Origin: Armatimonadota bacterium
GTDB taxonomy: Bacteria > Armatimonadota > Zipacnadia > JAUWAU01
NCBI GenBank assembly: GCA_030601885.1
Contig: JAUWAU010000001.1
Coordinates: 1 to 64,000, forward strand
Reading direction: 5' to 3'
Length of the DNA stretch: 64,000 bases
In this document: positions 1 to 64,000 of the stretch, piece after piece
Numbering within the stretch: the first letter of the stretch is position 1
How the letters are laid out: each line of letters begins with the position of its first letter
Notes under the pieces: generated by a model
Database searches by the model: none
Told to the model about the DNA's origin: nothing
Seen by the model: only the letters and a program-made list of their open reading frames with translations
Position numbers and translations under genes: made by a program

Positions 1-227
1 CCCTCCCCCACCGCCAACGCCAGCCCCTCGGCACATTTCGTGCGACCCGGCAGCAACAGCCCCTGCAGATACGTCAACGCCCATTGCCGCTGCTCCCGAC
101 GAAAGAACAAATCGGCAAACTCCCGGTGATAGGCCACCAACTCATCGGCCAAGGCCACAACAGCCGCCTCCGACAGATCAAAAGCTGGCAGGCCCTCGCC
201 CACGGCCGCATCCGCCACTGTGCTCAT
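1..227 (-). mobile_element. IS701-like transposase, N-terminal part, truncated by window edge
   Basis: Reverse-strand reading from ATG at 227: MSTVADAAVGEGLPAFDLSEAAVVALADELVAYHREFADLFFRREQRQWALTYLQGLLLPGRTKCAEGLALAVGE..., open to the edge; the YHREF-DLF-RREQR-W-YLQGLL pattern is typical of IS701-family transposase N-termini. Confidence 0.6.
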
Positions 228-408
228 TGCTCTGGCTCCTGCTGCGATGTATGGCTGCGTTCGCTGCTGTCTCGCCCATTATATCATAAAGCGTCGTAGT
301 AGTATTAGTGGTCGGTGCTCAGCAAAGGAACGGCAGACGGCAAGAGGAACATCGGGCTGTGTGGGTCCCATCTACTTGAGGACGGACGCAAGCACTTGAG
401 GAGGGCGT

Positions 409-1575
409 GTGATGACATTTCGCGGATCCGGCTTGCTGATTTCGAGCGTCACCGGGCTGTGCGCCTCCCTGCTGTGCTGTGATGTCGTGCAGTCGCAGGA
501 GCGCGACCGGCCAAAGGACGAGGGCACAATGAAACTGAGCATCGAGAGGGCGCCGTACGGCACGCTGCCTGACGGCAGGCAAGTGGACATCTACACGCTG
601 ACCAACGCAAATGGCATGAGGGTGAAGCTGACCAACTACGGGGCGATCACGGTCAGCGTGGAAGTGCCCGACCGGGACGGGAACCTGACGGACGTGACGC
701 TGGGATACGACACGCTGGAGGGATGGTTGACGAGTACGTCCTACTTCGGAGCGACCGTGGGCCGCTACGCCAACCGCATCGCCAAGGGCAAGTTCACGCT
801 CGACGGCGTGACCTACACGCTGGCGACCAACAATAGCGGGAACCATCTGCATGGTGGACGGGTAGGCTTCAACAAAGTGCTGTGGGGCGCCGAGACCGTT
901 GAGACCGATGTCGCCGTCGGCGTGAAGTTCACCTACCTGAGCAAGGATGGCGAGGAGGGCTACCCGGGCAACCTGAGCGTGACGGCGGTCCACACGCTGA
1001 CGAACGACAATGAGTTCAAGATCGAGTTCACCGCCACCACCGACAAGCCCACCGTGGTGAATCTGGCGCATCATTCCTACTGGAACCTGGGAGGTCCGGC
1101 CGCTGGCGACATCCTGGATCACGAAGTGATGCTCAACGCCGACAAGTTCACTGCCGTCGGCCCGGGCCTGATCCCGACCGGGGAGCTCAGGGCCGTCGAG
1201 GGGACGCCGATGGACTTCACCACGCCAATGGCAATCGGCGCGCGGATCGACCAAGTGGCGGGCGGTTACGACCACAACTACGTGCTTCGCGGGCAGGAGG
1301 GCGAGGTCGAGCTCGCGGCGAGGGTGACAGATCCGAAGAGCGGCCGGGTGATGGAGGTCCTCACCGATCAGCCGGGCGTGCAGTTCTACACGGGCAACTT
1401 CCTGGATGGCAGCGTCACGGGCAAGGGGGGAGTGGCCTACCAGAAGCACTACGGCTTCTGCCTCGAGACGCAGCACTACCCCGATTCGCCCAACCAGGAG
1501 AGCTTTCCGTCGGTGGTACTACGCCCCGGCGAGACGTACAAGCATACGATGATCCACAAGTTCTCGACGATGTAG
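409..1575 (+). CDS. galM: Aldose 1-epimerase (galactose mutarotase), secreted
   Basis: ORF with N-terminal hydrophobic segment; motifs ATVGRYANRIAKGKFTLDG, NNSGNHLHGG, NLAHHSYWNLGG, GGYDHNYVL. Confidence 0.9.
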   Translation: MMTFRGSGLLISSVTGLCASLLCCDVVQSQERDRPKDEGTMKLSIERAPYGTLPDGRQVDIYTLTNANGMRVKLTNYGAITVSVEVPDRDGNLTDVTLGYDTLEGWLTSTSYFGATVGRYANRIAKGKFTLDGVTYTLATNNSGNHLHGGRVGFNKVLWGAETVETDVAVGVKFTYLSKDGEEGYPGNLSVTAVHTLTNDNEFKIEFTATTDKPTVVNLAHHSYWNLGGPAAGDILDHEVMLNADKFTAVGPGLIPTGELRAVEGTPMDFTTPMAIGARIDQVAGGYDHNYVLRGQEGEVELAARVTDPKSGRVMEVLTDQPGVQFYTGNFLDGSVTGKGGVAYQKHYGFCLETQHYPDSPNQESFPSVVLRPGETYKHTMIHKFSTM

Positions 1576-1609
1576 AATGGCTGGGGGGCCAGTCTGAGGC
1601 CTGCCCCCC

Positions 1610-2920
1610 TTATTCCTGCTGGTGATCTTTGAGGTTGTCCAGGTGCTTGTCGGCGAAGTCCAGGTAGCGCCCCCAGTCGTAGTCCGTCACACCGTGCTTG
1701 CCTGAGCGGATGTGGTACCCGATCGTGCCGTGGACGGGCTGATTGACCGCCGGCATGTCCTCCGTGGGTAATCCGTCGGCGCCGAGCAGCCGATAGACCG
1801 GCTCGGCGTGCCTGGCCGAGAGGAATTCCCCGCGCGGGTCGGCCCACAGATCCTCTTCCGCGCTGGCGATGTATACGGGCCGCGGCGCGATCAAGGCGAT
1901 GAGCATGTGCTGATCGACAGGTAGTTCGTCCTCCCGGTCGTTGAACTGCTTGAAATTCCCGCAGAACCAGTGGGGAAACGAAGTGTTGATCCGTTTGACG
2001 GTCTCCCCAAAGCGCCGGCGTGAGAGGGCCGCACCGCCGCAGCCAGAGTTGTTGCTGATGACGATGGCGAAGCGCCGGTCCTGAGCCCCGGCCCAGAGCG
2101 CTGTCTTGCCCAGGCGCGAATGGCCCATCACGATGACCCGTTCCTCGTCGATGCCTTCATCGGTTTCGAAGTAATCCACGGCCCGGCTTAGCCCCCAGGC
2201 CCACGCGCCGATGGCCCCCCACTCGTCCGGTTCGGGATGAGACTGGCCTTCCCGGTAGAACAGCGGGTGTATCCCGTTCCGGAAGCCGTCGTCGAAATCC
2301 GGATCCATGTCACCGTAGTAGATCGTCGCCAGGCCGCAGCCGCGTCTGAGGATCATCTCGACGGCCCAGCGCGACGCACTGGCGCCGCGCGACTGTTCCG
2401 TGGCCCGGTTGCTGACTACGCCGGCCCCCTTTCTGTCCCGCATCCACCGCTTTGACAGTGTAATGGCCGGATCGGCGTGAATGGAATGATTGCCGGAGAA
2501 GTTCAGGCCGAGGAACACCGGCACGGGTCGTTCGGCATCGTTCGGCAGATAGATGAGGATGTCCAGGCTGAGGTCGGCCTTGTCCTCGGTGAGATGAACG
2601 GACACCTCCTTCCGCGTCGCCAGGCCGTCGAGTGCCCGTTCATCAACCGAGGTCACCTCGAACGACATGCCCTTGGGGCGCTGCGGGGATCGGCCATACA
2701 CCTGGGTCTGGAACAACTCCAGGATCTCCGGCCGTCGCTTGTCCCACCAGGTCGCGGCGTCGGTGACTCGTTGGCCGTCCTCTAGCAGCAGCGGATCCGG
2801 CAGCGTATACTCGGGCACCTTGCTTTCGTCGTAGTTGACGTCTGGCCGCTGAGCGTGGGCGCTGGCCGCCAGCAACAGCGACATCGGGACTGCCAGGTAG
2901 ATCGCGCTGTGTTCCGGCAT
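1610..2920 (-). CDS. Secreted alpha/beta hydrolase, CE15 glucuronoyl esterase-like
   Basis: Signal-like N-term [23 protein letters not shown]; nucleophile region [52 protein letters not shown]; start re-chosen at 2920. Confidence 0.75.
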
Positions 2921-3106
2921 GATGCTCGCTCCTTTCGTGCTTTGCCGCGGGGCGGACAAGCCCGTGGCAGACGGCGTCAGTGCAGTGGGTAATGGGTCCG
3001 CCCGAGAGGCCCCACGCCTGCGGAAGTGGCACATGCAGCCAGGCCGTCTCGATTCTCGCAATCGTCATTCTTGCGCTCCTATTGGGCCACGCGACCAACC
3101 GCCGCC

Positions 3107-4000
3107 TCATCCGCCAGGCTTGCCGATGTCGAGTCGATTGCGAAGCGTCTCCTCGTCGAGCCGCCGCTCGAAGTAGTCGCTGGCCGCCTGGATGTACAGG
3201 TGGCCCTTGCGCAGTGCCTGCGCGTACTGGCTCTGAGAGGCAGCGCCCTCGACGGCCTCCGCCAGATCGATCGTCTCGTCGGCAGACCCATGCTGGAGCG
3301 ACCGGGCCAGGCGGATGATTGCGTCGGCGCCGTCGTAGAAGTTCACGTCGTGGATGAATCGCTTCATCTTGTCCGCGTCGGGATTCGCGAACACCTCCGC
3401 ATAGTACCGGATGTCGATGTAGAAGCGCTGGCGCATGGCAAACAGCCGCTCCATCCAGCCCTCGACGTCGTCTCGGTCGGGAATGAAGGTGTGCAGGCCA
3501 ATGAGCGCCCGCTGCAGGATGGCGCGCAGTAGATCCTCGATCTGGTCCACGTCGAGGGCTTGCGCCGCCGGGAGCGACTGCATCCCGATCTCCGCGGTCG
3601 CCGGCGAGTATGGTTCCCGCTCGCCGCCGGCGTAGATCTCTCGGAACAGAAACACGTCGTGGTGAATGCTGCAGTCTCTGGGAGGGGCTGCGTCGCCGGC
3701 ATCGGTGGCGCGGAAGATCGGCTTCATCTGCCGGTCGGCGGCCCGGTGACAGAGCCATCCCAGCACGAAGGCGAGCTTCTCCGGCAGCATGTCGCCCTGC
3801 GTGCGGTTAGGCCACGCGTCGCGGAACCTCGCGAGCAGGGACGCCGTGGATCGGTCCCCACCCCGTGTGGAGCCTGAGAGCCGGGCGATCTCGAGGTGCT
3901 CCCCCAGGCACTCCTTGAAGGCGTCACAGATCTCAGGTGAGTGCAGTGCCAGTCTGGTGCAGTCGTCGGTAACGGCTGTGTGAGTGATGTTTTCGGACAT
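3107..4000 (-). CDS. Hypothetical helical protein, possible zinc-dependent phospholipase C-like fold
   Basis: Uninterrupted 297-aa ORF from MSENITHT; LAFVLGWLCHRAADRQMKP loosely resembles the G-x-L-x-H-x-x-A-D segment of Zn-PLC-like proteins. Confidence 0.45.
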   Translation of the reverse strand: MSENITHTAVTDDCTRLALHSPEICDAFKECLGEHLEIARLSGSTRGGDRSTASLLARFRDAWPNRTQGDMLPEKLAFVLGWLCHRAADRQMKPIFRATDAGDAAPPRDCSIHHDVFLFREIYAGGEREPYSPATAEIGMQSLPAAQALDVDQIEDLLRAILQRALIGLHTFIPDRDDVEGWMERLFAMRQRFYIDIRYYAEVFANPDADKMKRFIHDVNFYDGADAIIRLARSLQHGSADETIDLAEAVEGAASQSQYAQALRKGHLYIQAASDYFERRLDEETLRNRLDIGKPGG

Positions 4001-4262
4001 GGGCTTCCTCCTGCCGGTGGCGACCGGACCGCATCCATCCTGCTGACGCTCCATAGTGGGGCAAGTGTACTCGCGATGCCTCAGCTGACGCCGAATTCAT
4101 GCCGCGGCGTGCGCCTTCGGGCATACGTGCGTCATTACGTGCTCTGGCCTTCGGCTTCCTCCCCTGGCTTTCACCCCATGCCCTGCGGCATTTGGAGCGG
4201 AGGTACGGCGCAACGGCCACGCAGCCGCACCTGCCCGCCGAAGGAGCCGGCGCACGAAAGAC

Positions 4263-4292
4263 TTGGCAAGGCTTCAGCTATCGTGCTACTAT
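4263..4292 (+). promoter_or_regulatory. Putative sigma70-type promoter of the antitoxin-like gene
   Basis: TTGGCA (4263-4268), 18-bp spacer, TACTAT (4287-4292), upstream of ORF 4331. Confidence 0.35.
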
Positions 4293-4330
4293 CGCGCTAG
4301 CGACAGCAAGGGAGACAAGGAGAGCTTGGG

Positions 4331-4786
4331 ATGCTACGGGATGAGACGCGTTTCTCGACGCACCTGCCCGGTTCCGTAGTCAAGGACCTGCGGGCCGAGA
4401 AGAACCAGACGGGCCTAAGCCTCAAGGTCATCACGACAGCCTTTCTCCGGCACTGTCTGGACATGGCTGCGCGCGAGCGCCACGCAGTAGTCATGCAGTA
4501 TCTCGAGGGGGGCCGGGCCAAGGGGCGGGGTGGAGCAAGGACCTTGAAGATGGCTGACGCTGAAGTGCGCGAGCAGGCGGGCATCCCTATGCTGGACGAG
4601 ACAGCATTGGACTTTGATCAGGGCGCGGACCTTCGCGAACTGGCAGCCCGTCAAGGCGTCACGGCTGCCGCCGACTTGGATGGGCTCCTGGGTGACTTCT
4701 GGCCCGAAGACGAGACCGTTGACGAGTTCGTCGCCACAGTGCGGACATGGCGCCGCGAATCATCCGGAAGCGCGGGGACACTATGA
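4331..4786 (+). CDS. VapB-like antitoxin of a PIN-domain module
   Basis: C-terminal GLLGDFWPEDETVDEFVATVRTWRRES resembles PIN-associated antitoxin tails; ATGA overlap with a downstream PIN start. Confidence 0.5.
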   Translation: MLRDETRFSTHLPGSVVKDLRAEKNQTGLSLKVITTAFLRHCLDMAARERHAVVMQYLEGGRAKGRGGARTLKMADAEVREQAGIPMLDETALDFDQGADLRELAARQGVTAAADLDGLLGDFWPEDETVDEFVATVRTWRRESSGSAGTL

Positions 4787-4901
4787 ATGGGGAGTTCGTT
4801 CTCATCGACACGGACGTTGCTTCGTTTCTGTTCAAAAGGGACACCAGGGCGTAGAGGGGCTGAAAGTGATCTCCGAGGCCGAGAACGGGGCGGCTCCGTG
4901 A
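4783..4901 (+). pseudogene. VapC (PIN) toxin remnant: N- and C-termini retained, core deleted out of frame
   Basis: Frame from 4783: MNGEFVLIDTDVASFLFKRDTRA*; another frame: ...HQGVEGLKVISEAENGAAP* ending 4901, which looks like a VapC C-terminus. Confidence 0.6.
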
Positions 4902-5328
4902 ATGCCGCAGCGCCGTGCGACAGGCGGCGCATCTTCGCACGATGCGGCACTCGCGGGAACCGACCGGGTCGGCCACCTTCGGGAGACACTGTCCGGGCCG
5001 CATGGAACACTAGTCCAGCGATCCGCCCCGGCTCGTAGCTTCCGCACCGGCGTCCCCTGCGCTCCAGCATAGGATGGGGCAAACCTCATAGCAACGCCTC
5101 GTTGGATTGGCACCTCGGTGCCCCCCGCCAGTGGCGCCCATGCATCAGCGCGTCCGTTCCCCTTCTATGGCGGAAGAGGGTCGCTCCCCGGAGGGCAGTA
5201 GCCCGGCTCGTGGACCCAGGAGAAGGCCCTTACCGTCGGCAGAGGGAACGAGCCCTGATGAGCTTGGCGGCAAGTGAGAAGGCTTCGGGGAGGAACCAAT
5301 CGTGGCCATCGGCCCGAGGAGTGGACAT

Positions 5329-8055
5329 ATGTCGATTTGCGCCATTATCTGCTGTTTATCCGTCCTACTCATCATCTGTTTCACCGGCATGACGGTACCT
5401 TGCGCCGCGGACAAACGCGCTAGACGGAGAGCCAGCTTCTACGTCGCCCCGAATGGCAACGACGCGTGGTCGGGGACGCTGCGGTCGCCCAACAAAGCCG
5501 GCACTGACGGCCCCCTCGCGACGGTGACCCGAGCTCGTGATGCCATCCGAGAGGACCGTGCGCGCGCCGCCCGCGACCGCCCCTACACCGTCGTCATCCG
5601 CGGCGGCACGTATCGGCTGGCGGCGCCCATCATCTTCGCACCCGAGGATTCGGGCACGGAGGACTGCCGTGTCACGTACAGGGCCGCTCGCGGGGAGACG
5701 CCGGTTCTCAGCGGCGGACGCGTCATCACCGGCTGGCGAAGGGGCGCCGGGGAGCTCTGGAGTGCGGAGGTCGCGGACGTGAGGGCCGGAAGATGGTACT
5801 TCCACCAACTCTTCGTCAATGGCGAGCGTCGGACGCGGGCCAGAACTCCTAACGACGGCTACCTGCGCACGGACGGCCCGCTTCCCGAGATCAAGAACCC
5901 ACGGGCGGAGCGGCGCAATCCGGCCGCCAAGATCGGCTTCCGCTACAAAGACGGCGACCTCAAGCAATGGGACGGTCTGCAGGACGTCAACGTCTTCGTC
6001 TATCACTCGTGGACCTCGTCCCTGCACTGGATCGAGTCCCTGGACGCGCAGAGCCGCATCGTCCGCTTCACTGCCGCGGCTCATTGGCCCATGAGCTGGT
6101 GGGAGCGGAATCAGCGCTACCACGTGGAGAACTTCCGCGAGGCGCTGGATGAGCCCGGCGAGTGGTACCTGGAGCGGAAGACGGGCGTGCTGTACTACTG
6201 GCCGATGCCGGGCGAGGACATGAGCAATGCGAGTGTCGTTGCGCCGGCACTGCACGAACTGGTACGCTTCGAGGGCGACCCGGATCAGGGCCAGTTCGTC
6301 GAACACATCACCCTCCGGAGACTATCGTTTCAGCACTCCGATTGGTTCATCGAGAACAAGGGCCCCGCCGACGGCCAGGCAGCCGTTTTCCTCGGAGCGG
6401 CGGTCTTCGCCCGCGGTGCGCGCCACTGCTGCATCGAGCGCTGCGAGGTCGCGCACGTGGGCGAGTACGGCGTGTGGCTGGAGCGCGGCTGTCAGGACAA
6501 TCGGGTCTTCCACTGCCACATCCACGACCTGGGGGCAGGCGGAGTGCGCATCGGCGAGACGAGCACCCCCACGCAGGAGGCGCACGCCGCGCTGCGCAAC
6601 GTGGTTGACAACAACTTCATCCACGATGGCGGGCAGGTGTTCCCGGCGGGCGTCGGGGTGTGGATCGGGAAAAGCAGCTTCAACAGCGTGACGCACAATG
6701 AGATCTGCGACTTCTACTACACGGGCGTCTCCGTGGGTTGGAGCTGGGGATACCACCCCACCTCCGCCAACCACAACGCCATCGAGTACAACCACATCCA
6801 CCACCTCGGCGCGGGCGTGTTGAGCGACATGGGCGGCATCTACACGCTCGGCGTCTCGCCGGGGACGACGGAGCGCTACAACCTGATGCACGACATCTAC
6901 TCGTACAGCTACGGCGGGTGGGGCCTGTACACGGACGAGGGCAGCACGGGCATACTGCTGGAGAACAACATCGTGTACAACACGAAGACGGGCGGCTTCC
7001 ACCAGCACTACGGACGCGGGAACATCGTCCGCAACAACATCCTCGCCTTCTCGGTCGAGTCCCAGATCCAGCGCTCGCGGCAGGAGGAGCACATCTCCTT
7101 CGACTTCCAGCGAAACATCGTGTACTGCAGCCACGGCGACATCCTCGCCGGCAACTGGGGCAACGCCAACTACCGCATGGACCACAACCTGTACTGGTGC
7201 ACGTCGGGCGATGAGCTCGACTTCGCCGGAATGGACTTCGAGGAGTGGCAGGCGGAAGGACGCGACGAGAGCTCCATCATCGCCGACCCCAAGTTCGTCA
7301 ACCCGAAGAAGCACAACTTCCGGCTGAGGCCCAACTCGCCGGCCGCGAAGATCGGGTTCGAGCCAATTGGTGCCAGCGATATCGGCCTGTACGGGGGACG
7401 CGCCTGGGTCAACGCGCCGAAGAAGATCGTGCGAGAGCCCATTGAGCTCCCGCCCCCGCCGGGACCGCAGCCCTTCGCCGATGGGTTCGAGGACACCGGC
7501 ATCGGCGAAGGGCCCGCGCTCGCGACGGTCTCCGGCGAGGAGCGCAGTGCGTCGATCCGCGTGACGGACGAGGTCGCCGCCGGCGGCAAGCGCAGCTTGA
7601 AGTTCACCGATGCGCCCGGCCTGCAGCACGTCTGGCAGCCGCACATGTACTACAGGCCGCGCTTCGATGCCGGAACCGCCCGCTTCAGCTTCGATGTGCG
7701 CGTCGAAGAGGGCGCCACCTTGGTGCACGAGTGGCGCGACTCCGCCAGCCCCTATCGCGTGGGGCCGTCGCTTCGGATCGAGAAGAACGGCGAGCTGAAG
7801 GCGCGCGACCAGGCGCTGATGATCCTGCCGCTCGGGCAGTGGATCCACATCGAAATCCTTTGCGGCCTCGCAAAGGTAGCGGCCGCCGCCTACGACCTGA
7901 CCGTCACGCTCCCGGGAAGGACGCCAAAGAGGTTCGACGGGCTGCCGACGGGCTCCGACAAGTTCAAGAAGCTCCATTGGCTCGGCTTCACCAGCCTGGC
8001 CAACGATACGGCGGTCTTCTACGTCGATAACCTGAAGCTCGACCGAGAGGAGTAG
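5329..8055 (+). CDS. Secreted right-handed parallel beta-helix (pectate-lyase-like) protein
   Basis: Signal-like N-term; FYVAPNGNDAWSGTLRSPN; repeated N-x-I/F-H-H-L-G beta-helix rungs (NAIEYNHIHHLGAGVLSDMGGIYTLG). Confidence 0.85.
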   Translation: MSICAIICCLSVLLIICFTGMTVPCAADKRARRRASFYVAPNGNDAWSGTLRSPNKAGTDGPLATVTRARDAIREDRARAARDRPYTVVIRGGTYRLAAPIIFAPEDSGTEDCRVTYRAARGETPVLSGGRVITGWRRGAGELWSAEVADVRAGRWYFHQLFVNGERRTRARTPNDGYLRTDGPLPEIKNPRAERRNPAAKIGFRYKDGDLKQWDGLQDVNVFVYHSWTSSLHWIESLDAQSRIVRFTAAAHWPMSWWERNQRYHVENFREALDEPGEWYLERKTGVLYYWPMPGEDMSNASVVAPALHELVRFEGDPDQGQFVEHITLRRLSFQHSDWFIENKGPADGQAAVFLGAAVFARGARHCCIERCEVAHVGEYGVWLERGCQDNRVFHCHIHDLGAGGVRIGETSTPTQEAHAALRNVVDNNFIHDGGQVFPAGVGVWIGKSSFNSVTHNEICDFYYTGVSVGWSWGYHPTSANHNAIEYNHIHHLGAGVLSDMGGIYTLGVSPGTTERYNLMHDIYSYSYGGWGLYTDEGSTGILLENNIVYNTKTGGFHQHYGRGNIVRNNILAFSVESQIQRSRQEEHISFDFQRNIVYCSHGDILAGNWGNANYRMDHNLYWCTSGDELDFAGMDFEEWQAEGRDESSIIADPKFVNPKKHNFRLRPNSPAAKIGFEPIGASDIGLYGGRAWVNAPKKIVREPIELPPPPGPQPFADGFEDTGIGEGPALATVSGEERSASIRVTDEVAAGGKRSLKFTDAPGLQHVWQPHMYYRPRFDAGTARFSFDVRVEEGATLVHEWRDSASPYRVGPSLRIEKNGELKARDQALMILPLGQWIHIEILCGLAKVAAAAYDLTVTLPGRTPKRFDGLPTGSDKFKKLHWLGFTSLANDTAVFYVDNLKLDREE

Positions 8056-8546
8056 AGCGGCGGCCGGGACGGATGCCTCCCGGCTTGAATCGGCGCTTTC
8101 CGCCCACGCGCGCCGAACGGCTGGAGCTGGGCTGACGTACGGGTCCACGACGTCGGGGGCGAGCCCCGGCAGCGCCGCCTGCATTGATCCATCTCTGCGG
8201 TGAGCGAAGCACGCATCGCCTTGCGTCCTCCTCAGGCTGCCGGCAAGACCCGGCGGCTCAATCCCGTCAGTACGCGCTTTGCGCCAGCACCTCTCCCAAA
8301 GAAACACGCATACGATGCCCACCGACAAGGTAACGTCATGTTTGCGAAGAAGCACTGGGAATACCGGGGTCTTGCGATGGCGAGGGGAGCTCAGACGGGA
8401 GCGTGCTGCGTTGCGACCGACAGGTTCCCTCACAGGCCCCGATCACAGACGAGAGGGCGGGCACTCCATATAGTGCATCTGACCAGCTTGCCGGAAGAAA
8501 CCAGCCCGTATCACGCTCACAAACGAGGAGGCGGAGGGCCCTTTTC

Positions 8547-9764
8547 ATGATTCGGCCAGAAGAAGCACTGAGGACGATCCTTGCTCATACGCCGGTCTTG
8601 TCGGACTGCTCGTCCGATGCAGACCTTCCCGCCGTCCTGCGCGTGATTGCTGAGCCGATCCGCGCCGATCGCGACATACCTACGTCCGATGTATCCCGCA
8701 TGGACGGGTACGCCGTGGTTGCACCTTTGGCGTCTGGAACAGAGCTGCAAATGGTGGATGAGATCTGCGCCGGCTGTCTTCCCACGCGGCCCATCGCGAG
8801 ACACGAGTGCTCTCGCATCTATACCGGAGGTGTTCTTCCGGCCAACGCCAATGCCGTTGTGAAACAGGAGACAGTGAGCACCGCCTCCGACGGCCAGCTT
8901 GTCACGGCCAACTGTTCCGTTGCGCCGGGGGAGAACGTCACAGCCCAGGGCTCCGTGTCTCGGGAGGGGACGGTGGTCTTGCCGGCTGGTATGCCGCTGG
9001 GGGCCGCTCAGGCGGCGGTGTGTGCGACGGTGGGCGAGACGCCGCGCTGCTATCGAGCGCCTCAGCTAGCCGTGCTGTGCACCGGGCAGGAGGTCATCCC
9101 GGAAGGCGATGTGCCGGGCCCCCACCAGATACGCGATGCCGCCGGGCCATCGGTGTCTGCGGCCGCGAGCAGTATCGGCGGCGAAGTAGCCCTCAGGCGC
9201 ATAGTGCCCGACGACCTCGGTCAACTCACTGAGGCACTTGCCGGCGCCTTGCAGAACGCTGACGTGCACGTAGTGGTCACCGTGGGGGGCGTCTCAGTGG
9301 GGGATTACGATCTGATCCCAGAAGCCCTGAAGGCCGTTGGGGCTCAAGTCCTGCTGCATGGCGTCGCCGCCAAGCCGGGCAAGCCGTTCCTGTTCGCCGT
9401 CGGCCCGACGTCGAAACCGATCTTTGGGCTGCCTGGCAACGTGCTGTCGGCACTGGTCACCTTCTTCGAGTTCGTGGCGCCGGCCATACGAAAGATGGCT
9501 CGAATGCCCGAGCCATGGCATCCCACTCTCCCAGTTCGGCTGGCCTCTGATGTCCCCAGCATACAGCAGCGCACTCACTTCGTGCTGGTCCGGGTGAGGC
9601 AGGGCGATGACGGCCGCTGGGTGGCCGACCCCATCCCTGCTCAGCACTCGGCAGACGTGGTCGCCGCCGGCGCCGCAGACGGCGTTGTCGGCGTTGCCCC
9701 GGGAGATGAGGGGCTGACGGCCGGAGCCGAGGCGCAATTCCGTCCCTGGAGGCCTCTATGGTGA
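8547..9764 (+). CDS. moeA: Molybdopterin molybdenumtransferase MoeA
   Basis: MIRPEEALRTIL; DVSRMDGYAV; RIYTGGVLPANANAVVKQE; VTVGGVSVGDYD; GKPFLFA; GLPGNVLSALVTFFEFV. Confidence 0.93.
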   Translation: MIRPEEALRTILAHTPVLSDCSSDADLPAVLRVIAEPIRADRDIPTSDVSRMDGYAVVAPLASGTELQMVDEICAGCLPTRPIARHECSRIYTGGVLPANANAVVKQETVSTASDGQLVTANCSVAPGENVTAQGSVSREGTVVLPAGMPLGAAQAAVCATVGETPRCYRAPQLAVLCTGQEVIPEGDVPGPHQIRDAAGPSVSAAASSIGGEVALRRIVPDDLGQLTEALAGALQNADVHVVVTVGGVSVGDYDLIPEALKAVGAQVLLHGVAAKPGKPFLFAVGPTSKPIFGLPGNVLSALVTFFEFVAPAIRKMARMPEPWHPTLPVRLASDVPSIQQRTHFVLVRVRQGDDGRWVADPIPAQHSADVVAAGAADGVVGVAPGDEGLTAGAEAQFRPWRPLW

Positions 9765-10735
9765 GCCAGGTGGCGCCACAGCCGCCGATCACGCTGCGCG
9801 TTTCGGTCACGGATCGCTGCGATCTGCGTTGCCTCTATTGTCTCCCGCCGCAAGGCGCCAGCTCCCTGTACGACCCCAGCGAGATCCTGGCTTTTGAAGA
9901 GATAGTGCAGATCGTGCGAGCTGTCACCCGCGTTGCGCCCTCCGTGGCCCTTCGGATCACTGGAGGCGAACCGCTGCTGCGCCCAGACATTGACCGTCTC
10001 GTCAGCATGCTCTGCGCCCTCGAGGTCAGCGACATCGCGCTCACCACCAGCGGTCAGCTTCTGGCGGCCCTGGCGCCGTGCCTTAAGAAATCCGGACTGA
10101 GGCGGGTCAATGTGAGTCTCGACACGCTGCAGCCCGAGCGCTACGCGCGGCTTACGCGCGGCGGGAGCCTGCAGCGAACCCTCGCCGGCATCGAAAGCGC
10201 GCTGGAGCATGACCTGAGGCCCGTCAAGCTCAACGCGATCGCCCTGCGCGGGATCAACGAAGACGAATTCGGCGACCTCGCTCGTTTCGCCATCGCTCGT
10301 GGCTGCCAGATGCGCTTCATCGAGCTCATGCCGATAGGGCCGGCGGCCTCACGGCACCGCGAATGGTTTGTGCCCGCGGATGAGGTCAGGGCACGGCTGG
10401 AGCGAGAGTTCGAGTTTGTCGGGCCATTGCCGGGCCCCACTGCTCCGGCCAGGACGTTTGCCGTCCGATGCTCGACAACGGGCCTGCCCGGCGTCGTCGG
10501 CTTCATCTCTCCGATAAGTGATCCGTTCTGCAGTGGGTGTCGCCGCCTGCGCCTGACCAGTCGGGGCGAGCTGCTGAGTTGCCTGATGCACGGCGACCGG
10601 CTCGACTTGCGGCCGATACTGCGCAACGGTAGAGCCCGAACGGAGCTGGAAAGCGCCGTACGTGCGGCGCTGGCACGCAAGTCGGTCTGCCGCACGGCGT
10701 TGCGCAGATTCCCAATGGCCACCATTGGAGGCTGA
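9758..10735 (+). CDS. moaA: GTP 3',8-cyclase MoaA (radical SAM)
   Basis: VTDRCDLRCLYCLPP (CxxxCxxC); LRITGGEPLLRPD; FCSGCRRLRLTSRGELLSCL second cluster; C-terminal RFPMATIGG ending in GG. Confidence 0.95.
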   Translation: MVSQVAPQPPITLRVSVTDRCDLRCLYCLPPQGASSLYDPSEILAFEEIVQIVRAVTRVAPSVALRITGGEPLLRPDIDRLVSMLCALEVSDIALTTSGQLLAALAPCLKKSGLRRVNVSLDTLQPERYARLTRGGSLQRTLAGIESALEHDLRPVKLNAIALRGINEDEFGDLARFAIARGCQMRFIELMPIGPAASRHREWFVPADEVRARLEREFEFVGPLPGPTAPARTFAVRCSTTGLPGVVGFISPISDPFCSGCRRLRLTSRGELLSCLMHGDRLDLRPILRNGRARTELESAVRAALARKSVCRTALRRFPMATIGG

Positions 10736-10737
10736 GC

Positions 10738-11226
10738 ATGGCGGGGAGACTGTCGCACGTGGGAGAGAACCGGGCGGCGCGCATGGTGGACGTCTCACCC
10801 AAGCCGGCCACGGAGCGTGTGGCACGAGCGGAGGCGACAGTGCTGGTGGGTGAGGCGGTGGCTGCGCTGATCCGCGAACACGGAGGGGTCGGCAAGGGAC
10901 CGGTCCTGGAGACGGCCCAACTCGCCGGAATCCAGGCGGCCAAGCGCGCGTGGGAGCTGGTCCCGCTCTGCCACCCCATTGCGTTGGACCACGTCGAGGT
11001 CAGCCTGCATTTGGCGGACCAGACGGTGGAGATCCAAACGACGGCCCGAGCTACGGCTCGTACGGGGGTCGAAATGGAGGCGATGACGGCGGCGGTCGTG
11101 GCTGCGCTGACCGTCTACGACATGGTGAAAGCCGCGTCGAAGGAGGTCGAAATCCAGCAGGTCCGCTTGCTGGAGAAGAGCGGCGGGAAGTCCGGACACT
11201 GGGAGCGGGAGCCACAACGATCATGA
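10738..11226 (+). CDS. moaC: Cyclic pyranopterin monophosphate synthase MoaC
   Basis: MVDVSPKPATERVARAEA; LVPLCHPIALDHVEV; GVEMEAMTAAVVAALTVYDMVKA. Confidence 0.95.
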   Translation: MAGRLSHVGENRAARMVDVSPKPATERVARAEATVLVGEAVAALIREHGGVGKGPVLETAQLAGIQAAKRAWELVPLCHPIALDHVEVSLHLADQTVEIQTTARATARTGVEMEAMTAAVVAALTVYDMVKAASKEVEIQQVRLLEKSGGKSGHWEREPQRS

Positions 11227-12194
11227 GAGGGACGCTGCGGGCCATCTGCGTCTCTGAAGCACGAGGAATACCGAAGACCCCAGTCACTTCAGCCGAACTG
11301 CGGCGCGACCACGGGCTCGCCGGAGATGCCCACGCCGGGCAGTGGCATCGCCAGGTGAGTCTGCTGGACTGCCGGGACATCGCGGAGATGCGCCGAGCGC
11401 TGCCAGGACTTGACTTTGGTGCGTTTGCCGAGAACTTGGCCGTCGAGGGGTTGGATCTGTCGTCGCTGGGGCTGGGCTCCCTGCTGCGTCTGGGGGAGAC
11501 GGCGAAGATCAGGATTTCGCAGATCGGCAAGGTCTGTCATAACCCATGCGCCATTTCGCACAAGACGGGCGACTGCGTCATGCCTCGCGCCGGGCTGTTT
11601 GCTCGCGTCCTGACCGGGGGCGCCATAGCCGTGGAGGATCCGGTCGAGGTGGTCCGGCTCGTGGATCGGAAACGCTTCCAGGCGGTGGTGCTGACCATCT
11701 CGGACAGCCGCTCTCAAGGCTTTGCGGAGGACACAGCGGGGCCGGCTGTTGGGCAGCTACTGGAGAAGGAGCTGGCGGCACACGTTTACAGCATTGAGGT
11801 CATCCCCGACGAGGCCGACGTCATCGCGGATCGCCTGCGCCACTACTGCGATGGTCATTCTATCGACTTGGTGCTCACGGTCGGGGGTACGGGGTTCAGC
11901 CCGCGCGACGTCACACCGGAGGCCACCCGGCCTCTCATACAACGCTTCACCGCGGGGCTGGACGAAGCCATGCGCCGCGCCTCCGCCTCGTCTGTGCCCA
12001 CCGCGATACTGTCCAGGGGCGTGAGCGGGATACGCGATCAGACGCTGATCATTAATCTTCCCGGGGCTGAGCGCGCGGCGGTGGAGAACATCGGCACCAT
12101 CTTGCCCGCCCTCGAACACGGGCTGGAGAAGCTCCGCGGCGATCCTACAGAGTGCGCCGAGGCCATAGCACGCGGACGCCACGAGTCAAGCTGA
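11223..12194 (+). CDS. MOSC domain - MogA/MoaB-type domain fusion protein
   Basis: ATGA overlap with moaC; N-term MOSC (FAENLAVEGLDL...LRLGETAKIRISQIGKVCH), C-term MogA-like (VLTISDSRSQGFAEDTAGPAVGQLL, VLTVGGTGFSPRDVTPEATRPLI). Confidence 0.88.
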   Translation: MRGTLRAICVSEARGIPKTPVTSAELRRDHGLAGDAHAGQWHRQVSLLDCRDIAEMRRALPGLDFGAFAENLAVEGLDLSSLGLGSLLRLGETAKIRISQIGKVCHNPCAISHKTGDCVMPRAGLFARVLTGGAIAVEDPVEVVRLVDRKRFQAVVLTISDSRSQGFAEDTAGPAVGQLLEKELAAHVYSIEVIPDEADVIADRLRHYCDGHSIDLVLTVGGTGFSPRDVTPEATRPLIQRFTAGLDEAMRRASASSVPTAILSRGVSGIRDQTLIINLPGAERAAVENIGTILPALEHGLEKLRGDPTECAEAIARGRHESS

Positions 12195-12305
12195 ACACAC
12201 TCGGACGGCGAGCGTTTCTCCAGAACGCTCCTCGCCACGGCCGGATTCCCCGTCGGTCCGTTGACGCTGCCGCTCGCATACTGTTTCAGCACGGAGGCAA
12301 ACAGC

Positions 12306-13700
12306 ATGAAAATCATCTACCTGATGTCGGACACCTGCCGGCGCGACCACGTGGGCATCTACGGCAACAAGCACATCCACACTCCCAACCTCGACAGGCT
12401 GGCCTCGGAGTCGGCCGTCTTCGATAGAGCCTACATCGGCTCATTTCCCACCGTGCCCAACCGCCGGGACACGCATCTGGGCCGCGGCGACATCGGGGTG
12501 CCGTTCAACCGATGGAAGTCCATCGAGCCGAACGAGGTATCGCTGCCCGAGCGGCTGGCGCAGAAGCGCATCCCCTCAATGCTCATCACCGACACGGCCA
12601 ACAACGTGACGGGCGGACGCAACCTCTTCAAGGGTTACACGGCGTGGTACCTGAACCGGGGTCAGGAGGGGGACCCGTGGTGGCTCGATGAGAATGTGCC
12701 CCTGGAGTTCCCCGTGGAGCCGCACCTGATTCGCTACACCGCCGAGCGTTGGCACCAGATTCTGATGAACCGGGCGCACCGCAAGGTGGAGACCGACTGG
12801 TTCGCGCCGGGCACCTACACGGCGGCGATACAGTGGCTGCAGCGCAACTACCGGCGCGAGAGCTTCTTCCTGTGGGTGGACACCTTCGATCCGCACGAGC
12901 CGTGGGACCCGCCACAGCACTACATCGACCTGTACGATCCGGGGCATAAGGGCCGCGTCTTTGAGGCGCCCACATATGGCCTCCGCAAGAAGCTGGGCAT
13001 CACCGACCGGGAGCTGCGGCACATCCGCGCCCGCTACGCCGCTGAGGTGACCATGGTGGACACGTGGGTCCGGCAGCTCATGCGAACCGTCGAACGGTTG
13101 GGCATCATGGACGAGACCATGATCATCTTCACCAGTGACCACGGGACGATGCTCGACGGCCCCGGCGACAACGGGCGCCTCCAAAAGCCCACCACCATCG
13201 GCGCCGACGGCATGTGCATGTCCGCCGGGCGGCCGATGAAGCAGCCCGTGCAGGAGTTCCCCATCGCCGAGAACGTCGCCCGCATCCCGCTGATAATCCA
13301 CATGCCACGCATGAGACGCATGAAGCGCCTCCGCGCCATCGTTCAGCCGTGGGACGTCTCGGCCACGATCCTCGACGGCTTCAGCATGCCGAAGCCGTCG
13401 GAGTTCATCGGCGAATCGCTGCTGCCGCTCATCGCCGGGAAGAAAAAGAACATCCGCGACGTGGCCATCGTGGGCACCAACAAGCTGGCCCAAGCCATGA
13501 CGCCCCAGTGGCGCTACTCAATATGGCGCGACGGCGGCCCCGGGCCGATGCTCACCGACCTGCGCAACGACAAGTCGGCGAGTCGGAACGTCCTCAAAGC
13601 GAACCCAAACGTCGCCAAGCGTCTCTATCGCGAGATCGTGCGCTTCATGCGGATGATGGACATCACGGACGAGTACATCGAGGGGTATGTGGCGGAGTGA
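12306..13700 (+). CDS. Sulfatase/alkaline-phosphatase superfamily protein with non-canonical active site
   Basis: MKIIYLMSDTCRRDHVGIYGN--HTPNLDRLA; active-site region SFPTVPNRRDTHLGR (T-x-P-x-R); IIFTSDHGTMLD. Confidence 0.85.
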   Translation: MKIIYLMSDTCRRDHVGIYGNKHIHTPNLDRLASESAVFDRAYIGSFPTVPNRRDTHLGRGDIGVPFNRWKSIEPNEVSLPERLAQKRIPSMLITDTANNVTGGRNLFKGYTAWYLNRGQEGDPWWLDENVPLEFPVEPHLIRYTAERWHQILMNRAHRKVETDWFAPGTYTAAIQWLQRNYRRESFFLWVDTFDPHEPWDPPQHYIDLYDPGHKGRVFEAPTYGLRKKLGITDRELRHIRARYAAEVTMVDTWVRQLMRTVERLGIMDETMIIFTSDHGTMLDGPGDNGRLQKPTTIGADGMCMSAGRPMKQPVQEFPIAENVARIPLIIHMPRMRRMKRLRAIVQPWDVSATILDGFSMPKPSEFIGESLLPLIAGKKKNIRDVAIVGTNKLAQAMTPQWRYSIWRDGGPGPMLTDLRNDKSASRNVLKANPNVAKRLYREIVRFMRMMDITDEYIEGYVAE

Positions 13701-13747
13701 ATGGGCCGACCAGACCACGGCACGATCTATGGCACGAAGGGACAATA

Positions 13748-13776
13748 TTGATTGTGAGTGTACTTGGTAGTACAAT
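13748..13776 (+). promoter_or_regulatory. Sigma70-like promoter overlapping a 6-bp inverted repeat (candidate autoregulatory operator)
   Basis: TTGATT (13748-13753), 17-bp spacer, TACAAT (13771-13776); palindrome TGTACT-TGGT-AGTACA at 13759-13774. Confidence 0.55.
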
Positions 13777-13813
13777 GGAGTATGTCTAGAGGTGGACATG
13801 GAGGATGTTACCA

Positions 13814-14185
13814 ATGGGTAGCGATGCCATTCAGCTATACACAGTTCGCGAGGCCGCTGCTGTCCTCAAGGTTCACGAGCGTACCGTCCGTCGCTGGGTG
13901 CAGAGCGGACGACTCCCCGCGCGCCGCATTGGCCGGCAGATTCGGATCGACGAGGATACGCTGCGCAATTGTGGGGAGCCTGCGGCGACGGAGAAGGGAG
14001 CCGCAGGGCCGGCGGTCAAGAAGCGGGGGAAGAAGCCGGGCAGCCAGCCTCGGAAGGGGTCTCCTGAGGCGGTCCTGGAGTGCGCCGGAATGCTGACTGA
14101 GGCGGAGGCCGAGGCACTCATGAAGGCAATTCGGGAGGCACACGACGAGGACTGGGAGGAGCCGTTTGAGGTACCTGCTCGATAG
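13814..14185 (+). CDS. Excisionase/MerR-type HTH protein, putative antitoxin
   Basis: LYTVREAAAVLKVHERTVRRWVQSGRLPARRIGRQIRIDEDTL; overlaps PIN gene by 20 nt; GGAGG upstream favours start 13814 over 13805. Confidence 0.8.
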   Translation: MGSDAIQLYTVREAAAVLKVHERTVRRWVQSGRLPARRIGRQIRIDEDTLRNCGEPAATEKGAAGPAVKKRGKKPGSQPRKGSPEAVLECAGMLTEAEAEALMKAIREAHDEDWEEPFEVPAR

Positions 14186-14573
14186 CAACACCTGCAGCCA
14201 CATTCACCGAGAAACGCCGGCCGTTGTCATACGTCTCGCGAGTCTCACGAGGCCCGCCGCGCTCTACCTCTCCGTCGTTGTTCAAGGCGAGCTGCTGTAT
14301 GGCGCATATCACGCCCCTCGCGCCATGCGTGCTAAGCTCCTGCGCGGCATCCGTCGTGTCCTGGGCCGGGTCGCCGACGTCCTGCCGCTCACCCCGGCCG
14401 TGGCGGAACGTTACGGCCACATCAAAGCCGAACTGGCTGCACGTGGCGCGCTCATTCCGAGCAATGACGTCTGGATCGCCGCGACGGCTCTCGAGGAGGA
14501 CCTCATCCTCGTCAGCGACGACGCCCACTTCGAGCGTGTGCCTGGGCTGACGGTGGAGAATTGGCTGCGGTGA
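14166..14573 (+). CDS. PIN-domain ribonuclease toxin (VapC-like), apparently intact
   Basis: MRYLLDSNTCSHI; VVQGELLYG; SNDVWIAATAL; LVSDDAHF - the usual acidic residues are present. Confidence 0.88.
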   Translation: MRYLLDSNTCSHIHRETPAVVIRLASLTRPAALYLSVVVQGELLYGAYHAPRAMRAKLLRGIRRVLGRVADVLPLTPAVAERYGHIKAELAARGALIPSNDVWIAATALEEDLILVSDDAHFERVPGLTVENWLR

Positions 14574-14611
14574 GTGCAGGCGCCCCCAGACCGCGAGACT
14601 CAGTTTGGCCC

Positions 14612-15175
14612 CTACGCCTCATACCTCGCCCCGAAGTCCCACCGATTCTCGTAGACGCATCGCAGCTCGGCTCGGGCCGCTATCTCCTCGACCAGCGGGC
14701 CCATGCGCCCGCGCAGATCCTCGACAACAATGTGGAGCGTTCGGTCTGCCCCCTGAACGTGTATCGTGGAACCGGGCGCCGTCGCGTTCCCAAAGCGCCA
14801 GTGCATTGCCCGTACATCTTCCCACCGCAACGACGCTGTCCGCTTCCGCCAGTCGCTCACCGTTATCCCCGCATCGTCGAGCCGCACCCAGGCGTTGTTC
14901 TCCATCACAAGTCGTCGGGCGAGAGCCCAGGCGATCGCGGCCATGCACAAGGGACCGAGGAATCCAAGCTCCAGGAGTATGCGAGGCGGCGATCCACCCC
15001 AAGCCCAGCCCCACCTCCACATGTCGTGGATCAACGTGAAGCACACGCACGCCCACATGCCCGCGGGGACGAGAAGCACTACCCAGTACCACCAGGGCAT
15101 GGGGTATCTGTACACGACCTCCGAGGAGGTTGGATTCTCGGCGGCCTCTCGATCTTCGTGGGCCTCCACTCGCAT
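14612..15175 (-). CDS. Hypothetical membrane protein (two TM segments, cytoplasmic PH-like domain)
   Basis: WWYWVVLLVPAGMWACVCFTLI and LLELGFLGPLCMAAIAWALA; WVRLDDAGITVSDWRKRTASLRWEDVRAM. Confidence 0.55.
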   Translation of the reverse strand: MRVEAHEDREAAENPTSSEVVYRYPMPWWYWVVLLVPAGMWACVCFTLIHDMWRWGWAWGGSPPRILLELGFLGPLCMAAIAWALARRLVMENNAWVRLDDAGITVSDWRKRTASLRWEDVRAMHWRFGNATAPGSTIHVQGADRTLHIVVEDLRGRMGPLVEEIAARAELRCVYENRWDFGARYEA

Positions 15176-15413
15176 CACTCCAACCAGCAGGCACCTTGCA
15201 GTCAGGCTTCCGTGCTCCTTCTTCGACCTCCGAAGCGACGCTCCTGCCACAACGCCGGAGCGGGCGCATCGAGAGCGCCCGGGGACCGTGTTCAGCCCAC
15301 TGTGGGGGAGGCGCGTCGCGCCTTGGACGAGGAGAGCAGTCGAGCTACGCGCGGGCGGGGACGCGCCCGTCAACCATCAACCATGGGGCACTGCGAGGCC
15401 GACCACTGGCCGT

Positions 15414-15953
15414 CTAGCAGTATTCCTGGATATCGAGGCCCTGGGCGAAGGGGGCGAGATAGTCCACCCAGCGCTTGTTGCGGAAGGCGGCCACGAACTT
15501 GGAGAAGCTGATGTAGGGCACGTACCGCGGGCGGAATGGCCGGCGGATTAGGGTCATGCCGGCTTCCTGCGGCGTCCGATTGCCCTTCTTGTTGTTGCAC
15601 TTGATGCAGGCGCAGACGAGGTTCTTCCAGTCGGTTCTGCCGCGGCGATCGCGGGGGATCACGTGGTCGATGGTGACCGTCTTGGCCCGCCGGCCGCAGT
15701 ACTGGCAGCGCTGTCCGTCGCGGGCGATGATGCTCCGCCGGGTGAGCTTGAGCTGCGGGGTCGGTCGCTTCACATAGTAGGCCAGACGCACGACGCTGGG
15801 CATCTCGAAGCTTACCGTGGGCGAGTGGAAGACTTGCGAGTCCTTCTCCACAACGATGGCCTTGCCCAGGTACAACAGCGTGACGGCCCGTCGGGCGTTG
15901 GTCACGTTCAGCGGCTCGTAGTTCTGGTTCAGAACGAGTACCTGGTTGTCCAT
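15414..15953 (-). CDS. HNH endonuclease family protein
   Basis: RDGQRCQYCGRRAKTVTIDHVIPRDRRGRTDWKNLVCACIKCNNKKGNRTPQEAGM. Confidence 0.93.
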   Translation of the reverse strand: MDNQVLVLNQNYEPLNVTNARRAVTLLYLGKAIVVEKDSQVFHSPTVSFEMPSVVRLAYYVKRPTPQLKLTRRSIIARDGQRCQYCGRRAKTVTIDHVIPRDRRGRTDWKNLVCACIKCNNKKGNRTPQEAGMTLIRRPFRPRYVPYISFSKFVAAFRNKRWVDYLAPFAQGLDIQEYC

Positions 15954-15987
15954 TCTACAGATGCCTTTCGCCGCCCCGTCCTAAGAC

Positions 15988-16020
15988 AGATGCCCGCCAA
16001 AACGCATTGGGCGGGCATCT
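15988..16020. promoter_or_regulatory. Perfect 11-bp stem-loop upstream of the HNH gene
   Basis: AGATGCCCGCC - AAAACGCATTG - GGCGGGCATCT. Confidence 0.5.
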
Positions 16021-16433
16021 CAGGCGCACAGCTAGCAGCGTCCCTTGAGTAACTTCACCGCATGGTCGAGGCGCAGCTCAGTCATCGCGCCGATGACCGC
16101 CAATCGGTTGTGGACAATGGTAGTGTAATCCCAAAAGCACACTGGATGCTGCTTCCCGTGTATCATCATCTTCAGCCGGGGATCTATTGGCCCGAATGGG
16201 ACAAGGGCCCTGTCCATAGTCACCACTTTATTGCACTCGCGTTGGATACGCCGAACGCCAGATCGAAAACAACCGATGCTATCAGAAAACGGCCATTCTG
16301 TCAACCGAGAGCAACGCTGGAATTGCCTCGGCGGAGCCGATAACGATGCCTCTTGGCGCGCCGCCCTGGCGCTACGGTGGCCGGGCTGCGACTTGCCGAT
16401 AGCGGGTCTTAGCATCGCCGGGCCGGCACGTGA

Positions 16434-17156
16434 TCACCCGCTTTTGAGCTTTCGTAGCTCGGCTTCGATGCTGGCCGCGACGCTCTTTGCCAGCACCTCA
16501 GAGCCATCCTGAGTGAAGTGCACGTTGGCAGGGCGCTGGATCTCGGTGAGTTTCGGAAGCGCGAAAGCGTACAGGTCGTCGATGGGGATGTTGCTTTCGT
16601 CCATGATTGCCTTGGCCACGGCGTTGTAGGCCACGACGTCCTCATTGCTCCGGCGCGGCGCCGTTACCCCATCCGGAACCGGCGTCGTGCTGGCCCAAAT
16701 GAGCCTGGCCCCCGTGGCTTTGAGCCGCTTGACGAGCTCCCGCAGATTCCTCTCGTACTCGTCGATGGGCACCTGATGCTTGCCGGTCTCGTCCATCTTC
16801 AAGTCGTGCAGGCCCCAGTTGAAGTGGATGGCGTCCCACTTCCCATCACCGAGCCACTTCGACAGATTCTCCAGCCCTCGCGTGGTCGGGCCGCCGTTCT
16901 CAGGGATACGGTGCAGATTCGCCCTGCCCTTGAGCCGCGCCCGAACCGGGAGCGTGTAGCCAATCGAGATGGAGTCCCCGATCAGCAGAGCTCGCGGGAG
17001 CTTCGGATCGTCCGTGATCGGCTCAAAGGCCGGGTTCGGCGCCTTGGCCCTCTGGGTGGGCTCGGCCTTCGCTCCGCCGCGCGCCTGCTGCCCATGGGCG
17101 CCAGTCACCAGGAGCAGCGCCATGAGCAGGAAGGGCAAGGCAAATAGTGCCTTCAT
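16434..17156 (-). CDS. Secreted SGNH/GDSL hydrolase
   Basis: Signal peptide [59 protein letters not shown]. Confidence 0.85.
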
Positions 17157-17194
17157 TGTGCGCCTCCGTGTGTTAGATGCGGCGACCGCCCCGC

Positions 17195-18943
17195 TTACTT
17201 GCCTCCGCCCACGCGCTTCACGTCCACATACGACACGCCGACAGTCTTTCCGTCTCGCACGATTGACGCTTCGAGACGTCCTTCGCCCTGGTCGAGTCGA
17301 ACGGTCTCGAGTGTGCACTCCGACGCGCCTTTCTCGAGCTGCTGACTCAGGGCCACGTTCCCGAGCTTGAAGCGCGCCTCGCTGGAAGCATTTGTGGGCC
17401 GAAAGCGAAGCGTGATCGCGTACGTGCCGGTGCGTGCTACCTGGACTTCCCAGTAGCCCAGGTCCTTATCGCCCCAGCCATCTGCCCCCCGCCAGTCCTG
17501 TCGGGTCAGTATGACGGGATTCTCGAATGGCGTCCCGAGCGGAATCCGTGGGGGAGCGTATCCACGCGTGGAGCCGACATCGCGGAACCAGGCTTCGTAC
17601 CCTTTGCGCATCTCAGCAACGATGTCAGGATGCTCGGCGGCGATGTTCCGCCGCTCGCCCGGGTCGCTGACCAGGTCGTACAGCTCCTCGCCGTTCACCA
17701 GTTTGTACCGCTGCCCGCGGGCAGCGCAGGCGCGATACAACTCCGGCTCGTCCCCCCGATGCCACTGGAAGTACACAGTGCGATCGGGCCATTCGACGTC
17801 GTCGCCCCGCAGCAGCGGCATCAGGCTGATCCCATCAAGAGACACGTCCGGCGGTCTGGCTGCGCCGCACGCCTCGAGCAGCGTCGGCACGATGTCGATG
17901 TGGGCGGCGATGCGGTCGATCTCCCTGCCAGCTTCCAGCGCGCCGGGCCAGCGCACGAAGCACGGAACACGGATGCCACCCTCGTAGACAGTGCCCTTCC
18001 GGCCGCGCATTCCTGAGTTATAGCGCTCCCACTGCGGCCCGTTGTCGGTCAGGAAGATGACGATAGTGTGCTCGTCCAGGCCGAGCTCCTCCACCTTGGC
18101 GAGCACGCGGCCAACGTTATCGTCGATGTTGGTGATCATGCCATAGACCTTGGCATTGCGTTCGTCGAGGCCCATGGCGATGTAGGGCTCAACGTAGGCG
18201 TCGTCTATCTCAAGAGGCGTGTGGGGAGCATTAGTGGACAAGTACGCGAAGAAGGGCCGGTCGCGGTTGTCCTCGATGAACTGAACGGTCGCCTCGGTGA
18301 AGACGTCGGTGCAATAGCCGTGCTGCATTTCGTCTTTGCCGTTGCGCATCACGATGGGGTCGAAGTAGCTATTGCCCGGCGGGTCCGACGGCTGACCGAT
18401 GCCCCCTCCCCGGTGCACCAGGGACTCCTGGAAGCCCTGGTCCATGGCGCGCATCGGGTAGTTGTCCCCAAGATGCCATTTGCCGAAGATGCCGGTGCGG
18501 TATCCGGCGTCGCCAAGCATCTCGGCGAGGGTGACCTCGTCGGGATACATCATGGCGCGCCCGAGGTACGTATCTATCGCGCCGGTGCGGTAGTTATATC
18601 TCCCGGTCATCAGACTGGCGCGCGTCGGCGCGCACACGGGGCAGACGTAGAACTGCGTGAGCCGCACGCTTTCTTCGTACAGCCGATCCAGGTTCGGCGT
18701 CTTGATCTTATCGTTGCCGTGGCAGCCGAGGTCGCCGTATCCCTGGTCGTCGGTGAGGATGAGGATGACGTTGGGGCGTCTGTTCACCGAGTCATCCCTT
18801 CCCAGAGCTGCAAAGCTCGGCAGCGCCAGCGACGCTCCGCCCATCATATGCATGAACTCCCTTCGACTCACAGAGAAACTTGCTAACGCTGTCGCATGGG
18901 GGGGGCGACTGTTGCTGGTCGTGCCGGTCATTTGCGCCACCAT
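17195..18943 (-). CDS. Sulfatase (type I, canonical C-x-P-x-R) with C-terminal carbohydrate-binding-like region
   Basis: [55 protein letters not shown] Tat-like N-term. Confidence 0.92.
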
Positions 18944-18981
18944 GTGCGTACACTACTCAGACAGCGGCGGATGGATGGGCG

Positions 18982-19241
18982 TTATGACTCGAGGTTGCGC
19001 AGCGACTCAGCGACTCCCTCATACTCCGTCCCCGCGAGGGTTCGGACGAGGCGGTCATCAGCGGTGAGTAGAGGCAGGTTCTGCCGCCGAGCCAGAGCAC
19101 GCTAGGCGCCCAGAGCGCCACCTCCCTGGCGGCGAGACTGTTAAGCAGCCTAGCAGCCCGGTCGGACAGCTCCTCTGGGACGTAGTACTTGAGGACTACG
19201 CTCGCATCCACAACGTACGAGGCGCGCTGCGGCGCCCTCAT
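18982..19241 (-). pseudogene. PIN-domain toxin remnant with internal out-of-frame deletion
   Basis: Frame 1: MRAPQRASYVVDASVVLKYYVPEELSDRAARLLNSLAAREVALWAPSVLWL; frame 2: ALARRQNLPLLTADDRLVRTLAGTEYEGVAESLRNLES*; the segment between is missing. Confidence 0.65.
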
Positions 19242-19675
19242 CTGTCCCGGTCCTCCCGTATCAGCTCTGTGCTGTCCGAGAACCGGCGTCCCGTCCGGGC
19301 AAGTCGCTCACGTATCGCGCGAGCGGCCGCCGCTGCCTCCGCCGGCGTGTCCAGGGGCAGTTGGCCGCTGATGGTGGCGGAGCGCTCCGCCTCCTCCGCC
19401 AGTTCAGGGGGAAGCGGAATGATACCATCAATGATCCTGTCGCCGTGTCTTTGCAGCCCAACCGCCGCCCAGTAGCGCACCAGCGGGTGCTCGTCCTCCG
19501 TCGCTTGCACCAAAGCCTCCGCCGCCCGAGCGTCCGGGATCTCGCTGAGCGCACGTGCCGCGGCGGACCGGACAGTCGATGCACCGTCGCCCAGCACCTG
19601 CACCAGTCGCTCCAGAGACGCCACTGTCCGAGGCAGGCGTTGGATTTCTGAAGCGGTTATTTCGGCGCCATCCAT
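19238..19675 (-). CDS. HEAT-repeat protein with VapB-like C-terminal tail, candidate antitoxin
   Basis: HEAT units SLERLVQVLGDGASTVRSAAARALSEIPDARAAEALVQATEDEHPLVRYWAAVGLQR; tail GRRFSDSTELIREDRDR; ATGA overlap with PIN remnant. Confidence 0.65.
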   Translation of the reverse strand: MDGAEITASEIQRLPRTVASLERLVQVLGDGASTVRSAAARALSEIPDARAAEALVQATEDEHPLVRYWAAVGLQRHGDRIIDGIIPLPPELAEEAERSATISGQLPLDTPAEAAAAARAIRERLARTGRRFSDSTELIREDRDR

Positions 19676-19716
19676 TGGTCAACTCCGTCCGCAAGGCAAC
19701 AACCGCTCCCTCCGAG

Positions 19717-19745
19717 ATAATACCCCACATCCGCCTCTGTCGCAA
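19717..19745 (-). promoter_or_regulatory. Putative sigma70-type promoter for the HEAT-antitoxin/PIN module
   Basis: Reverse strand TTGCGA, 17-bp spacer, TATTAT. Confidence 0.45.
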
Positions 19746-19885
19746 GGTCGAGCCGGCTCTGACGCCCGCCCGCTGGCAGGTGCCCGTGTCCTCGCAAGCG
19801 AAGAGCATAACAAAGGGAAGTCACGAACGGCCAGCGACCGTGCCAGGCTGTGGGGGCGCAATGACATGACAGGGATGGTGTACAG

Positions 19886-20464
19886 ATGCCTGCGAAAGTC
19901 GTCGGCGTAACGGGCAGCCCGCGCGCCAGCGGCAACACCGACTTCGCCGTCAATTCGGTGCTGGAGATGCTGGCGCGCGAGCGCGACGCGAGTACGGAGC
20001 TTCTGGCGCTGCGGGACTATCATCTGAAGCACTGCGCCGGCTGCCGCGGCTGCATGACGGCAAAGCGATGCGTGATCGAAGGCGACGATCTGGATCGCAT
20101 GGTGCAGCCTCTGAACGAGGCCGACGTCATAATCGTTGGCTCGCCAGTGTACTGGAACTCGCCGCCCGGGGTGATGAAGGACTTCATGGATCGCGTGCAC
20201 GGCTGGTTCGTTGCCGGACCCATTTGGGAGGGCAAGCAGGCCGGCATAATCAGCGTGGCGGCGGACGGCGGGTTCGAATCCCACGAGGACGCGCTTCGGG
20301 GGTGGCTGCGCTACTACGGCGCCAACGTCGCCGCCGAAACGCGGCTGCTTGCCCGCGAAGCGGGCGATCTCGAGGCCAATCCCCGCGAACGGGAGAAGTT
20401 GGACAGATTCGCCCGAGACATGGCTGATGCCATCGGCCAGCACTCGTTGATCTCGGACGCGTGA
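19886..20464 (+). CDS. NADPH-dependent FMN reductase / flavodoxin-fold protein
   Basis: VVGVTGSPRASGNTDFAVNSVLEML; CAGCRGCM; ADVIIVGSPVYWNSPPGVMKDFMDR. Confidence 0.88.
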   Translation: MPAKVVGVTGSPRASGNTDFAVNSVLEMLARERDASTELLALRDYHLKHCAGCRGCMTAKRCVIEGDDLDRMVQPLNEADVIIVGSPVYWNSPPGVMKDFMDRVHGWFVAGPIWEGKQAGIISVAADGGFESHEDALRGWLRYYGANVAAETRLLAREAGDLEANPREREKLDRFARDMADAIGQHSLISDA

Positions 20465-22452
20465 AGAGCGACGCGTGCGGGCGCCGACAGCGAGGCAGGA
20501 TGGACATGAGTGAAGTATCCGCGTCAGGCTCAGGCAGTGACGCCGCCGGCTCAGAGGAGGCGAGAGAGCTTCGTCGGCTGGCGGACGAGCATCTGGCAGC
20601 CGGCCGGCTGGCCATAGCCATCGGCACGTACCGGCAGGCACTGGAGCTCGAACCCAATTACAGCCGGGGACGACACAACCTGGGCGTCGCCTACTACAAG
20701 ACGGGCATGTTCGTGCCCGCTGCCAACGCGGTGCGGCGGGCGATAGAGCTGGCCCCAGACGTAGCCGACTACCACTTCACCCTGGGCCTCATCTCAAAAG
20801 ACAGTCGGCAGCGCAAGGAGGCGATCGCCCAGTTCGACGCGGCGCTGGCGCTGGCCCCTGACCTCGTTCCCGCACTGCGGTACCGGGGCGCAACGTGCTT
20901 TGAGCTGGGCGATAATGCTGCGGCGATACGGGACTTCCACCGCGTGCTGGAGCTGCGCCCCACGGAGCCCGGCGTAGCCTACGACCTGGCGGTGGCCTGT
21001 GCCGATGCGCACCAGTGGGCCGACGCGCGGGAGTGGTTCACGCGGGCTGCAGAGGAGGAGCCCAGCAACGCCGACATTTACTACAACCTCGGCCTCGCCC
21101 ACGCCAGAGACATCAACACTCCCGATAGCGAGGCGGAAAAGGCGCTCCAGCAGGCGCTGGCGATAGATCCGGATCACGTCGAGGCGAGATTCCGTCTCGG
21201 CGTACTGCATGCGAAGGCGAAGTATCACGACGCCGCGGCGCGAGAGCGCGCCCTCGAGCAGCTCGAGCGGCTCGCCCGCCGGGACGATCTCCCACAGACC
21301 TTTCCCGAGGCCCATCTGGTCCACTTCGCCCTCGGCACCCTGTACGACGATGAACCCGAGACGTCGGCGAAGGCCGCGCAGTGTTACGAGAAGTGCCTTA
21401 GACTGCAGCCTGGTTTTCCGCCGGCACTGAACAACTGGGGAGTGCTGGCGCGCCAGGGAGGGCGGCCCGTCGAGGCAGCACGTGCTTTCACCCGAGCCAT
21501 CGCCGCCGACCCGACGTACGACAACGCCTATCAGAACCTCTGCCGACTGCTCTATGACCAACCGGATGAGCTGGCCCAGCAGCAACTCACGGAGCTGATT
21601 CAAAGCGCCCCCGAGGTGGCGTCCTCGGCAATACTTCGCATCCTGCTGGAAGTGGTCAACATCGCCAAGGCCGACGCCTACCGCGACAGCTATCATAAGG
21701 TGCACGAGGTCAAGAATCTCGTCGCCGTGCTCGGTGCACGCATGCGCGGCATACGGCAGAGCGCCTCCCACGAGACCGACCCCAGGGAGCTGTCCACGCG
21801 GCTGAATGAGCTTATGTCAGCTCACGACCGGCTATTTTCATCGCTCACCGAGTATCTGTCTGCACTGCAACGCAAGGAGCCACGTTTCGAAATTGTAAAC
21901 TTCGGTGAGGTTGTGGAAGAAGGCCTAGTGGAGACGCGCCAGAGCAAGCCCGAAAACGTCATAACGGTCGTTCGCATCAGTCCGATGCTGCCGGAGATTC
22001 GAGGCGACAAGCGGCAGCTCGTCGAGGCACTCGCAAATCTGCTATACAACGCCTTCGAGGCCATGGGCGGGGGGCCCGGGCAAGTCACGGTGGATGCGGA
22101 GCCGCTGATGGCCGGAAAGGCGCCGGCGCGTCGCCGGTCGCTCCGAGGCATCCGGGTGACAGTCAGAGACACGGGGCGCGGCATGCGGCAAGAGGAGATG
22201 GCGAGGATGTTTCGGCCCGGTTACACGACGAAGCCGGAGGGCTCCGGCTACGGACTGAGTGTGGCGGCGAACATAGTGCACCAGCACAACGGGACGATGC
22301 GGACCGAGAGCCAGCCGGGACAAGGCACGAGCTTTATCATCGAGCTTCCCTTGAACCTCGATGTGGACAAAGAGCAGACACGGATGCGTCTTCGACCGGT
22401 CATCTTCGAAGAGCCGCGTAGACTCATCCAGAGCGAACTGGAGCAGTTTTAG
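20461..22452 (+). CDS. Soluble TPR-repeat histidine kinase
   Basis: Multiple TPRs (YSRGRHNLGVAYYKTGMFVPAANAVRRAIEL); HEVKNLVAVLGARM; HATPase motifs NLLYNAFEAM, VRDTGRGM, GSGYGLSVAANIV. Confidence 0.85.
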   Translation: MKSDACGRRQRGRMDMSEVSASGSGSDAAGSEEARELRRLADEHLAAGRLAIAIGTYRQALELEPNYSRGRHNLGVAYYKTGMFVPAANAVRRAIELAPDVADYHFTLGLISKDSRQRKEAIAQFDAALALAPDLVPALRYRGATCFELGDNAAAIRDFHRVLELRPTEPGVAYDLAVACADAHQWADAREWFTRAAEEEPSNADIYYNLGLAHARDINTPDSEAEKALQQALAIDPDHVEARFRLGVLHAKAKYHDAAARERALEQLERLARRDDLPQTFPEAHLVHFALGTLYDDEPETSAKAAQCYEKCLRLQPGFPPALNNWGVLARQGGRPVEAARAFTRAIAADPTYDNAYQNLCRLLYDQPDELAQQQLTELIQSAPEVASSAILRILLEVVNIAKADAYRDSYHKVHEVKNLVAVLGARMRGIRQSASHETDPRELSTRLNELMSAHDRLFSSLTEYLSALQRKEPRFEIVNFGEVVEEGLVETRQSKPENVITVVRISPMLPEIRGDKRQLVEALANLLYNAFEAMGGGPGQVTVDAEPLMAGKAPARRRSLRGIRVTVRDTGRGMRQEEMARMFRPGYTTKPEGSGYGLSVAANIVHQHNGTMRTESQPGQGTSFIIELPLNLDVDKEQTRMRLRPVIFEEPRRLIQSELEQF

Positions 22453-22568
22453 CAAATCAGCTCCGGGCCGGCCCGAGACTCGGGTTGGCAGCCGAGGCGA
22501 CGCACCGCCTGCTCGAGCATCAGCGTCAGAGGCGGGTCGGGGCAGTTCGTTGGCAGGAGTGCATTGAC

Positions 22569-24185
22569 ATGGCCCCACACGTGGACAAACTCGAGCGCCG
22601 ACTTTCGGCGCTTGAGGCCGTACAGGAGACATCCTGGATACTCAGCTCAGTCCGGAGTCGGACGGCGCTTGCGGACCTGGCGCTGGACGCCATGCTGCGG
22701 GCGAGCAATGCGCGGGCGGCCGTACTCGCGCTGATCGACGCCGACGATGGGCTCCTTCGGCCAGTAGCTGCGTCGCCAGGCTATAGGGAGCTACTGGAGG
22801 TCCTCAGCGAGAGCGCTCTGGAGTCCCTGCGGACGGTGCAGGCCGTTGAGAAACGCCAGCTAACGCGGCGCTCATTGCGGCCTTCGCCACAAGAGAGCTA
22901 TCTGCACCGGCTCGCCGCGCGAGACATCCGTGGCGTCTGCAACGTCCCATTGGCCGCCCGACGGCGGTGCCCGGGCGTCATATTGCTCCTCTACGACTCC
23001 GGAAGAGCCCTCGGCTCCGATGCGACGCGCCCCTTGCTCACTCTGGCCCGGCAAGTGGCCGTTGCGCTGCGCAATCTGGCGCTGTACGAGCAGCTCAAAG
23101 AGAGCCACTCGCGGGCGGAGACCCGCCTGACGGCCATGATGGAGAGCGCCCGCATCCTCAGCGACACTACCGAACCGGGCGCTGTAGTCCAGAGCATCCT
23201 CGCACAGACTCGGCGCATATTCGACTGCGAGGCGGGATGGATCATCCTGCTGGCGCGCGACGGGCGCAGCATCGACGCCGCGGCCCACCTGTGCCCCGAT
23301 GGCACGGTGGACACTGAGGGGCCGGAGGAGCTCCACGCCATCAGCCGCTGGGCAGTCGAAACCGGCGTGCCCTACCTCGTGAGGAATCCAGAGCAGCATG
23401 CTCATTTTTGTGAGGATCTGGCCGCAGAGCTGCACGCACCTGTTCGCAGTGCGCTCTGTGTGCCGCTTGCCTTCGGTGACGCGGTGCTGGGCACCATCGA
23501 ACTCGTGAATAAGCGAGATGGGCCGTTCTCAAATGATGACATCGAGACGATTACGGCCTTCGCCTCCCAGGCTGTTCTGATCGTGAAGAACGCTCTGCTG
23601 CTGCAGGAGACGAAGGAGTTGGCGATTCGCGATCCGCTGACCGGGCTGTACAATCGCCGGCATCTCATGGACACGCTCGACCGAGAGATGGCACGGCGTC
23701 GCCGCTACGGCAGCGACGTGTCCCTCATCATGATTGACGTGGACGATTTCAAACGAATAAACGACGCTCACGGACACGCGGCCGGCGATGCCGTACTCGA
23801 GATGCTGGCCGATGTTTTCAGTCGGAGCATCCGAGACGTGGACGTGGCGGCACGGATGGGTGGCGACGAGTTTGCCATCCTTCTGCCCAGCACCAACCTC
23901 GAAGGCAGTATCGAGGTGGCAAAACGCCTCCAGATGCTGGCGAAGGATGCGACGCCGACAGGGCCCGCGGAAGGTCTCAGCGTCTCAGTGAGTCAAGGCG
24001 TTGCCGAGGCCGGCAGGAGCGATGCGTTAGACGGCTCGGCGTTGCTCATCGAGGCAGACCTGGCACTGTACGAGGCAAAGGCCAGTGGGACCGGTCTCAT
24101 CGCCGCCCACGGCACGGGTATCGTGGATGCCGCCCGGGTGCCACCGGAACTGGCCGCTGAGGGGCTGCCGGTCGGCGCCGCGTAA
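22569..24185 (+). CDS. GAF-domain diguanylate cyclase
   Basis: Two GAF-like regions then DPLTGLYNRRHLMDTL ... RDVDVAARMGGDEFAILLP (GGDEF, plus RxxD I-site). Confidence 0.88.
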   Translation: MAPHVDKLERRLSALEAVQETSWILSSVRSRTALADLALDAMLRASNARAAVLALIDADDGLLRPVAASPGYRELLEVLSESALESLRTVQAVEKRQLTRRSLRPSPQESYLHRLAARDIRGVCNVPLAARRRCPGVILLLYDSGRALGSDATRPLLTLARQVAVALRNLALYEQLKESHSRAETRLTAMMESARILSDTTEPGAVVQSILAQTRRIFDCEAGWIILLARDGRSIDAAAHLCPDGTVDTEGPEELHAISRWAVETGVPYLVRNPEQHAHFCEDLAAELHAPVRSALCVPLAFGDAVLGTIELVNKRDGPFSNDDIETITAFASQAVLIVKNALLLQETKELAIRDPLTGLYNRRHLMDTLDREMARRRRYGSDVSLIMIDVDDFKRINDAHGHAAGDAVLEMLADVFSRSIRDVDVAARMGGDEFAILLPSTNLEGSIEVAKRLQMLAKDATPTGPAEGLSVSVSQGVAEAGRSDALDGSALLIEADLALYEAKASGTGLIAAHGTGIVDAARVPPELAAEGLPVGAA

Positions 24186-24208
24186 CCGGGAGACGCCAGG
24201 CGCCGGAG

Positions 24209-24988
24209 CTACTCCGAGTCGCCTCCCAGCATCTGCTCGAATAGGCTGGCATTGAGCGCGGCCTTCCCCTGATAGTGGTTGTTGAAGAACACGTGCGTGC
24301 GATGCGTCCGCTCCGCGACGGCCTCGACCTTGCCCACCCACTCGCGCAGCTCTTCCTCGGAGTATAGGTAATCGTACCGCTGCCATGCGTGCTCGTGCTC
24401 CCACCACTGTTCCGCGTTGCGGCCGTGAAATCGCACGTAGCCGGTGTCGGAGGTAGCCACTGCAACGCGCGGCATGAGCCCGCGCAGGGGCGGCTCGTCC
24501 ACGCAGCAGTACCCAAGGTCCAGTTCGGTCAACAGATCGAACGTCTCCTGGCCCGCCCAGCGACAGTTCCGAAACTCCACCACGACGGGCAGCTCCGGTA
24601 TCTGCTCGCGGAGGAACCGTACGTAATCGGCGCTGCGGGATGAGGGCCTGAAGGAGTACGGGAACTGCGCCAGGATGCAGCCGAACTTGTCGGCAGAGAT
24701 CAGCGGCTCGAGCGCCTCGCAGAACTGCTGAAACACTGCCGGATCGGTTTCTCGCTCGTGCGTCATGAGGCTGTTGGCCTTGACGACGAACTGGAAGTCG
24801 TCCGGCGTCTTGGCCGACATCTGGGCGAGCGTCGTTGCGTTGGGCATCCGGTAGTAGGTGAAGTTCAGCTCAACGGCTTTGAAGTGCTGAGCGTAGTAGC
24901 GCAGCATATCCCGCTTCTGGATCTTGTCCGGGTAGAAGTGGCCGATCCAGTCGTCGTAACTGAAGCCGGATGTGCCGATGTAGATCAT
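24209..24988 (-). CDS. DUF72 family protein (YecE-like)
   Basis: MIYIGTSGFSYDDWIGHFYPDKIQKRDMLRYYAQHFKAVELNFTYYRMP; VVEFRNCRWAG; YVRFHGRN; VFFNNHYQGKAALNA. Confidence 0.93.
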   Translation of the reverse strand: MIYIGTSGFSYDDWIGHFYPDKIQKRDMLRYYAQHFKAVELNFTYYRMPNATTLAQMSAKTPDDFQFVVKANSLMTHERETDPAVFQQFCEALEPLISADKFGCILAQFPYSFRPSSRSADYVRFLREQIPELPVVVEFRNCRWAGQETFDLLTELDLGYCCVDEPPLRGLMPRVAVATSDTGYVRFHGRNAEQWWEHEHAWQRYDYLYSEEELREWVGKVEAVAERTHRTHVFFNNHYQGKAALNASLFEQMLGGDSE

Positions 24989-25175
24989 TGTCCACCCTCC
25001 CCATCGCCTACGGATCCGCCCGTGGCGCGTCGAACATATATTCTACATTGCCGCCCGCTTTCCTTCGGCCGCGTTGAGGCGCTGCTCGCAGGCACCGGGG
25101 ACAACCGGAGCGGCCGCCGGCCTTTTCTCAAGCACGGGTCAGGCAGGCCGTTTGGCCGGCGGCGTCGGAGCGGGT

Positions 25176-25615
25176 TCAAAGGAGGTGAGGGTGGTGCGCT
25201 TCGGGCCAGGCCTGCACGTCCGCGCGGAGCTTTCGTGCGAGGTTGAGCATCTCTGCAGCCTCCTGGGCCGACACAGTGCCACTGCGTTCGTACTCGATCA
25301 GATTGCGCTTCTGCCTCAACGTGTCGAGAAGATGCACCGCATTGGCGTCCCAGCCGATCGTGAGCGCGAGCGACTGAATCGTCCAGTAGTGCTGCCCGCC
25401 ACCCCGCAGCACGCGATAGCCGCACGCTGCCAGGGCCGCAGTGGCGCACTGCAGCGCCGCGTTGTAGGCGATGGCGAGGGACCAGTCGGGGCCGACTGAG
25501 GCGTCTGAGATTCGTGCAGGTCCCGATCTGCAAGCGCCAAAAGATTGCGTATTCGTTCACGGGTTGGCGGCCGGCTGCTCAGTCGCCCCTGACCATGCCA
25601 GCTCTGCAAGGACAT
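25176..25615 (-). pseudogene. HEPN-domain toxin gene disrupted by a frameshift
   Basis: ERIRNLLALADRDLHES in one frame, SDASVGPDWSLAIAYNAALQCATAALAACGYRVLRGGGQHYWTIQSLALTIGWDANAVHLLDTLRQKRNLIEYERSG in another; switch near 25500-25515. Confidence 0.65.
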
Positions 25616-26156
25616 CGGCGTCTCCTACGACGAAAAGCTTCTCGTGACGAAGGACATCAGTGAGGAAGTCGTGCTTTGCCGCCACTTTCCGGCGAAACTC
25701 CCGGAGTGGATATACGGTGGGGTTGATCTCACGCCCGAGCTGTTGCTGCGCCGGACGCAGCCGCCTGCAGATCTCTGCAAATGCCACGACTCCGATCACC
25801 ATGACGTCAATGTCGCTCTCTGGGCAAGCGTCTCCCCCCGCGAAGCTACCATAGACGAACGCCACCCGCACGCCATCAAGCCCCTGCAGCGCCGCTCTGA
25901 GCACGCCCACGAGCCCGACCGTCTTCAAGATCAGCCCCCGTATCTCCGGGAGTATCGGACAGGCCTCATTCAGGTGATAGTGAGTCTGACTGCCCCGCTG
26001 CTCGCGCGTGAGGATGCCTGCCTCTGTCATGCCGCGCAACTCGCGATGCACCGTACCCGGGCTTCCGCTAATGGCCCGTACGATTTCGCGCAGGTACAAC
26101 GACTCCCCCGGCCGAGAGACCAGGAGCGCAAGGATTGCCCGCCTGGTTTTCGGCAT
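25557..26156 (-). CDS. HTH-MNT nucleotidyltransferase (MNT/HEPN module antitoxin side)
   Basis: MPKTRRAILALLVSRPGESLYLREIVRAISGSPGTVHRELRGM (wHTH) + VAFVYGSFAGGDACPESDIDVMVIG (MNT GS-x-x-x-G...SDxD). Confidence 0.85.
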   Translation of the reverse strand: MPKTRRAILALLVSRPGESLYLREIVRAISGSPGTVHRELRGMTEAGILTREQRGSQTHYHLNEACPILPEIRGLILKTVGLVGVLRAALQGLDGVRVAFVYGSFAGGDACPESDIDVMVIGVVAFAEICRRLRPAQQQLGREINPTVYPLREFRRKVAAKHDFLTDVLRHEKLFVVGDADVLAELAWSGATEQPAANP

Positions 26157-26190
26157 GAACAGCTCGATCACGCCACGGCCCCCTCGGGAA

Positions 26191-26228
26191 GTACTCAATA
26201 CGAGTACAGTCGTACTCCAATCGAGTAC
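26191..26228. promoter_or_regulatory. Tandem palindromic operator upstream of HTH-MNT gene
   Basis: GTACTC-aatac-GAGTAC-agtc-GTACTC-caatc-GAGTAC; two identical-arm palindromes 21 bp apart. Confidence 0.6.
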
Positions 26229-26330
26229 GGTCGTCAAGCGCGCAACCGCCACAACGGACCGCGCTTGTGGGCCCTCGGACGACCTCGAGACCGCGCTCCT
26301 TGCCGGACCGGAGCCGCCATTGGGCCCCCC

Positions 26331-27194
26331 TCAGGCAAGGCCGCCGGCCTGCCAGATCTTGTCCATGCCCTCGCCAACGGTCTTGGCCGCCTGGGCGGGC
26401 GGCATTTCCCTGAGCTCCTTCACGAACGGCTCCGGCGTCACGGGGGCGGTGCAGCCGATCTCGGCGAGGGCTTTGAGGAAGCCGGCAATGTCGATGACGC
26501 CGGTGGCGCCGGGTAGGCGCCGGACGCTGTCGATCTGCTCGTCCACCGCCACGCCGGCCGGTGCATCGTTCACGTGCACGTACACCACCTGCTCCGAGCG
26601 CAGGCTGCGGATCTGCTCGATGGTGCCGTGTGCCGTGTACCAGTGCCAGCAATCGAGCAAGAGCCCGACGTTACCGGTGCCGATCTCGTCGCACAACTCC
26701 AGCATTCCCGGCAGGTCGTGGATGAACTCGTGCTTGTGGCCGATTCGTGACGTCTTCGGAGCAACGAACTCGAGCCCCAGCCAACAGCCATGGTCGCGGA
26801 GGATCTCCGCGCAGCCGCGCAAGCGCCGGGCGTGCAGCTCGAAGTTTTCTTTGAAGGGAAGCTCGTCCGAAACCGGTCGCACCCACGTGGGCACGCGCGT
26901 GCAATCCAGAGCCTGGCCGATCTTGGCCAGCTCAGGGAGTTGCTGCAGCCCCTGCTGATGCGTCTCCTCGTCCTTGCGAAAGTCCACCGGCAGGCCCCAG
27001 CCGCCCATCCTCATGCCGGCGTCCGCGAACATGCGCTGGACCTCGTCAATTGACTTCTCCTTCGCGATGGAGCCCGCTTGCCGGACGTTCAGATCGATCC
27101 CCTCGAATCCTGCATCCTTGGCCAGGGGCAAGACCTCTGCCATGCTCCCCTTAATGCCGATCGCTCCCGGATTCATGTTGCGGAACATTGTCAT
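26331..27194 (-). CDS. Sugar phosphate isomerase/epimerase (xylose isomerase-like TIM barrel)
   Basis: AKDAGFEGIDLNVRQAG; LGLEFVAPKT; NVGLLLDCWHWYTAHGT; VVYVHVNDAPAG. Confidence 0.88.
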   Translation of the reverse strand: MTMFRNMNPGAIGIKGSMAEVLPLAKDAGFEGIDLNVRQAGSIAKEKSIDEVQRMFADAGMRMGGWGLPVDFRKDEETHQQGLQQLPELAKIGQALDCTRVPTWVRPVSDELPFKENFELHARRLRGCAEILRDHGCWLGLEFVAPKTSRIGHKHEFIHDLPGMLELCDEIGTGNVGLLLDCWHWYTAHGTIEQIRSLRSEQVVYVHVNDAPAGVAVDEQIDSVRRLPGATGVIDIAGFLKALAEIGCTAPVTPEPFVKELREMPPAQAAKTVGEGMDKIWQAGGLA

Positions 27195-27316
27195 AGCTCC
27201 TCAGACGGACGTGACGTGTGGAAGGGCTTGCGCCTACGAGCCTCAAACACTTCCCCGGTTGAGCCCTGGTGTCCTCCCACCGGCGTGGTAGGTGCGGCGG
27301 GGGGAGGCGGGGCAGC

Positions 27317-27790
27317 TCAGCGCAGGGCAAATTGCACGTAGAGGTTGATGGGCCAGGAGACGAGCAGGAGGGCAATGAGCGCTCTGAGTGGCCAGTAGCC
27401 GTGCCACCAGTGGGGCATCGGGACGGGATGGCCGAGCAGACGGCTTGCGCGGAAGGGGATTTGGGCCATGACGAAGACCGAGACTATTGGCCCCAGCACG
27501 TTCGCCCGCAGTGCAGCCAATAGCTCGCCGCGGGCGATGTGGCAGAAGCTGGTGCTCAATCCGCACAGCGGACACTTCAGGTGAGTCAGCAGCCGAAAGA
27601 AGCATGGAGGCAGAAACAGCTTCTCGTGCGTGCCGTAGCCTGCTTCAGCCGGCGCGAGGAGGATCGAGACGAGGATCACGGCAACGGCGCCGACGATCCA
27701 GAGCGTATCGTCCCACTTCTGGAAGCTCCACCTCGTTGTCAGCGAGCGCACCACGGCATGGATTATAGCGGGGCGCCGCTCCACGGTCAA
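27317..27790 (-). CDS. DUF2752 family membrane protein
   Basis: LTHLKCPLCGLSTSFCHIARGELLAALRANVLGP plus hydrophobic segments. Confidence 0.8.
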   Translation of the reverse strand: MTVERRPAIIHAVVRSLTTRWSFQKWDDTLWIVGAVAVILVSILLAPAEAGYGTHEKLFLPPCFFRLLTHLKCPLCGLSTSFCHIARGELLAALRANVLGPIVSVFVMAQIPFRASRLLGHPVPMPHWWHGYWPLRALIALLLVSWPINLYVQFALR

Positions 27791-28035
27791 CCGTGACGCA
27801 ATGGCCCCGTGTGGATGGCCCGGGGCGACTCCCAGGGCGCTCCCGCGCCAAATTACGTGATTATTCCTGGCACCGACCCACGGTATATTGACCTCAGCGA
27901 CGAGGTGCCAGGGCCCTCCGGAGCCCGATGGCTGAGGGGCGCGCGTTCACGCGCGTCCGCTGAGCATCAGCCATCAACAATTACCCGGCAAGCACCTCGC
28001 GGGCAGAGCGCCCGCTGATCAGTGGCTATTGTGGT

Positions 28036-30843
28036 ATGGAGAGACGAGGCTTCCATCTGCGATGTCTGAGAGGCGCCGCCATCGGACTCGGCGTCGGCCT
28101 CCTGGTCGCCGTTGGCGCGTGGCTGGGAGTATTCCGCGGCATCGACGCAGTGACGCTGGACTGGCTCTTCAGGCTGCGCGGGCCGCGTGCCACTCATGGG
28201 CACATCGTGATCGTGAACACCGACGATGGCTCGGAGGCCCCGCCCGGGCCTCGCCCTCCATCCGCCCGACAATGCCTGGAGTTGCTGCAGTGCGTCGGCG
28301 GAGCCAGGGCTCTGGTCATCGGCTTCGCTGAGCCCCTCGCCACGGCGTCCGCCACCCCGGCGGCAGCCCGCGACACGGCCCTGCTGGCCGAGGCCATAGC
28401 GCGAACCCCTAACGTCGTGCTGGGACTGCCTCATCGGCGCATCAGTGCTCCGAGCCATCTGCAGCGGTCGCCACCGGCGGCCCTTGTGGCTGAGGCGCGC
28501 ACTGTGGGGCACACCGTGCTGGACGCGGACGCCGACGGCGTCGTGCGCCGCGTGCCACTCGTGGTCACGCATCCGGACGGACGTGAGGTGGCCTTTGGTC
28601 TGCAGGTGGTCGCGGCTGCTCTGGGCATCTCACGCGACGAGCCGGTCGTGGTCACGGACGCAGCAAGGGCGGCAGCCTACGGCCTTCTCCGAATACCGGT
28701 GGCGCGTGGCGGCCGCATGCTGATCAATTACGTCGGGCCGGCGCAAACCTTCCACACGGTTCCCGCCACCCGACTGCTCAGCGAACCCGTGCTTGCGCAG
28801 AACTACAGCGGCAAGATCGTACTCATTGGCTCGCTCAGTGATACGGTGCGCACGCCATATGCCAGAGCCGATGAGGGCCCCATGCCTCGAGTCGAACTGC
28901 ATGCCAACGTCGTTGCTACCATCATGAACGCCGCGTTTCTGGCCGAGGCCGGGCCGCTCGCTTGCGTGGGTGGCATAGTGCTCCTGGGGGTGCTCCTCGG
29001 TGCTGCCGTGCCAAACCTGCGCACGAGCGACAAGGCGGTCCTGACGCTCGGGCTGCTGGCCTTGGCTGTTGGGCTCGCGCTGTTGCTGTTCGCCTACGGC
29101 GGATTCTTCCTTCGCGTGGTGCCGCTGCTGACCGTGCTCGGGCTGACGTACGTTGCCGTCAGTCTGCACGAGTTGTGGCGCGCCAACGCGCTGATCAACG
29201 CGGAGATGCAGACGCTCCTGTCGGACGGTCACATCGCCGGCGCCGGAGACTACGAGTGCTCGGACGCGCCGTTACTGGCGGCGATGTCGTCCCTGGCCGC
29301 CACTCTACGGGTGGCTGCCTTTTCGCTTTCCGTCCCGGGCTTTCGGGACAAAGGAAACGTCATCGCCTATCGCCACGGCACCGAGCCCCGGGCGCGCGGC
29401 GCGTATTTGAGTCGCTTGGACGCCGGCGTGTGGGAGGCCATTCATTCGGGGCAGGCCGTGCTCATCGACTCGCCCCACGACTCGGTCACAGCGGCCTTAG
29501 AGTTGGACGGAGCATGCCAGCGCGCGGTGTACATTCCGCTGTCGAACAATGGGGACGTTGAGGCGGTGTTGGGGCTGTATCAGCAGGACGCCGAGCCGCT
29601 TACCGACGAACAGCTTCTCATAGCCGCCGAAGCCATGGAGCAGGCTCTTGCCGCTCGAATGCGCAACGACCTGTACGACAATGTCCGCGGGGGGCCCGAG
29701 TCAGGCCCCTTCTCTGACCAGAACCTCGAGCGCCGCCTCGCCGCCCTATCCGCTATTCGTACCACCACCGCAGAACAACGTGCCGCTGCCGAAGCAGTGC
29801 TGGCCAGTGTCAGCGACGGGGTGGTCATGTTCGACGTGGCGGGCCGGCCAATGACGTGGAATCCGACGGCGCTGGAGATGATCGGCACCACGGACGAGGA
29901 TCTCAGCCAAAACAGCTTCGTCCCGTTTATGACAGATACGGCACGCCTGACTCCCCAGCGTGCCTCCGAGATGCTGGTGGAGCTTTTCGCCCGCGCGGAC
30001 ACGTCGTCGGCCGAGGTGGACATGGCCGCGACGGGTCGTAGCTGTCTCATCACCGCCAACCGAGTGCCGGCGGATCTGGAGAAAAAGCCCATCGGCATCG
30101 TCGTCACCATTGTTGATGTGACCGACTTCAAGGCGGCGGCGCGTATGAAGGACGAGCTCATGTCGATAGCGACGCACGAGCTGCGCACCCCGCTCACCGC
30201 TATTCTCGGCTACGCGGAGCTGCTCAACGACGGACCCGTGGACAACGAAACGCTTGGCAGAAGCGCCGACGTAATCCTGCGGCAGGCGGCGCACCTATCC
30301 AGCATGATCGATGGCTTCCTCGACATCAGTCGTCTGGAATCGGGCCGCGAAGAGCTTAATCTGGAGCGCGTTGACGTGCCCGGGTTGGCCCGGGGCTGTC
30401 TCCACGCCCTGCGCCCGACGGCCGCCGCTAAGAGTATCGTCATGAGAGCACATCAGCTCGGCAACTGCCCTCCGGCCCTGGCGGACCGGCGACAGATAGA
30501 ACGCGTCATGAACAACCTCGTCGGCAACGCCATCAAGTACAGCCCCGAGGGTTCCGAAGTCGATGTCGTTGTGCAGGCGCAGAACGGCCAAATAAAGGTC
30601 AGTGTCACTGATACCGGTCGTGGCATAGACAAGGACGAGCTATCCCACATTTTCGAGAAGTTCTACCGTGGCCGAGGGCCCAGCATGGGCGAGGTTCGCG
30701 GCACGGGCTTAGGCCTTTCCCTGGTGAAGCTCATTGTGGAAAGCCACGGAGGCGAGGTGGGGGTCGAAAGCGAGCCGGGCGAGGGCAGCACCTTCTCCTT
30801 TACGCTCCCGGTCGCCGGAGGCTATCGTCACTACGCTCCGTGA
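28036..30843 (+). CDS. CHASE2-PAS hybrid sensor histidine kinase
   Basis: CHASE2-like extracellular region with TM segments; PAS-like region VLASVSDGVVMFDVAGRPMTWN; H-box SIATHELRTPLTAILGY; NLVGNAIKYSPEG, VTDTGRGI, GTGLGLSLVKLIVESHGG. Confidence 0.9.
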   Translation: MERRGFHLRCLRGAAIGLGVGLLVAVGAWLGVFRGIDAVTLDWLFRLRGPRATHGHIVIVNTDDGSEAPPGPRPPSARQCLELLQCVGGARALVIGFAEPLATASATPAAARDTALLAEAIARTPNVVLGLPHRRISAPSHLQRSPPAALVAEARTVGHTVLDADADGVVRRVPLVVTHPDGREVAFGLQVVAAALGISRDEPVVVTDAARAAAYGLLRIPVARGGRMLINYVGPAQTFHTVPATRLLSEPVLAQNYSGKIVLIGSLSDTVRTPYARADEGPMPRVELHANVVATIMNAAFLAEAGPLACVGGIVLLGVLLGAAVPNLRTSDKAVLTLGLLALAVGLALLLFAYGGFFLRVVPLLTVLGLTYVAVSLHELWRANALINAEMQTLLSDGHIAGAGDYECSDAPLLAAMSSLAATLRVAAFSLSVPGFRDKGNVIAYRHGTEPRARGAYLSRLDAGVWEAIHSGQAVLIDSPHDSVTAALELDGACQRAVYIPLSNNGDVEAVLGLYQQDAEPLTDEQLLIAAEAMEQALAARMRNDLYDNVRGGPESGPFSDQNLERRLAALSAIRTTTAEQRAAAEAVLASVSDGVVMFDVAGRPMTWNPTALEMIGTTDEDLSQNSFVPFMTDTARLTPQRASEMLVELFARADTSSAEVDMAATGRSCLITANRVPADLEKKPIGIVVTIVDVTDFKAAARMKDELMSIATHELRTPLTAILGYAELLNDGPVDNETLGRSADVILRQAAHLSSMIDGFLDISRLESGREELNLERVDVPGLARGCLHALRPTAAAKSIVMRAHQLGNCPPALADRRQIERVMNNLVGNAIKYSPEGSEVDVVVQAQNGQIKVSVTDTGRGIDKDELSHIFEKFYRGRGPSMGEVRGTGLGLSLVKLIVESHGGEVGVESEPGEGSTFSFTLPVAGGYRHYAP

Positions 30844-30981
30844 CCGCCCCCTGAAGTTGGCGCCCCGTGTGACTCCAGTGCTCCGATTTCCCCAATTGCG
30901 GCTCTGTGGGCGTTGACACTCACGCCATCCTGCTTTACCATTTCGCCGGGGCGGCACGCAGCTCCGACGGGAGGCAGTGGA

Positions 30982-32001
30982 ATGGCTCACGGTGAACGAG
31001 TGCTGCTCGTCTCAGAGGATGACGGTCTGCGGCGGCTTTGCCATGATACCTTGGCGGGTCAAGGTTACGAGGCCACCGAGGCGCAGGATGGGAAGGCGGC
31101 GCGCCGACTGATCGCCACGGAGACGTTCAGCATCGCTTTAGTAGATCTAATCTTGCCCGACGCACACGGCGCGGACATCGTGCGCGATATCAAGGAGGCC
31201 AGCCCGGATAGCTGCACCATTGTCATTGCTGAGTTCGCGGCGCTTGACTCGGCGATGACAGCGCTCGACGCCGGCGCCTACGACTATCTGCGCAAGCCAA
31301 TAGACATGATCGACCTCGTGCGCGTCGTTAATCGGGCCAGTGACGCCGTACGGCTCCAGAGGCACCAACGCGAGCTGCAGGAGAGCCTCGAGCACGCCAA
31401 TGCGAAGCTGCAGGAGAAGGAGCAGCGGCTCCGTGAGCATCTCCAGTGCACCGCCGACGATATGAGCGCGCTCGTCGCTCTGGGCAAACGGCTCGGGTCA
31501 CAACCGGATCCCAGGAGCATGCTCACACACATCCTCGATGCCGCTCTGCAACTCGCACAGGTCGCAGGATGCGCTCTGTTCGTTCGCGACCCCGACAAGC
31601 AGGAGTTCGTGGAGTTGCTTTCACGGGGCGATGGCGCACGTCAGATCGAATCGGCTCGGATCCCAGCGGATCAGGGTCTGCTGGGAGCGATGTCTGATGC
31701 GCGCACGGCCGTGACCGAAAACGACCTGCTCGTGAGCCAGCGCCAGGGCGACGAGCCGCTTCGGGAGCTGGGGGTATCCTCGGCATTGGCCGCGCCGCTG
31801 ATGCTCCGCGATGTCGTCTGCGGCTGTCTGCTACTGCTCAACAAGCACGACGGCAACTTCACCCCCGAAGACGCCACCATTGTCTCCGTGCTGGCTCGCG
31901 AGGCGGCGCCTGCCGTGGCTTCGCTGCACACACCCTCCAGCGCGGCGCATTCCGACGGCGAAGAGTTCGTCTCGATGGACGACTTGACGCGGGACACGTA
32001 G
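30982..32001 (+). CDS. Response regulator (REC) with C-terminal GAF domain
   Basis: VLLVSEDDGLRR; IALVDLILPDAHG; AYDYLRKPIDMIDLV; coiled coil, then GAF-like region. Confidence 0.85.
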   Translation: MAHGERVLLVSEDDGLRRLCHDTLAGQGYEATEAQDGKAARRLIATETFSIALVDLILPDAHGADIVRDIKEASPDSCTIVIAEFAALDSAMTALDAGAYDYLRKPIDMIDLVRVVNRASDAVRLQRHQRELQESLEHANAKLQEKEQRLREHLQCTADDMSALVALGKRLGSQPDPRSMLTHILDAALQLAQVAGCALFVRDPDKQEFVELLSRGDGARQIESARIPADQGLLGAMSDARTAVTENDLLVSQRQGDEPLRELGVSSALAAPLMLRDVVCGCLLLLNKHDGNFTPEDATIVSVLAREAAPAVASLHTPSSAAHSDGEEFVSMDDLTRDT

Positions 32002-32607
32002 GCAGTATGCAATTGGTAGGCCGTCAGTGACGGGAAGGCGCTACCGCGAAGATTTCGCCGGGATCTCTCCCCGAAACTCACCGGGTGCCGCAGCGCGGCA
32101 CGACACCTGCTCCACACCGTCTCCCCCGTTGGCCCCTGATGACTACGTCTGGTCACCCTGGTAGCGACGCGCTCAAGCACACGCTCGCACATGCCGAAAA
32201 GGCAGTTGCACTGGCGCAGCCACTGCCGCCGGGGTGGGGAGGGACTGTGGGCTTCGCGACGCGCCCCAGCTCGCAGTGAGCTGACGAGTGTGTGGACGGG
32301 CACGCGGAACCACAAGAGCCCGAAAGCACCCTCTCTCCCGAGGGCACATGGCGCACCGCCGCCTGCAGCACTTCGCGGCAGCGCCGCCGCGGCGCCCGTC
32401 CACGCCTTTCGACCCATCCCAACACCATGCCACATGTCAGTGATCAGTGCCCGGTAATCAGTGGTTAGTGTCGGCCAAGCGTCCCTGGGCCTCCGGCCGG
32501 GATGCGGCAGCTCGGTGAGTCCGTGGCCGCCCGTGCCCCGCATCGCGCGCTGGGCCGCACACCTGCGCAGCACCGATCCACTGACCACTGCGGCGGGGGA
32601 CCCGGCG

Positions 32608-34017
32608 CTAGGCGCCGTGTATGGCCCATCCACCTGCGCTGCGCGCGGCTTCCATTACCGCCTCTGATAGGGTCGGATGCGGGTGCACGATCGTTCCCAG
32701 TTCCCTGTCGGTGGCCTCCAGAGTCATGGCGACGCCGCACTCGACGATGAGCTCCGTCGCATTGGGCCCGACGATGTGGACGCCGAGGATCTCCCCGTGC
32801 TTCGCGTCCGCTACCAGCTTCACCAGTCCCTCTCGCTCACCCAATGCAACCGCCTTGCCGTTCGCCAGAAAGCGGAACTGGCCGATTCGCACATCGTGCC
32901 CGGCTTCGCGGGCCTGCTTCTCGGTCATGCCGACGGCGCCCACTTCCGGCTGACAATACACACACGACGGTATCTTCTCGTATTCCAGCTCCGGCACGGC
33001 GTTGCCGGCAATGGTCTCGGCGACCATGATCCCCTCGGCCGAGGCGACGTGCGCCAGCGGCAGTCGGCCCACCACGTCGCCAATGGCATAGATACTGGGG
33101 ATGGTGGTCTGCATCTTCGAGCCCACCTTGATCCCCTGCTTCCCAACCTCAACACCGACTGCCGGCAAGCCCAGATCGGCAGTGATGGGCTCTCGTCCCA
33201 CAGCCACGAGCACTTTCTCAACGTCAAGCACCTGCGAGGAGTCGTCGGACAGGGTGACACTCACCCGCGCGCCCCGGCCTCCGCACTCCACGCTCTCCAC
33301 GCGCGCGTTCGTAAACACCTTGACGCCGCGGCGACGGAGCGCACGCTCGATCTCGGTGGAGACCATCTCGTCCTGGAGGGGCAGAACGGCCGGCAGCAGC
33401 TCGATGATCGTGACCTCGGCACCAAAGCAGCGCAGCATGTAGGCGAACTCGACGCCGACATAGCCGGCGCCGATGATGGTGATCGACTGTGGGACTGCAT
33501 CTAGCTCAAGGCCCTCGTCGCTGGTGATGACGACCTCGCCGTCGATGTCCAGGCCGGGCAGGCTTCGCGGCTTCGAGCCGGTGGCGATGATGATGTGCTC
33601 GCACGGCATCGTGCGCTCCACCTGTCCGTCGCCGTCTCGGACGCGGATGGCCTTCGGCCCGGCCAGAGAGCCGCGCCCGATGACCAACTCCACGTTGTTG
33701 TGGCGCAGTAGGCCTTCCGTGCCGCGGTGAAGCCGGCTGACGACGGCCTCCTTGTGGGCCATCGCGCTGCCCATGTCGAAGGTCACGCCCTCGGAGTGCA
33801 CGCCGAACTGGTCCCCATTGCGGGCGAACTCCATCAACTCAGCGCTCCGGAGCAGCGCCTTCGAGGGGATGCAGCCCTGGTGCAAACACACGCCACCGAC
33901 TTTTGCCTTCTCCACCACCACCGTGCGCAGTCCGAGCTGCGCTGCACGCACGGCGGCAACGTACCCGCCTGGGCCGCCGCCGATGATGCCGACGTCGTAG
34001 GTACTCTCGCTGGCCAT
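32608..34017 (-). CDS. lpdA: Dihydrolipoyl dehydrogenase (E3)
   Basis: DVGIIGGGPGGYVAAVRAAQLG; GGVCLHQGCIPSKALL; IYAIGDVVGRLPLAHVASAEG; HPHPTLSEA. Confidence 0.96.
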   Translation of the reverse strand: MASESTYDVGIIGGGPGGYVAAVRAAQLGLRTVVVEKAKVGGVCLHQGCIPSKALLRSAELMEFARNGDQFGVHSEGVTFDMGSAMAHKEAVVSRLHRGTEGLLRHNNVELVIGRGSLAGPKAIRVRDGDGQVERTMPCEHIIIATGSKPRSLPGLDIDGEVVITSDEGLELDAVPQSITIIGAGYVGVEFAYMLRCFGAEVTIIELLPAVLPLQDEMVSTEIERALRRRGVKVFTNARVESVECGGRGARVSVTLSDDSSQVLDVEKVLVAVGREPITADLGLPAVGVEVGKQGIKVGSKMQTTIPSIYAIGDVVGRLPLAHVASAEGIMVAETIAGNAVPELEYEKIPSCVYCQPEVGAVGMTEKQAREAGHDVRIGQFRFLANGKAVALGEREGLVKLVADAKHGEILGVHIVGPNATELIVECGVAMTLEATDRELGTIVHPHPTLSEAVMEAARSAGGWAIHGA

Positions 34018-34031
34018 TATCCGCTGCTCCC

Positions 34032-35255
34032 TTATCGGAGGAACTCGAAGTTCTCCAAGTTGTGGCGCACCGTCTGGAGGAACTGCACGGCCGTGGCGCC
34101 ATCGACGATTCGATGGTCGTAGGAGAGGCACAGATACATCATGGACCGGATGGCGATGGCGTCGTTGATGACAACAGGCATCTTCCGGATCGCCTCGACG
34201 CCGAGGATAGCCGCCTGGGGCTGGTTGATGATGGGTGTCGAGAGGATCGCTCCGTAGACGCCCGGATTGGTGATGCTGAACGTCCCGCCCTGGACCTGGT
34301 CCAGCTTCAGCTTCCCGTCGCGCGCCCCGGCGACCACATCCGCCAGCGACCGGGCGAGCTCCGGGATGCTCTTCCTATCGGCCCGCCGGATCACCGGCAC
34401 CATGAGTCCGCCGGGCGCGGCCACCGCCAGGCCCATGTTGACGTACTTCTTGATGATGACGGTGTCCTCTTCCATGGTCGAGTTCAGAACGGGGAACTCG
34501 GCGATGGCGTCTACGGTGGCACGCATGATGAACGGCATGTACGCGAGCCTGACGCCCTCGCGCCGCTCGAAGTCTGCCTTGTTGCGTTCGCGCCACTGCA
34601 CGATGCGAGTCATGTCCACGAGGGCGACCGTGGTGACGTGGGCCGAAGTCTGCTTGCTGCGGATCATGTGCTCGGCGATGGCTCGGCGCATGCCGGTCAG
34701 AGGGACGACTTCCTCGTCCGCCTCGGCCTCCACGAGCTCCTCCCCCGGCGTCGGTACCACCGGGGCCGGAGCGGGAGCCGGCGGCGGAGCAGCAGCGCGC
34801 CGCCGCTGCTGCTCGACATAGGCGAGGACGTCCCGCTTTCTGACACGTTCGTCAATGCCGGTGCCCTGCACCCGCGACAGATCAACGTCGTGCTCGGCCG
34901 CGAGCTTCTGCACGAGGGGAGAGTAGACACGGCGGCGGGGCGGCTCGGCTTCCGCCACAGCCTCGACTGGTGGCTGCTCAGGTGCTTCGGGCTCCGCCTC
35001 GCCCGGCAGCTCTTCGCCTTCGGCCGCTATGACCGCGATGGGCTGCTCGACCTCCACGGGCTGACCTTCCTGCGCGAGCAGCTTGGCAACGATACCACTG
35101 GCGGGCGAGGGGATCTCCACAACCGCTTTGTCGGTCTCCACCTCCACCAGCGGCTCATCCTCCCGGACGCTATCGCCCTCCCGCTTGAGCCATTTGACGA
35201 TGACTCCCTCGGCGATGGATTCACCGAGCGCCGGCATGATGACTTCGGTAGGCAT
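34032..35255 (-). CDS. 2-oxo acid dehydrogenase dihydrolipoyl acyltransferase (E2)
   Basis: Lipoyl domain VEVETDKAVVEIPSPASG; E3-binding region; MRRAIAEHM; catalytic SYDHRIVDGATAVQFL. Confidence 0.96.
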   Translation of the reverse strand: MPTEVIMPALGESIAEGVIVKWLKREGDSVREDEPLVEVETDKAVVEIPSPASGIVAKLLAQEGQPVEVEQPIAVIAAEGEELPGEAEPEAPEQPPVEAVAEAEPPRRRVYSPLVQKLAAEHDVDLSRVQGTGIDERVRKRDVLAYVEQQRRRAAAPPPAPAPAPVVPTPGEELVEAEADEEVVPLTGMRRAIAEHMIRSKQTSAHVTTVALVDMTRIVQWRERNKADFERREGVRLAYMPFIMRATVDAIAEFPVLNSTMEEDTVIIKKYVNMGLAVAAPGGLMVPVIRRADRKSIPELARSLADVVAGARDGKLKLDQVQGGTFSITNPGVYGAILSTPIINQPQAAILGVEAIRKMPVVINDAIAIRSMMYLCLSYDHRIVDGATAVQFLQTVRHNLENFEFLR

Positions 35256-35269
35256 GGTCGTGCCCCCGA

Positions 35270-36247
35270 TCAGTAAGCGTCAAGTTGCGTGGCCGCGGCT
35301 ACTATATCGTCCACGTTGGGGAGATAGAACTTCTCCATCGGCGCACTGAATGGCACGGGCGACTCGGCGCAAGCCAAGCGCACGATGGGTCCGTCTAAAT
35401 ACTCGAAGGCCTCCTCGGCGATGATCGCCGCCACCTCCGCACCGACGCCGCCCATCTTGGACGCCTCGTAGGCGATCAGTGCCTTGTTGGTCTTCTTGAA
35501 GGATGCCAACACGGTCTCCTTGTCCAGGGGACGGACGCTGCGCAAGTCCACGACCTCGGCCGAGATGCCCTCGTCGGCGAGCCGGTCGGCGGCCGCCAGC
35601 GCCTGGTGCACCATGGCGCTGTAGGTGACGATGGTGAGGTCCGTGCCTTCGCGTCGCACGGTCGCCTGGCCAATGGGCACCACGAAATCGTCCTCCGGCA
35701 ACTCCTCCTTGATGCGGCGGTAGAGGTACTTGTGTTCGTAATACAGCACGGGATCGTCGTCGCGGATGGCTGCCTTGAGGAGCCCCTTGGCATCGTACGC
35801 CGTGGCCGGCAGAACGACTTTGAGGCCGGGCACGGTGTAGAACCAGGCCTCCGTCATTTGCGAGTGGAACAGGCCGCCGTGCACTCCCCCGCCACAGGGC
35901 CCGCGAATGACCATCGGCACGCCCACCTCGCCGCCATACCGGTAGCGCATCGTGGCGGCCATGTTCACTATCTGGTCGAAGCCGCAGGAGATGAAGTCCA
36001 TGAACTGCATCTCAGCGACGGGGCGCATGCCGATGAGGCTGGCGCCAACTGCGAGGCCCACTATGGCCAGTTCCGATATGGGGGTGTCCAGAACGCGCTG
36101 CTCGCCAAACTCCTCGTACAGCCCCTCCGTGACCTTGAACGCCCCGCCGAGAACGCCGATGTCCTCGCCCAGGAGGAAGACGGACTCATCCCGCCGCATC
36201 TCCTCCTGCAGCGCGTCGTGAATGGCTTGTAGATAGGTGACTTCCAT
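35270..36247 (-). CDS. 2-oxo acid dehydrogenase E1 component, beta subunit
   Basis: REDESVFLLGEDIG-like MRRDESVFLLGEDIGVLGGAFKVTEGL; FSQMTEAWFYTVPGLKVVLPATAYDAKGLLKAAI. Confidence 0.95.
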   Translation of the reverse strand: MEVTYLQAIHDALQEEMRRDESVFLLGEDIGVLGGAFKVTEGLYEEFGEQRVLDTPISELAIVGLAVGASLIGMRPVAEMQFMDFISCGFDQIVNMAATMRYRYGGEVGVPMVIRGPCGGGVHGGLFHSQMTEAWFYTVPGLKVVLPATAYDAKGLLKAAIRDDDPVLYYEHKYLYRRIKEELPEDDFVVPIGQATVRREGTDLTIVTYSAMVHQALAAADRLADEGISAEVVDLRSVRPLDKETVLASFKKTNKALIAYEASKMGGVGAEVAAIIAEEAFEYLDGPIVRLACAESPVPFSAPMEKFYLPNVDDIVAAATQLDAY

Positions 36248-36304
36248 CGTCGTTGTAGGGCGAGAGGACCAAAGGTCCTCAATGCCTATCCCCGCCAGCC
36301 TTGG

Positions 36305-37270
36305 CTAAGCACTGCTGTAGACCCCCTCGATCGCCTCTTCCCCCCTCGGGTACGGGCTGTTGGTGGCGAACTCCACGGCCTGTTTCACCTCGCTCTGGAC
36401 GCGCTCGAGGATCTTCGCGGCCTCGTCGTCCGTGAGCAGCCCCTGCATAATGAGATCGTCATGAAGCCGGTGAATGGGATCGCGGCCATGCCACTCCTCG
36501 ACCTCCTGTGGCGGTCGGTACCCGTCCGTGTCGTGGGCCGAGTGGCCGCTGTAGCGGTATGTCTTGCACTCGAGAAGCGTTGGCCCGTCGCCCTGCCGCG
36601 CGCGCTCTATGGCCTCGCACGTCGTCTCCACTACCAGACGCACGTCGTTACCGTCGATGGCGAAGCCCGGCATGCCGTACGCCGGTCCGCGATCGGCAAC
36701 GTCCGCGACGGGCATTTCCTTGGACGTCGGCGTCGAATACGCATATTGGTTGTTCTCGCAGACGAACACTACCGGAAGCCGATGCACCCCGGCGAAGTTC
36801 AGGGCCTCGTGGAAGTCGCCTCGCGCCGTCGTGCCCTCGCCGAAGTAGCTGACGACGACGGTATCTTTTCCCCGCATCTGCTCTGCCAGTGCGACGCCGC
36901 ACGCGACGGGAATGGATGAGCCGAGCATGCTGGTAGAGGCGATAATGCCGAGCTCCATGTCGCCGCAGTGCGTCCAGGAGTCCTTGCCCTTGGATGGGCC
37001 GTCCGCCTTGCCCATGATCTGCGCCATCAGAACGCCCGGCGACATTCGCTTGACGAGGAAAGCGCCGAGGTCGCGGTGCACCGGCGCGATGAAGTCCGTC
37101 TTGCGCAGCGGATAGCACGTGCCCACCGGAACTGCTTCCTGGCCTCGGCCCGTGAAGACGCCGCCGACGACCTTCCCCTGCCGGTACAGGCGTTCGACTC
37201 TCTCCTCGAAGTGGCGCGTCAAATGCATGTAGTAGTACAGCTCGAGGAGCTGATCCCGCGTGAGGTCCAC
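36305..37270 (-). CDS. 2-oxo acid dehydrogenase E1 component, alpha subunit
   Basis: Thiamine-PP motif YFGEGTTARGDFHEALNFAGVHRLPVVFVCENNQYA; GTG start. Confidence 0.95.
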   Translation of the reverse strand: MDLTRDQLLELYYYMHLTRHFEERVERLYRQGKVVGGVFTGRGQEAVPVGTCYPLRKTDFIAPVHRDLGAFLVKRMSPGVLMAQIMGKADGPSKGKDSWTHCGDMELGIIASTSMLGSSIPVACGVALAEQMRGKDTVVVSYFGEGTTARGDFHEALNFAGVHRLPVVFVCENNQYAYSTPTSKEMPVADVADRGPAYGMPGFAIDGNDVRLVVETTCEAIERARQGDGPTLLECKTYRYSGHSAHDTDGYRPPQEVEEWHGRDPIHRLHDDLIMQGLLTDDEAAKILERVQSEVKQAVEFATNSPYPRGEEAIEGVYSSA

Positions 37271-37335
37271 TGCTGCGTCTCCTCTCGATGGGAAGATGGT
37301 TGCCGGGCACTGGTGAAAGGCTGCCGCTCCGGCGA

Positions 37336-39273
37336 TCAGCCGTCCGCCGCCGGTTCGCAGCGGATGTAGTTCAGCAGGCCGCCGGCGAGAACGATCTCCT
37401 TTTGCCGGTCCGTGAGTCCGTGCTCGGCCGCCAGTTCCTTGCCCTGGGTAACGTTCACTACTCCAACTTGGGCTTTGGCCTCTATGTCCTGCCTAACATC
37501 CGGCAGTTCCAGCCTATCGCCCTGCTGCACGCTGTCGTAGTCGGCGTCGCTGGCAAAGGTGAGGGGCAGGATGCCGAAGTTGACCAGATTGGCCCGGTGG
37601 ATTCGGGCGAAGGACTTGGCGATGACCGCTTTCACCCCCAGGTACATCGGGGCGAGCGCGGCGTGCTCTCGGCTGGAGCCCTGGCCGTAGTTGCCGCCGC
37701 CGACCACGAAGCTCATGCCCGCCTCCTTGGCCCGCTCGAAGAAGCTTGCATCAACCCGCGAGAACGTGTACTCCGAGATCGCCGGGATGTTGGAGCGCAG
37801 GGGCAGGATCTTGCTGCCGGCTGGCAGGATGTCGTCGGTGGTCACGTTATCCCCGAGCTTGAGCAGCAGCTCCCCGGACATGCTCTCCGGCATCGGTTGA
37901 TTCAGCGGCAGCGGCTTGATGTTGGGTCCACGGCGGATTTCCACCATCTCCGGCTCGTCGCTCGGGGGCACGATCATGCCGTCGTCCACGACGAACTCCA
38001 CCGGCATCCGTACCTGTATCGGGTCGCCGAGAGTGCGGGGATCGGTTATCTCGCCGCGCAGCGCCGTGGCGGCGCACACTTCAGGGCTGGCAAGGTACGC
38101 CTGGTCGTCCTTGGTGCCGCTGCGCCCCGGGAAGTTGCGATTGAAGCTCCGCACGGAGACGCCCCCGGTGGGCGGAGCCTGTCCCATGCCGATGCACGGG
38201 CCGCAGGCAGACTCGAGTATACGGGCGCCCGCGCGCACCAGGTCCGCCAGCGCGCCCTGGCGGGCGATATTCTCGAACACCTGCCGCGATCCGGGGCTGA
38301 TGGTGAGGCTCACCCCCGGGTGCACCGTCTTGCCCTTCAGCATCTCGGCAACCGTCACGAGGTCCTTGTAGGACGAATTCGTGCAGCTCCCGATGCACAC
38401 CTGAACGACCTTGGTGCCCGCCACCTCCGTCACTTTCGCCACCTTGTCCGGGTTGCTCGGGCAGGCCACCATGGGCTCGAGCTCGCCCATAGCTATCTCC
38501 ACGACCTCGTCGTACTCGGCATCCTCCTCCGCGGTCAGTGCCGCCCACGCATCTTCCCGCTTCTGCAGCCGCAGGAACTCACGCGTCACTTCGTCGCTCG
38601 GGAATAAAGAGCACGTCGCTCCCAGCTCCGCTCCCATGTTCGTGATAGTGGCCCGCTCCGGAACAGACAGCTCGGCCACGCCGGGGCCGTCGTACTCCAT
38701 GACCTTGCCCGTACCGCCCTTCACCGTCAGGCGGCGGAGCAGCTCGAAGATCACGTCCTTTGCCACAACCCAGGGCCCAAGCTTTCCCGTGAGCCGCACG
38801 AGCACTATCTCGGGCATCGTCAGGTAGAACGGCTGCCCGGCCATTGCCACGGCCACATCGAGCCCGCCGGCGCCAATGGCTATCATGCCAAGGCCGCCGG
38901 CCGTGGGCGTGTGGCTGTCGGAGCCAAGAAGCGTCTGCCCTGGGACGCCGAAGCGCTCAAGGTGCACCTGGTGGCAAATGCCGTTGCCCGGGCGCGAGAA
39001 GTGGATGCCGTACCTGGCCGCAATGCTTTGCAGGAAGGCGTGATCGTCGGCGTTCTCGAAGCCCGTCTGCAGCGTGTTGTGATCCACGTAGCTTACCGAC
39101 AGCTTCGTGCGCACGCGGGGCACTTGCATGGCCTCGAACTGCAGGTACGCCATGGTGCCGGTGGCGTCCTGAGTCAGTGTCTGGTCGATGCTGATGGCGA
39201 TCTCCTCACCCGCCACTGTCTCGCCGGACACGAGATGCGACTCGATGATCTTTTGGGCCAAGCTCTTGGCCAT
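37336..39273 (-). CDS. Aconitate hydratase (about 645-aa type)
   Basis: LLGSDSHTPTAGGLGMIAIGAGGLDVA; VCIGSCTNSSYKDL; ACGPCIGMGQAPP; NYGQGSSREHAALAPMYLG. Confidence 0.95.
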   Translation of the reverse strand: MAKSLAQKIIESHLVSGETVAGEEIAISIDQTLTQDATGTMAYLQFEAMQVPRVRTKLSVSYVDHNTLQTGFENADDHAFLQSIAARYGIHFSRPGNGICHQVHLERFGVPGQTLLGSDSHTPTAGGLGMIAIGAGGLDVAVAMAGQPFYLTMPEIVLVRLTGKLGPWVVAKDVIFELLRRLTVKGGTGKVMEYDGPGVAELSVPERATITNMGAELGATCSLFPSDEVTREFLRLQKREDAWAALTAEEDAEYDEVVEIAMGELEPMVACPSNPDKVAKVTEVAGTKVVQVCIGSCTNSSYKDLVTVAEMLKGKTVHPGVSLTISPGSRQVFENIARQGALADLVRAGARILESACGPCIGMGQAPPTGGVSVRSFNRNFPGRSGTKDDQAYLASPEVCAATALRGEITDPRTLGDPIQVRMPVEFVVDDGMIVPPSDEPEMVEIRRGPNIKPLPLNQPMPESMSGELLLKLGDNVTTDDILPAGSKILPLRSNIPAISEYTFSRVDASFFERAKEAGMSFVVGGGNYGQGSSREHAALAPMYLGVKAVIAKSFARIHRANLVNFGILPLTFASDADYDSVQQGDRLELPDVRQDIEAKAQVGVVNVTQGKELAAEHGLTDRQKEIVLAGGLLNYIRCEPAADG

Positions 39274-39565
39274 TGGTGCTACACCTCGGTGGTTAGTTGT
39301 CAGTCGTCAGCAACCGCGGCCAGACCTCGGCCTAGCGCAGCCATCATCGGTTCCTGAGCACTCGTTTGTAGATTAGGTATTCGCAGGCATATGTCCTCTC
39401 TAGGCAGCGCAGTATCTGCGGCTACATTCGTAGGGCAGCAGCGCCCATTGGACCCGGTCCTCACGTATGATACAACCCGACGCGAGAAGGAGATGCCCGG
39501 CCGGCCGACGAACTGAGGGCCGGGTGCCACGGGTCGTAAGCTAGCGGTGCTCTTTCCGGCGGACG

Positions 39566-39588
39566 CACGGCTTGACGAGCAAGCCGTG
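39566..39588. repeat. Intergenic hairpin, family A copy 1
   Basis: CACGGCTTG-ACGAG-CAAGCCGTG. Confidence 0.6.
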
Positions 39589-39668
39589 GCACACGGCATT
39601 GTGGTGGCCGCGCCCACAACTGAGCACTAACCACTGACCACTATTCTCATCATAGGAGGGACATTATC

Positions 39669-41687
39669 ATGGGCATGGTTGATCTCGAGACGGGCAAAGA
39701 GACTTGTCTCGGGGTGGACGAGTTAATCGAAGCCGCGCGCGAGATGCGGGCTTGGGATGTTCTCTCAATCCACTGCGCCGGCTCGGGGCATCCTGGCGGC
39801 ACGCTCTCCATCATGGACGTCTGCGCTGCCCTGTATCTGCGCGTGCTCCGGCACACCCCAAAGGACCCGCACTGGGAGGGGCGGGACCGCGTCTTCTTCT
39901 CCGCCGGGCACAAGGCCCCGGCGCTCTACGTCTCGCTGGCCAAGGCCGGCTATGTGCCACTGGAAGAGACCATGACGCTGCGTCGCTTCGGGGCCGCCTT
40001 GGAGGGTCACCCGCACTGGCTGAAGCTTGGCGGCGTTGAGTTCTCCAGCGGCTCGCTCGGTCAGGGCCTTGGGTTCGCCATCGGTCACGCCGTGGCCGGC
40101 ATGCGCGACCCCGACGCCGACTGGCGCGTGTACTGTATCACCGGGGACGGTGAGCACGACGAGGGCAGCATCTGGGAAGCCGTCATGAGCGCGCCGCACT
40201 ATGGTGTGGACAACCTGGTCAACATCATCGACAAGAACGGCCTCCAGATCGACGGCTGGACCAAGGACGTCATGAACATCGATCCGCTGCCCGAGAAGTA
40301 CCGCGCCTTCAACTGGCACGTTATCGAGATCGACGGCCACGACATGCAGCAGATCCTGAACGCCTTCGAGGAGGCCGAGACGGTCAAGGGGAAGCCCACC
40401 GCGATCATCGCCCACACCATCAAGGGCAAGGGCGTCTCGTTCATGGAGAACGTGGCCGGCTGGCACGGCGTCGCCACGACCGAGCGGGAGGAGCTGGATC
40501 AGGCCCTCGCCGACATCGGCGCGCCCGGCTTCACCAAAGAGCGCGTGGACGAGCTGCTCGGCATCGGCGAGGAGTTCGGCGAGAAGGCAACCGCCGAGAT
40601 CAAGGCGAGCGTGCCGAAGTTCAAGCGCGACTACTGGTGGAACTCGGGCGACACGATGCAGGTGGACATGGACGCCACCCGCAACGGCTTTGGCCGGGCG
40701 ATGGAGAACGCCGGCGAGGACCCCCGTGTGGTGCCGATCCATGCCGATATCTCCGGCTCCATCCGCATCACCCAGTTCGAGGAGGAGCACCCGGAGCGCG
40801 AGCCGCGGTTCATAAGCTGCGGGATCGCCGAGCAGAACATGATGTCCGTCGCCGGGGGCCTGTCCCGCGCCGGCCTCATCCCGGTCACCGGCACCTATGG
40901 CGTCTTTGCCACCGGCCGCTGCTGGGACCAGATCCGCACCACGATATGCTACGGGGAGCTGAACGTGAAGATCGCCGTCGCCCACGGAGGTATCTCCGTC
41001 GGCGCCGACGGGGCCACGCACCAGTCGCTCGAAGAGATCTCCCTGATGAGCATCCTGCCCAACATGCACGTGAGCGTGCCATGTGATGCCGTCGAGTCCC
41101 AGCGCGCGTCGGAATACAGCATCCTCGAGCTCGAAGGGCCGGCCTGTGTGCGCTTCGCCCGCGAGGCCACGCCCGTGGTGACCACCTTCGATACGCCCTT
41201 CGTGCACGGCACGGCCAACGTGATCCGGTACCGGGGCGAGCAGTCGCGTTTCGTGGACGCCTTCGAGCAGAAGCTCTCCACGGACTACGAGTCCGAGGGC
41301 GAGGACCTCAGCATTGTCGCGTGTGGGCCGATGGTGCCGGAGGCGATGCGGGCGGCGTGGATCCTCAAGGAGGACGAGGGCCTCGAGACGCGCGTGCTGA
41401 ACGTGCACACCATCAAGCCGCTCGACAGGAAGGCGCTCGTGGCGGCGGCCGCGGACACCGGAGTGATCGTGACGGCCGAGGAGCACCAGGTGGGCGGCTT
41501 CGGCAACATCATCGCCGGCGCCATTGCGGAGGAGAAGCCGTACGACGCCCCGCTGGCGATGGGCATGATCGGTGTGCAGGACAAGTTCGGCCAGTCCGGC
41601 GAGCCGTGGGAGCTCATGCAGGCCTTCGGCCTCACCGCCGAGCACATTGCGGAGAAAGCCCTCGAGCTCCTCAAGCAGAAGAAGTAG
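39669..41687 (+). CDS. tkt: Transketolase
   Basis: GSGHPGGTLSIMDVCAALY; GSLGQGLGFAIGHAVAG; DGEHDEGSIWEAVM; C-terminal half with GIAEQNMMSVAGGLSRAG and VTAEEHQVGGFGNIIA. Confidence 0.96.
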   Translation: MGMVDLETGKETCLGVDELIEAAREMRAWDVLSIHCAGSGHPGGTLSIMDVCAALYLRVLRHTPKDPHWEGRDRVFFSAGHKAPALYVSLAKAGYVPLEETMTLRRFGAALEGHPHWLKLGGVEFSSGSLGQGLGFAIGHAVAGMRDPDADWRVYCITGDGEHDEGSIWEAVMSAPHYGVDNLVNIIDKNGLQIDGWTKDVMNIDPLPEKYRAFNWHVIEIDGHDMQQILNAFEEAETVKGKPTAIIAHTIKGKGVSFMENVAGWHGVATTEREELDQALADIGAPGFTKERVDELLGIGEEFGEKATAEIKASVPKFKRDYWWNSGDTMQVDMDATRNGFGRAMENAGEDPRVVPIHADISGSIRITQFEEEHPEREPRFISCGIAEQNMMSVAGGLSRAGLIPVTGTYGVFATGRCWDQIRTTICYGELNVKIAVAHGGISVGADGATHQSLEEISLMSILPNMHVSVPCDAVESQRASEYSILELEGPACVRFAREATPVVTTFDTPFVHGTANVIRYRGEQSRFVDAFEQKLSTDYESEGEDLSIVACGPMVPEAMRAAWILKEDEGLETRVLNVHTIKPLDRKALVAAAADTGVIVTAEEHQVGGFGNIIAGAIAEEKPYDAPLAMGMIGVQDKFGQSGEPWELMQAFGLTAEHIAEKALELLKQKK

Positions 41688-41829
41688 CGGCCAGCTTCCA
41701 GCAACCAGCCGTCAACACCGCGGCCCGGGCACTCTACCCGGGCCGCGCTCCGTTTTGCCGGGCGAGCGGACCGTAGGTCCGCACTGCGTGTCCCGCCCGC
41801 CTTTGCCTTTTCTAACCACTGACCACTGG

Positions 41830-43164
41830 TCACTGACCACCGGGGCCCCGCGCTGCGTCGTAAATCCGCCGGTTGACCTCGGTCATCCGCTCGATGAGGG
41901 CCTCCCACGGCTCGTCGTTGACGTTGACGAGGCCGTAGTTGCTGTTCTCGCCGTCGAAACGCCCCTCGGCCGGCTCATCGCAGTACTCGAACCAGTGATA
42001 GCCCACCACGAAGGGGAGCTGCATGATCCCGGTGACGTATCTTTCGAAGCGATCAGCTCGCTCTGCCTGCGTGGCCACCGGCCGGCCGGCTCCCTTGGTA
42101 TTGGGCAGGCCGGAGTCCATGGCCTTGAAGGAGAACTCAGTGACCATGAGCGGGACGCGGACCGCCTCGTGAACGCCCTGCAGAAGCCGCACGGGAGCAT
42201 CAGGTGAGTAGTTGTTGACCGACACGATATTGGCGTGCCCCTTGATCGCCTCCAGCACCGGCGGCGGCGACCGGCCGGCGAACCGGCAGCCCAGGATCAG
42301 GTGATTCGGGTCGTGCTTTCGTATCGCCGCTTCGCAGATCGCAAAGTAGCGCTCCGCTGCCAATCGCTGGAAGGCCGTGCAATCCCGCAGCCTCGCCTCG
42401 GCGTCCCCCTGCCCCGGCTCCACGACAAGGGGCTCCGCCAGATGCGCGAATGAGCCCAGGCTCGTGCCCCAGGCTGCGTTGAAGCCGGCAATGTCAGTGT
42501 GCTGCCTCGTGAAGAACTCGATGAGCTGCGGCTTGGCCGGATCGTTGGCCGGCAGCGCGAGGAAGTCTTCCACCAAGTGCTTCTTGCTGCGCCAGTCCGG
42601 TCCCCAGCGCAGTTCGTTATCGGAGAAGTACCCGACGAGGTAAGGATCAGACGCCCGCGGCTCGCACGCCCTCTTTGCCACCTCGTCCGCGATCCGTTCG
42701 AACTCCGGCGAGAACACGTTCGGAAAGGTCCCATGGAGCCAGGAGCCACCCGCCCGCTGCCCGATGTTGAGATTCACGGTGTAGGCCATGCCCTTGTCCC
42801 ACGTCTGCGGATTGCTCCAGGCGCCGATTGTGTTGAACCCCCAGCCCTTCAGCCTGCCGATGGTAGCCCTTGCCCACGTCTGAATGTCGCCGTACCTCTT
42901 CCGGCACGTCTCGTTGTACGGCATGCGGCCTGTGGCAGGCACCTTATCGCCCCAGAAGCTGACGTTGCACACTCCCACCGAAACGAAGGCATGCCCGTCC
43001 GGGTCGATTATCCACCACCGCTCGCCAAGGCGCTCGACATGGAAAAACCCGGTGGCGCGAGCCGAGATGCCGATCCAGCCGCCATACTTGTCCAATTCGC
43101 CGGGCGCCTGCAGGATAGAGGCCGTGCCGACGGCCATCACCGGCGCTACCAACCAGGCTATCAT
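41830..43164 (-). CDS. Agarase-like glycoside hydrolase (GH50-type TIM barrel)
   Basis: WWIIDPDGHAFVSVGV; GWGFNTIGAWSNP; YLVGYFSDNELRWG; MVTEFSFKAMDSG; GYHWFEYCDEPAEGR. Confidence 0.78.
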   Translation of the reverse strand: MIAWLVAPVMAVGTASILQAPGELDKYGGWIGISARATGFFHVERLGERWWIIDPDGHAFVSVGVCNVSFWGDKVPATGRMPYNETCRKRYGDIQTWARATIGRLKGWGFNTIGAWSNPQTWDKGMAYTVNLNIGQRAGGSWLHGTFPNVFSPEFERIADEVAKRACEPRASDPYLVGYFSDNELRWGPDWRSKKHLVEDFLALPANDPAKPQLIEFFTRQHTDIAGFNAAWGTSLGSFAHLAEPLVVEPGQGDAEARLRDCTAFQRLAAERYFAICEAAIRKHDPNHLILGCRFAGRSPPPVLEAIKGHANIVSVNNYSPDAPVRLLQGVHEAVRVPLMVTEFSFKAMDSGLPNTKGAGRPVATQAERADRFERYVTGIMQLPFVVGYHWFEYCDEPAEGRFDGENSNYGLVNVNDEPWEALIERMTEVNRRIYDAARGPGGQ

Positions 43165-43380
43165 GCCCTCACCTCCGGCGTTCGCCTTTCCGCCCTTAAG
43201 TTGCGAAGCCGTCGGCTGTTGTCCTCCTCAGAAAACAGAGGCAGTCTATATTCTTGCGCGGCGCACGGGATGGTGATACATTGTCGCCATGCCGCCACGG
43301 GGACGCATCGTAAGGCCGGAGACTGGGAAACCGGCGATCGCCGAGCCAGCAATCGGCAGAGCCCAGCATAAGGGGAAACA

Positions 43381-44817
43381 ATGAACCGACGGAGTTTCAT
43401 CAGCATGACCGGAAGCGGGGTAGCGGCTCTCGGGATCAGCCGCGCTTCGTCTGCGCGAGGCGCGGGCCGCCCAAATCTACTGATCATTCACACCGATGAG
43501 CACAACTTCCGCACGCTCGGGTGCTATGGTGGGCAGGTGGTCAGGACGCCGAATATCGACTTCCTGGCCGCGCAAGGGGCGATGTGCACCAGTTTCTACG
43601 CGACCACACCGGTGTGCTCGCCTTCGCGCGCGGCGTTTGTTTCCGGACGCTACCCACAGAATACCCCGGTGGTGACCAATAACATCCCGCTCAACGACGA
43701 CATCGTCACCTTCGCCGAGATCCTCCGGCGACAGGGATACGCCACTGGGTACGCGGGGAAATGGCACCTGGACGGCACGGGCAAGCCGCAGTGGGCGCCG
43801 GAACGGAAGTTCGGCTTCGAGGACAACCGCTACATGTTCAACCGCGGCCACTGGAAGCAAATGCAAGACACGCCCGCAGGCCCCAGGGTGGCAGCGCGTA
43901 ACCCCAAGGACGAGCCAACGTACAACGTCGAGGGCGCAGACGAGAACTCCTTCACCACGGACTGGCTCGCGCGCAAGACGATCGACTTCATCAACGCGCA
44001 CAAGGACGAGCCCTTCTGTTACATGCTCAGCATCCCCGATCCCCATGGCCCGAACACCGTTCGTCCTCCCTACGACACCATGTTCACGGCAGAGCAGGCC
44101 CGCGTCCCCTCGACCTTCTACAAGAGCGACGAACAGACCCCTCGATGGGCGCCGCCAGAGAAGGGCTTGACCGAGAAGCGCTTAAGGGAGCTCATGACCG
44201 GGTACTACGGGATGGTGAAGTGCATCGACGACAACGTGGGGAGAATCCTCGAGGCGCTCAGAGACAGCGGCATCCTGGACCGCACCGTCGTCGTTTTCAC
44301 GGCCGATCACGGAGACCTGTGCGGCGAACATAAGAGACTGAACAAAGGCGTGCCGTACGAGGGCTCGGCGAAAATCCCGTTCATCACATATTACCCGGAG
44401 AAGATAAGCCCCGGCACGGTGGTCAACCAGGCGTTGACGTGCGTGGACTTCCTGCCGACGGTCTTAAGCGTGATGGGCGTCCATACACTGGGCGTTGAGG
44501 AGGGACGCGACGCCTCGGCGCTCTTCGTGGGAAAGACGCCGGCGGACTGGAAGGACATCGCCTTCATGCGCGGTGGCCGAAACTGGGTCTGCGCCTTGAC
44601 CGACGACTACAAGATCGTCTACCCGAGGGAAGGCGTCCCGTGGCTCTTCGATCTGAAGAAGGACCCGGATGAGCTGACGAACTTCTACGGGGATCCGCAA
44701 CGCCGCGCCGTGGTGAAACACGTGACGGCCGAGCTGCTGGCCTACTGCAAGAAGTACAACGACCCCCACGCGGAGGACCCGAAGATCGGGCCGGAGATGG
44801 CAGCGGCGGTGAAGTAG
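43381..44817 (+). CDS. Sulfatase (canonical C-x-P-S-R)
   Basis: NLLIIHTDEHNFRTLGCYGGQVVRTPNIDFLAAQG; TPVCSPSRAAFVSGR; GKWHLDG; FTADHGDLCGEH. Confidence 0.94.
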   Translation: MNRRSFISMTGSGVAALGISRASSARGAGRPNLLIIHTDEHNFRTLGCYGGQVVRTPNIDFLAAQGAMCTSFYATTPVCSPSRAAFVSGRYPQNTPVVTNNIPLNDDIVTFAEILRRQGYATGYAGKWHLDGTGKPQWAPERKFGFEDNRYMFNRGHWKQMQDTPAGPRVAARNPKDEPTYNVEGADENSFTTDWLARKTIDFINAHKDEPFCYMLSIPDPHGPNTVRPPYDTMFTAEQARVPSTFYKSDEQTPRWAPPEKGLTEKRLRELMTGYYGMVKCIDDNVGRILEALRDSGILDRTVVVFTADHGDLCGEHKRLNKGVPYEGSAKIPFITYYPEKISPGTVVNQALTCVDFLPTVLSVMGVHTLGVEEGRDASALFVGKTPADWKDIAFMRGGRNWVCALTDDYKIVYPREGVPWLFDLKKDPDELTNFYGDPQRRAVVKHVTAELLAYCKKYNDPHAEDPKIGPEMAAAVK

Positions 44818-44860
44818 AGGAGTGGGTGGGTGTTGCTCGCCTCGGCGGGCGGTCTGGTCT

Positions 44861-45943
44861 CTACTCAGTGACCACTTCCTTCCGACTCGGCAGCCCCCCC
44901 ACCGCCTCCGGCGCCAGCATCGCCAACGTCGCACACTGGACGGCGCAGGCGCCGGCGTGGTAGTACGCGGCCGCGTCGTCAGGAGTCATGATGCCGGAGC
45001 AGCCGAGGAACTCGAGGTCGAGTCCTTCCTGTTCGCGGATGGCGGCGGCGCGACGGAGGTTCTCAAGCGAAGAATCTCGGACGCCCCATCCCCCAACGCC
45101 CGAGACGAGGCGGAAGTCCTCGGGGTAGGCGCATGTCCCGTCGCGCGCCACCTGCGTCTTCGCGATCCCGTTCGTCAGCGTCAACCCATCCACGTGCGGC
45201 GCCACCGCGCACATCACGGCCCGCAGCGTCTCCGCCTCCTCGTAGTAGCCCATCTTCAGCAGCAGCGGCAGATCCGGGACAGCCGCCCGGATGCGCTCGG
45301 CGATGAGCCGGGTAAGCTCGGGGTCGGTGTAGGCGTACGACTCCGCCGACTTCACGTTCGGGCACGAGAGATTGCACTCGACGACCTGTGCCCCGGCCTC
45401 TTTCGCGAGCCGGCAGCACAGGGCATAGTCCTCCGCTACATCCTCCTCAGTCCAGCCCTCCTCCGGCGTCGCCGTGACCCCCACGATGAGCACCTGCCCC
45501 TCATCGAGCGCCTCCCGCGCTGCCTGCACATCCGGCTGCCACTCGTCCGGAGCGCGCGACGGCATGCCGAAGGTGATCCCCCACGTTGCCCGCCGCGGAT
45601 CGGCCGGCGTCCCCTGCAGCGCCACGACCTGCTCCGAGCTCGGCGCGCCAGCGAGCTGCTCGTCCACGTCGAGGAACAGGAGGTTCGGCAGATCATAGCA
45701 GCCGCGCTCGCGCGACCGGACGCTCTTGTAGGTCAGGATGTCCCACCCAAGCCGCGCGTAGTGCCGCACCCACTTCGAATTCAGCAGCGGCCCCGACGGC
45801 ACGCCGACGGTCGAGTTCACGGGGCACCCGAAGAACTGCTCGTTCCGCACCGGCGCGAGGCGCTCGGGCGGCGCGTCGTGTATCGGCCCGTGCTCGTAGT
45901 GCCATTCGTAGGTTTTCGTGACGTCGTAGGTGGGGCGGCTCAT
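44861..45943 (-). CDS. Dihydroorotate dehydrogenase-like flavoprotein
   Basis: VPSGPLLNSKWVRHYARLGWDILTYKSVRS; VVECNLSCPNV; LLLKMGYY; LTLTNGIA; FLGCSGIMTPDDAAAYYHAGACAVQCATL. Confidence 0.85.
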   Translation of the reverse strand: MSRPTYDVTKTYEWHYEHGPIHDAPPERLAPVRNEQFFGCPVNSTVGVPSGPLLNSKWVRHYARLGWDILTYKSVRSRERGCYDLPNLLFLDVDEQLAGAPSSEQVVALQGTPADPRRATWGITFGMPSRAPDEWQPDVQAAREALDEGQVLIVGVTATPEEGWTEEDVAEDYALCCRLAKEAGAQVVECNLSCPNVKSAESYAYTDPELTRLIAERIRAAVPDLPLLLKMGYYEEAETLRAVMCAVAPHVDGLTLTNGIAKTQVARDGTCAYPEDFRLVSGVGGWGVRDSSLENLRRAAAIREQEGLDLEFLGCSGIMTPDDAAAYYHAGACAVQCATLAMLAPEAVGGLPSRKEVVTE

Positions 45944-46078
45944 GGGACTTCAGTGGTCGGCTCGGGGGCCGCAGGATCAATGGTTGATGGTTGATCGTTG
46001 ATGGTTAATGGACGGCAGGCCTCCACACAGTTAGCGCTGGCTCTTCTCCGCATCAACCATCCGCGCGGTGGCACGTGC

Positions 46079-48160
46079 CTAGTTTTCCTCCTGCTCGAAC
46101 TCGCTGGGCCTGCCGTCGCGGTCGGTGATGCGCAGGCAGAACTCCCACCCACCGCCACCGTTGACTACTTTGACAAGTATCCGGTTGACCCCGGCGGCAA
46201 GCTGCGCCTCGACGGCGTCCTCGTCCACGGTGAGCGAGCGCGGCTGCGGTGCGCGGTGTATCATGCGGTCGTTGAGCCAGCACTTTATGCCATCGTCGCT
46301 GCCCATCTTGAACCGCACGTCCTGGGCCCGCTCAACGCTCACCTCGGCGCACGCGTAGGCGGTGACCCGCTGATTCGGCTTCATCAATGCGGCCAGATTC
46401 ACGACGCCCATGATGTCGTCCGTGTGGTGCTTGACCCAACGCAGACCGCGGTCGCCGGCTGTGACGGTCGCCGCGAGATCAACGCCCTTTTCCGGCGGCC
46501 ACTCCTGTCTCACCGTCTCGCCGGGGAAGGGGCCAATGACCCACCACGAGGTCACAAAGCCGCCGCTGCGGGCCGGGTCGATGTCCACGCCCAGATCGCG
46601 CAGCTTCGCCACGGCCATCTGCCCCACATCGCGAGCCGGCCCCATCTCCAGTGCCCGCTGCAGCATCTCAATGCCTCTCTGCTTGTCGTCCGTTTCCGCC
46701 ATCCGGCCCGCGATGGCCACATAGGCCTGCAGAGCGTCGTCGCGCACGCCCTCCTGCTCCAGGAGCCGCTCCACTTTGGGCAGAGACTCGAGGCTTGGCA
46801 CGGTGGCCATTCCGCGCAACGCCATCCCGCGCAGCGCATCCGTTCTGGCGATGTCCAGCGCACGCGTGTGCAAGTTGCGGGCGTCATCGCTCTTCTTCTC
46901 CTGTGCCCGCGCCTCGGCCAGCCGCATATAGGCCTCGAGGGCCACGGGATGGATCGCGTCAGAGCCGCTCGTGGCAGCCTCAAGCAGCGTCTGTTCAAGA
47001 GTCGGATCATCGAGGCGGTCGAGCAGTTGGCAGGCGGTCACTCGCACCTCGGCACTGGGGTCTTTCGTGGCCGCCTCGATGGCCTTTGTCGCAGCAGGCT
47101 CGTCGCGTCCTACGAGCACGTGCAGCAGGCCGGCCCTCACACTCGGTTCGCTCTTCTTGAGCCCCTGGCGGATGGTGTTCGCGACCTTTGGGCCGCGCAT
47201 TCGCACGAGGGCATCTCGCGCCGCGTGCCGCAGCACTGGGTCGGGATCGGCCACGTGCGGCACGATCGCATTCACGTCACGCGCGGAGCCGGCGCCGCCG
47301 ATGCCCAGCAGCGCAGCGGTCCGCAGGGCTGGGGTCGGAGCCGCCTGCAGCGCGCGGGTGTACACCGTGACGGCCTCCATACGCTTGCCAGTTCGACGCA
47401 GCTCCTCCGCGAGGTGCAGATAGGCATCGAAGGCGACGCGGCGCTCGCGCTCAGGGCCCTTGCCGAGAGCGGCGGCAATGACCGGCTCGGCCTCCGGGTC
47501 CCCGATCCGCCCTAAGGCCGCGATGGCTGCCATGCGGACCTCGGCGCGGGAGCTTTTCGCAGCGTCGGCCAGCACGGCAACCGCCTCGGCGTCCCGGCGT
47601 TCGCCAAGGGCCTCGATGATCGGTACACGTGTCGCCCCTCTGCTGTTCGGCAGTGCCTCTCGCAGAGCTGCGACCGCTTCCAGGCTTGGGTTGGCGATGA
47701 GCGCCTGGCAGGCCGGGTTCACCAACTCGTTGTCGCTGAGACAGGCAGCCAGCGCCGCCACCGACTCCGCGCGACCGGCGATCTGCAACTGGGTGATGAC
47801 GAACCGCTTCACCGCCGGCGGCGCGTCCGTACTCAGATGCCGGCTGAGGGCCTCTGCAAACCCCGCCCGGTCCGCATCGGCGCCCGTGCGGCTCACCTGC
47901 ACGGCCATTCCGTGGAGAGCGAACCGCGCGCCCGCATCGTCACCCTTGCCGGGCTCGACGAGCATCCCCAGCAGTGCCTGCACGCCCTCGGCGCCCATGG
48001 CCCGCAGTTGCCCGAAGGCCTCGCTCCGCACGGCGGCGTCATCGGATTGGATGTTCTCTACCAGTTCGGCGAGGGCTTGTGCGTCCGCAGACGTTCGGGG
48101 ATGCAACAGCGTGAGGAACAGCGCTGCCGCGAGCAGGATGACGCAAGTCCGGCGACTCAT
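46079..48160 (-). CDS. Secreted HEAT-repeat protein
   Basis: Signal-like MSRRTCVILLAAALFLTLLHPRTSADA; many HEAT units (AEVRMAAIAALGRIGDPEAEPVIAAAL). Confidence 0.85.
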   Translation of the reverse strand: MSRRTCVILLAAALFLTLLHPRTSADAQALAELVENIQSDDAAVRSEAFGQLRAMGAEGVQALLGMLVEPGKGDDAGARFALHGMAVQVSRTGADADRAGFAEALSRHLSTDAPPAVKRFVITQLQIAGRAESVAALAACLSDNELVNPACQALIANPSLEAVAALREALPNSRGATRVPIIEALGERRDAEAVAVLADAAKSSRAEVRMAAIAALGRIGDPEAEPVIAAALGKGPERERRVAFDAYLHLAEELRRTGKRMEAVTVYTRALQAAPTPALRTAALLGIGGAGSARDVNAIVPHVADPDPVLRHAARDALVRMRGPKVANTIRQGLKKSEPSVRAGLLHVLVGRDEPAATKAIEAATKDPSAEVRVTACQLLDRLDDPTLEQTLLEAATSGSDAIHPVALEAYMRLAEARAQEKKSDDARNLHTRALDIARTDALRGMALRGMATVPSLESLPKVERLLEQEGVRDDALQAYVAIAGRMAETDDKQRGIEMLQRALEMGPARDVGQMAVAKLRDLGVDIDPARSGGFVTSWWVIGPFPGETVRQEWPPEKGVDLAATVTAGDRGLRWVKHHTDDIMGVVNLAALMKPNQRVTAYACAEVSVERAQDVRFKMGSDDGIKCWLNDRMIHRAPQPRSLTVDEDAVEAQLAAGVNRILVKVVNGGGGWEFCLRITDRDGRPSEFEQEEN

Positions 48161-48312
48161 CGGTCCTCTACCCCCTTGCCGAGAGACGCAGGCGTGGCTC
48201 TTCTTATGGGCCCATTCGGCGGTGATCTCCGGCTCGCTGAATGGCGTCCTGGTGCGAGACCCTTCGCTTGCGCTCAGGGTGACATTCGGAGCGGGAGCCG
48301 TGCGCGCGCGCC

Positions 48313-49587
48313 TCACAGATGCCACGGCGCCCGCATGGGGATGTTGACGAAGCGGCTGGCCTCATCGTCGCCGCCGAATTGCTCCGTGGCCGGGTCCCAG
48401 TGCAGCTTGCGCCCGAGGCGAATAGCCAGGTTCCCGAGGTGCAGCAGCGTCGCCACCCGGTGAGACGCCTCGGCATTGCCGCCCGGCTGCTGGCGCACCT
48501 TGAGGGCCGTCTCGAAATCTATCATCGCCGGCGGATCAGGAACCTCGTCGAGCCCATCGAACAGGCCGGGCGGGTCGGTCGTCTTGCCGTCGTTGAGCAC
48601 CTTGCCTTTGGGCCCCTCAATCCACGGCAACTCCGGCGGATCGCTCTCGCCCCACTCGCCGGTGTTGCACCGGATGACGGTGCCGTCGGCGAATTTGAAG
48701 GTGATGCTCTCCCACATCCCGACGGCGTCCGGGTGCGCGGGCCAGGGGGCCGTCGCCTCGATCTCGACCGGGCCGGTGTCGTCGGCGCCGACGAAGTACT
48801 GCACCGGATCGAGGAAGTGGGCGGCCATGTCGGAGAACCCGCCGCCGTCGTAGTCCCAGTAGCCGCGGAAGCTCCGGTGGCAGCGATGCGGATGATAGGG
48901 CTTCAGCGGCGCCGGCCCGAGCCACATGTTCCAGTCGAGCTCGGGCGGCGAATTCTCCGGCACCAGGTCCGTTCGGCCGCTCCACTGCTTCACTTTGAAG
49001 TTGTACTTATGGTGGTTCATGTTCACGCGGATCGGCGTGCCGAGGCGACCGCTCATGACGAGCTTGCGGAGGTCGCGGGCGCCGTAGCGGCCGAAGGTGC
49101 CGATGTGAAACACGCGCCCGTAGCGCTCCACGGCCTCCACCACGGCGCGCCCCTCGTGGATGAACTTCGTCATGGGCTTCTCGCAGTAGATGTCCTTGCC
49201 GGCCTGGGCTGCGTGGATGCACATCAGCGCGTGCCAATGCGGCGGCGTGCCGAGGTAGATCACGTCGATGTCGTCGCGGTCAAGCACATCACGATAGTCC
49301 GTGTAGCCGTCGGGCTCCACGCCGGCGTCATTACATTCCTCGATGGCCGCCGCGAGGTGGCTCTGGTCCACGTCGCACACGGCCCCCAGCCGCGTGTCCT
49401 TCTGCTTCTGCTGTCGCTCGATCACTTGATGCATGAGGCCTCGGCCTCTCCCACCCACCCCGAGCACCGCACGCACGCTCACCTCGTTCGGTGACGGCCC
49501 GGCCAGCACGTGCGACGGCACGATGTAGGGGATGCCCAGCGAACCAACGCCCGCGCCACACGTCGTCAGAAACTCCCGTCTTTTCAT
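48313..49587 (-). CDS. Gfo/Idh/MocA family oxidoreductase with Tat-like signal
   Basis: MKRREFLTTCGAGVGSLG; VLGVGGRGRGLMHQVI; DIDVIYLGTPPHWHALMCIHAAQAGKDIYCEKPMT. Confidence 0.93.
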   Translation of the reverse strand: MKRREFLTTCGAGVGSLGIPYIVPSHVLAGPSPNEVSVRAVLGVGGRGRGLMHQVIERQQKQKDTRLGAVCDVDQSHLAAAIEECNDAGVEPDGYTDYRDVLDRDDIDVIYLGTPPHWHALMCIHAAQAGKDIYCEKPMTKFIHEGRAVVEAVERYGRVFHIGTFGRYGARDLRKLVMSGRLGTPIRVNMNHHKYNFKVKQWSGRTDLVPENSPPELDWNMWLGPAPLKPYHPHRCHRSFRGYWDYDGGGFSDMAAHFLDPVQYFVGADDTGPVEIEATAPWPAHPDAVGMWESITFKFADGTVIRCNTGEWGESDPPELPWIEGPKGKVLNDGKTTDPPGLFDGLDEVPDPPAMIDFETALKVRQQPGGNAEASHRVATLLHLGNLAIRLGRKLHWDPATEQFGGDDEASRFVNIPMRAPWHL

Positions 49588-49748
49588 CCCTCGGCCCACC
49601 GTGGCACCTCCTCGCGAGTAAGAGCTTGAGCCTTGGCCCCCGAGCAGAGAAGCCCGGGTGATGCGACACCCACCCCGGCGAAACGAACGGCTAATGGCGG
49701 ACGTGCACCCCATCCGCCATTGACCATCAACCATTCCCCATTAACCCT

Positions 49749-49770
49749 CGACGGGCAATTTCGCCCGTCG
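49749..49770 (-). terminator. Stem-loop immediately after the stop codon of the 49771 gene
   Basis: CGACGGGC-AATTTC-GCCCGTCG, 8-bp stem. Confidence 0.45.
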
Positions 49771-50883
49771 TCAATCGACTACCTTCAACTCCTCGATGGC
49801 CTGATCGAGGGATTTCAGCTCTTCTTCGATCTCGGCGATAGCGCGGTCTTCGCCCACCTCATCGGCCAGCCGCTGTTCCTGACCGGTGACCCACATGGTG
49901 GTGGCGTCCATGGTGGACTCGATCTTGGAAAGCCGCAGGAGGTACCGCGCCTCGCTCGCGTCCGTGTCGGCGAGCAGGTCCCGCAGTTTGCGCTTGGCCG
50001 CCAGCGTCGCCTCGAGCTCGTCCCGCACATCGTCGCGGTCGGCCTGCTCGAGCTGCCGCTCCATGCGGGCGATCTCAGCATCGAGCTGCTCCCGATCGAC
50101 GGTGCGGGCCGCGCCACGGAAGGCCTCGATGTGCTTCGCCAGCTCCCGAGCGCCGTCCCGGAGGCGCTCCAGCTCCGAGCTGAGCTCGAACGTGTCCTCG
50201 CGTTGGCCCTCGATGGTGCCCATGGCCGACTCGTACTTGCGGTCGATGCGGCGGAGATGCTCCTCCACGTCGGACATCGCCACGGGGGGTCTGTTTCGAC
50301 GCCGGACGAGCACCACCGCGACGACCCCGAGGGCCAGGAGACCGACCACCGCCATCGGCCCGGCCGGACTCCCACCCCGCGCCCGCCATACTGCCAGGCG
50401 CAGAGTACCGCTGAGGGACTGGCGCACGTCCGAAGGCGTGATGATGAAGTCAGTGACGAACTGATCGACGTCAATCCAGGCGCTCACCGAAGCGGGCAGC
50501 TCCCGTGTATTCTCCGGGAGCCGGAGCACGTATCGGTGGGTCGAGACATCGGAGTCGGCCAATTCCATGCCGGCCGGTGACCATTCGACGTAGCCGTGCT
50601 CACGGTCGAAGTCCTCCGAGTCGGTCGTGGCCCGAAGCGCATCGTAACTGCCACGGTCGTATGAGCACTTGAAGACGCCTGCGAGGACCACACGGATATC
50701 TTCGGGCTTCGCGCCGCGTGGCAGCTCGATGGCAACTTCACGGCCGGTCAAGGGCACCTCGATCTCGGCCACGCGCTGGAAGCCTTTCAGATCCACCTCG
50801 GCGACGGCTGCAGCGCCGAGCGCGAGGGCGGCCGTCATTACGACGCCCAGAAAGATCCAGCGTTCACCTCGCCATATGTACAT
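49771..50883 (-). CDS. Single-pass membrane protein with extracytoplasmic domain and cytoplasmic coiled coil
   Basis: Signal-like N-term; TM MAVVGLLALGVVAVVLV; coiled coil LERLRDGARELAKHIEAFRG...ARMERQLEQADRD. Confidence 0.65.
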   Translation of the reverse strand: MYIWRGERWIFLGVVMTAALALGAAAVAEVDLKGFQRVAEIEVPLTGREVAIELPRGAKPEDIRVVLAGVFKCSYDRGSYDALRATTDSEDFDREHGYVEWSPAGMELADSDVSTHRYVLRLPENTRELPASVSAWIDVDQFVTDFIITPSDVRQSLSGTLRLAVWRARGGSPAGPMAVVGLLALGVVAVVLVRRRNRPPVAMSDVEEHLRRIDRKYESAMGTIEGQREDTFELSSELERLRDGARELAKHIEAFRGAARTVDREQLDAEIARMERQLEQADRDDVRDELEATLAAKRKLRDLLADTDASEARYLLRLSKIESTMDATTMWVTGQEQRLADEVGEDRAIAEIEEELKSLDQAIEELKVVD

Positions 50884-50896
50884 GCCGCCACCTCCC

Positions 50897-52717
50897 TCAA
50901 TGTATGCGCTGGTAGGCCGAGTACGTGAGCGACTTCGACAGATACTGTCCAAGCTCGGTGTCCGCCGCGTAGCGTGTACCGAGGCCGCCGATGACGCCCT
51001 TGTAGGCGGCCAGCAACGTCCCATCGTGATCGAGATCCGGGTCCTTCCACTGCTTGGCCGCGACACCAAGGAGCACCATCTGTTCGTCGATGACCTTGGC
51101 CGCCTCGCCGTTCTGGCCTCTCTGCAGCAGGGCCGCCGCCGTCTTGAGGGCCTCGCCGGTCCGGAAGCCCAACTCGTTCTTCTTCACCGGTTGGCGGATC
51201 GAGGCGAGCATGGTGCTGCGGCTGGTCGTGTAGCGCACCGTCACGGACTTCGTTCTCTCCCGGTTCGTGCCGAAGACGATGTCCTTGTATTTCAGGTACA
51301 CGTCAGCCACCTTCCGCGTCCCGCTGCCGGGTGGCACCTCGATCTCGAGCATCACCACGTGGCTATCGCCCATGTAGAATTGGGGGATGAGCATTTTCAG
51401 GCCCGGCTCATCCTCGATCTTCTGTCGGTCGGCGGTGATGCCGAGCTCCCGGTATACGCGCTCGTCGATCTTCCTCTCGGTGGCCTTGGCTGCCTCGACG
51501 GCCTCCTCCGCCATCTGGGTGGAGCCGAGCACCCGCTTGAGCTCGATGCCGTCGGCGAGCTTGATGCGCAGGCGCAGCGCCTTGGCGACCACGTGGGTGA
51601 GGTCTTCGAGCTCCTCGTGGAAGATCTCCCCGATGCTCGCCGCGTCCCTGACGAAATGGTAGTTGCCCTTGCCCTCTCGGGCGACCGTCATCATCAACTG
51701 CTCATCGTAGTCCAGCCCCATGCCCACGGTGGTCGTCTGGATGCCCTCGTCGAACATCTCAGCCGTAAGTCGGGCGAAGGCGCCCAGATCCGAGATGCCC
51801 GCGGTGACCATGCCGTCAGAGAGGACGATGACCTGGTTGATGGCCTCTGGGTCGAGGCCCTTCTGCACCTGCTCGTAGCCGACTCGGAGGGCGGAGTAGA
51901 TGTCCGTGGAGCCGCCCGGCTGGAGACCGCGCAGCTTTTCCCGCACGGGCTCTTTGTCTCGCGCCTTCTGCGCCGGCACGAGTATCTGCGGCGTATCGTC
52001 GTAGGCGACCACCGCGATGGTGTCGGAGGCAGACAGGCGGTCCACGACCTCGATGGCGGCCGCCCGGGCGTACTTGATCTTGCCCTCGCTGCCCATCGAG
52101 CCGCTGCGGTCCACCACGAGGCAGATGTTGAGTGGCGGCCGCTTCGGTGCCTCTCGATCGGTTGCCTGCAGACCCACCTGCAGATAGGTGCGACCGCCCT
52201 TGCTGAGCACCTTGGCGTGCTCGGTCTCGGCGCTGAGGCTGAGCGCCGTCTTGGTGGGGATGGGGAACGCCTGGGAGTACTCGCGAGTAAAGGCCTCGAG
52301 CTTCACCTGCTTGCCGTCAACCTCCACGCCCTCCTCGATCAGCTTCACGATCCGCTCCCTGGCCCCGCGCCCACCCATGTAGGTACTGGTGACGTAGGCA
52401 TTCGGGTCGGGAGCCGGCTCTTCCTCGAGCCCCTGTTCCTCCTCCGCGCCCTCGTAGCGCACCCCAGCCTTCGCGTGGCCGTCCCTGAACGAGTAAGGAC
52501 GAGCCGTCGCCGGCATCCTCCCCTGCATCTCCTGCTGCGCTTGCTCTTGATCCCACTCCGCGAGCCCTTCCGAGAGGCGCGCTGCCTTCCGTCCGTACAC
52601 CAAGAACCAAACGCCAACCAACGACACGACAGCCAAGATCAGTACCGCCACGACCGCTACTACCGGCACTGGCCGTTTCACAACCAACCACCTCCATCGT
52701 GCGTTACGCACTTCCAC
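50897..52717 (-). CDS. Membrane-anchored VWA-domain protein
   Basis: N-terminal TM; MIDAS CLVVDRSGSMGSEGKIKYARAAAIEVVDRLS; VIVLSDGMVTAGISD. Confidence 0.9.
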   Translation of the reverse strand: MEVRNARWRWLVVKRPVPVVAVVAVLILAVVSLVGVWFLVYGRKAARLSEGLAEWDQEQAQQEMQGRMPATARPYSFRDGHAKAGVRYEGAEEEQGLEEEPAPDPNAYVTSTYMGGRGARERIVKLIEEGVEVDGKQVKLEAFTREYSQAFPIPTKTALSLSAETEHAKVLSKGGRTYLQVGLQATDREAPKRPPLNICLVVDRSGSMGSEGKIKYARAAAIEVVDRLSASDTIAVVAYDDTPQILVPAQKARDKEPVREKLRGLQPGGSTDIYSALRVGYEQVQKGLDPEAINQVIVLSDGMVTAGISDLGAFARLTAEMFDEGIQTTTVGMGLDYDEQLMMTVAREGKGNYHFVRDAASIGEIFHEELEDLTHVVAKALRLRIKLADGIELKRVLGSTQMAEEAVEAAKATERKIDERVYRELGITADRQKIEDEPGLKMLIPQFYMGDSHVVMLEIEVPPGSGTRKVADVYLKYKDIVFGTNRERTKSVTVRYTTSRSTMLASIRQPVKKNELGFRTGEALKTAAALLQRGQNGEAAKVIDEQMVLLGVAAKQWKDPDLDHDGTLLAAYKGVIGGLGTRYAADTELGQYLSKSLTYSAYQRIH

Positions 52718-52817
52718 TGCTTATGCCTCCTTTGACGCTTGGGGGAAGCCGGAGAGTTCCCGCCCTGTCGGAAACGGCCTCAGCCCGGATTATGGCAGAA
52801 GCGCGCATCTGCCCCTG

Positions 52818-53007
52818 GTCATTCTGAGCGTGAGGGCCGGCAACGGTCCTTCGCGAAGAACCCATTGCCTGCCTGCCGAAGTTCGTCTTACGTCATTCTG
52901 AGCCTGAGGGCCGCCAACGGCCCTGGGCGAAGAATCTAGGTTCTGGATGGTACGCCCGGGCGGATGGTGCCAGATTCTTCACTTCGCCTCGCTCCGTTCA
53001 GAATGAC
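52818..53007. repeat. Three copies of a CATTCTGAGC...GAAGAATCT repetitive element (two direct, one inverted)
   Basis: GTCATTCTGAGCGTGAGGGCCGGCAACGGTCCTTCGCGAAGAAC (52818-52861); GTCATTCTGAGCCTGAGGGCCGCCAACGGCCCTGGGCGAAGAATCTAGG (52892-52940); AGATTCTTCACTTCGCCTCGCTCCGTTCAGAATGAC (52972-53007). Confidence 0.8.
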
Positions 53008-53344
53008 GAAGGCCGTCCTCAGCGGAACGGCCCGGCCGTGGCGCTGCGGCCGGGCCCGCGCTGGGCAGGGCCCATCGGGGGCACACCTGCGGGCGGTTCG
53101 GGCACGAGGAGGACGCCGACGCGGCGTAGAAGTGGCGGCCCCGCGACGCCCCCCGCGCGTTGTGGTAGAAAGATGTTTGGCAGTCGTCATGGCGGGATGC
53201 GCCAGCCGGAAACGATGAAGATGGGTGCGAGGGCGAAAGGCGTGCCACCGCAGCCATACACGGACAGCACTGGAGGCGGGCGCAGGCTGGGCCGCGTTAT
53301 GGTAGAAGAAGGGGTGGCAGCGTGTACGCGACAGGCTGGCAGCC

Positions 53345-53384
53345 GACCACTGGCCACTGGCCACCGACCACCGACCACTGAACC
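53345..53384. repeat. Degenerate 7-nt tandem repeat cluster
   Basis: GACCACTGGCCACTGGCCACCGACCACCGACCACTGAACC. Confidence 0.8.
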
Positions 53385-53397
53385 GGAGGTTCCCAGC

Positions 53398-54222
53398 ATG
53401 GAGTTCCCCACCACGAACATCGGCGGCATTGAGATCTCGCGGATGGTGTGTGGGTCCAACCCGTTCTTCGGCTTCTCGCACTTCACCGGGTCAAGGGACG
53501 CCTGGCTCAAGCGCTACTTCACCACCGAGCGGATCGTCGAAATTCTCCACACGTGCAGCGAGTGCGGGATCAACGCCGTGGTGAGCGGCACGGTGGAGCG
53601 GATGCACGAGGCCATCGTGAGCCTGGAGGAGCAGACCGGCTACCACTTCCACTGGTTCTGCACGCCGCAGGGGAAGTCGCTGCAGGACCTGCTCGAGAAC
53701 GCCAAATGGGCGGCGGATCACGGCGCCGAGTTCTGCATGCCGCACCAGAACTACACCGACAACCGCATGAATGTGGCCGAGCTGCGCATCGACGGCCTCA
53801 CGGAGTTCTGTGAGGCCGCGCGTGGCCTCGGGATGATCCCGGGCCTGAGCACGCACCGGCACGAGACCGTTCGCGTCGCCGACGAGGGCGGCTACGACAT
53901 CGCGACCTACATCCAGATCTACAACCCCATCGGCTTCCTCTGCCAGGTGGAGACCGACTGGGTGCAGCGGGTGATCAAGCGGGCGAAGAAGCCGGTGCTG
54001 TGCATCAAGCCGCTCGCCTCGGGCCGCGTGATACGGGCCACCGGGCTGCCGTTCGTGTACAAGACGATCAAGCCGGTGGACACGGTCGCGGTGGGCTTCC
54101 TGAGCCCGGAGGAAGTCGAGGAGGACGCCAAGATCGCGCTGAACGTGCTGGCCGACCTGGGGACGGAGGTGCCGTTGACGTATTCCAGGAGCAAGGAAGC
54201 ACTCGTCCGTAGTGGTCAGTGA
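53398..54222 (+). CDS. Hypothetical TIM-barrel-like protein
   Basis: Continuous ORF with GGAGGT upstream; ISRMVCGSNPFFGFSHF; IVEILHTCSECGINAVVSGTVERM; KKPVLCIKPLASGRV. Confidence 0.7.
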   Translation: MEFPTTNIGGIEISRMVCGSNPFFGFSHFTGSRDAWLKRYFTTERIVEILHTCSECGINAVVSGTVERMHEAIVSLEEQTGYHFHWFCTPQGKSLQDLLENAKWAADHGAEFCMPHQNYTDNRMNVAELRIDGLTEFCEAARGLGMIPGLSTHRHETVRVADEGGYDIATYIQIYNPIGFLCQVETDWVQRVIKRAKKPVLCIKPLASGRVIRATGLPFVYKTIKPVDTVAVGFLSPEEVEEDAKIALNVLADLGTEVPLTYSRSKEALVRSGQ

Positions 54223-54298
54223 TCAGTGGGCGGTGGGCAGTCCAACGCCGACCACCGCAGTGAGCAGTCGTCAGCGATCAGTTCCCAGTGCTGAGCGA
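54211..54298. repeat. Degenerate 7-nt repeat cluster, left of four-helix-bundle gene
   Basis: AGTGGTCAGTGATCAGTGGGCGGTGGGCAG ... GCAGTGAGCAGTCGTCAGCGATCAGTTCCCAGTG. Confidence 0.75.
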
Positions 54299-54646
54299 CC
54301 GGAGGGGGCCGTGGATCATCCGGCCCACCTCATTTGCCGCACCGCGCAGGCTGTCCATATGTTCTTCTTTCAGATACCCCAGGCGATGCGCTATCTCGAA
54401 GAATGTCTCCACTTCCGCGAGTGATCCCAGGGCGATAGACAGGAAGTTGCGGAACTCCGCCGTATGTCGCCGCGCTTGGCCCTCGGCAATGTTCGCAGGA
54501 ATCGACGTTGCCGCACGGCGCGTTTGGCTCGTCAGTCCGAATCGCTCGTGTTTGGGATACGTCTCTGTGTGCCGATAGATCGCCATCACCAGGTCCATCG
54601 CCTTGTTCCATACCTGCAGATCCTTGTATGTCTTCACTCGCGCCAT
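54278..54646 (-). CDS. Four-helix-bundle protein (23S rRNA IVS / Avd-like family)
   Basis: MARVKTYKDLQVWNKAMDLVMAIYRHTETYPKHERFGLTSQTRRAATSIPANIAEGQARRHTAEFRNFLSIALGSLAEVETFFEIAHRLGY. Confidence 0.94.
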   Translation of the reverse strand: MARVKTYKDLQVWNKAMDLVMAIYRHTETYPKHERFGLTSQTRRAATSIPANIAEGQARRHTAEFRNFLSIALGSLAEVETFFEIAHRLGYLKEEHMDSLRGAANEVGRMIHGPLRSLSTGN

Positions 54647-54684
54647 TGTCGCCACCCCTGTTTCGGTTAGGGAGCGCTCGGCTT

Positions 54685-54766
54685 TGACTACTGAGAACTG
54701 ATCACTGACGTACTTCCCCGCTGCCCACTGACCACCGGCCACTGACCACTATCGACCAGCCACTTG
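54685..54766. repeat. Degenerate 7-nt repeat cluster, right of four-helix-bundle gene, opposite sense
   Basis: ACTACTGAGAACTGATCACTGACG ... GCCCACTGACCACCGGCCACTGACCACTATCGACCAGCCACTTG. Confidence 0.75.
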
Positions 54767-55909
54767 CGCCAGAAGCTGCAGCGCCCCCTCCGTATAGATC
54801 GCTTCCGCCTCGGGCGCGCAGTGGGTGGTGCGGATCTCGTAGCCGCCCTCCGGGTAGCTGTCCGCTGTGGGCAGGTAACCGACGCTGCCGTTGCAGTAAC
54901 TCCACACGAGCGTGTTTGGGTGCATCGAGCGGCGCTTGATGTTGGCGCCGATCTCGGCGAATAGCTCCCCAGGGAAGGTCGCGACGGCCGTCTCCCCGAT
55001 CCGAAAAGCCCAAGTGGGGACGTCGATCACGCAGGGCTCCCCGTCCGCCACCTCTTCCTCCCGCCGGGGGACCTCGATGACACTGGACGTCACGGCGAGG
55101 TCGGCTGTCTGGCGCGGGCCGATGTCCTCAAGCACGCGCAGCACCTCCTCCCCCACCGGTTGACCCACCTCTTCCAGGTGCTCGGGCGTCGGCTCGACGC
55201 GATGCCGCGGGTCTACATTGCCGGAGCCGCCGGAAAGGAACATCGCCACGACGTCGTCCCCCATCGCCTGCTCAACGCGGTGGCAGGCGACGCCCATGTA
55301 GTCGGCGCTGATGATGTAATTCTTTGGCCCCAGCAGCGTGCCATGGCAGCCGTAGTTCCAGGCAACGGCGAGCGGAGCGCCGGACTCGTCCTCGACCCTG
55401 AATACGCCCAGCTCCCGGTCAACGAAACCGTCGGGGTTCGCGCCCAAGTCCGTCGTGCCGTCTTCTTTGTGCTCGCGGCGATTGACGCCGGCATCGGAGC
55501 TTCCGCTGTCGAAGGCGATGCGTGCCGGCCGCTTCCTGCGCTGGGCCAGGAGCGCGACATACGCCATCTTGTACTTGAACGCCTCGAGCCATTCTGCATT
55601 CACGTTCTCGCCCCGCGTGACCGGGCCCGAGTGCGTGTGCGTGGTCGCGAGCAGCACGTTCCCGGGATCGATACCTGTGGCCGCACCGATCAGCTCCCGC
55701 AGCTCGTCGTGGAGCTCCGTCGTAAGCAGGCACAGGTCGCAGGACGCGAGACAGATGGAGGTGGTGCCATCGTCGAGCATCAAGGCCCTGGCGAACAAGG
55801 GATCGTGGACGCCCTCGGACGGCTCGTCACGGGAGGCGTATCCGGCGAGATGCGCCGGCGACTTGGGGGTGATCTCTACTTTCGCGGCGCCTGCGGACAG
55901 CTCCGGCAT
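54749..55909 (-). CDS. Neutral/alkaline ceramidase-like family protein
   Basis: AGAAKVEITPKSPAHLAGYASRDEPSEGVHDPLFARALML; VLLATTHTHSGPVT; NYGCHGTLLGPKNYIISADYMGVACHRVE; FLSGGSGNVDPRHR. Confidence 0.85.
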   Translation of the reverse strand: MPELSAGAAKVEITPKSPAHLAGYASRDEPSEGVHDPLFARALMLDDGTTSICLASCDLCLLTTELHDELRELIGAATGIDPGNVLLATTHTHSGPVTRGENVNAEWLEAFKYKMAYVALLAQRRKRPARIAFDSGSSDAGVNRREHKEDGTTDLGANPDGFVDRELGVFRVEDESGAPLAVAWNYGCHGTLLGPKNYIISADYMGVACHRVEQAMGDDVVAMFLSGGSGNVDPRHRVEPTPEHLEEVGQPVGEEVLRVLEDIGPRQTADLAVTSSVIEVPRREEEVADGEPCVIDVPTWAFRIGETAVATFPGELFAEIGANIKRRSMHPNTLVWSYCNGSVGYLPTADSYPEGGYEIRTTHCAPEAEAIYTEGALQLLAQVAGR

Positions 55910-56192
55910 GGCTCAGCGCTCCTTCCTGTGGTGCTTCAACATGGGGATACGTATATTGGCACAACCCTCGTCCGGACCAGCACGGGTTGACGATGTGCAG
56001 TGATGGGACATGGTTTACATCGCGGGCACGGTAGACACCTCGCCCAGTTGCGCAAAGTGATGAACAACGGCGCCATCAAACAACACAGCGCCCGTCACAG
56101 CCCAAACCACCTGACCACGCAACAGCGAACGAAACAAATGTTTGTCAACTATGTCCTGTCGTCGAACACCACCAACCCGTGGCGCCCGGGGA

Positions 56193-57185
56193 TCAATACT
56201 CCCCCACCTCGACGAACGCCTTATACGCCCAGTGCTCCCATTCAGGGCTGCAGCCGAGGGCATCGACGGAGCCGTAGTTCTTCGCGATGAAGCCGCCGCC
56301 GCTTCCGCCCAGGCGCTCGCGCATGTAGCAGGCCCGCGCCTGGATGAGCTCCCGGTCGCCGGTGGGCAGGATCTTCTGGATGTCCACCGGGCACCAGAAA
56401 GTCATGCGTCCCGCGAAGTTGTCGGCGAGACGGTCGATGCCGTGCACCTCAGGCTGGTCGAACTGCAGCACGTCCATCCCCGCCTGCGCCAGCGGCTCGA
56501 TGATGTCGTAGACGTAGCCGCACGAATGCATCCAGACGGTGAGGCCCCGGGCGTGGGCGTGCAAGACGAGGCGTTCGAAATCGGGCAGGAAGAGGTCGCG
56601 CCACATGGCCGGGCTGATGAGCAACTGATCCTGCGTGCCCCAGTCCTCACAGAAGAACACGCCGTCGGCGCCGATCTCGGCGTAGATGTCCACCATCTTC
56701 AGGATGAGGTCGAGCACCATCCCGTTCAGCCGCCGCACCAACTGCGGCTCCGCAGCGCAGTCCAGCAGGTAGTTGTCCAGTCGGCGCAGCTTACGCGCCA
56801 CGTTGAATGAGCATCCGGGGATGCTCCCCAGCCTGTACTTGTCCGGATTCGCGGCGAAGCTCTCCCGGGCCCGCTCGTAGCGGCTGCGATCGTCGAGCGT
56901 CGGCGGGCGATAGCCGTCCAGATCGTCCCAGGCGCGGATGGCGCCCTCGTGCACCTCCCCGCTGTGCCGTGGATCGACTCGTCGCCAGACGTTGCCCCAT
57001 TCGTCCGTCCAGTACTCGCCCGTCTCGTGCTGCCAGCGCTTCTGCTCCCAGCTCGGATCCGCGGTTGGCGATCCGCCGCAGAAGTCATTGAGCCGTGGCT
57101 CGCCGTTGTACGCCGAGAACCTGAAGCCGATGCGCGACGGATGGTGAAACTGCAGCACGCGCTGGATGATCTCTCTGCTGGTCAT
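56193..57185 (-). CDS. Uroporphyrinogen decarboxylase family protein
   Basis: DGVFFCEDWGTQDQLLISPAMWRDLFLPDFERLVLHAHARGLTVWMHSCGYVYDIIEPLAQAGMDVLQFDQPEV. Confidence 0.88.
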   Translation of the reverse strand: MTSREIIQRVLQFHHPSRIGFRFSAYNGEPRLNDFCGGSPTADPSWEQKRWQHETGEYWTDEWGNVWRRVDPRHSGEVHEGAIRAWDDLDGYRPPTLDDRSRYERARESFAANPDKYRLGSIPGCSFNVARKLRRLDNYLLDCAAEPQLVRRLNGMVLDLILKMVDIYAEIGADGVFFCEDWGTQDQLLISPAMWRDLFLPDFERLVLHAHARGLTVWMHSCGYVYDIIEPLAQAGMDVLQFDQPEVHGIDRLADNFAGRMTFWCPVDIQKILPTGDRELIQARACYMRERLGGSGGGFIAKNYGSVDALGCSPEWEHWAYKAFVEVGEY

Positions 57186-57217
57186 GGTTGGTGCTCGTAC
57201 TAGCGCCCCACGGGTGG

Positions 57218-57285
57218 CACGGGTTGCTCGTCAACCCGTGCGCGTCTCCGTGCAACCTTGGCACACGGGTAGCAAGCTACCCGTG
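57218..57285. repeat. Intergenic hairpins, family A copies 2 and 3
   Basis: CACGGGTTG-CTCGT-CAACCCGTG (57218-57240); CACGGGTAG-CAAG-CTACCCGTG (57264-57285). Confidence 0.65.
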
Positions 57286-57301
57286 CCACACGGTTCCGTG
57301 C

Positions 57302-58069
57302 CTACCGAAACACCCGCTTCAGCTCCGCCACGAACCGCGGCATGCCGGTGTCCGGCGGCTCCTCCTCCTCGTACTCGATGCTGATGTAGCCGCGATAGCC
57401 GACGTCCTGCATAACCCTCCGCGCCATCTCGTAGTCCACCGGATGCCGCTCCCCGTCCAGGTCGCGGTACGTGACCTTGGCATGTGTGGTGACGGCGTCG
57501 GGGGCCGTCTTGGCGAACTCCTTGTCCGGCTCGCGGTAGTTGCCGAAGTCGAGGTTGACGCCGAACCACTCGTGGTCAACGCCCTTCACCAAGCGCTCCA
57601 TGTGGGCCGCCGTAGCCGTGATGCCGCCGTGATTCTCGAGCGCCACAACCACGCCCCGCTCCTTGCCGTACTCCGCGCACTCCCTCATGCAGGCGATGGC
57701 CCGCTGCATCACTTCGTCCTCGTCCTCGCCCTCGGGCACGCGGCCGCCGAAGATGCGAATGCACGGCGCGCCGAGGACAACGCCGTGATCGATCCACTCC
57801 TTCGTCATCTCCACATCCTTGCGCAGCTTCGCCTCGTCGGCCTGCGCGAAGTCATTGCCCACGGCCGTCCCGCACACGTCCAGGCCCGCCTCGAAGCAGC
57901 AGCGCTTGATGTGGTTCAGGTACTCCCGATCGGTCTGCGGGAAGAAGTACGAGGTCAGCTCGATGCCGTCCAGTCCCAGGTCGGCGCACGTGGTGATACA
58001 CTCCTCCATGCTCATGTCGCCCGACTTGAGAGGCTGGCGATAGGAATAGGTGCAGGATGCGAGTCTCAT
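57302..58069 (-). CDS. Sugar phosphate isomerase/epimerase
   Basis: MRLASCTYSYRQPLKSGDMSMEECITTCADLGLDGIELTSYFF; VALENHGGITATAAHMERLVKGVDHEWFGVNLDFGNYRE; ISIEYEEEE. Confidence 0.92.
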   Translation of the reverse strand: MRLASCTYSYRQPLKSGDMSMEECITTCADLGLDGIELTSYFFPQTDREYLNHIKRCCFEAGLDVCGTAVGNDFAQADEAKLRKDVEMTKEWIDHGVVLGAPCIRIFGGRVPEGEDEDEVMQRAIACMRECAEYGKERGVVVALENHGGITATAAHMERLVKGVDHEWFGVNLDFGNYREPDKEFAKTAPDAVTTHAKVTYRDLDGERHPVDYEMARRVMQDVGYRGYISIEYEEEEPPDTGMPRFVAELKRVFR

Positions 58070-58277
58070 GGTCGTCAGTCCTTTCGCTTCGCGCGGAATC
58101 GCCCCGAAGACAGCCGTTTGCCTGACCTCTGCAAGCGCGGAGGCAGTTCCTCGCCCCGCTTGCGGGGGGAGTGAGGGGGGTGGCCTATCCCGCGCGTCGG
58201 AGTATGACCCCACCCTACCCTCCCCGCAAGCGGGGAGGGGAATGGCTTTGCCTGGCCCCTCGGGCCCGTAGTTCCAC

Positions 58278-58610
58278 GTGTGTGATGACGAACCTCTGCC
58301 CCCAACGCCGCGCGCAGGGGTGTCGGCGACGGCGGCGAAGCACGGTAGTGAAGTCGAGCGCGACGCGGACTCCGATGTCATCATCAGCCAGGGCGCGCCC
58401 CGTGGGCAGGGAGGCGGGTGCGCCCTTGCGGTCGGCAGCCACGTGTTGTCGCGCACTGTCAAAGAGACGGGAAGCTGGACCAACTACGAGGACGTGTTGC
58501 TCGGGACCGTACACCTGGCCGCCGGCGTCCACGACGTCAGTGCCAGACCACGGGAGATCAAAGATGTCGCCCTGATGAACGTCAAGTGCCTCAAGCTCGT
58601 GCCTAAGTAA
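58278..58610 (+). pseudogene. C-terminal carbohydrate-binding-like domain fragment, upstream part missing
   Basis: TGSWTNYEDVLLGTVHLAAGVHDVSARPREIKDVALMNVKCLKLVPK resembles C-terminal CBM-like domains of secreted hydrolases; no signal peptide or catalytic domain upstream. Confidence 0.5.
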
Positions 58611-58698
58611 GGCGCCCGTGAGACCTCGAGCCAGAGGTGGCGACGGCACAGGCTGCTCGCTTGGCGACGATACGCTCCGATAGGTGAGGCCCGGGCCA

Positions 58699-59583
58699 AT
58701 GCGCATCGCGCTCATCACCAATCCGAAGGCCGGCCGCAACTCCGGCGTCACCGCGGCGGCGAGGGCCGCGGACGAGTTCGAGAATGCCGGCTGGGAGACG
58801 GTCACCAGGCTGACGACCGGCCCGGGCGATGCGACGCGCCTGGCGCGCGAGGCCGCCGACGAGGGCTTCGATGCCGTGTTCGCCTGCGGCGGCGACGGAA
58901 CGCTTTCGCAGGCGCTCACCGGGCTGCTGGACACGGGCGTGCCGGGCGGGATGATTCCGGCGGGAACGGGGAACGACTTCGCGCGGACCATTGACCTGAG
59001 CCGAGACCCTGCTGCCGCGGCACGGCAGCTCATCGAGGGGCACGCGAAGGACATTGACCTGCTGCAGATCAACGACGGAGCGTTATGGTCAGTGAATGTT
59101 GTGGGCGTGGGCTTTGATGCGGCGGTGGCAGAGCGTATAAACCGACGCAGGCGGCTGACTGGCGGCTTGCTCGCCTATCTGACCGCCGTCGCGCACGAGT
59201 TGGTGAGCTACCGGCCCACGCAGATGTACCTTCGAGTGGACGAGCAGCAGTGGGAGGGCAAGGCGCTCCTGCTGGCCGTGGCCAATGCGCGGTCGTACGG
59301 GGCCGGAATGAAGATCGCACCGACGGCCGAGATCGACGACGGGTTGCTCGACGTGGTGCTCGTTGAGCACATTAGCCGAATGGAATTCATCCGGACCTTT
59401 CCCAGAGTGCTCCGCGGGACGCACATTGCCCACCGAGCGGTCCGCACCTGGAAAGGCAAAGAAGTCAGAATTGAGACACCTGAGCCGTCTCCCGTGCTTG
59501 TAGACGGAGACGTGCAGTGCGAGACGCCGGTACACGTTTGTGTCTCACCAGGGCGAGCCAGGCTGTGGATGCCAGATCGGTAG
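58699..59583 (+). CDS. Diacylglycerol/lipid kinase family protein (YegS/BmrU-like)
   Basis: MRIALITNPKAGRNSG; FDAVFACGGDGTLSQALTGLLDTGVPGGMIPAGTGNDFAR; GAGMKIAPTAEIDDGLLDVVLVEH. Confidence 0.94.
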   Translation: MRIALITNPKAGRNSGVTAAARAADEFENAGWETVTRLTTGPGDATRLAREAADEGFDAVFACGGDGTLSQALTGLLDTGVPGGMIPAGTGNDFARTIDLSRDPAAAARQLIEGHAKDIDLLQINDGALWSVNVVGVGFDAAVAERINRRRRLTGGLLAYLTAVAHELVSYRPTQMYLRVDEQQWEGKALLLAVANARSYGAGMKIAPTAEIDDGLLDVVLVEHISRMEFIRTFPRVLRGTHIAHRAVRTWKGKEVRIETPEPSPVLVDGDVQCETPVHVCVSPGRARLWMPDR

Positions 59584-59807
59584 GCGGGCCGCTGGCTTAA
59601 TCTAATCGTCGTCACCAACGGCCTGCGCTTCAACCGGCGGCTGACCGAGTAGGGAGGCGGGATGCCATCTAACTCGGCACGAAGTGTTACCCACAACTGC
59701 CGGCTTTCTTCGCGCATGCGATAATCGTGCCTCGACCTGCTTGGAGGATTTGGGTTTTCTGGGACCGACAACCCCGGGAGACACTCGCCAACTGCTCAGG
59801 TAAGCCA

Positions 59808-60749
59808 ATGAACCGACGACGCTTTACGAAGAAAGCGATGAAGGTAGGCCTGGCTGCCGCGGGAGCCTACGCGCTCGGGCGCGGCGCGTACTGCGCCTTC
59901 TGGGAGAGCTACCATCTGCGCGTCACCAAGTGGAGCGTTCCCCTGCCGCGACTCCCCGCTGACCTGGACGGCCTGCGCGTTGGATTCCTGTCCGATACCC
60001 ACCTCTGTCCCTCTATGCCCAATGAGTATGTGGCACGCACGCTGGACCTCGTGGGGCAACTGGCCCCCGAGGCCATCATGTTCACCGGCGACCTGCTGTC
60101 AGAGCCGGCGGATCGCCTGCCGCAGTACCTGGACCTTTTCGCGAGAGTTGAGGCCCCGCGGGGCAAGTACGCCGTCTTGGGCAATCACGACTTCTTCTCC
60201 GAGCGGTCCGGCCCGGCGACGGCGTTCCTGCGCGAGACGCAGTGGCGGCCGCTGCGCAACCAGAACATTGCGCTGCCAGAGACCAAAGGGCGCGTCTGGA
60301 TCGCCGGAGTCGATGATCCGTTCAGCGAGCGCGAGGACCTGGACGCGGCGCTCAGCGGCGTGCCCGATGACGCGGTGTGCATACTGCTGTCTCACACCCC
60401 GGACCTCATCGAGCCGGTGACGGCGGCGGGCGTAGACCTCATGCTGGCGGGCCACACGCACGGGGGGCAGATAGTGCTGCCCTTTATCGGCCCGCCCGTG
60501 GTGCCCTCGAAGTATGGGGCCAAGTATGCGTGGGGGTTGTTCGATTGCCGGGGCACCCGCATGGCCGTCACCCGGGGCGTGGGGATGATCTCGCCGCGCA
60601 TTCGCTTCAACTGCCGCCCGGAGGTCGTGCTGTTGACGCTGCGGCGCGACGACCGCACACTGTCCACCGGCGGCCCCGAGCGAGACCTGCGCCCGCAGGT
60701 CCGCCGGATGCGCAATAGCGTGCCGCGGCTGCGCCGGGCCACGCGATAG
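59808..60749 (+). CDS. Metallophosphoesterase (YaeI/LpxG-like)
   Basis: LRVGFLSDTHLCP; MFTGDLLSEP; VLGNHDFFS; LAGHTHGGQIVLPFIGPPVVPSKYG. Confidence 0.94.
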   Translation: MNRRRFTKKAMKVGLAAAGAYALGRGAYCAFWESYHLRVTKWSVPLPRLPADLDGLRVGFLSDTHLCPSMPNEYVARTLDLVGQLAPEAIMFTGDLLSEPADRLPQYLDLFARVEAPRGKYAVLGNHDFFSERSGPATAFLRETQWRPLRNQNIALPETKGRVWIAGVDDPFSEREDLDAALSGVPDDAVCILLSHTPDLIEPVTAAGVDLMLAGHTHGGQIVLPFIGPPVVPSKYGAKYAWGLFDCRGTRMAVTRGVGMISPRIRFNCRPEVVLLTLRRDDRTLSTGGPERDLRPQVRRMRNSVPRLRRATR

Positions 60750-60778
60750 GCGCTCTGTGGCTCGCCGCTCCTTGGCCC

Positions 60779-62866
60779 TCAGCGGACCGGCTGCACCCGC
60801 AGGATGTGCGGTTGCCTCGGCGGCAGGTCAAACGCTACGCGCGCCCGTGGACCCGCAACCGTGAATCGCTCCGTGGCTGCAGCCTCCCCGCCGCCCTCCC
60901 GCAGGAGCGTCAGCGTATATTCCCCTGGCTTGAGCAGGTACAGCTCCGCCGACATCGGCCGCGCGTCCCCCCCGAAGTGAAAGAGCCTCGCCGCGAACCG
61001 GTCCTCACCGGCGTCGGTGACCAGGACGGCGATGTCGCGCGGCGGGGTAAGCCATCGCACCCGGTTCAGCGGGAAGTAGCCCACATCGCCCGGGTCGCCC
61101 GTGGCAGTGGAGTACAGCAGCCCTGAGCTTGGCCGGCGGATGGAGGGCATGGCCTCATCGAACAAGTTGCCTGCCGCGAAGAGCGCCGGGAAGCGCAGCA
61201 CGCGGTCGGTCCAGCGCACCTCGCTGGTGTAGCCCGGGAAGTTGATCCGGAGCGCCAGCGCAGTATGCCGGAGCGCCTCCAGCAGGGCGCTCTCGTCGCC
61301 GTGCAGCCGGAAGGTCATGTATGCGCTGCGCTCTCTGGCGAGCAGCTCGTCGAACTCGGCGTTGCCCGTGAGCAGACGGTACTTGGCGACAGCCCCGGAG
61401 AGGAAGCCCATCCTGTCGGCGCACCACATCGCCGTGCCCGGCTCCGGCTCCTCCTGCGGCGGCGATGCCAGATACTGCAGGCGGATCTTCGCCATCGCCC
61501 GGATCGGCTCCAGGTACTTCGCCTCGCCCGTCATGTGATACGTGAGCAGCAGCGTGCCGACCATCATCCCGGTGGCGCTGGGCCAGCGATACAGGGTCGT
61601 CTCGCTCGGGTGGTTCTCCGGATCCCACCAGTCCTCGCCCACGCCGCCGACCCGGCCGTCCGGCCAGTGGATGGCGGTCGGGATGATTCCGGCGGGCTTT
61701 CCGCGCTCGGTGCTGGCCGCCGCGTCCACCCACGTGTCCATCCAGTCGGTGATGAGCTTGCCGACCCTTTCGTCCCCCGTTCGCTGCCAGTACAGCAGCG
61801 CCGGCTGCAGCGCCCGCGGGTGGTACACCGTATCGCATGCCCGTACAGGATCGCTGTGCACCTCGTCCACGGTGAAGTACGTGCTCTTGAATTGCAGGAA
61901 GCCGCGCTCGTTGCGGCCGGTCCACAGCGTCTCCATCAACTCCACCAGCCGCAGGGCGCGGCGCTTCCACTCCGGATTGTCCGGCTCCAGGTGCATCATG
62001 GGCGTCATGGCGTCGGAGCCGTCCTCGGCGGAATGCTCCACATCGGTCATGCGCGAGTGGTAGCCCTTGCTCAGGTGCGATTGGCTCAGCAGCGATCTGG
62101 AGAACTTCGCCTGCGCGGCGGTGATCCTGGGATCGTCGAACCCGATGAGCACCGGCACCCACCAGCGCCACATCTCACAGTCATCGCCCCAGCCGCCGCC
62201 GTACTGTCCGTCCGCCTGCATGCGGCTGTCGATCCACCACACGATGATGTCGGCCAGCCGCTGCAGGCCCTCTCGCTGACACGCCGCCCATTCCGGCGCG
62301 TCCGCAACGCGAGTGTATTGCTCGCGCGGCGGAATCGGCTCGCGCAGATACATCCGGATGACGCGGTTGTCGGGGAAGGCCTTGTGTGCTTCCCCGAACA
62401 GTGCGGCGGCCCGATGCAGCCACTCCCGTCGCCGGTCCGGGTAGCTCCAGATGCTCCCTGATTCCAGCGTGCGCCACACCAGCATCCTGGCCAGGTAGAA
62501 TCGAGTGATGGGATACAGCGGGGAGTCATCGGCGATGCCGAAGTCGTAGTCCAGCGCCTTCGTGATGCCTCGGCTGAAGTAGGGCAGCCAGCTTCCCTTG
62601 CCATTGACCCAGCGCTCGATCTCGGCAACCAGTTCATCGACGTCGGCTTGCAGTTCGGCGTCCAACCCGGGATGTCGTTGAAGCTTCTTCAGATACTCCA
62701 GCCGCGCCTGATCCTCGTCGGCATTCCCCGCCTGTCGGATCAGGGCCGCGACCGTATCGTCCTGCTGTGCCGGCGCGGCGCTGCCGAGCGGCGCCACGCC
62801 AGTTAACAGTAGGATGCTGATTCTCGCCAGGCTCCATACTCGTGTAAGGGTAGGAAAACCCATCAT
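60779..62866 (-). CDS. Large secreted hypothetical protein, probably alpha/alpha-barrel
   Basis: Signal-like N-term ISILLLTGVAPLGSAAPA; 695-aa continuous ORF rich in W/Y/helical repeats. Confidence 0.65.
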   Translation of the reverse strand: MMGFPTLTRVWSLARISILLLTGVAPLGSAAPAQQDDTVAALIRQAGNADEDQARLEYLKKLQRHPGLDAELQADVDELVAEIERWVNGKGSWLPYFSRGITKALDYDFGIADDSPLYPITRFYLARMLVWRTLESGSIWSYPDRRREWLHRAAALFGEAHKAFPDNRVIRMYLREPIPPREQYTRVADAPEWAACQREGLQRLADIIVWWIDSRMQADGQYGGGWGDDCEMWRWWVPVLIGFDDPRITAAQAKFSRSLLSQSHLSKGYHSRMTDVEHSAEDGSDAMTPMMHLEPDNPEWKRRALRLVELMETLWTGRNERGFLQFKSTYFTVDEVHSDPVRACDTVYHPRALQPALLYWQRTGDERVGKLITDWMDTWVDAAASTERGKPAGIIPTAIHWPDGRVGGVGEDWWDPENHPSETTLYRWPSATGMMVGTLLLTYHMTGEAKYLEPIRAMAKIRLQYLASPPQEEPEPGTAMWCADRMGFLSGAVAKYRLLTGNAEFDELLARERSAYMTFRLHGDESALLEALRHTALALRINFPGYTSEVRWTDRVLRFPALFAAGNLFDEAMPSIRRPSSGLLYSTATGDPGDVGYFPLNRVRWLTPPRDIAVLVTDAGEDRFAARLFHFGGDARPMSAELYLLKPGEYTLTLLREGGGEAAATERFTVAGPRARVAFDLPPRQPHILRVQPVR

Positions 62867-63250
62867 ACTGTGGACCTCCTGAGACTACACTACGCCAAGC
62901 AGGGCCGATGATTCGGATACACGCCTGCATCGCGACCAAGTCCATTCGGCCAACTCGCAAGCGGCACCTCCTCGGCCGTCGCGCATCCCCCACATAGAGC
63001 ATGTGTCCGTGTTCCTGTGCATGTCTCTTGCCGCCGGGCACGGGCAAGCGGCGCATCTGGCCTACGACCCTGCGCGGGACACCATTCCAGGGCGCACGGG
63101 AGGGCGATTGCCAACGGACAGCGCGCCGACTCGAAAGGCCGCAGTGCTCACAGGAGCAGCCCGAGCCACGGGGAACAGTATACGTGTGGCCTCAATGCCT
63201 GAGGCGGAGACTACTCGGCCTAGTCTGGGGCCGAGGCTTTCGATTTCCAC

Positions 63251-63403
63251 ATGCCGTATCTCAAGACCATCTTGGGCTTAATGGGGCTCACGAACGTGAG
63301 TTTCATGAACGCCCAGCCGATGGACATGGCCGGGCCCGAGGTAGCCGAGCAGGTACTGGAGGCGAAGATTGCCGAGGCTCGCGATGCCGGGGCCAAGTTC
63401 TAG
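63251..63403 (+). pseudogene. C-terminal remnant of an FMN-dependent NADH-azoreductase-like protein
   Basis: Reading frame (SGAEAFDFH)MPYLKTILGLMGLTNVSFMNAQPMDMAGPEVAEQVLEAKIAEARDAGAKF*, preceded in frame by TAG with no flavodoxin core upstream. Confidence 0.5.
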
Positions 63404-63476
63404 TACATCTATAGGAAAACATACGAAGTTGGCTCCACGCTGGCGGGAACGGGACCGAGGCGCCTGCCAACCACGT

Positions 63477-63523
63477 GCAGGCTGGAAGCCTGCGCTCCCG
63501 GGACCGCAGGCATCCCTGCCTGC
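63477..63523. repeat. Tandem pair of short GC hairpins
   Basis: GCAGGCT-GGA-AGCCTGC and GCAGGCA-TCCC-TGCCTGC. Confidence 0.55.
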
Positions 63524-63554
63524 ATGCCTTGTCGCCCCGAAGGGGCGCTTAGTG

Positions 63555-64000
63555 CTATCGGGCGGCGCCACACAGCCTGAAGATCGTCGCCGTTACATCC
63601 ACGCCCACGAGCTCCCTGATACGCTCGTTCATCGGCCACGGCCACAGCGGCTCGTCGGTCAGCTTCCCGTCCACATAGCGGTAGTAGATGTGGGCCCCAC
63701 GCTGCGGGCGCTCTCTACCAACGAGCGCTGCGGGAGGCGCATCGTCGTGCCCCAGCAGCAGTACGTTCTCCACCGTGGCCGCGCTGTGCTCTGGCTCGGA
63801 GGCGCCGTAGCTCGTCAGATCCCGTCCGTCCATGTTGATGGTCCGGAAGCTGCGCACCGGTTCGGCGCCCGGCTCGATGAGCGCCGCGCAGTTCTCGATC
63901 CAGCCGTCGCCCGGGTTGCTGCACTTGATGAAGAACATCCCCGGCACACTCACCACCCGCTGGCCCTTCAAACGATAAGCGATGCATCCGAGGGCGCGCG
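63555..64000 (-). CDS. Hypothetical protein, 5' end beyond window
   Basis: Frame stays open to the edge (RALGCIAYRLKGQRVVSVPGMFFIKCSNPGDGWIENCAAL...). Confidence 0.5.
   Translation of the reverse strand, partial: RALGCIAYRLKGQRVVSVPGMFFIKCSNPGDGWIENCAALIEPGAEPVRSFRTINMDGRDLTSYGASEPEHSAATVENVLLLGHDDAPPAALVGRERPQRGAHIYYRYVDGKLTDEPLWPWPMNERIRELVGVDVTATIFRLCGAAR

Follow-up and report, generated by a model that had tools for sequence, protein, structure and literature searches.

A four-helix-bundle gene and the inverted heptad arrays around it probably form a small, widespread mobile element

In RAYT/REP (REPIN) systems, a single gene sits between short inverted repeats, which also occur scattered over the genome without it, and the presence of the gene tracks the abundance of the repeats. 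Intergenic repeats with a unit of seven nucleotides include the STRR of cyanobacteria. Other heptameric intergenic repeats are GGGNATC, a class that Rehm et al. present as quadruplex-forming (PMC4692102), and TAACTGA (PMC4679880). The four-helix-bundle family PF05635 comes from a different setting, the intervening sequences (IVS) in the 23S rRNA of Coxiella, Leptospira, and others, which are ~430 nt long and carry one open reading frame, S23, flanked by complementary ends that pair as a stem (PMC4990558). The rRNA IVS have long been suspected of mobility, for which that paper cites Burgin 1990 and Ralph and McClelland 1993. In addition, 18 PF05635-family genes have been reported in cas loci (PMC3936711), and Avd, the accessory protein of diversity-generating retroelements (DGRs), has a homologous four-helix-bundle fold (PMC10053308). 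Here, we describe a PF05635 gene in a 64,000-nucleotide stretch of the genome of an Armatimonadota bacterium, hereafter the window. We think it likely that this locus represents a small mobile element of wide occurrence, composed of a G-rich heptad array, one PF05635 gene, and a complementary C-rich array.

The gene (54278-54646, minus strand) encodes a protein of 122 aa. A preliminary description of the locus had called it an IVS-like four-helix-bundle gene, and the profile search bears this out, the protein matching PF05635 (23S_rRNA_IVP) with 141.8 bits (E = 1.1e-41) against a gathering score of 33.8, which places it in the family. Its relatives in the PDB include 2gsc (Xanthomonas XCC0516) and 2rld. 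The PF05635 protein has a known pentamer fold, and we know of no catalytic site in it. With the bAvd profile (PF22296), the window protein scores 26.1 bits, under the cut-off of 40. It matches no Pfam transposase, and the unit yielded neither a transposase nor a nuclease domain; PF05635 is the sole gene between the arrays, with no Y1 transposase there, and the unit contains no reverse transcriptase (RT) and neither a template repeat nor a variable repeat. The RVT_1 matches of the host genome (on contig C14 and at C82:277012) are more than 200 kb away from the gene, which therefore has no adjacent RT. The host genome (6.8 Mb) has two PF05635 genes in total, the window copy being one of them. 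This copy is not in 23S rRNA but between two protein genes, one for a 274-aa protein with no Pfam match on the left (53398-54222) and one for an alkaline ceramidase-like protein on the right (54749-55909); from Pfam annotation of the window locus, no functional link of either neighbor to the PF05635 gene is evident.

Inverted arrays of a degenerate heptad bracket this gene, as the preliminary description had claimed. The outer left array (54211-54241, minus strand; profile score 36-37, period-7 score 14) is of the AGTGGTC type on the plus strand, where it reads AGTGGTCAGTGATCAGTGGGCGGTGGGCAGT, and has its C-rich sense on the gene strand. The inner left array (54258-54302, minus strand; profile score 32) is more degenerate and runs across the 3' end of the PF05635 gene, stop codon included, so that the final residues of the protein are encoded by the repeat. 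On the other side are the inner right array (54685-54709, plus strand; profile score 30.6), of the ACTGATC type and reading TGACTACTGAGAACTGATCACTGAC on the plus strand, and the outer right array (54721-54764, plus strand; profile score 42), which is of the CTGACCA type and begins CTGCCCACTGACCACCGGCCACTGACCACT on the plus strand; the right-side heptad is the left-side heptad in opposite sense. The heptad profile scores 32-51 on the window arrays, far above the maximum of 18 in Markov-shuffled windows. The stop codons of the convergent neighbors, likewise as described earlier, lie within array sequence, at 54220-54222 in the outer left array and at 54749-54751 in the outer right one. A mirrored order of units in the left and right arms was considered and found no support beyond the shared heptad.

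When the RNA of the window unit is folded in silico, the arrays close into a basal stem (z = -4.1) in which the outer left array pairs with the outer right one, and the unit at L227 is likewise predicted to close into one long hairpin (z = -8.1). The window element is thus like a 23S rRNA IVS in encoding a PF05635 protein and in having ends that enclose the gene and close a predicted stem. It is unlike an IVS in lying outside 23S rRNA, in having tandem heptad arrays as its ends, and in having the gene-less relatives, dispersed arrays, and empty sites between protein genes that are presented below. Unlike an insertion sequence (IS), the unit has no recognizable transposase, and it departs from Avd/DGR systems, with which it shares the fold of the protein, by its lack of an RT, template repeat, and variable repeat and by its bAvd score.

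The arrangement recurs in homologues. We surveyed the host and 60 relatives, 61 genomes in all, found PF05635 in 35 of them with up to eight copies each, and analyzed 74 PF05635 genes, detecting period-7 arrays de novo without assuming any heptad sequence. Arrays occur within 300 bp of the gene in 47% of cases upstream and 45% downstream, compared with 3.5% and 3.2% for 375 long ORFs taken from these loci as controls; period 7 is specific, the figures for other periods being 0-12%. Upstream and downstream flanks match each other in inverted sense (local score of at least 16) for 71% of the 74 genes and in direct sense for 3%, the inverted figure falling to 0.8% for pairs made of flanks from different genomes. 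A second sample consisted of 80 loci from named genomes, a nonrandom set made up of the top-scoring matches to the query, and it spans Bacteroidetes, Proteobacteria, Acidobacteria, Planctomycetes, Chloroflexi, Clostridia, Spirochaetes, and Methanophagales. There, period-7 arrays lie within 300-350 bp of 62% of the genes upstream and 41% downstream, and 63% have inverted flank matches, as against 3.6%, 5.7%, and 0.3%, respectively, for 333 control ORFs. Compared with true intergenic flanks, those of control ORFs are richer in coding sequence; cross-paired flanks are free of that bias, and inverted matches among such mismatched pairs amount to 0.8-1.2% over both samples. Across ~150 homologues from many phyla of bacteria, and in archaea, array pairs therefore bracket most PF05635 copies. 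Both expectations raised by the preliminary description hold: inverted repeats flank the majority of copies (63-71%), and heptads are far denser at PF05635 genes than at control genes. Polarity is fixed, with a G-rich array upstream (80:5) and a C-rich one downstream (66:7), and the heptad sequence varies from copy to copy while period and polarity stay constant.

Several loci have features of their own. Many copies without period 7 have, by eye, inverted arrays of 8-, 9-, or ~12-bp units (L033, L034, L035, L055, L083, L016, and L154), so that even the period can differ among copies. Extremely long inverted arrays flank the gene in a Planctomycetota (L103) and a Terriglobia (L165) genome, with inverted-repeat alignment scores of 155-160, and in Chloroploca (L094), a 31-bp C-rich heptad array is repeated many times in the same sense, ~99 bp apart, as a higher-order tandem. 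No rRNA was found in 23 other PF05635 loci scanned with Rfam. The interval between tRNA-Ser and the large SRP RNA holds a PF05635 copy in several families of the class to which the host belongs (L016, L019, L082, L083, and L010; genomes G004, G019, G022, G023, G030, and G036), and these copies are old and long-lived; in the host itself, the tRNA-Ser/SRP RNA pair has no PF05635 copy, the gap being 89 bp.

Sites with and without the element could be compared at seven places, all on cyanobacterial plasmids and between neighboring genes, with flanks 85-98% identical. Site S1, in a conjugation-gene operon, contains the element in Trichormus variabilis and Scytonema and lacks it in Nostoc linckia, Tolypothrix, and N. 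carneum (flanks ~97% identical); the insert, array-gene-array, measures 428 bp and went into a 13-bp intergenic gap, and the copy in Nostoc C052 is decayed. S2 is occupied in N. edaphicum and Nostoc C052 and empty in two Nostoc C057 plasmids, with Nostoc ATCC 53789 (L233) having inverted GGGAAC-type arrays without a gene at the same place. S3 is occupied in two Calothrix plasmids and empty in three others. At S4, between nrdB and nrdA, N. edaphicum is occupied and Calothrix empty (85% identity), and at S5, between cas10 and cmr3 of a type III-B CRISPR operon, Picosynechococcus PCC 7003 is occupied (L261:1192-1548) and PCC 7002 empty. S6 and S7 are adjacent junctions of one three-gene operon, each with a different element, and one of the junctions is a TAATG overlap. 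Apart from the gene-less L233 at S2, empty sites are array-free. At these seven plasmid sites, which do not include that of the window, arrays and gene enter jointly into gaps between adjacent genes. For a single site, precise deletion of an old insertion would give the same picture, but at S1, S3, S6, and S7, the array-free state is the commoner one. Possible target duplications are GTAAT(T/A)AA at S1, TTCTA at S7, and ~3-5 bp at S6, with 0-1 bp or no clear one elsewhere; no uniform target-site duplication was found over the seven sites. The unit is usually ~0.4-0.6 kb long, and the plasmid inserts are ~0.4-0.5 kb. The suggestion in the preliminary description that the locus is a mobile unit, for which empty sites were to be sought in other genomes, is thus upheld by relatives, and the window's own locus has no empty counterpart.

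Movement can be recent. On two plasmids, the S2 elements agree at 470 of 473 positions (99.4%), compared with 83% and 93% identity for the flanks, and an element more similar than its flanks implies that it moved recently. Array length changes too, the S1 arrays of Trichormus and Scytonema (L224 and L228) differing by exactly two heptads. The PF05635 gene is under purifying selection: dN/dS (Nei-Gojobori) is ~0.12 between L224 and L267 and ~0.19 between the two host copies, which shows that the protein is kept by selection. Units without a gene also occur. In Nostoc N6 (L268:391-955), the four-helix gene is broken by a gene-less unit of ~200 bp, which has TCAGGAG/TCAGAAT heptads as in the interrupted copy, inverted around a noncoding core that looks hairpin-capable. 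It is strongly suggested that gene-less array pairs derived from such units also spread and add to the dispersed heptads of carriers, much as REPs stand to RAYT genes.

The host has such dispersed heptads. On its one contig that was mapped, the heptad of the window gene forms 27 arrays in 416 kb compared with 2 in a Markov control, and the PF05635 gene is the site of the densest cluster. Two gene-less inverted pairs lie in the window. The first, a candidate nonautonomous unit, has arms at 39286-39310 (minus strand; profile score 28) and 39616-39642 (plus strand; 35), and no gene was recognized by eye in the ~300 bp between them (39286-39642). The second is weaker, with a left arm at 32436-32470 (minus strand; 42) and a short right arm at 32578-32590 (plus strand), whose score of 20 barely exceeds the shuffle maximum of 18. 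The second PF05635 copy of the host (contig C38) has another heptad, AGTCATT/AGTCAAT, again in opposite sense left and right of the gene. An array of yet another type (ATGGTTG), unlike the CTGACCA class, is seen at 45980-46011 of the window, and one similar to it at C82:168748.

Arrays elsewhere in a genome are closer to that genome's own gene-flanking heptad than the arrays of other genomes are (Wilcoxon p = 5e-4). In Lysobacteraceae, where the upstream flank of the gene commonly consists of GGGATTC/GGGAATC/GGGACTC heptads, we counted exact GGGANTC x3 matches in 150 genomes and found a median of 48 in the 65 PF05635 carriers versus 0 in the 85 noncarriers. At least 10 matches are present in 45/65 carriers and 10/85 noncarriers (p = 2.6e-13, uncorrected for phylogeny). 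In ten heptad-rich genomes of this family, the PF05635 profile found no match; the bAvd profile was silent in heptad-rich noncarriers, and silent in the control as well. Lysobacteraceae copies often have the upstream array alone (the downstream array is present in 17%), and these copies may be domesticated or immobilized; upstream-only examples are L281, L283-L286, L288-L290, L300, and L305-L308. The flanking repeats of the element are thus like those of RAYT/REP in being dispersed without the gene and in going with its presence, as seen in the 27 arrays of the host contig and the phylogenetically uncorrected Lysobacteraceae counts. They differ in being tandem 7-mers specific to each copy, REPs being single palindromes, and the gene encodes a four-helix bundle instead of a Y1 transposase. 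With the known heptameric repeats, they share period 7, a G-rich strand, and intergenic location, and the GGGNATC class itself flanks the gene in Lysobacteraceae; those repeats, in contrast, are described as repeats alone, with no source gene or element proposed in the passages and abstracts consulted (PMC4692102, PMC4679880).

Y1/RAYT genes were considered as owners of the heptads and rejected, most of the 20 tested having no heptad flanks. The Y1_Tnp loci of genome G000 and relatives (L241-L260) mostly have inverted flanks without period 7, with scores up to 65; at one of them, L245, a period-7 array (CGAATTT) lies upstream.

Could the arrays be mere RNA structure or regulation around a conserved, vertically inherited accessory gene that does not move? 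The significant basal stem and the long-lived tRNA-Ser/SRP RNA copies of several families would fit, but occupied and empty sites with near-identical flanks, an S2 element more alike than its surroundings, different elements in successive junctions of one operon (S6/S7), and genomes with multiple divergent copies make this very improbable. We find it just as improbable that the gene inserts into preexisting heptad arrays, which would then be a target outside the element. Although arrays are dispersed in carrier genomes and gene-less pairs exist, including L233 at S2, empty sites other than L233 are array-free, and a direct array serving as target would leave the same sense on both sides of the gene, when the observed sense is inverted.

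Two further explanations accept mobility and assign it to other enzymes. Y1 enzymes act on single-strand hairpins, and the unit might be passive cargo: a Y1 transposase, RAYT or IS200-like, would recognize the hairpins and mobilize the unit in trans, with the four-helix protein as helper or passenger. Y1_Tnp is found in 30/35 carriers versus 17/26 noncarriers (p = 0.07), and heptad arrays are weakly associated with Y1 (p = 0.01). The association of heptads with PF05635 is much stronger, Y1 being by far the weaker predictor of Lysobacteraceae arrays (p = 0.01), and it persists in genomes without detected Y1 (53% versus 6%). Since, moreover, Y1 genes are rarely heptad-flanked (20 tested), array-bracketed copies exist in genomes with no Y1 detected (G002 and G025), and the PF05635 gene is under purifying selection, we regard this explanation as unlikely. 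Decidedly unlikely, too, is a retroelement, in which RNase III would cut out the hairpin RNA as it does for the 23S IVS, and the RNA would be reverse-transcribed with an Avd-like cofactor and inserted. That RNase III excises rRNA IVS (PMC4990558), that the Avd and PF05635 folds are related (PMC10053308), and that the unit is predicted to fold as one hairpin all speak for it. Against it, RVT_1 (PF00078 alone was searched, and many genomes are incomplete) was detected in 12/35 carriers and 5/26 noncarriers (p = 0.25), which leaves a requirement for an RT unsupported, and multicopy genomes such as G019, G031, and G021 have no detected RVT_1. Together with the bAvd score of the window protein, under the cut-off (26.1 versus 40), these counts also leave unsupported the link to Avd and DGRs drawn in the preliminary description.

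We instead favor a model in which the four-helix protein would bind either the heptad strand or the hairpin into which the arrays pair. Recognizing its own heptads as a single-strand hairpin, it would recruit host enzymes and direct them to copy or insert the unit. Copying would more likely take place at the DNA level, because RT is undetected in most carriers, and the arrays could then lengthen or shorten through slippage in 7-bp steps. A broader proposal, which we judge about equally likely to be right or wrong, is that PF05635 genes constitute a new class of transposase-less mobile element with inverted tandem heptad ends, free in sequence and fixed in period and polarity. Its protein, either unaided or helped by host enzymes that are ubiquitous, would copy hairpins with heptad ends. 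Dispersed heptads of bacteria would be its gene-less offspring and the 23S rRNA IVS its rRNA-resident copies.

In the open-access literature, most subscription journals and preprints being outside the scope of the search, we found no report linking PF05635 to heptad repeats or describing such elements outside rRNA. The gene family and the repeats were each known already; what appears to be new is the element uniting the two, along with its ends and the demonstration that it inserts. It lacks the defining features of an IVS (location in 23S rRNA), of IS and RAYT (a transposase), and of a DGR (an RT); with the rRNA IVS taken as the type of the class, it would count as a variant of IVS. Conversely, 23S rRNA IVS may be the rRNA-resident form of the element.

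For bacterial heptameric repeats (STRR, GGGNATC, and TAACTGA), hitherto without a known origin, the element provides a likely source gene, and the S23 ("four helix bundle protein") family, abundant but of no known function, becomes tied to heptads as parts of one mobile element. PF05635 genes in cas operons (PMC3936711), or those counted as Avd-like (PMC10053308), may be mere insertions, a warning that for cas-associated copies comes from the PCC 7003 copy between cas10 and cmr3, which is absent in its sister strain PCC 7002. Both the origin of the heptads and the function of the S23 family thereby become directly testable.
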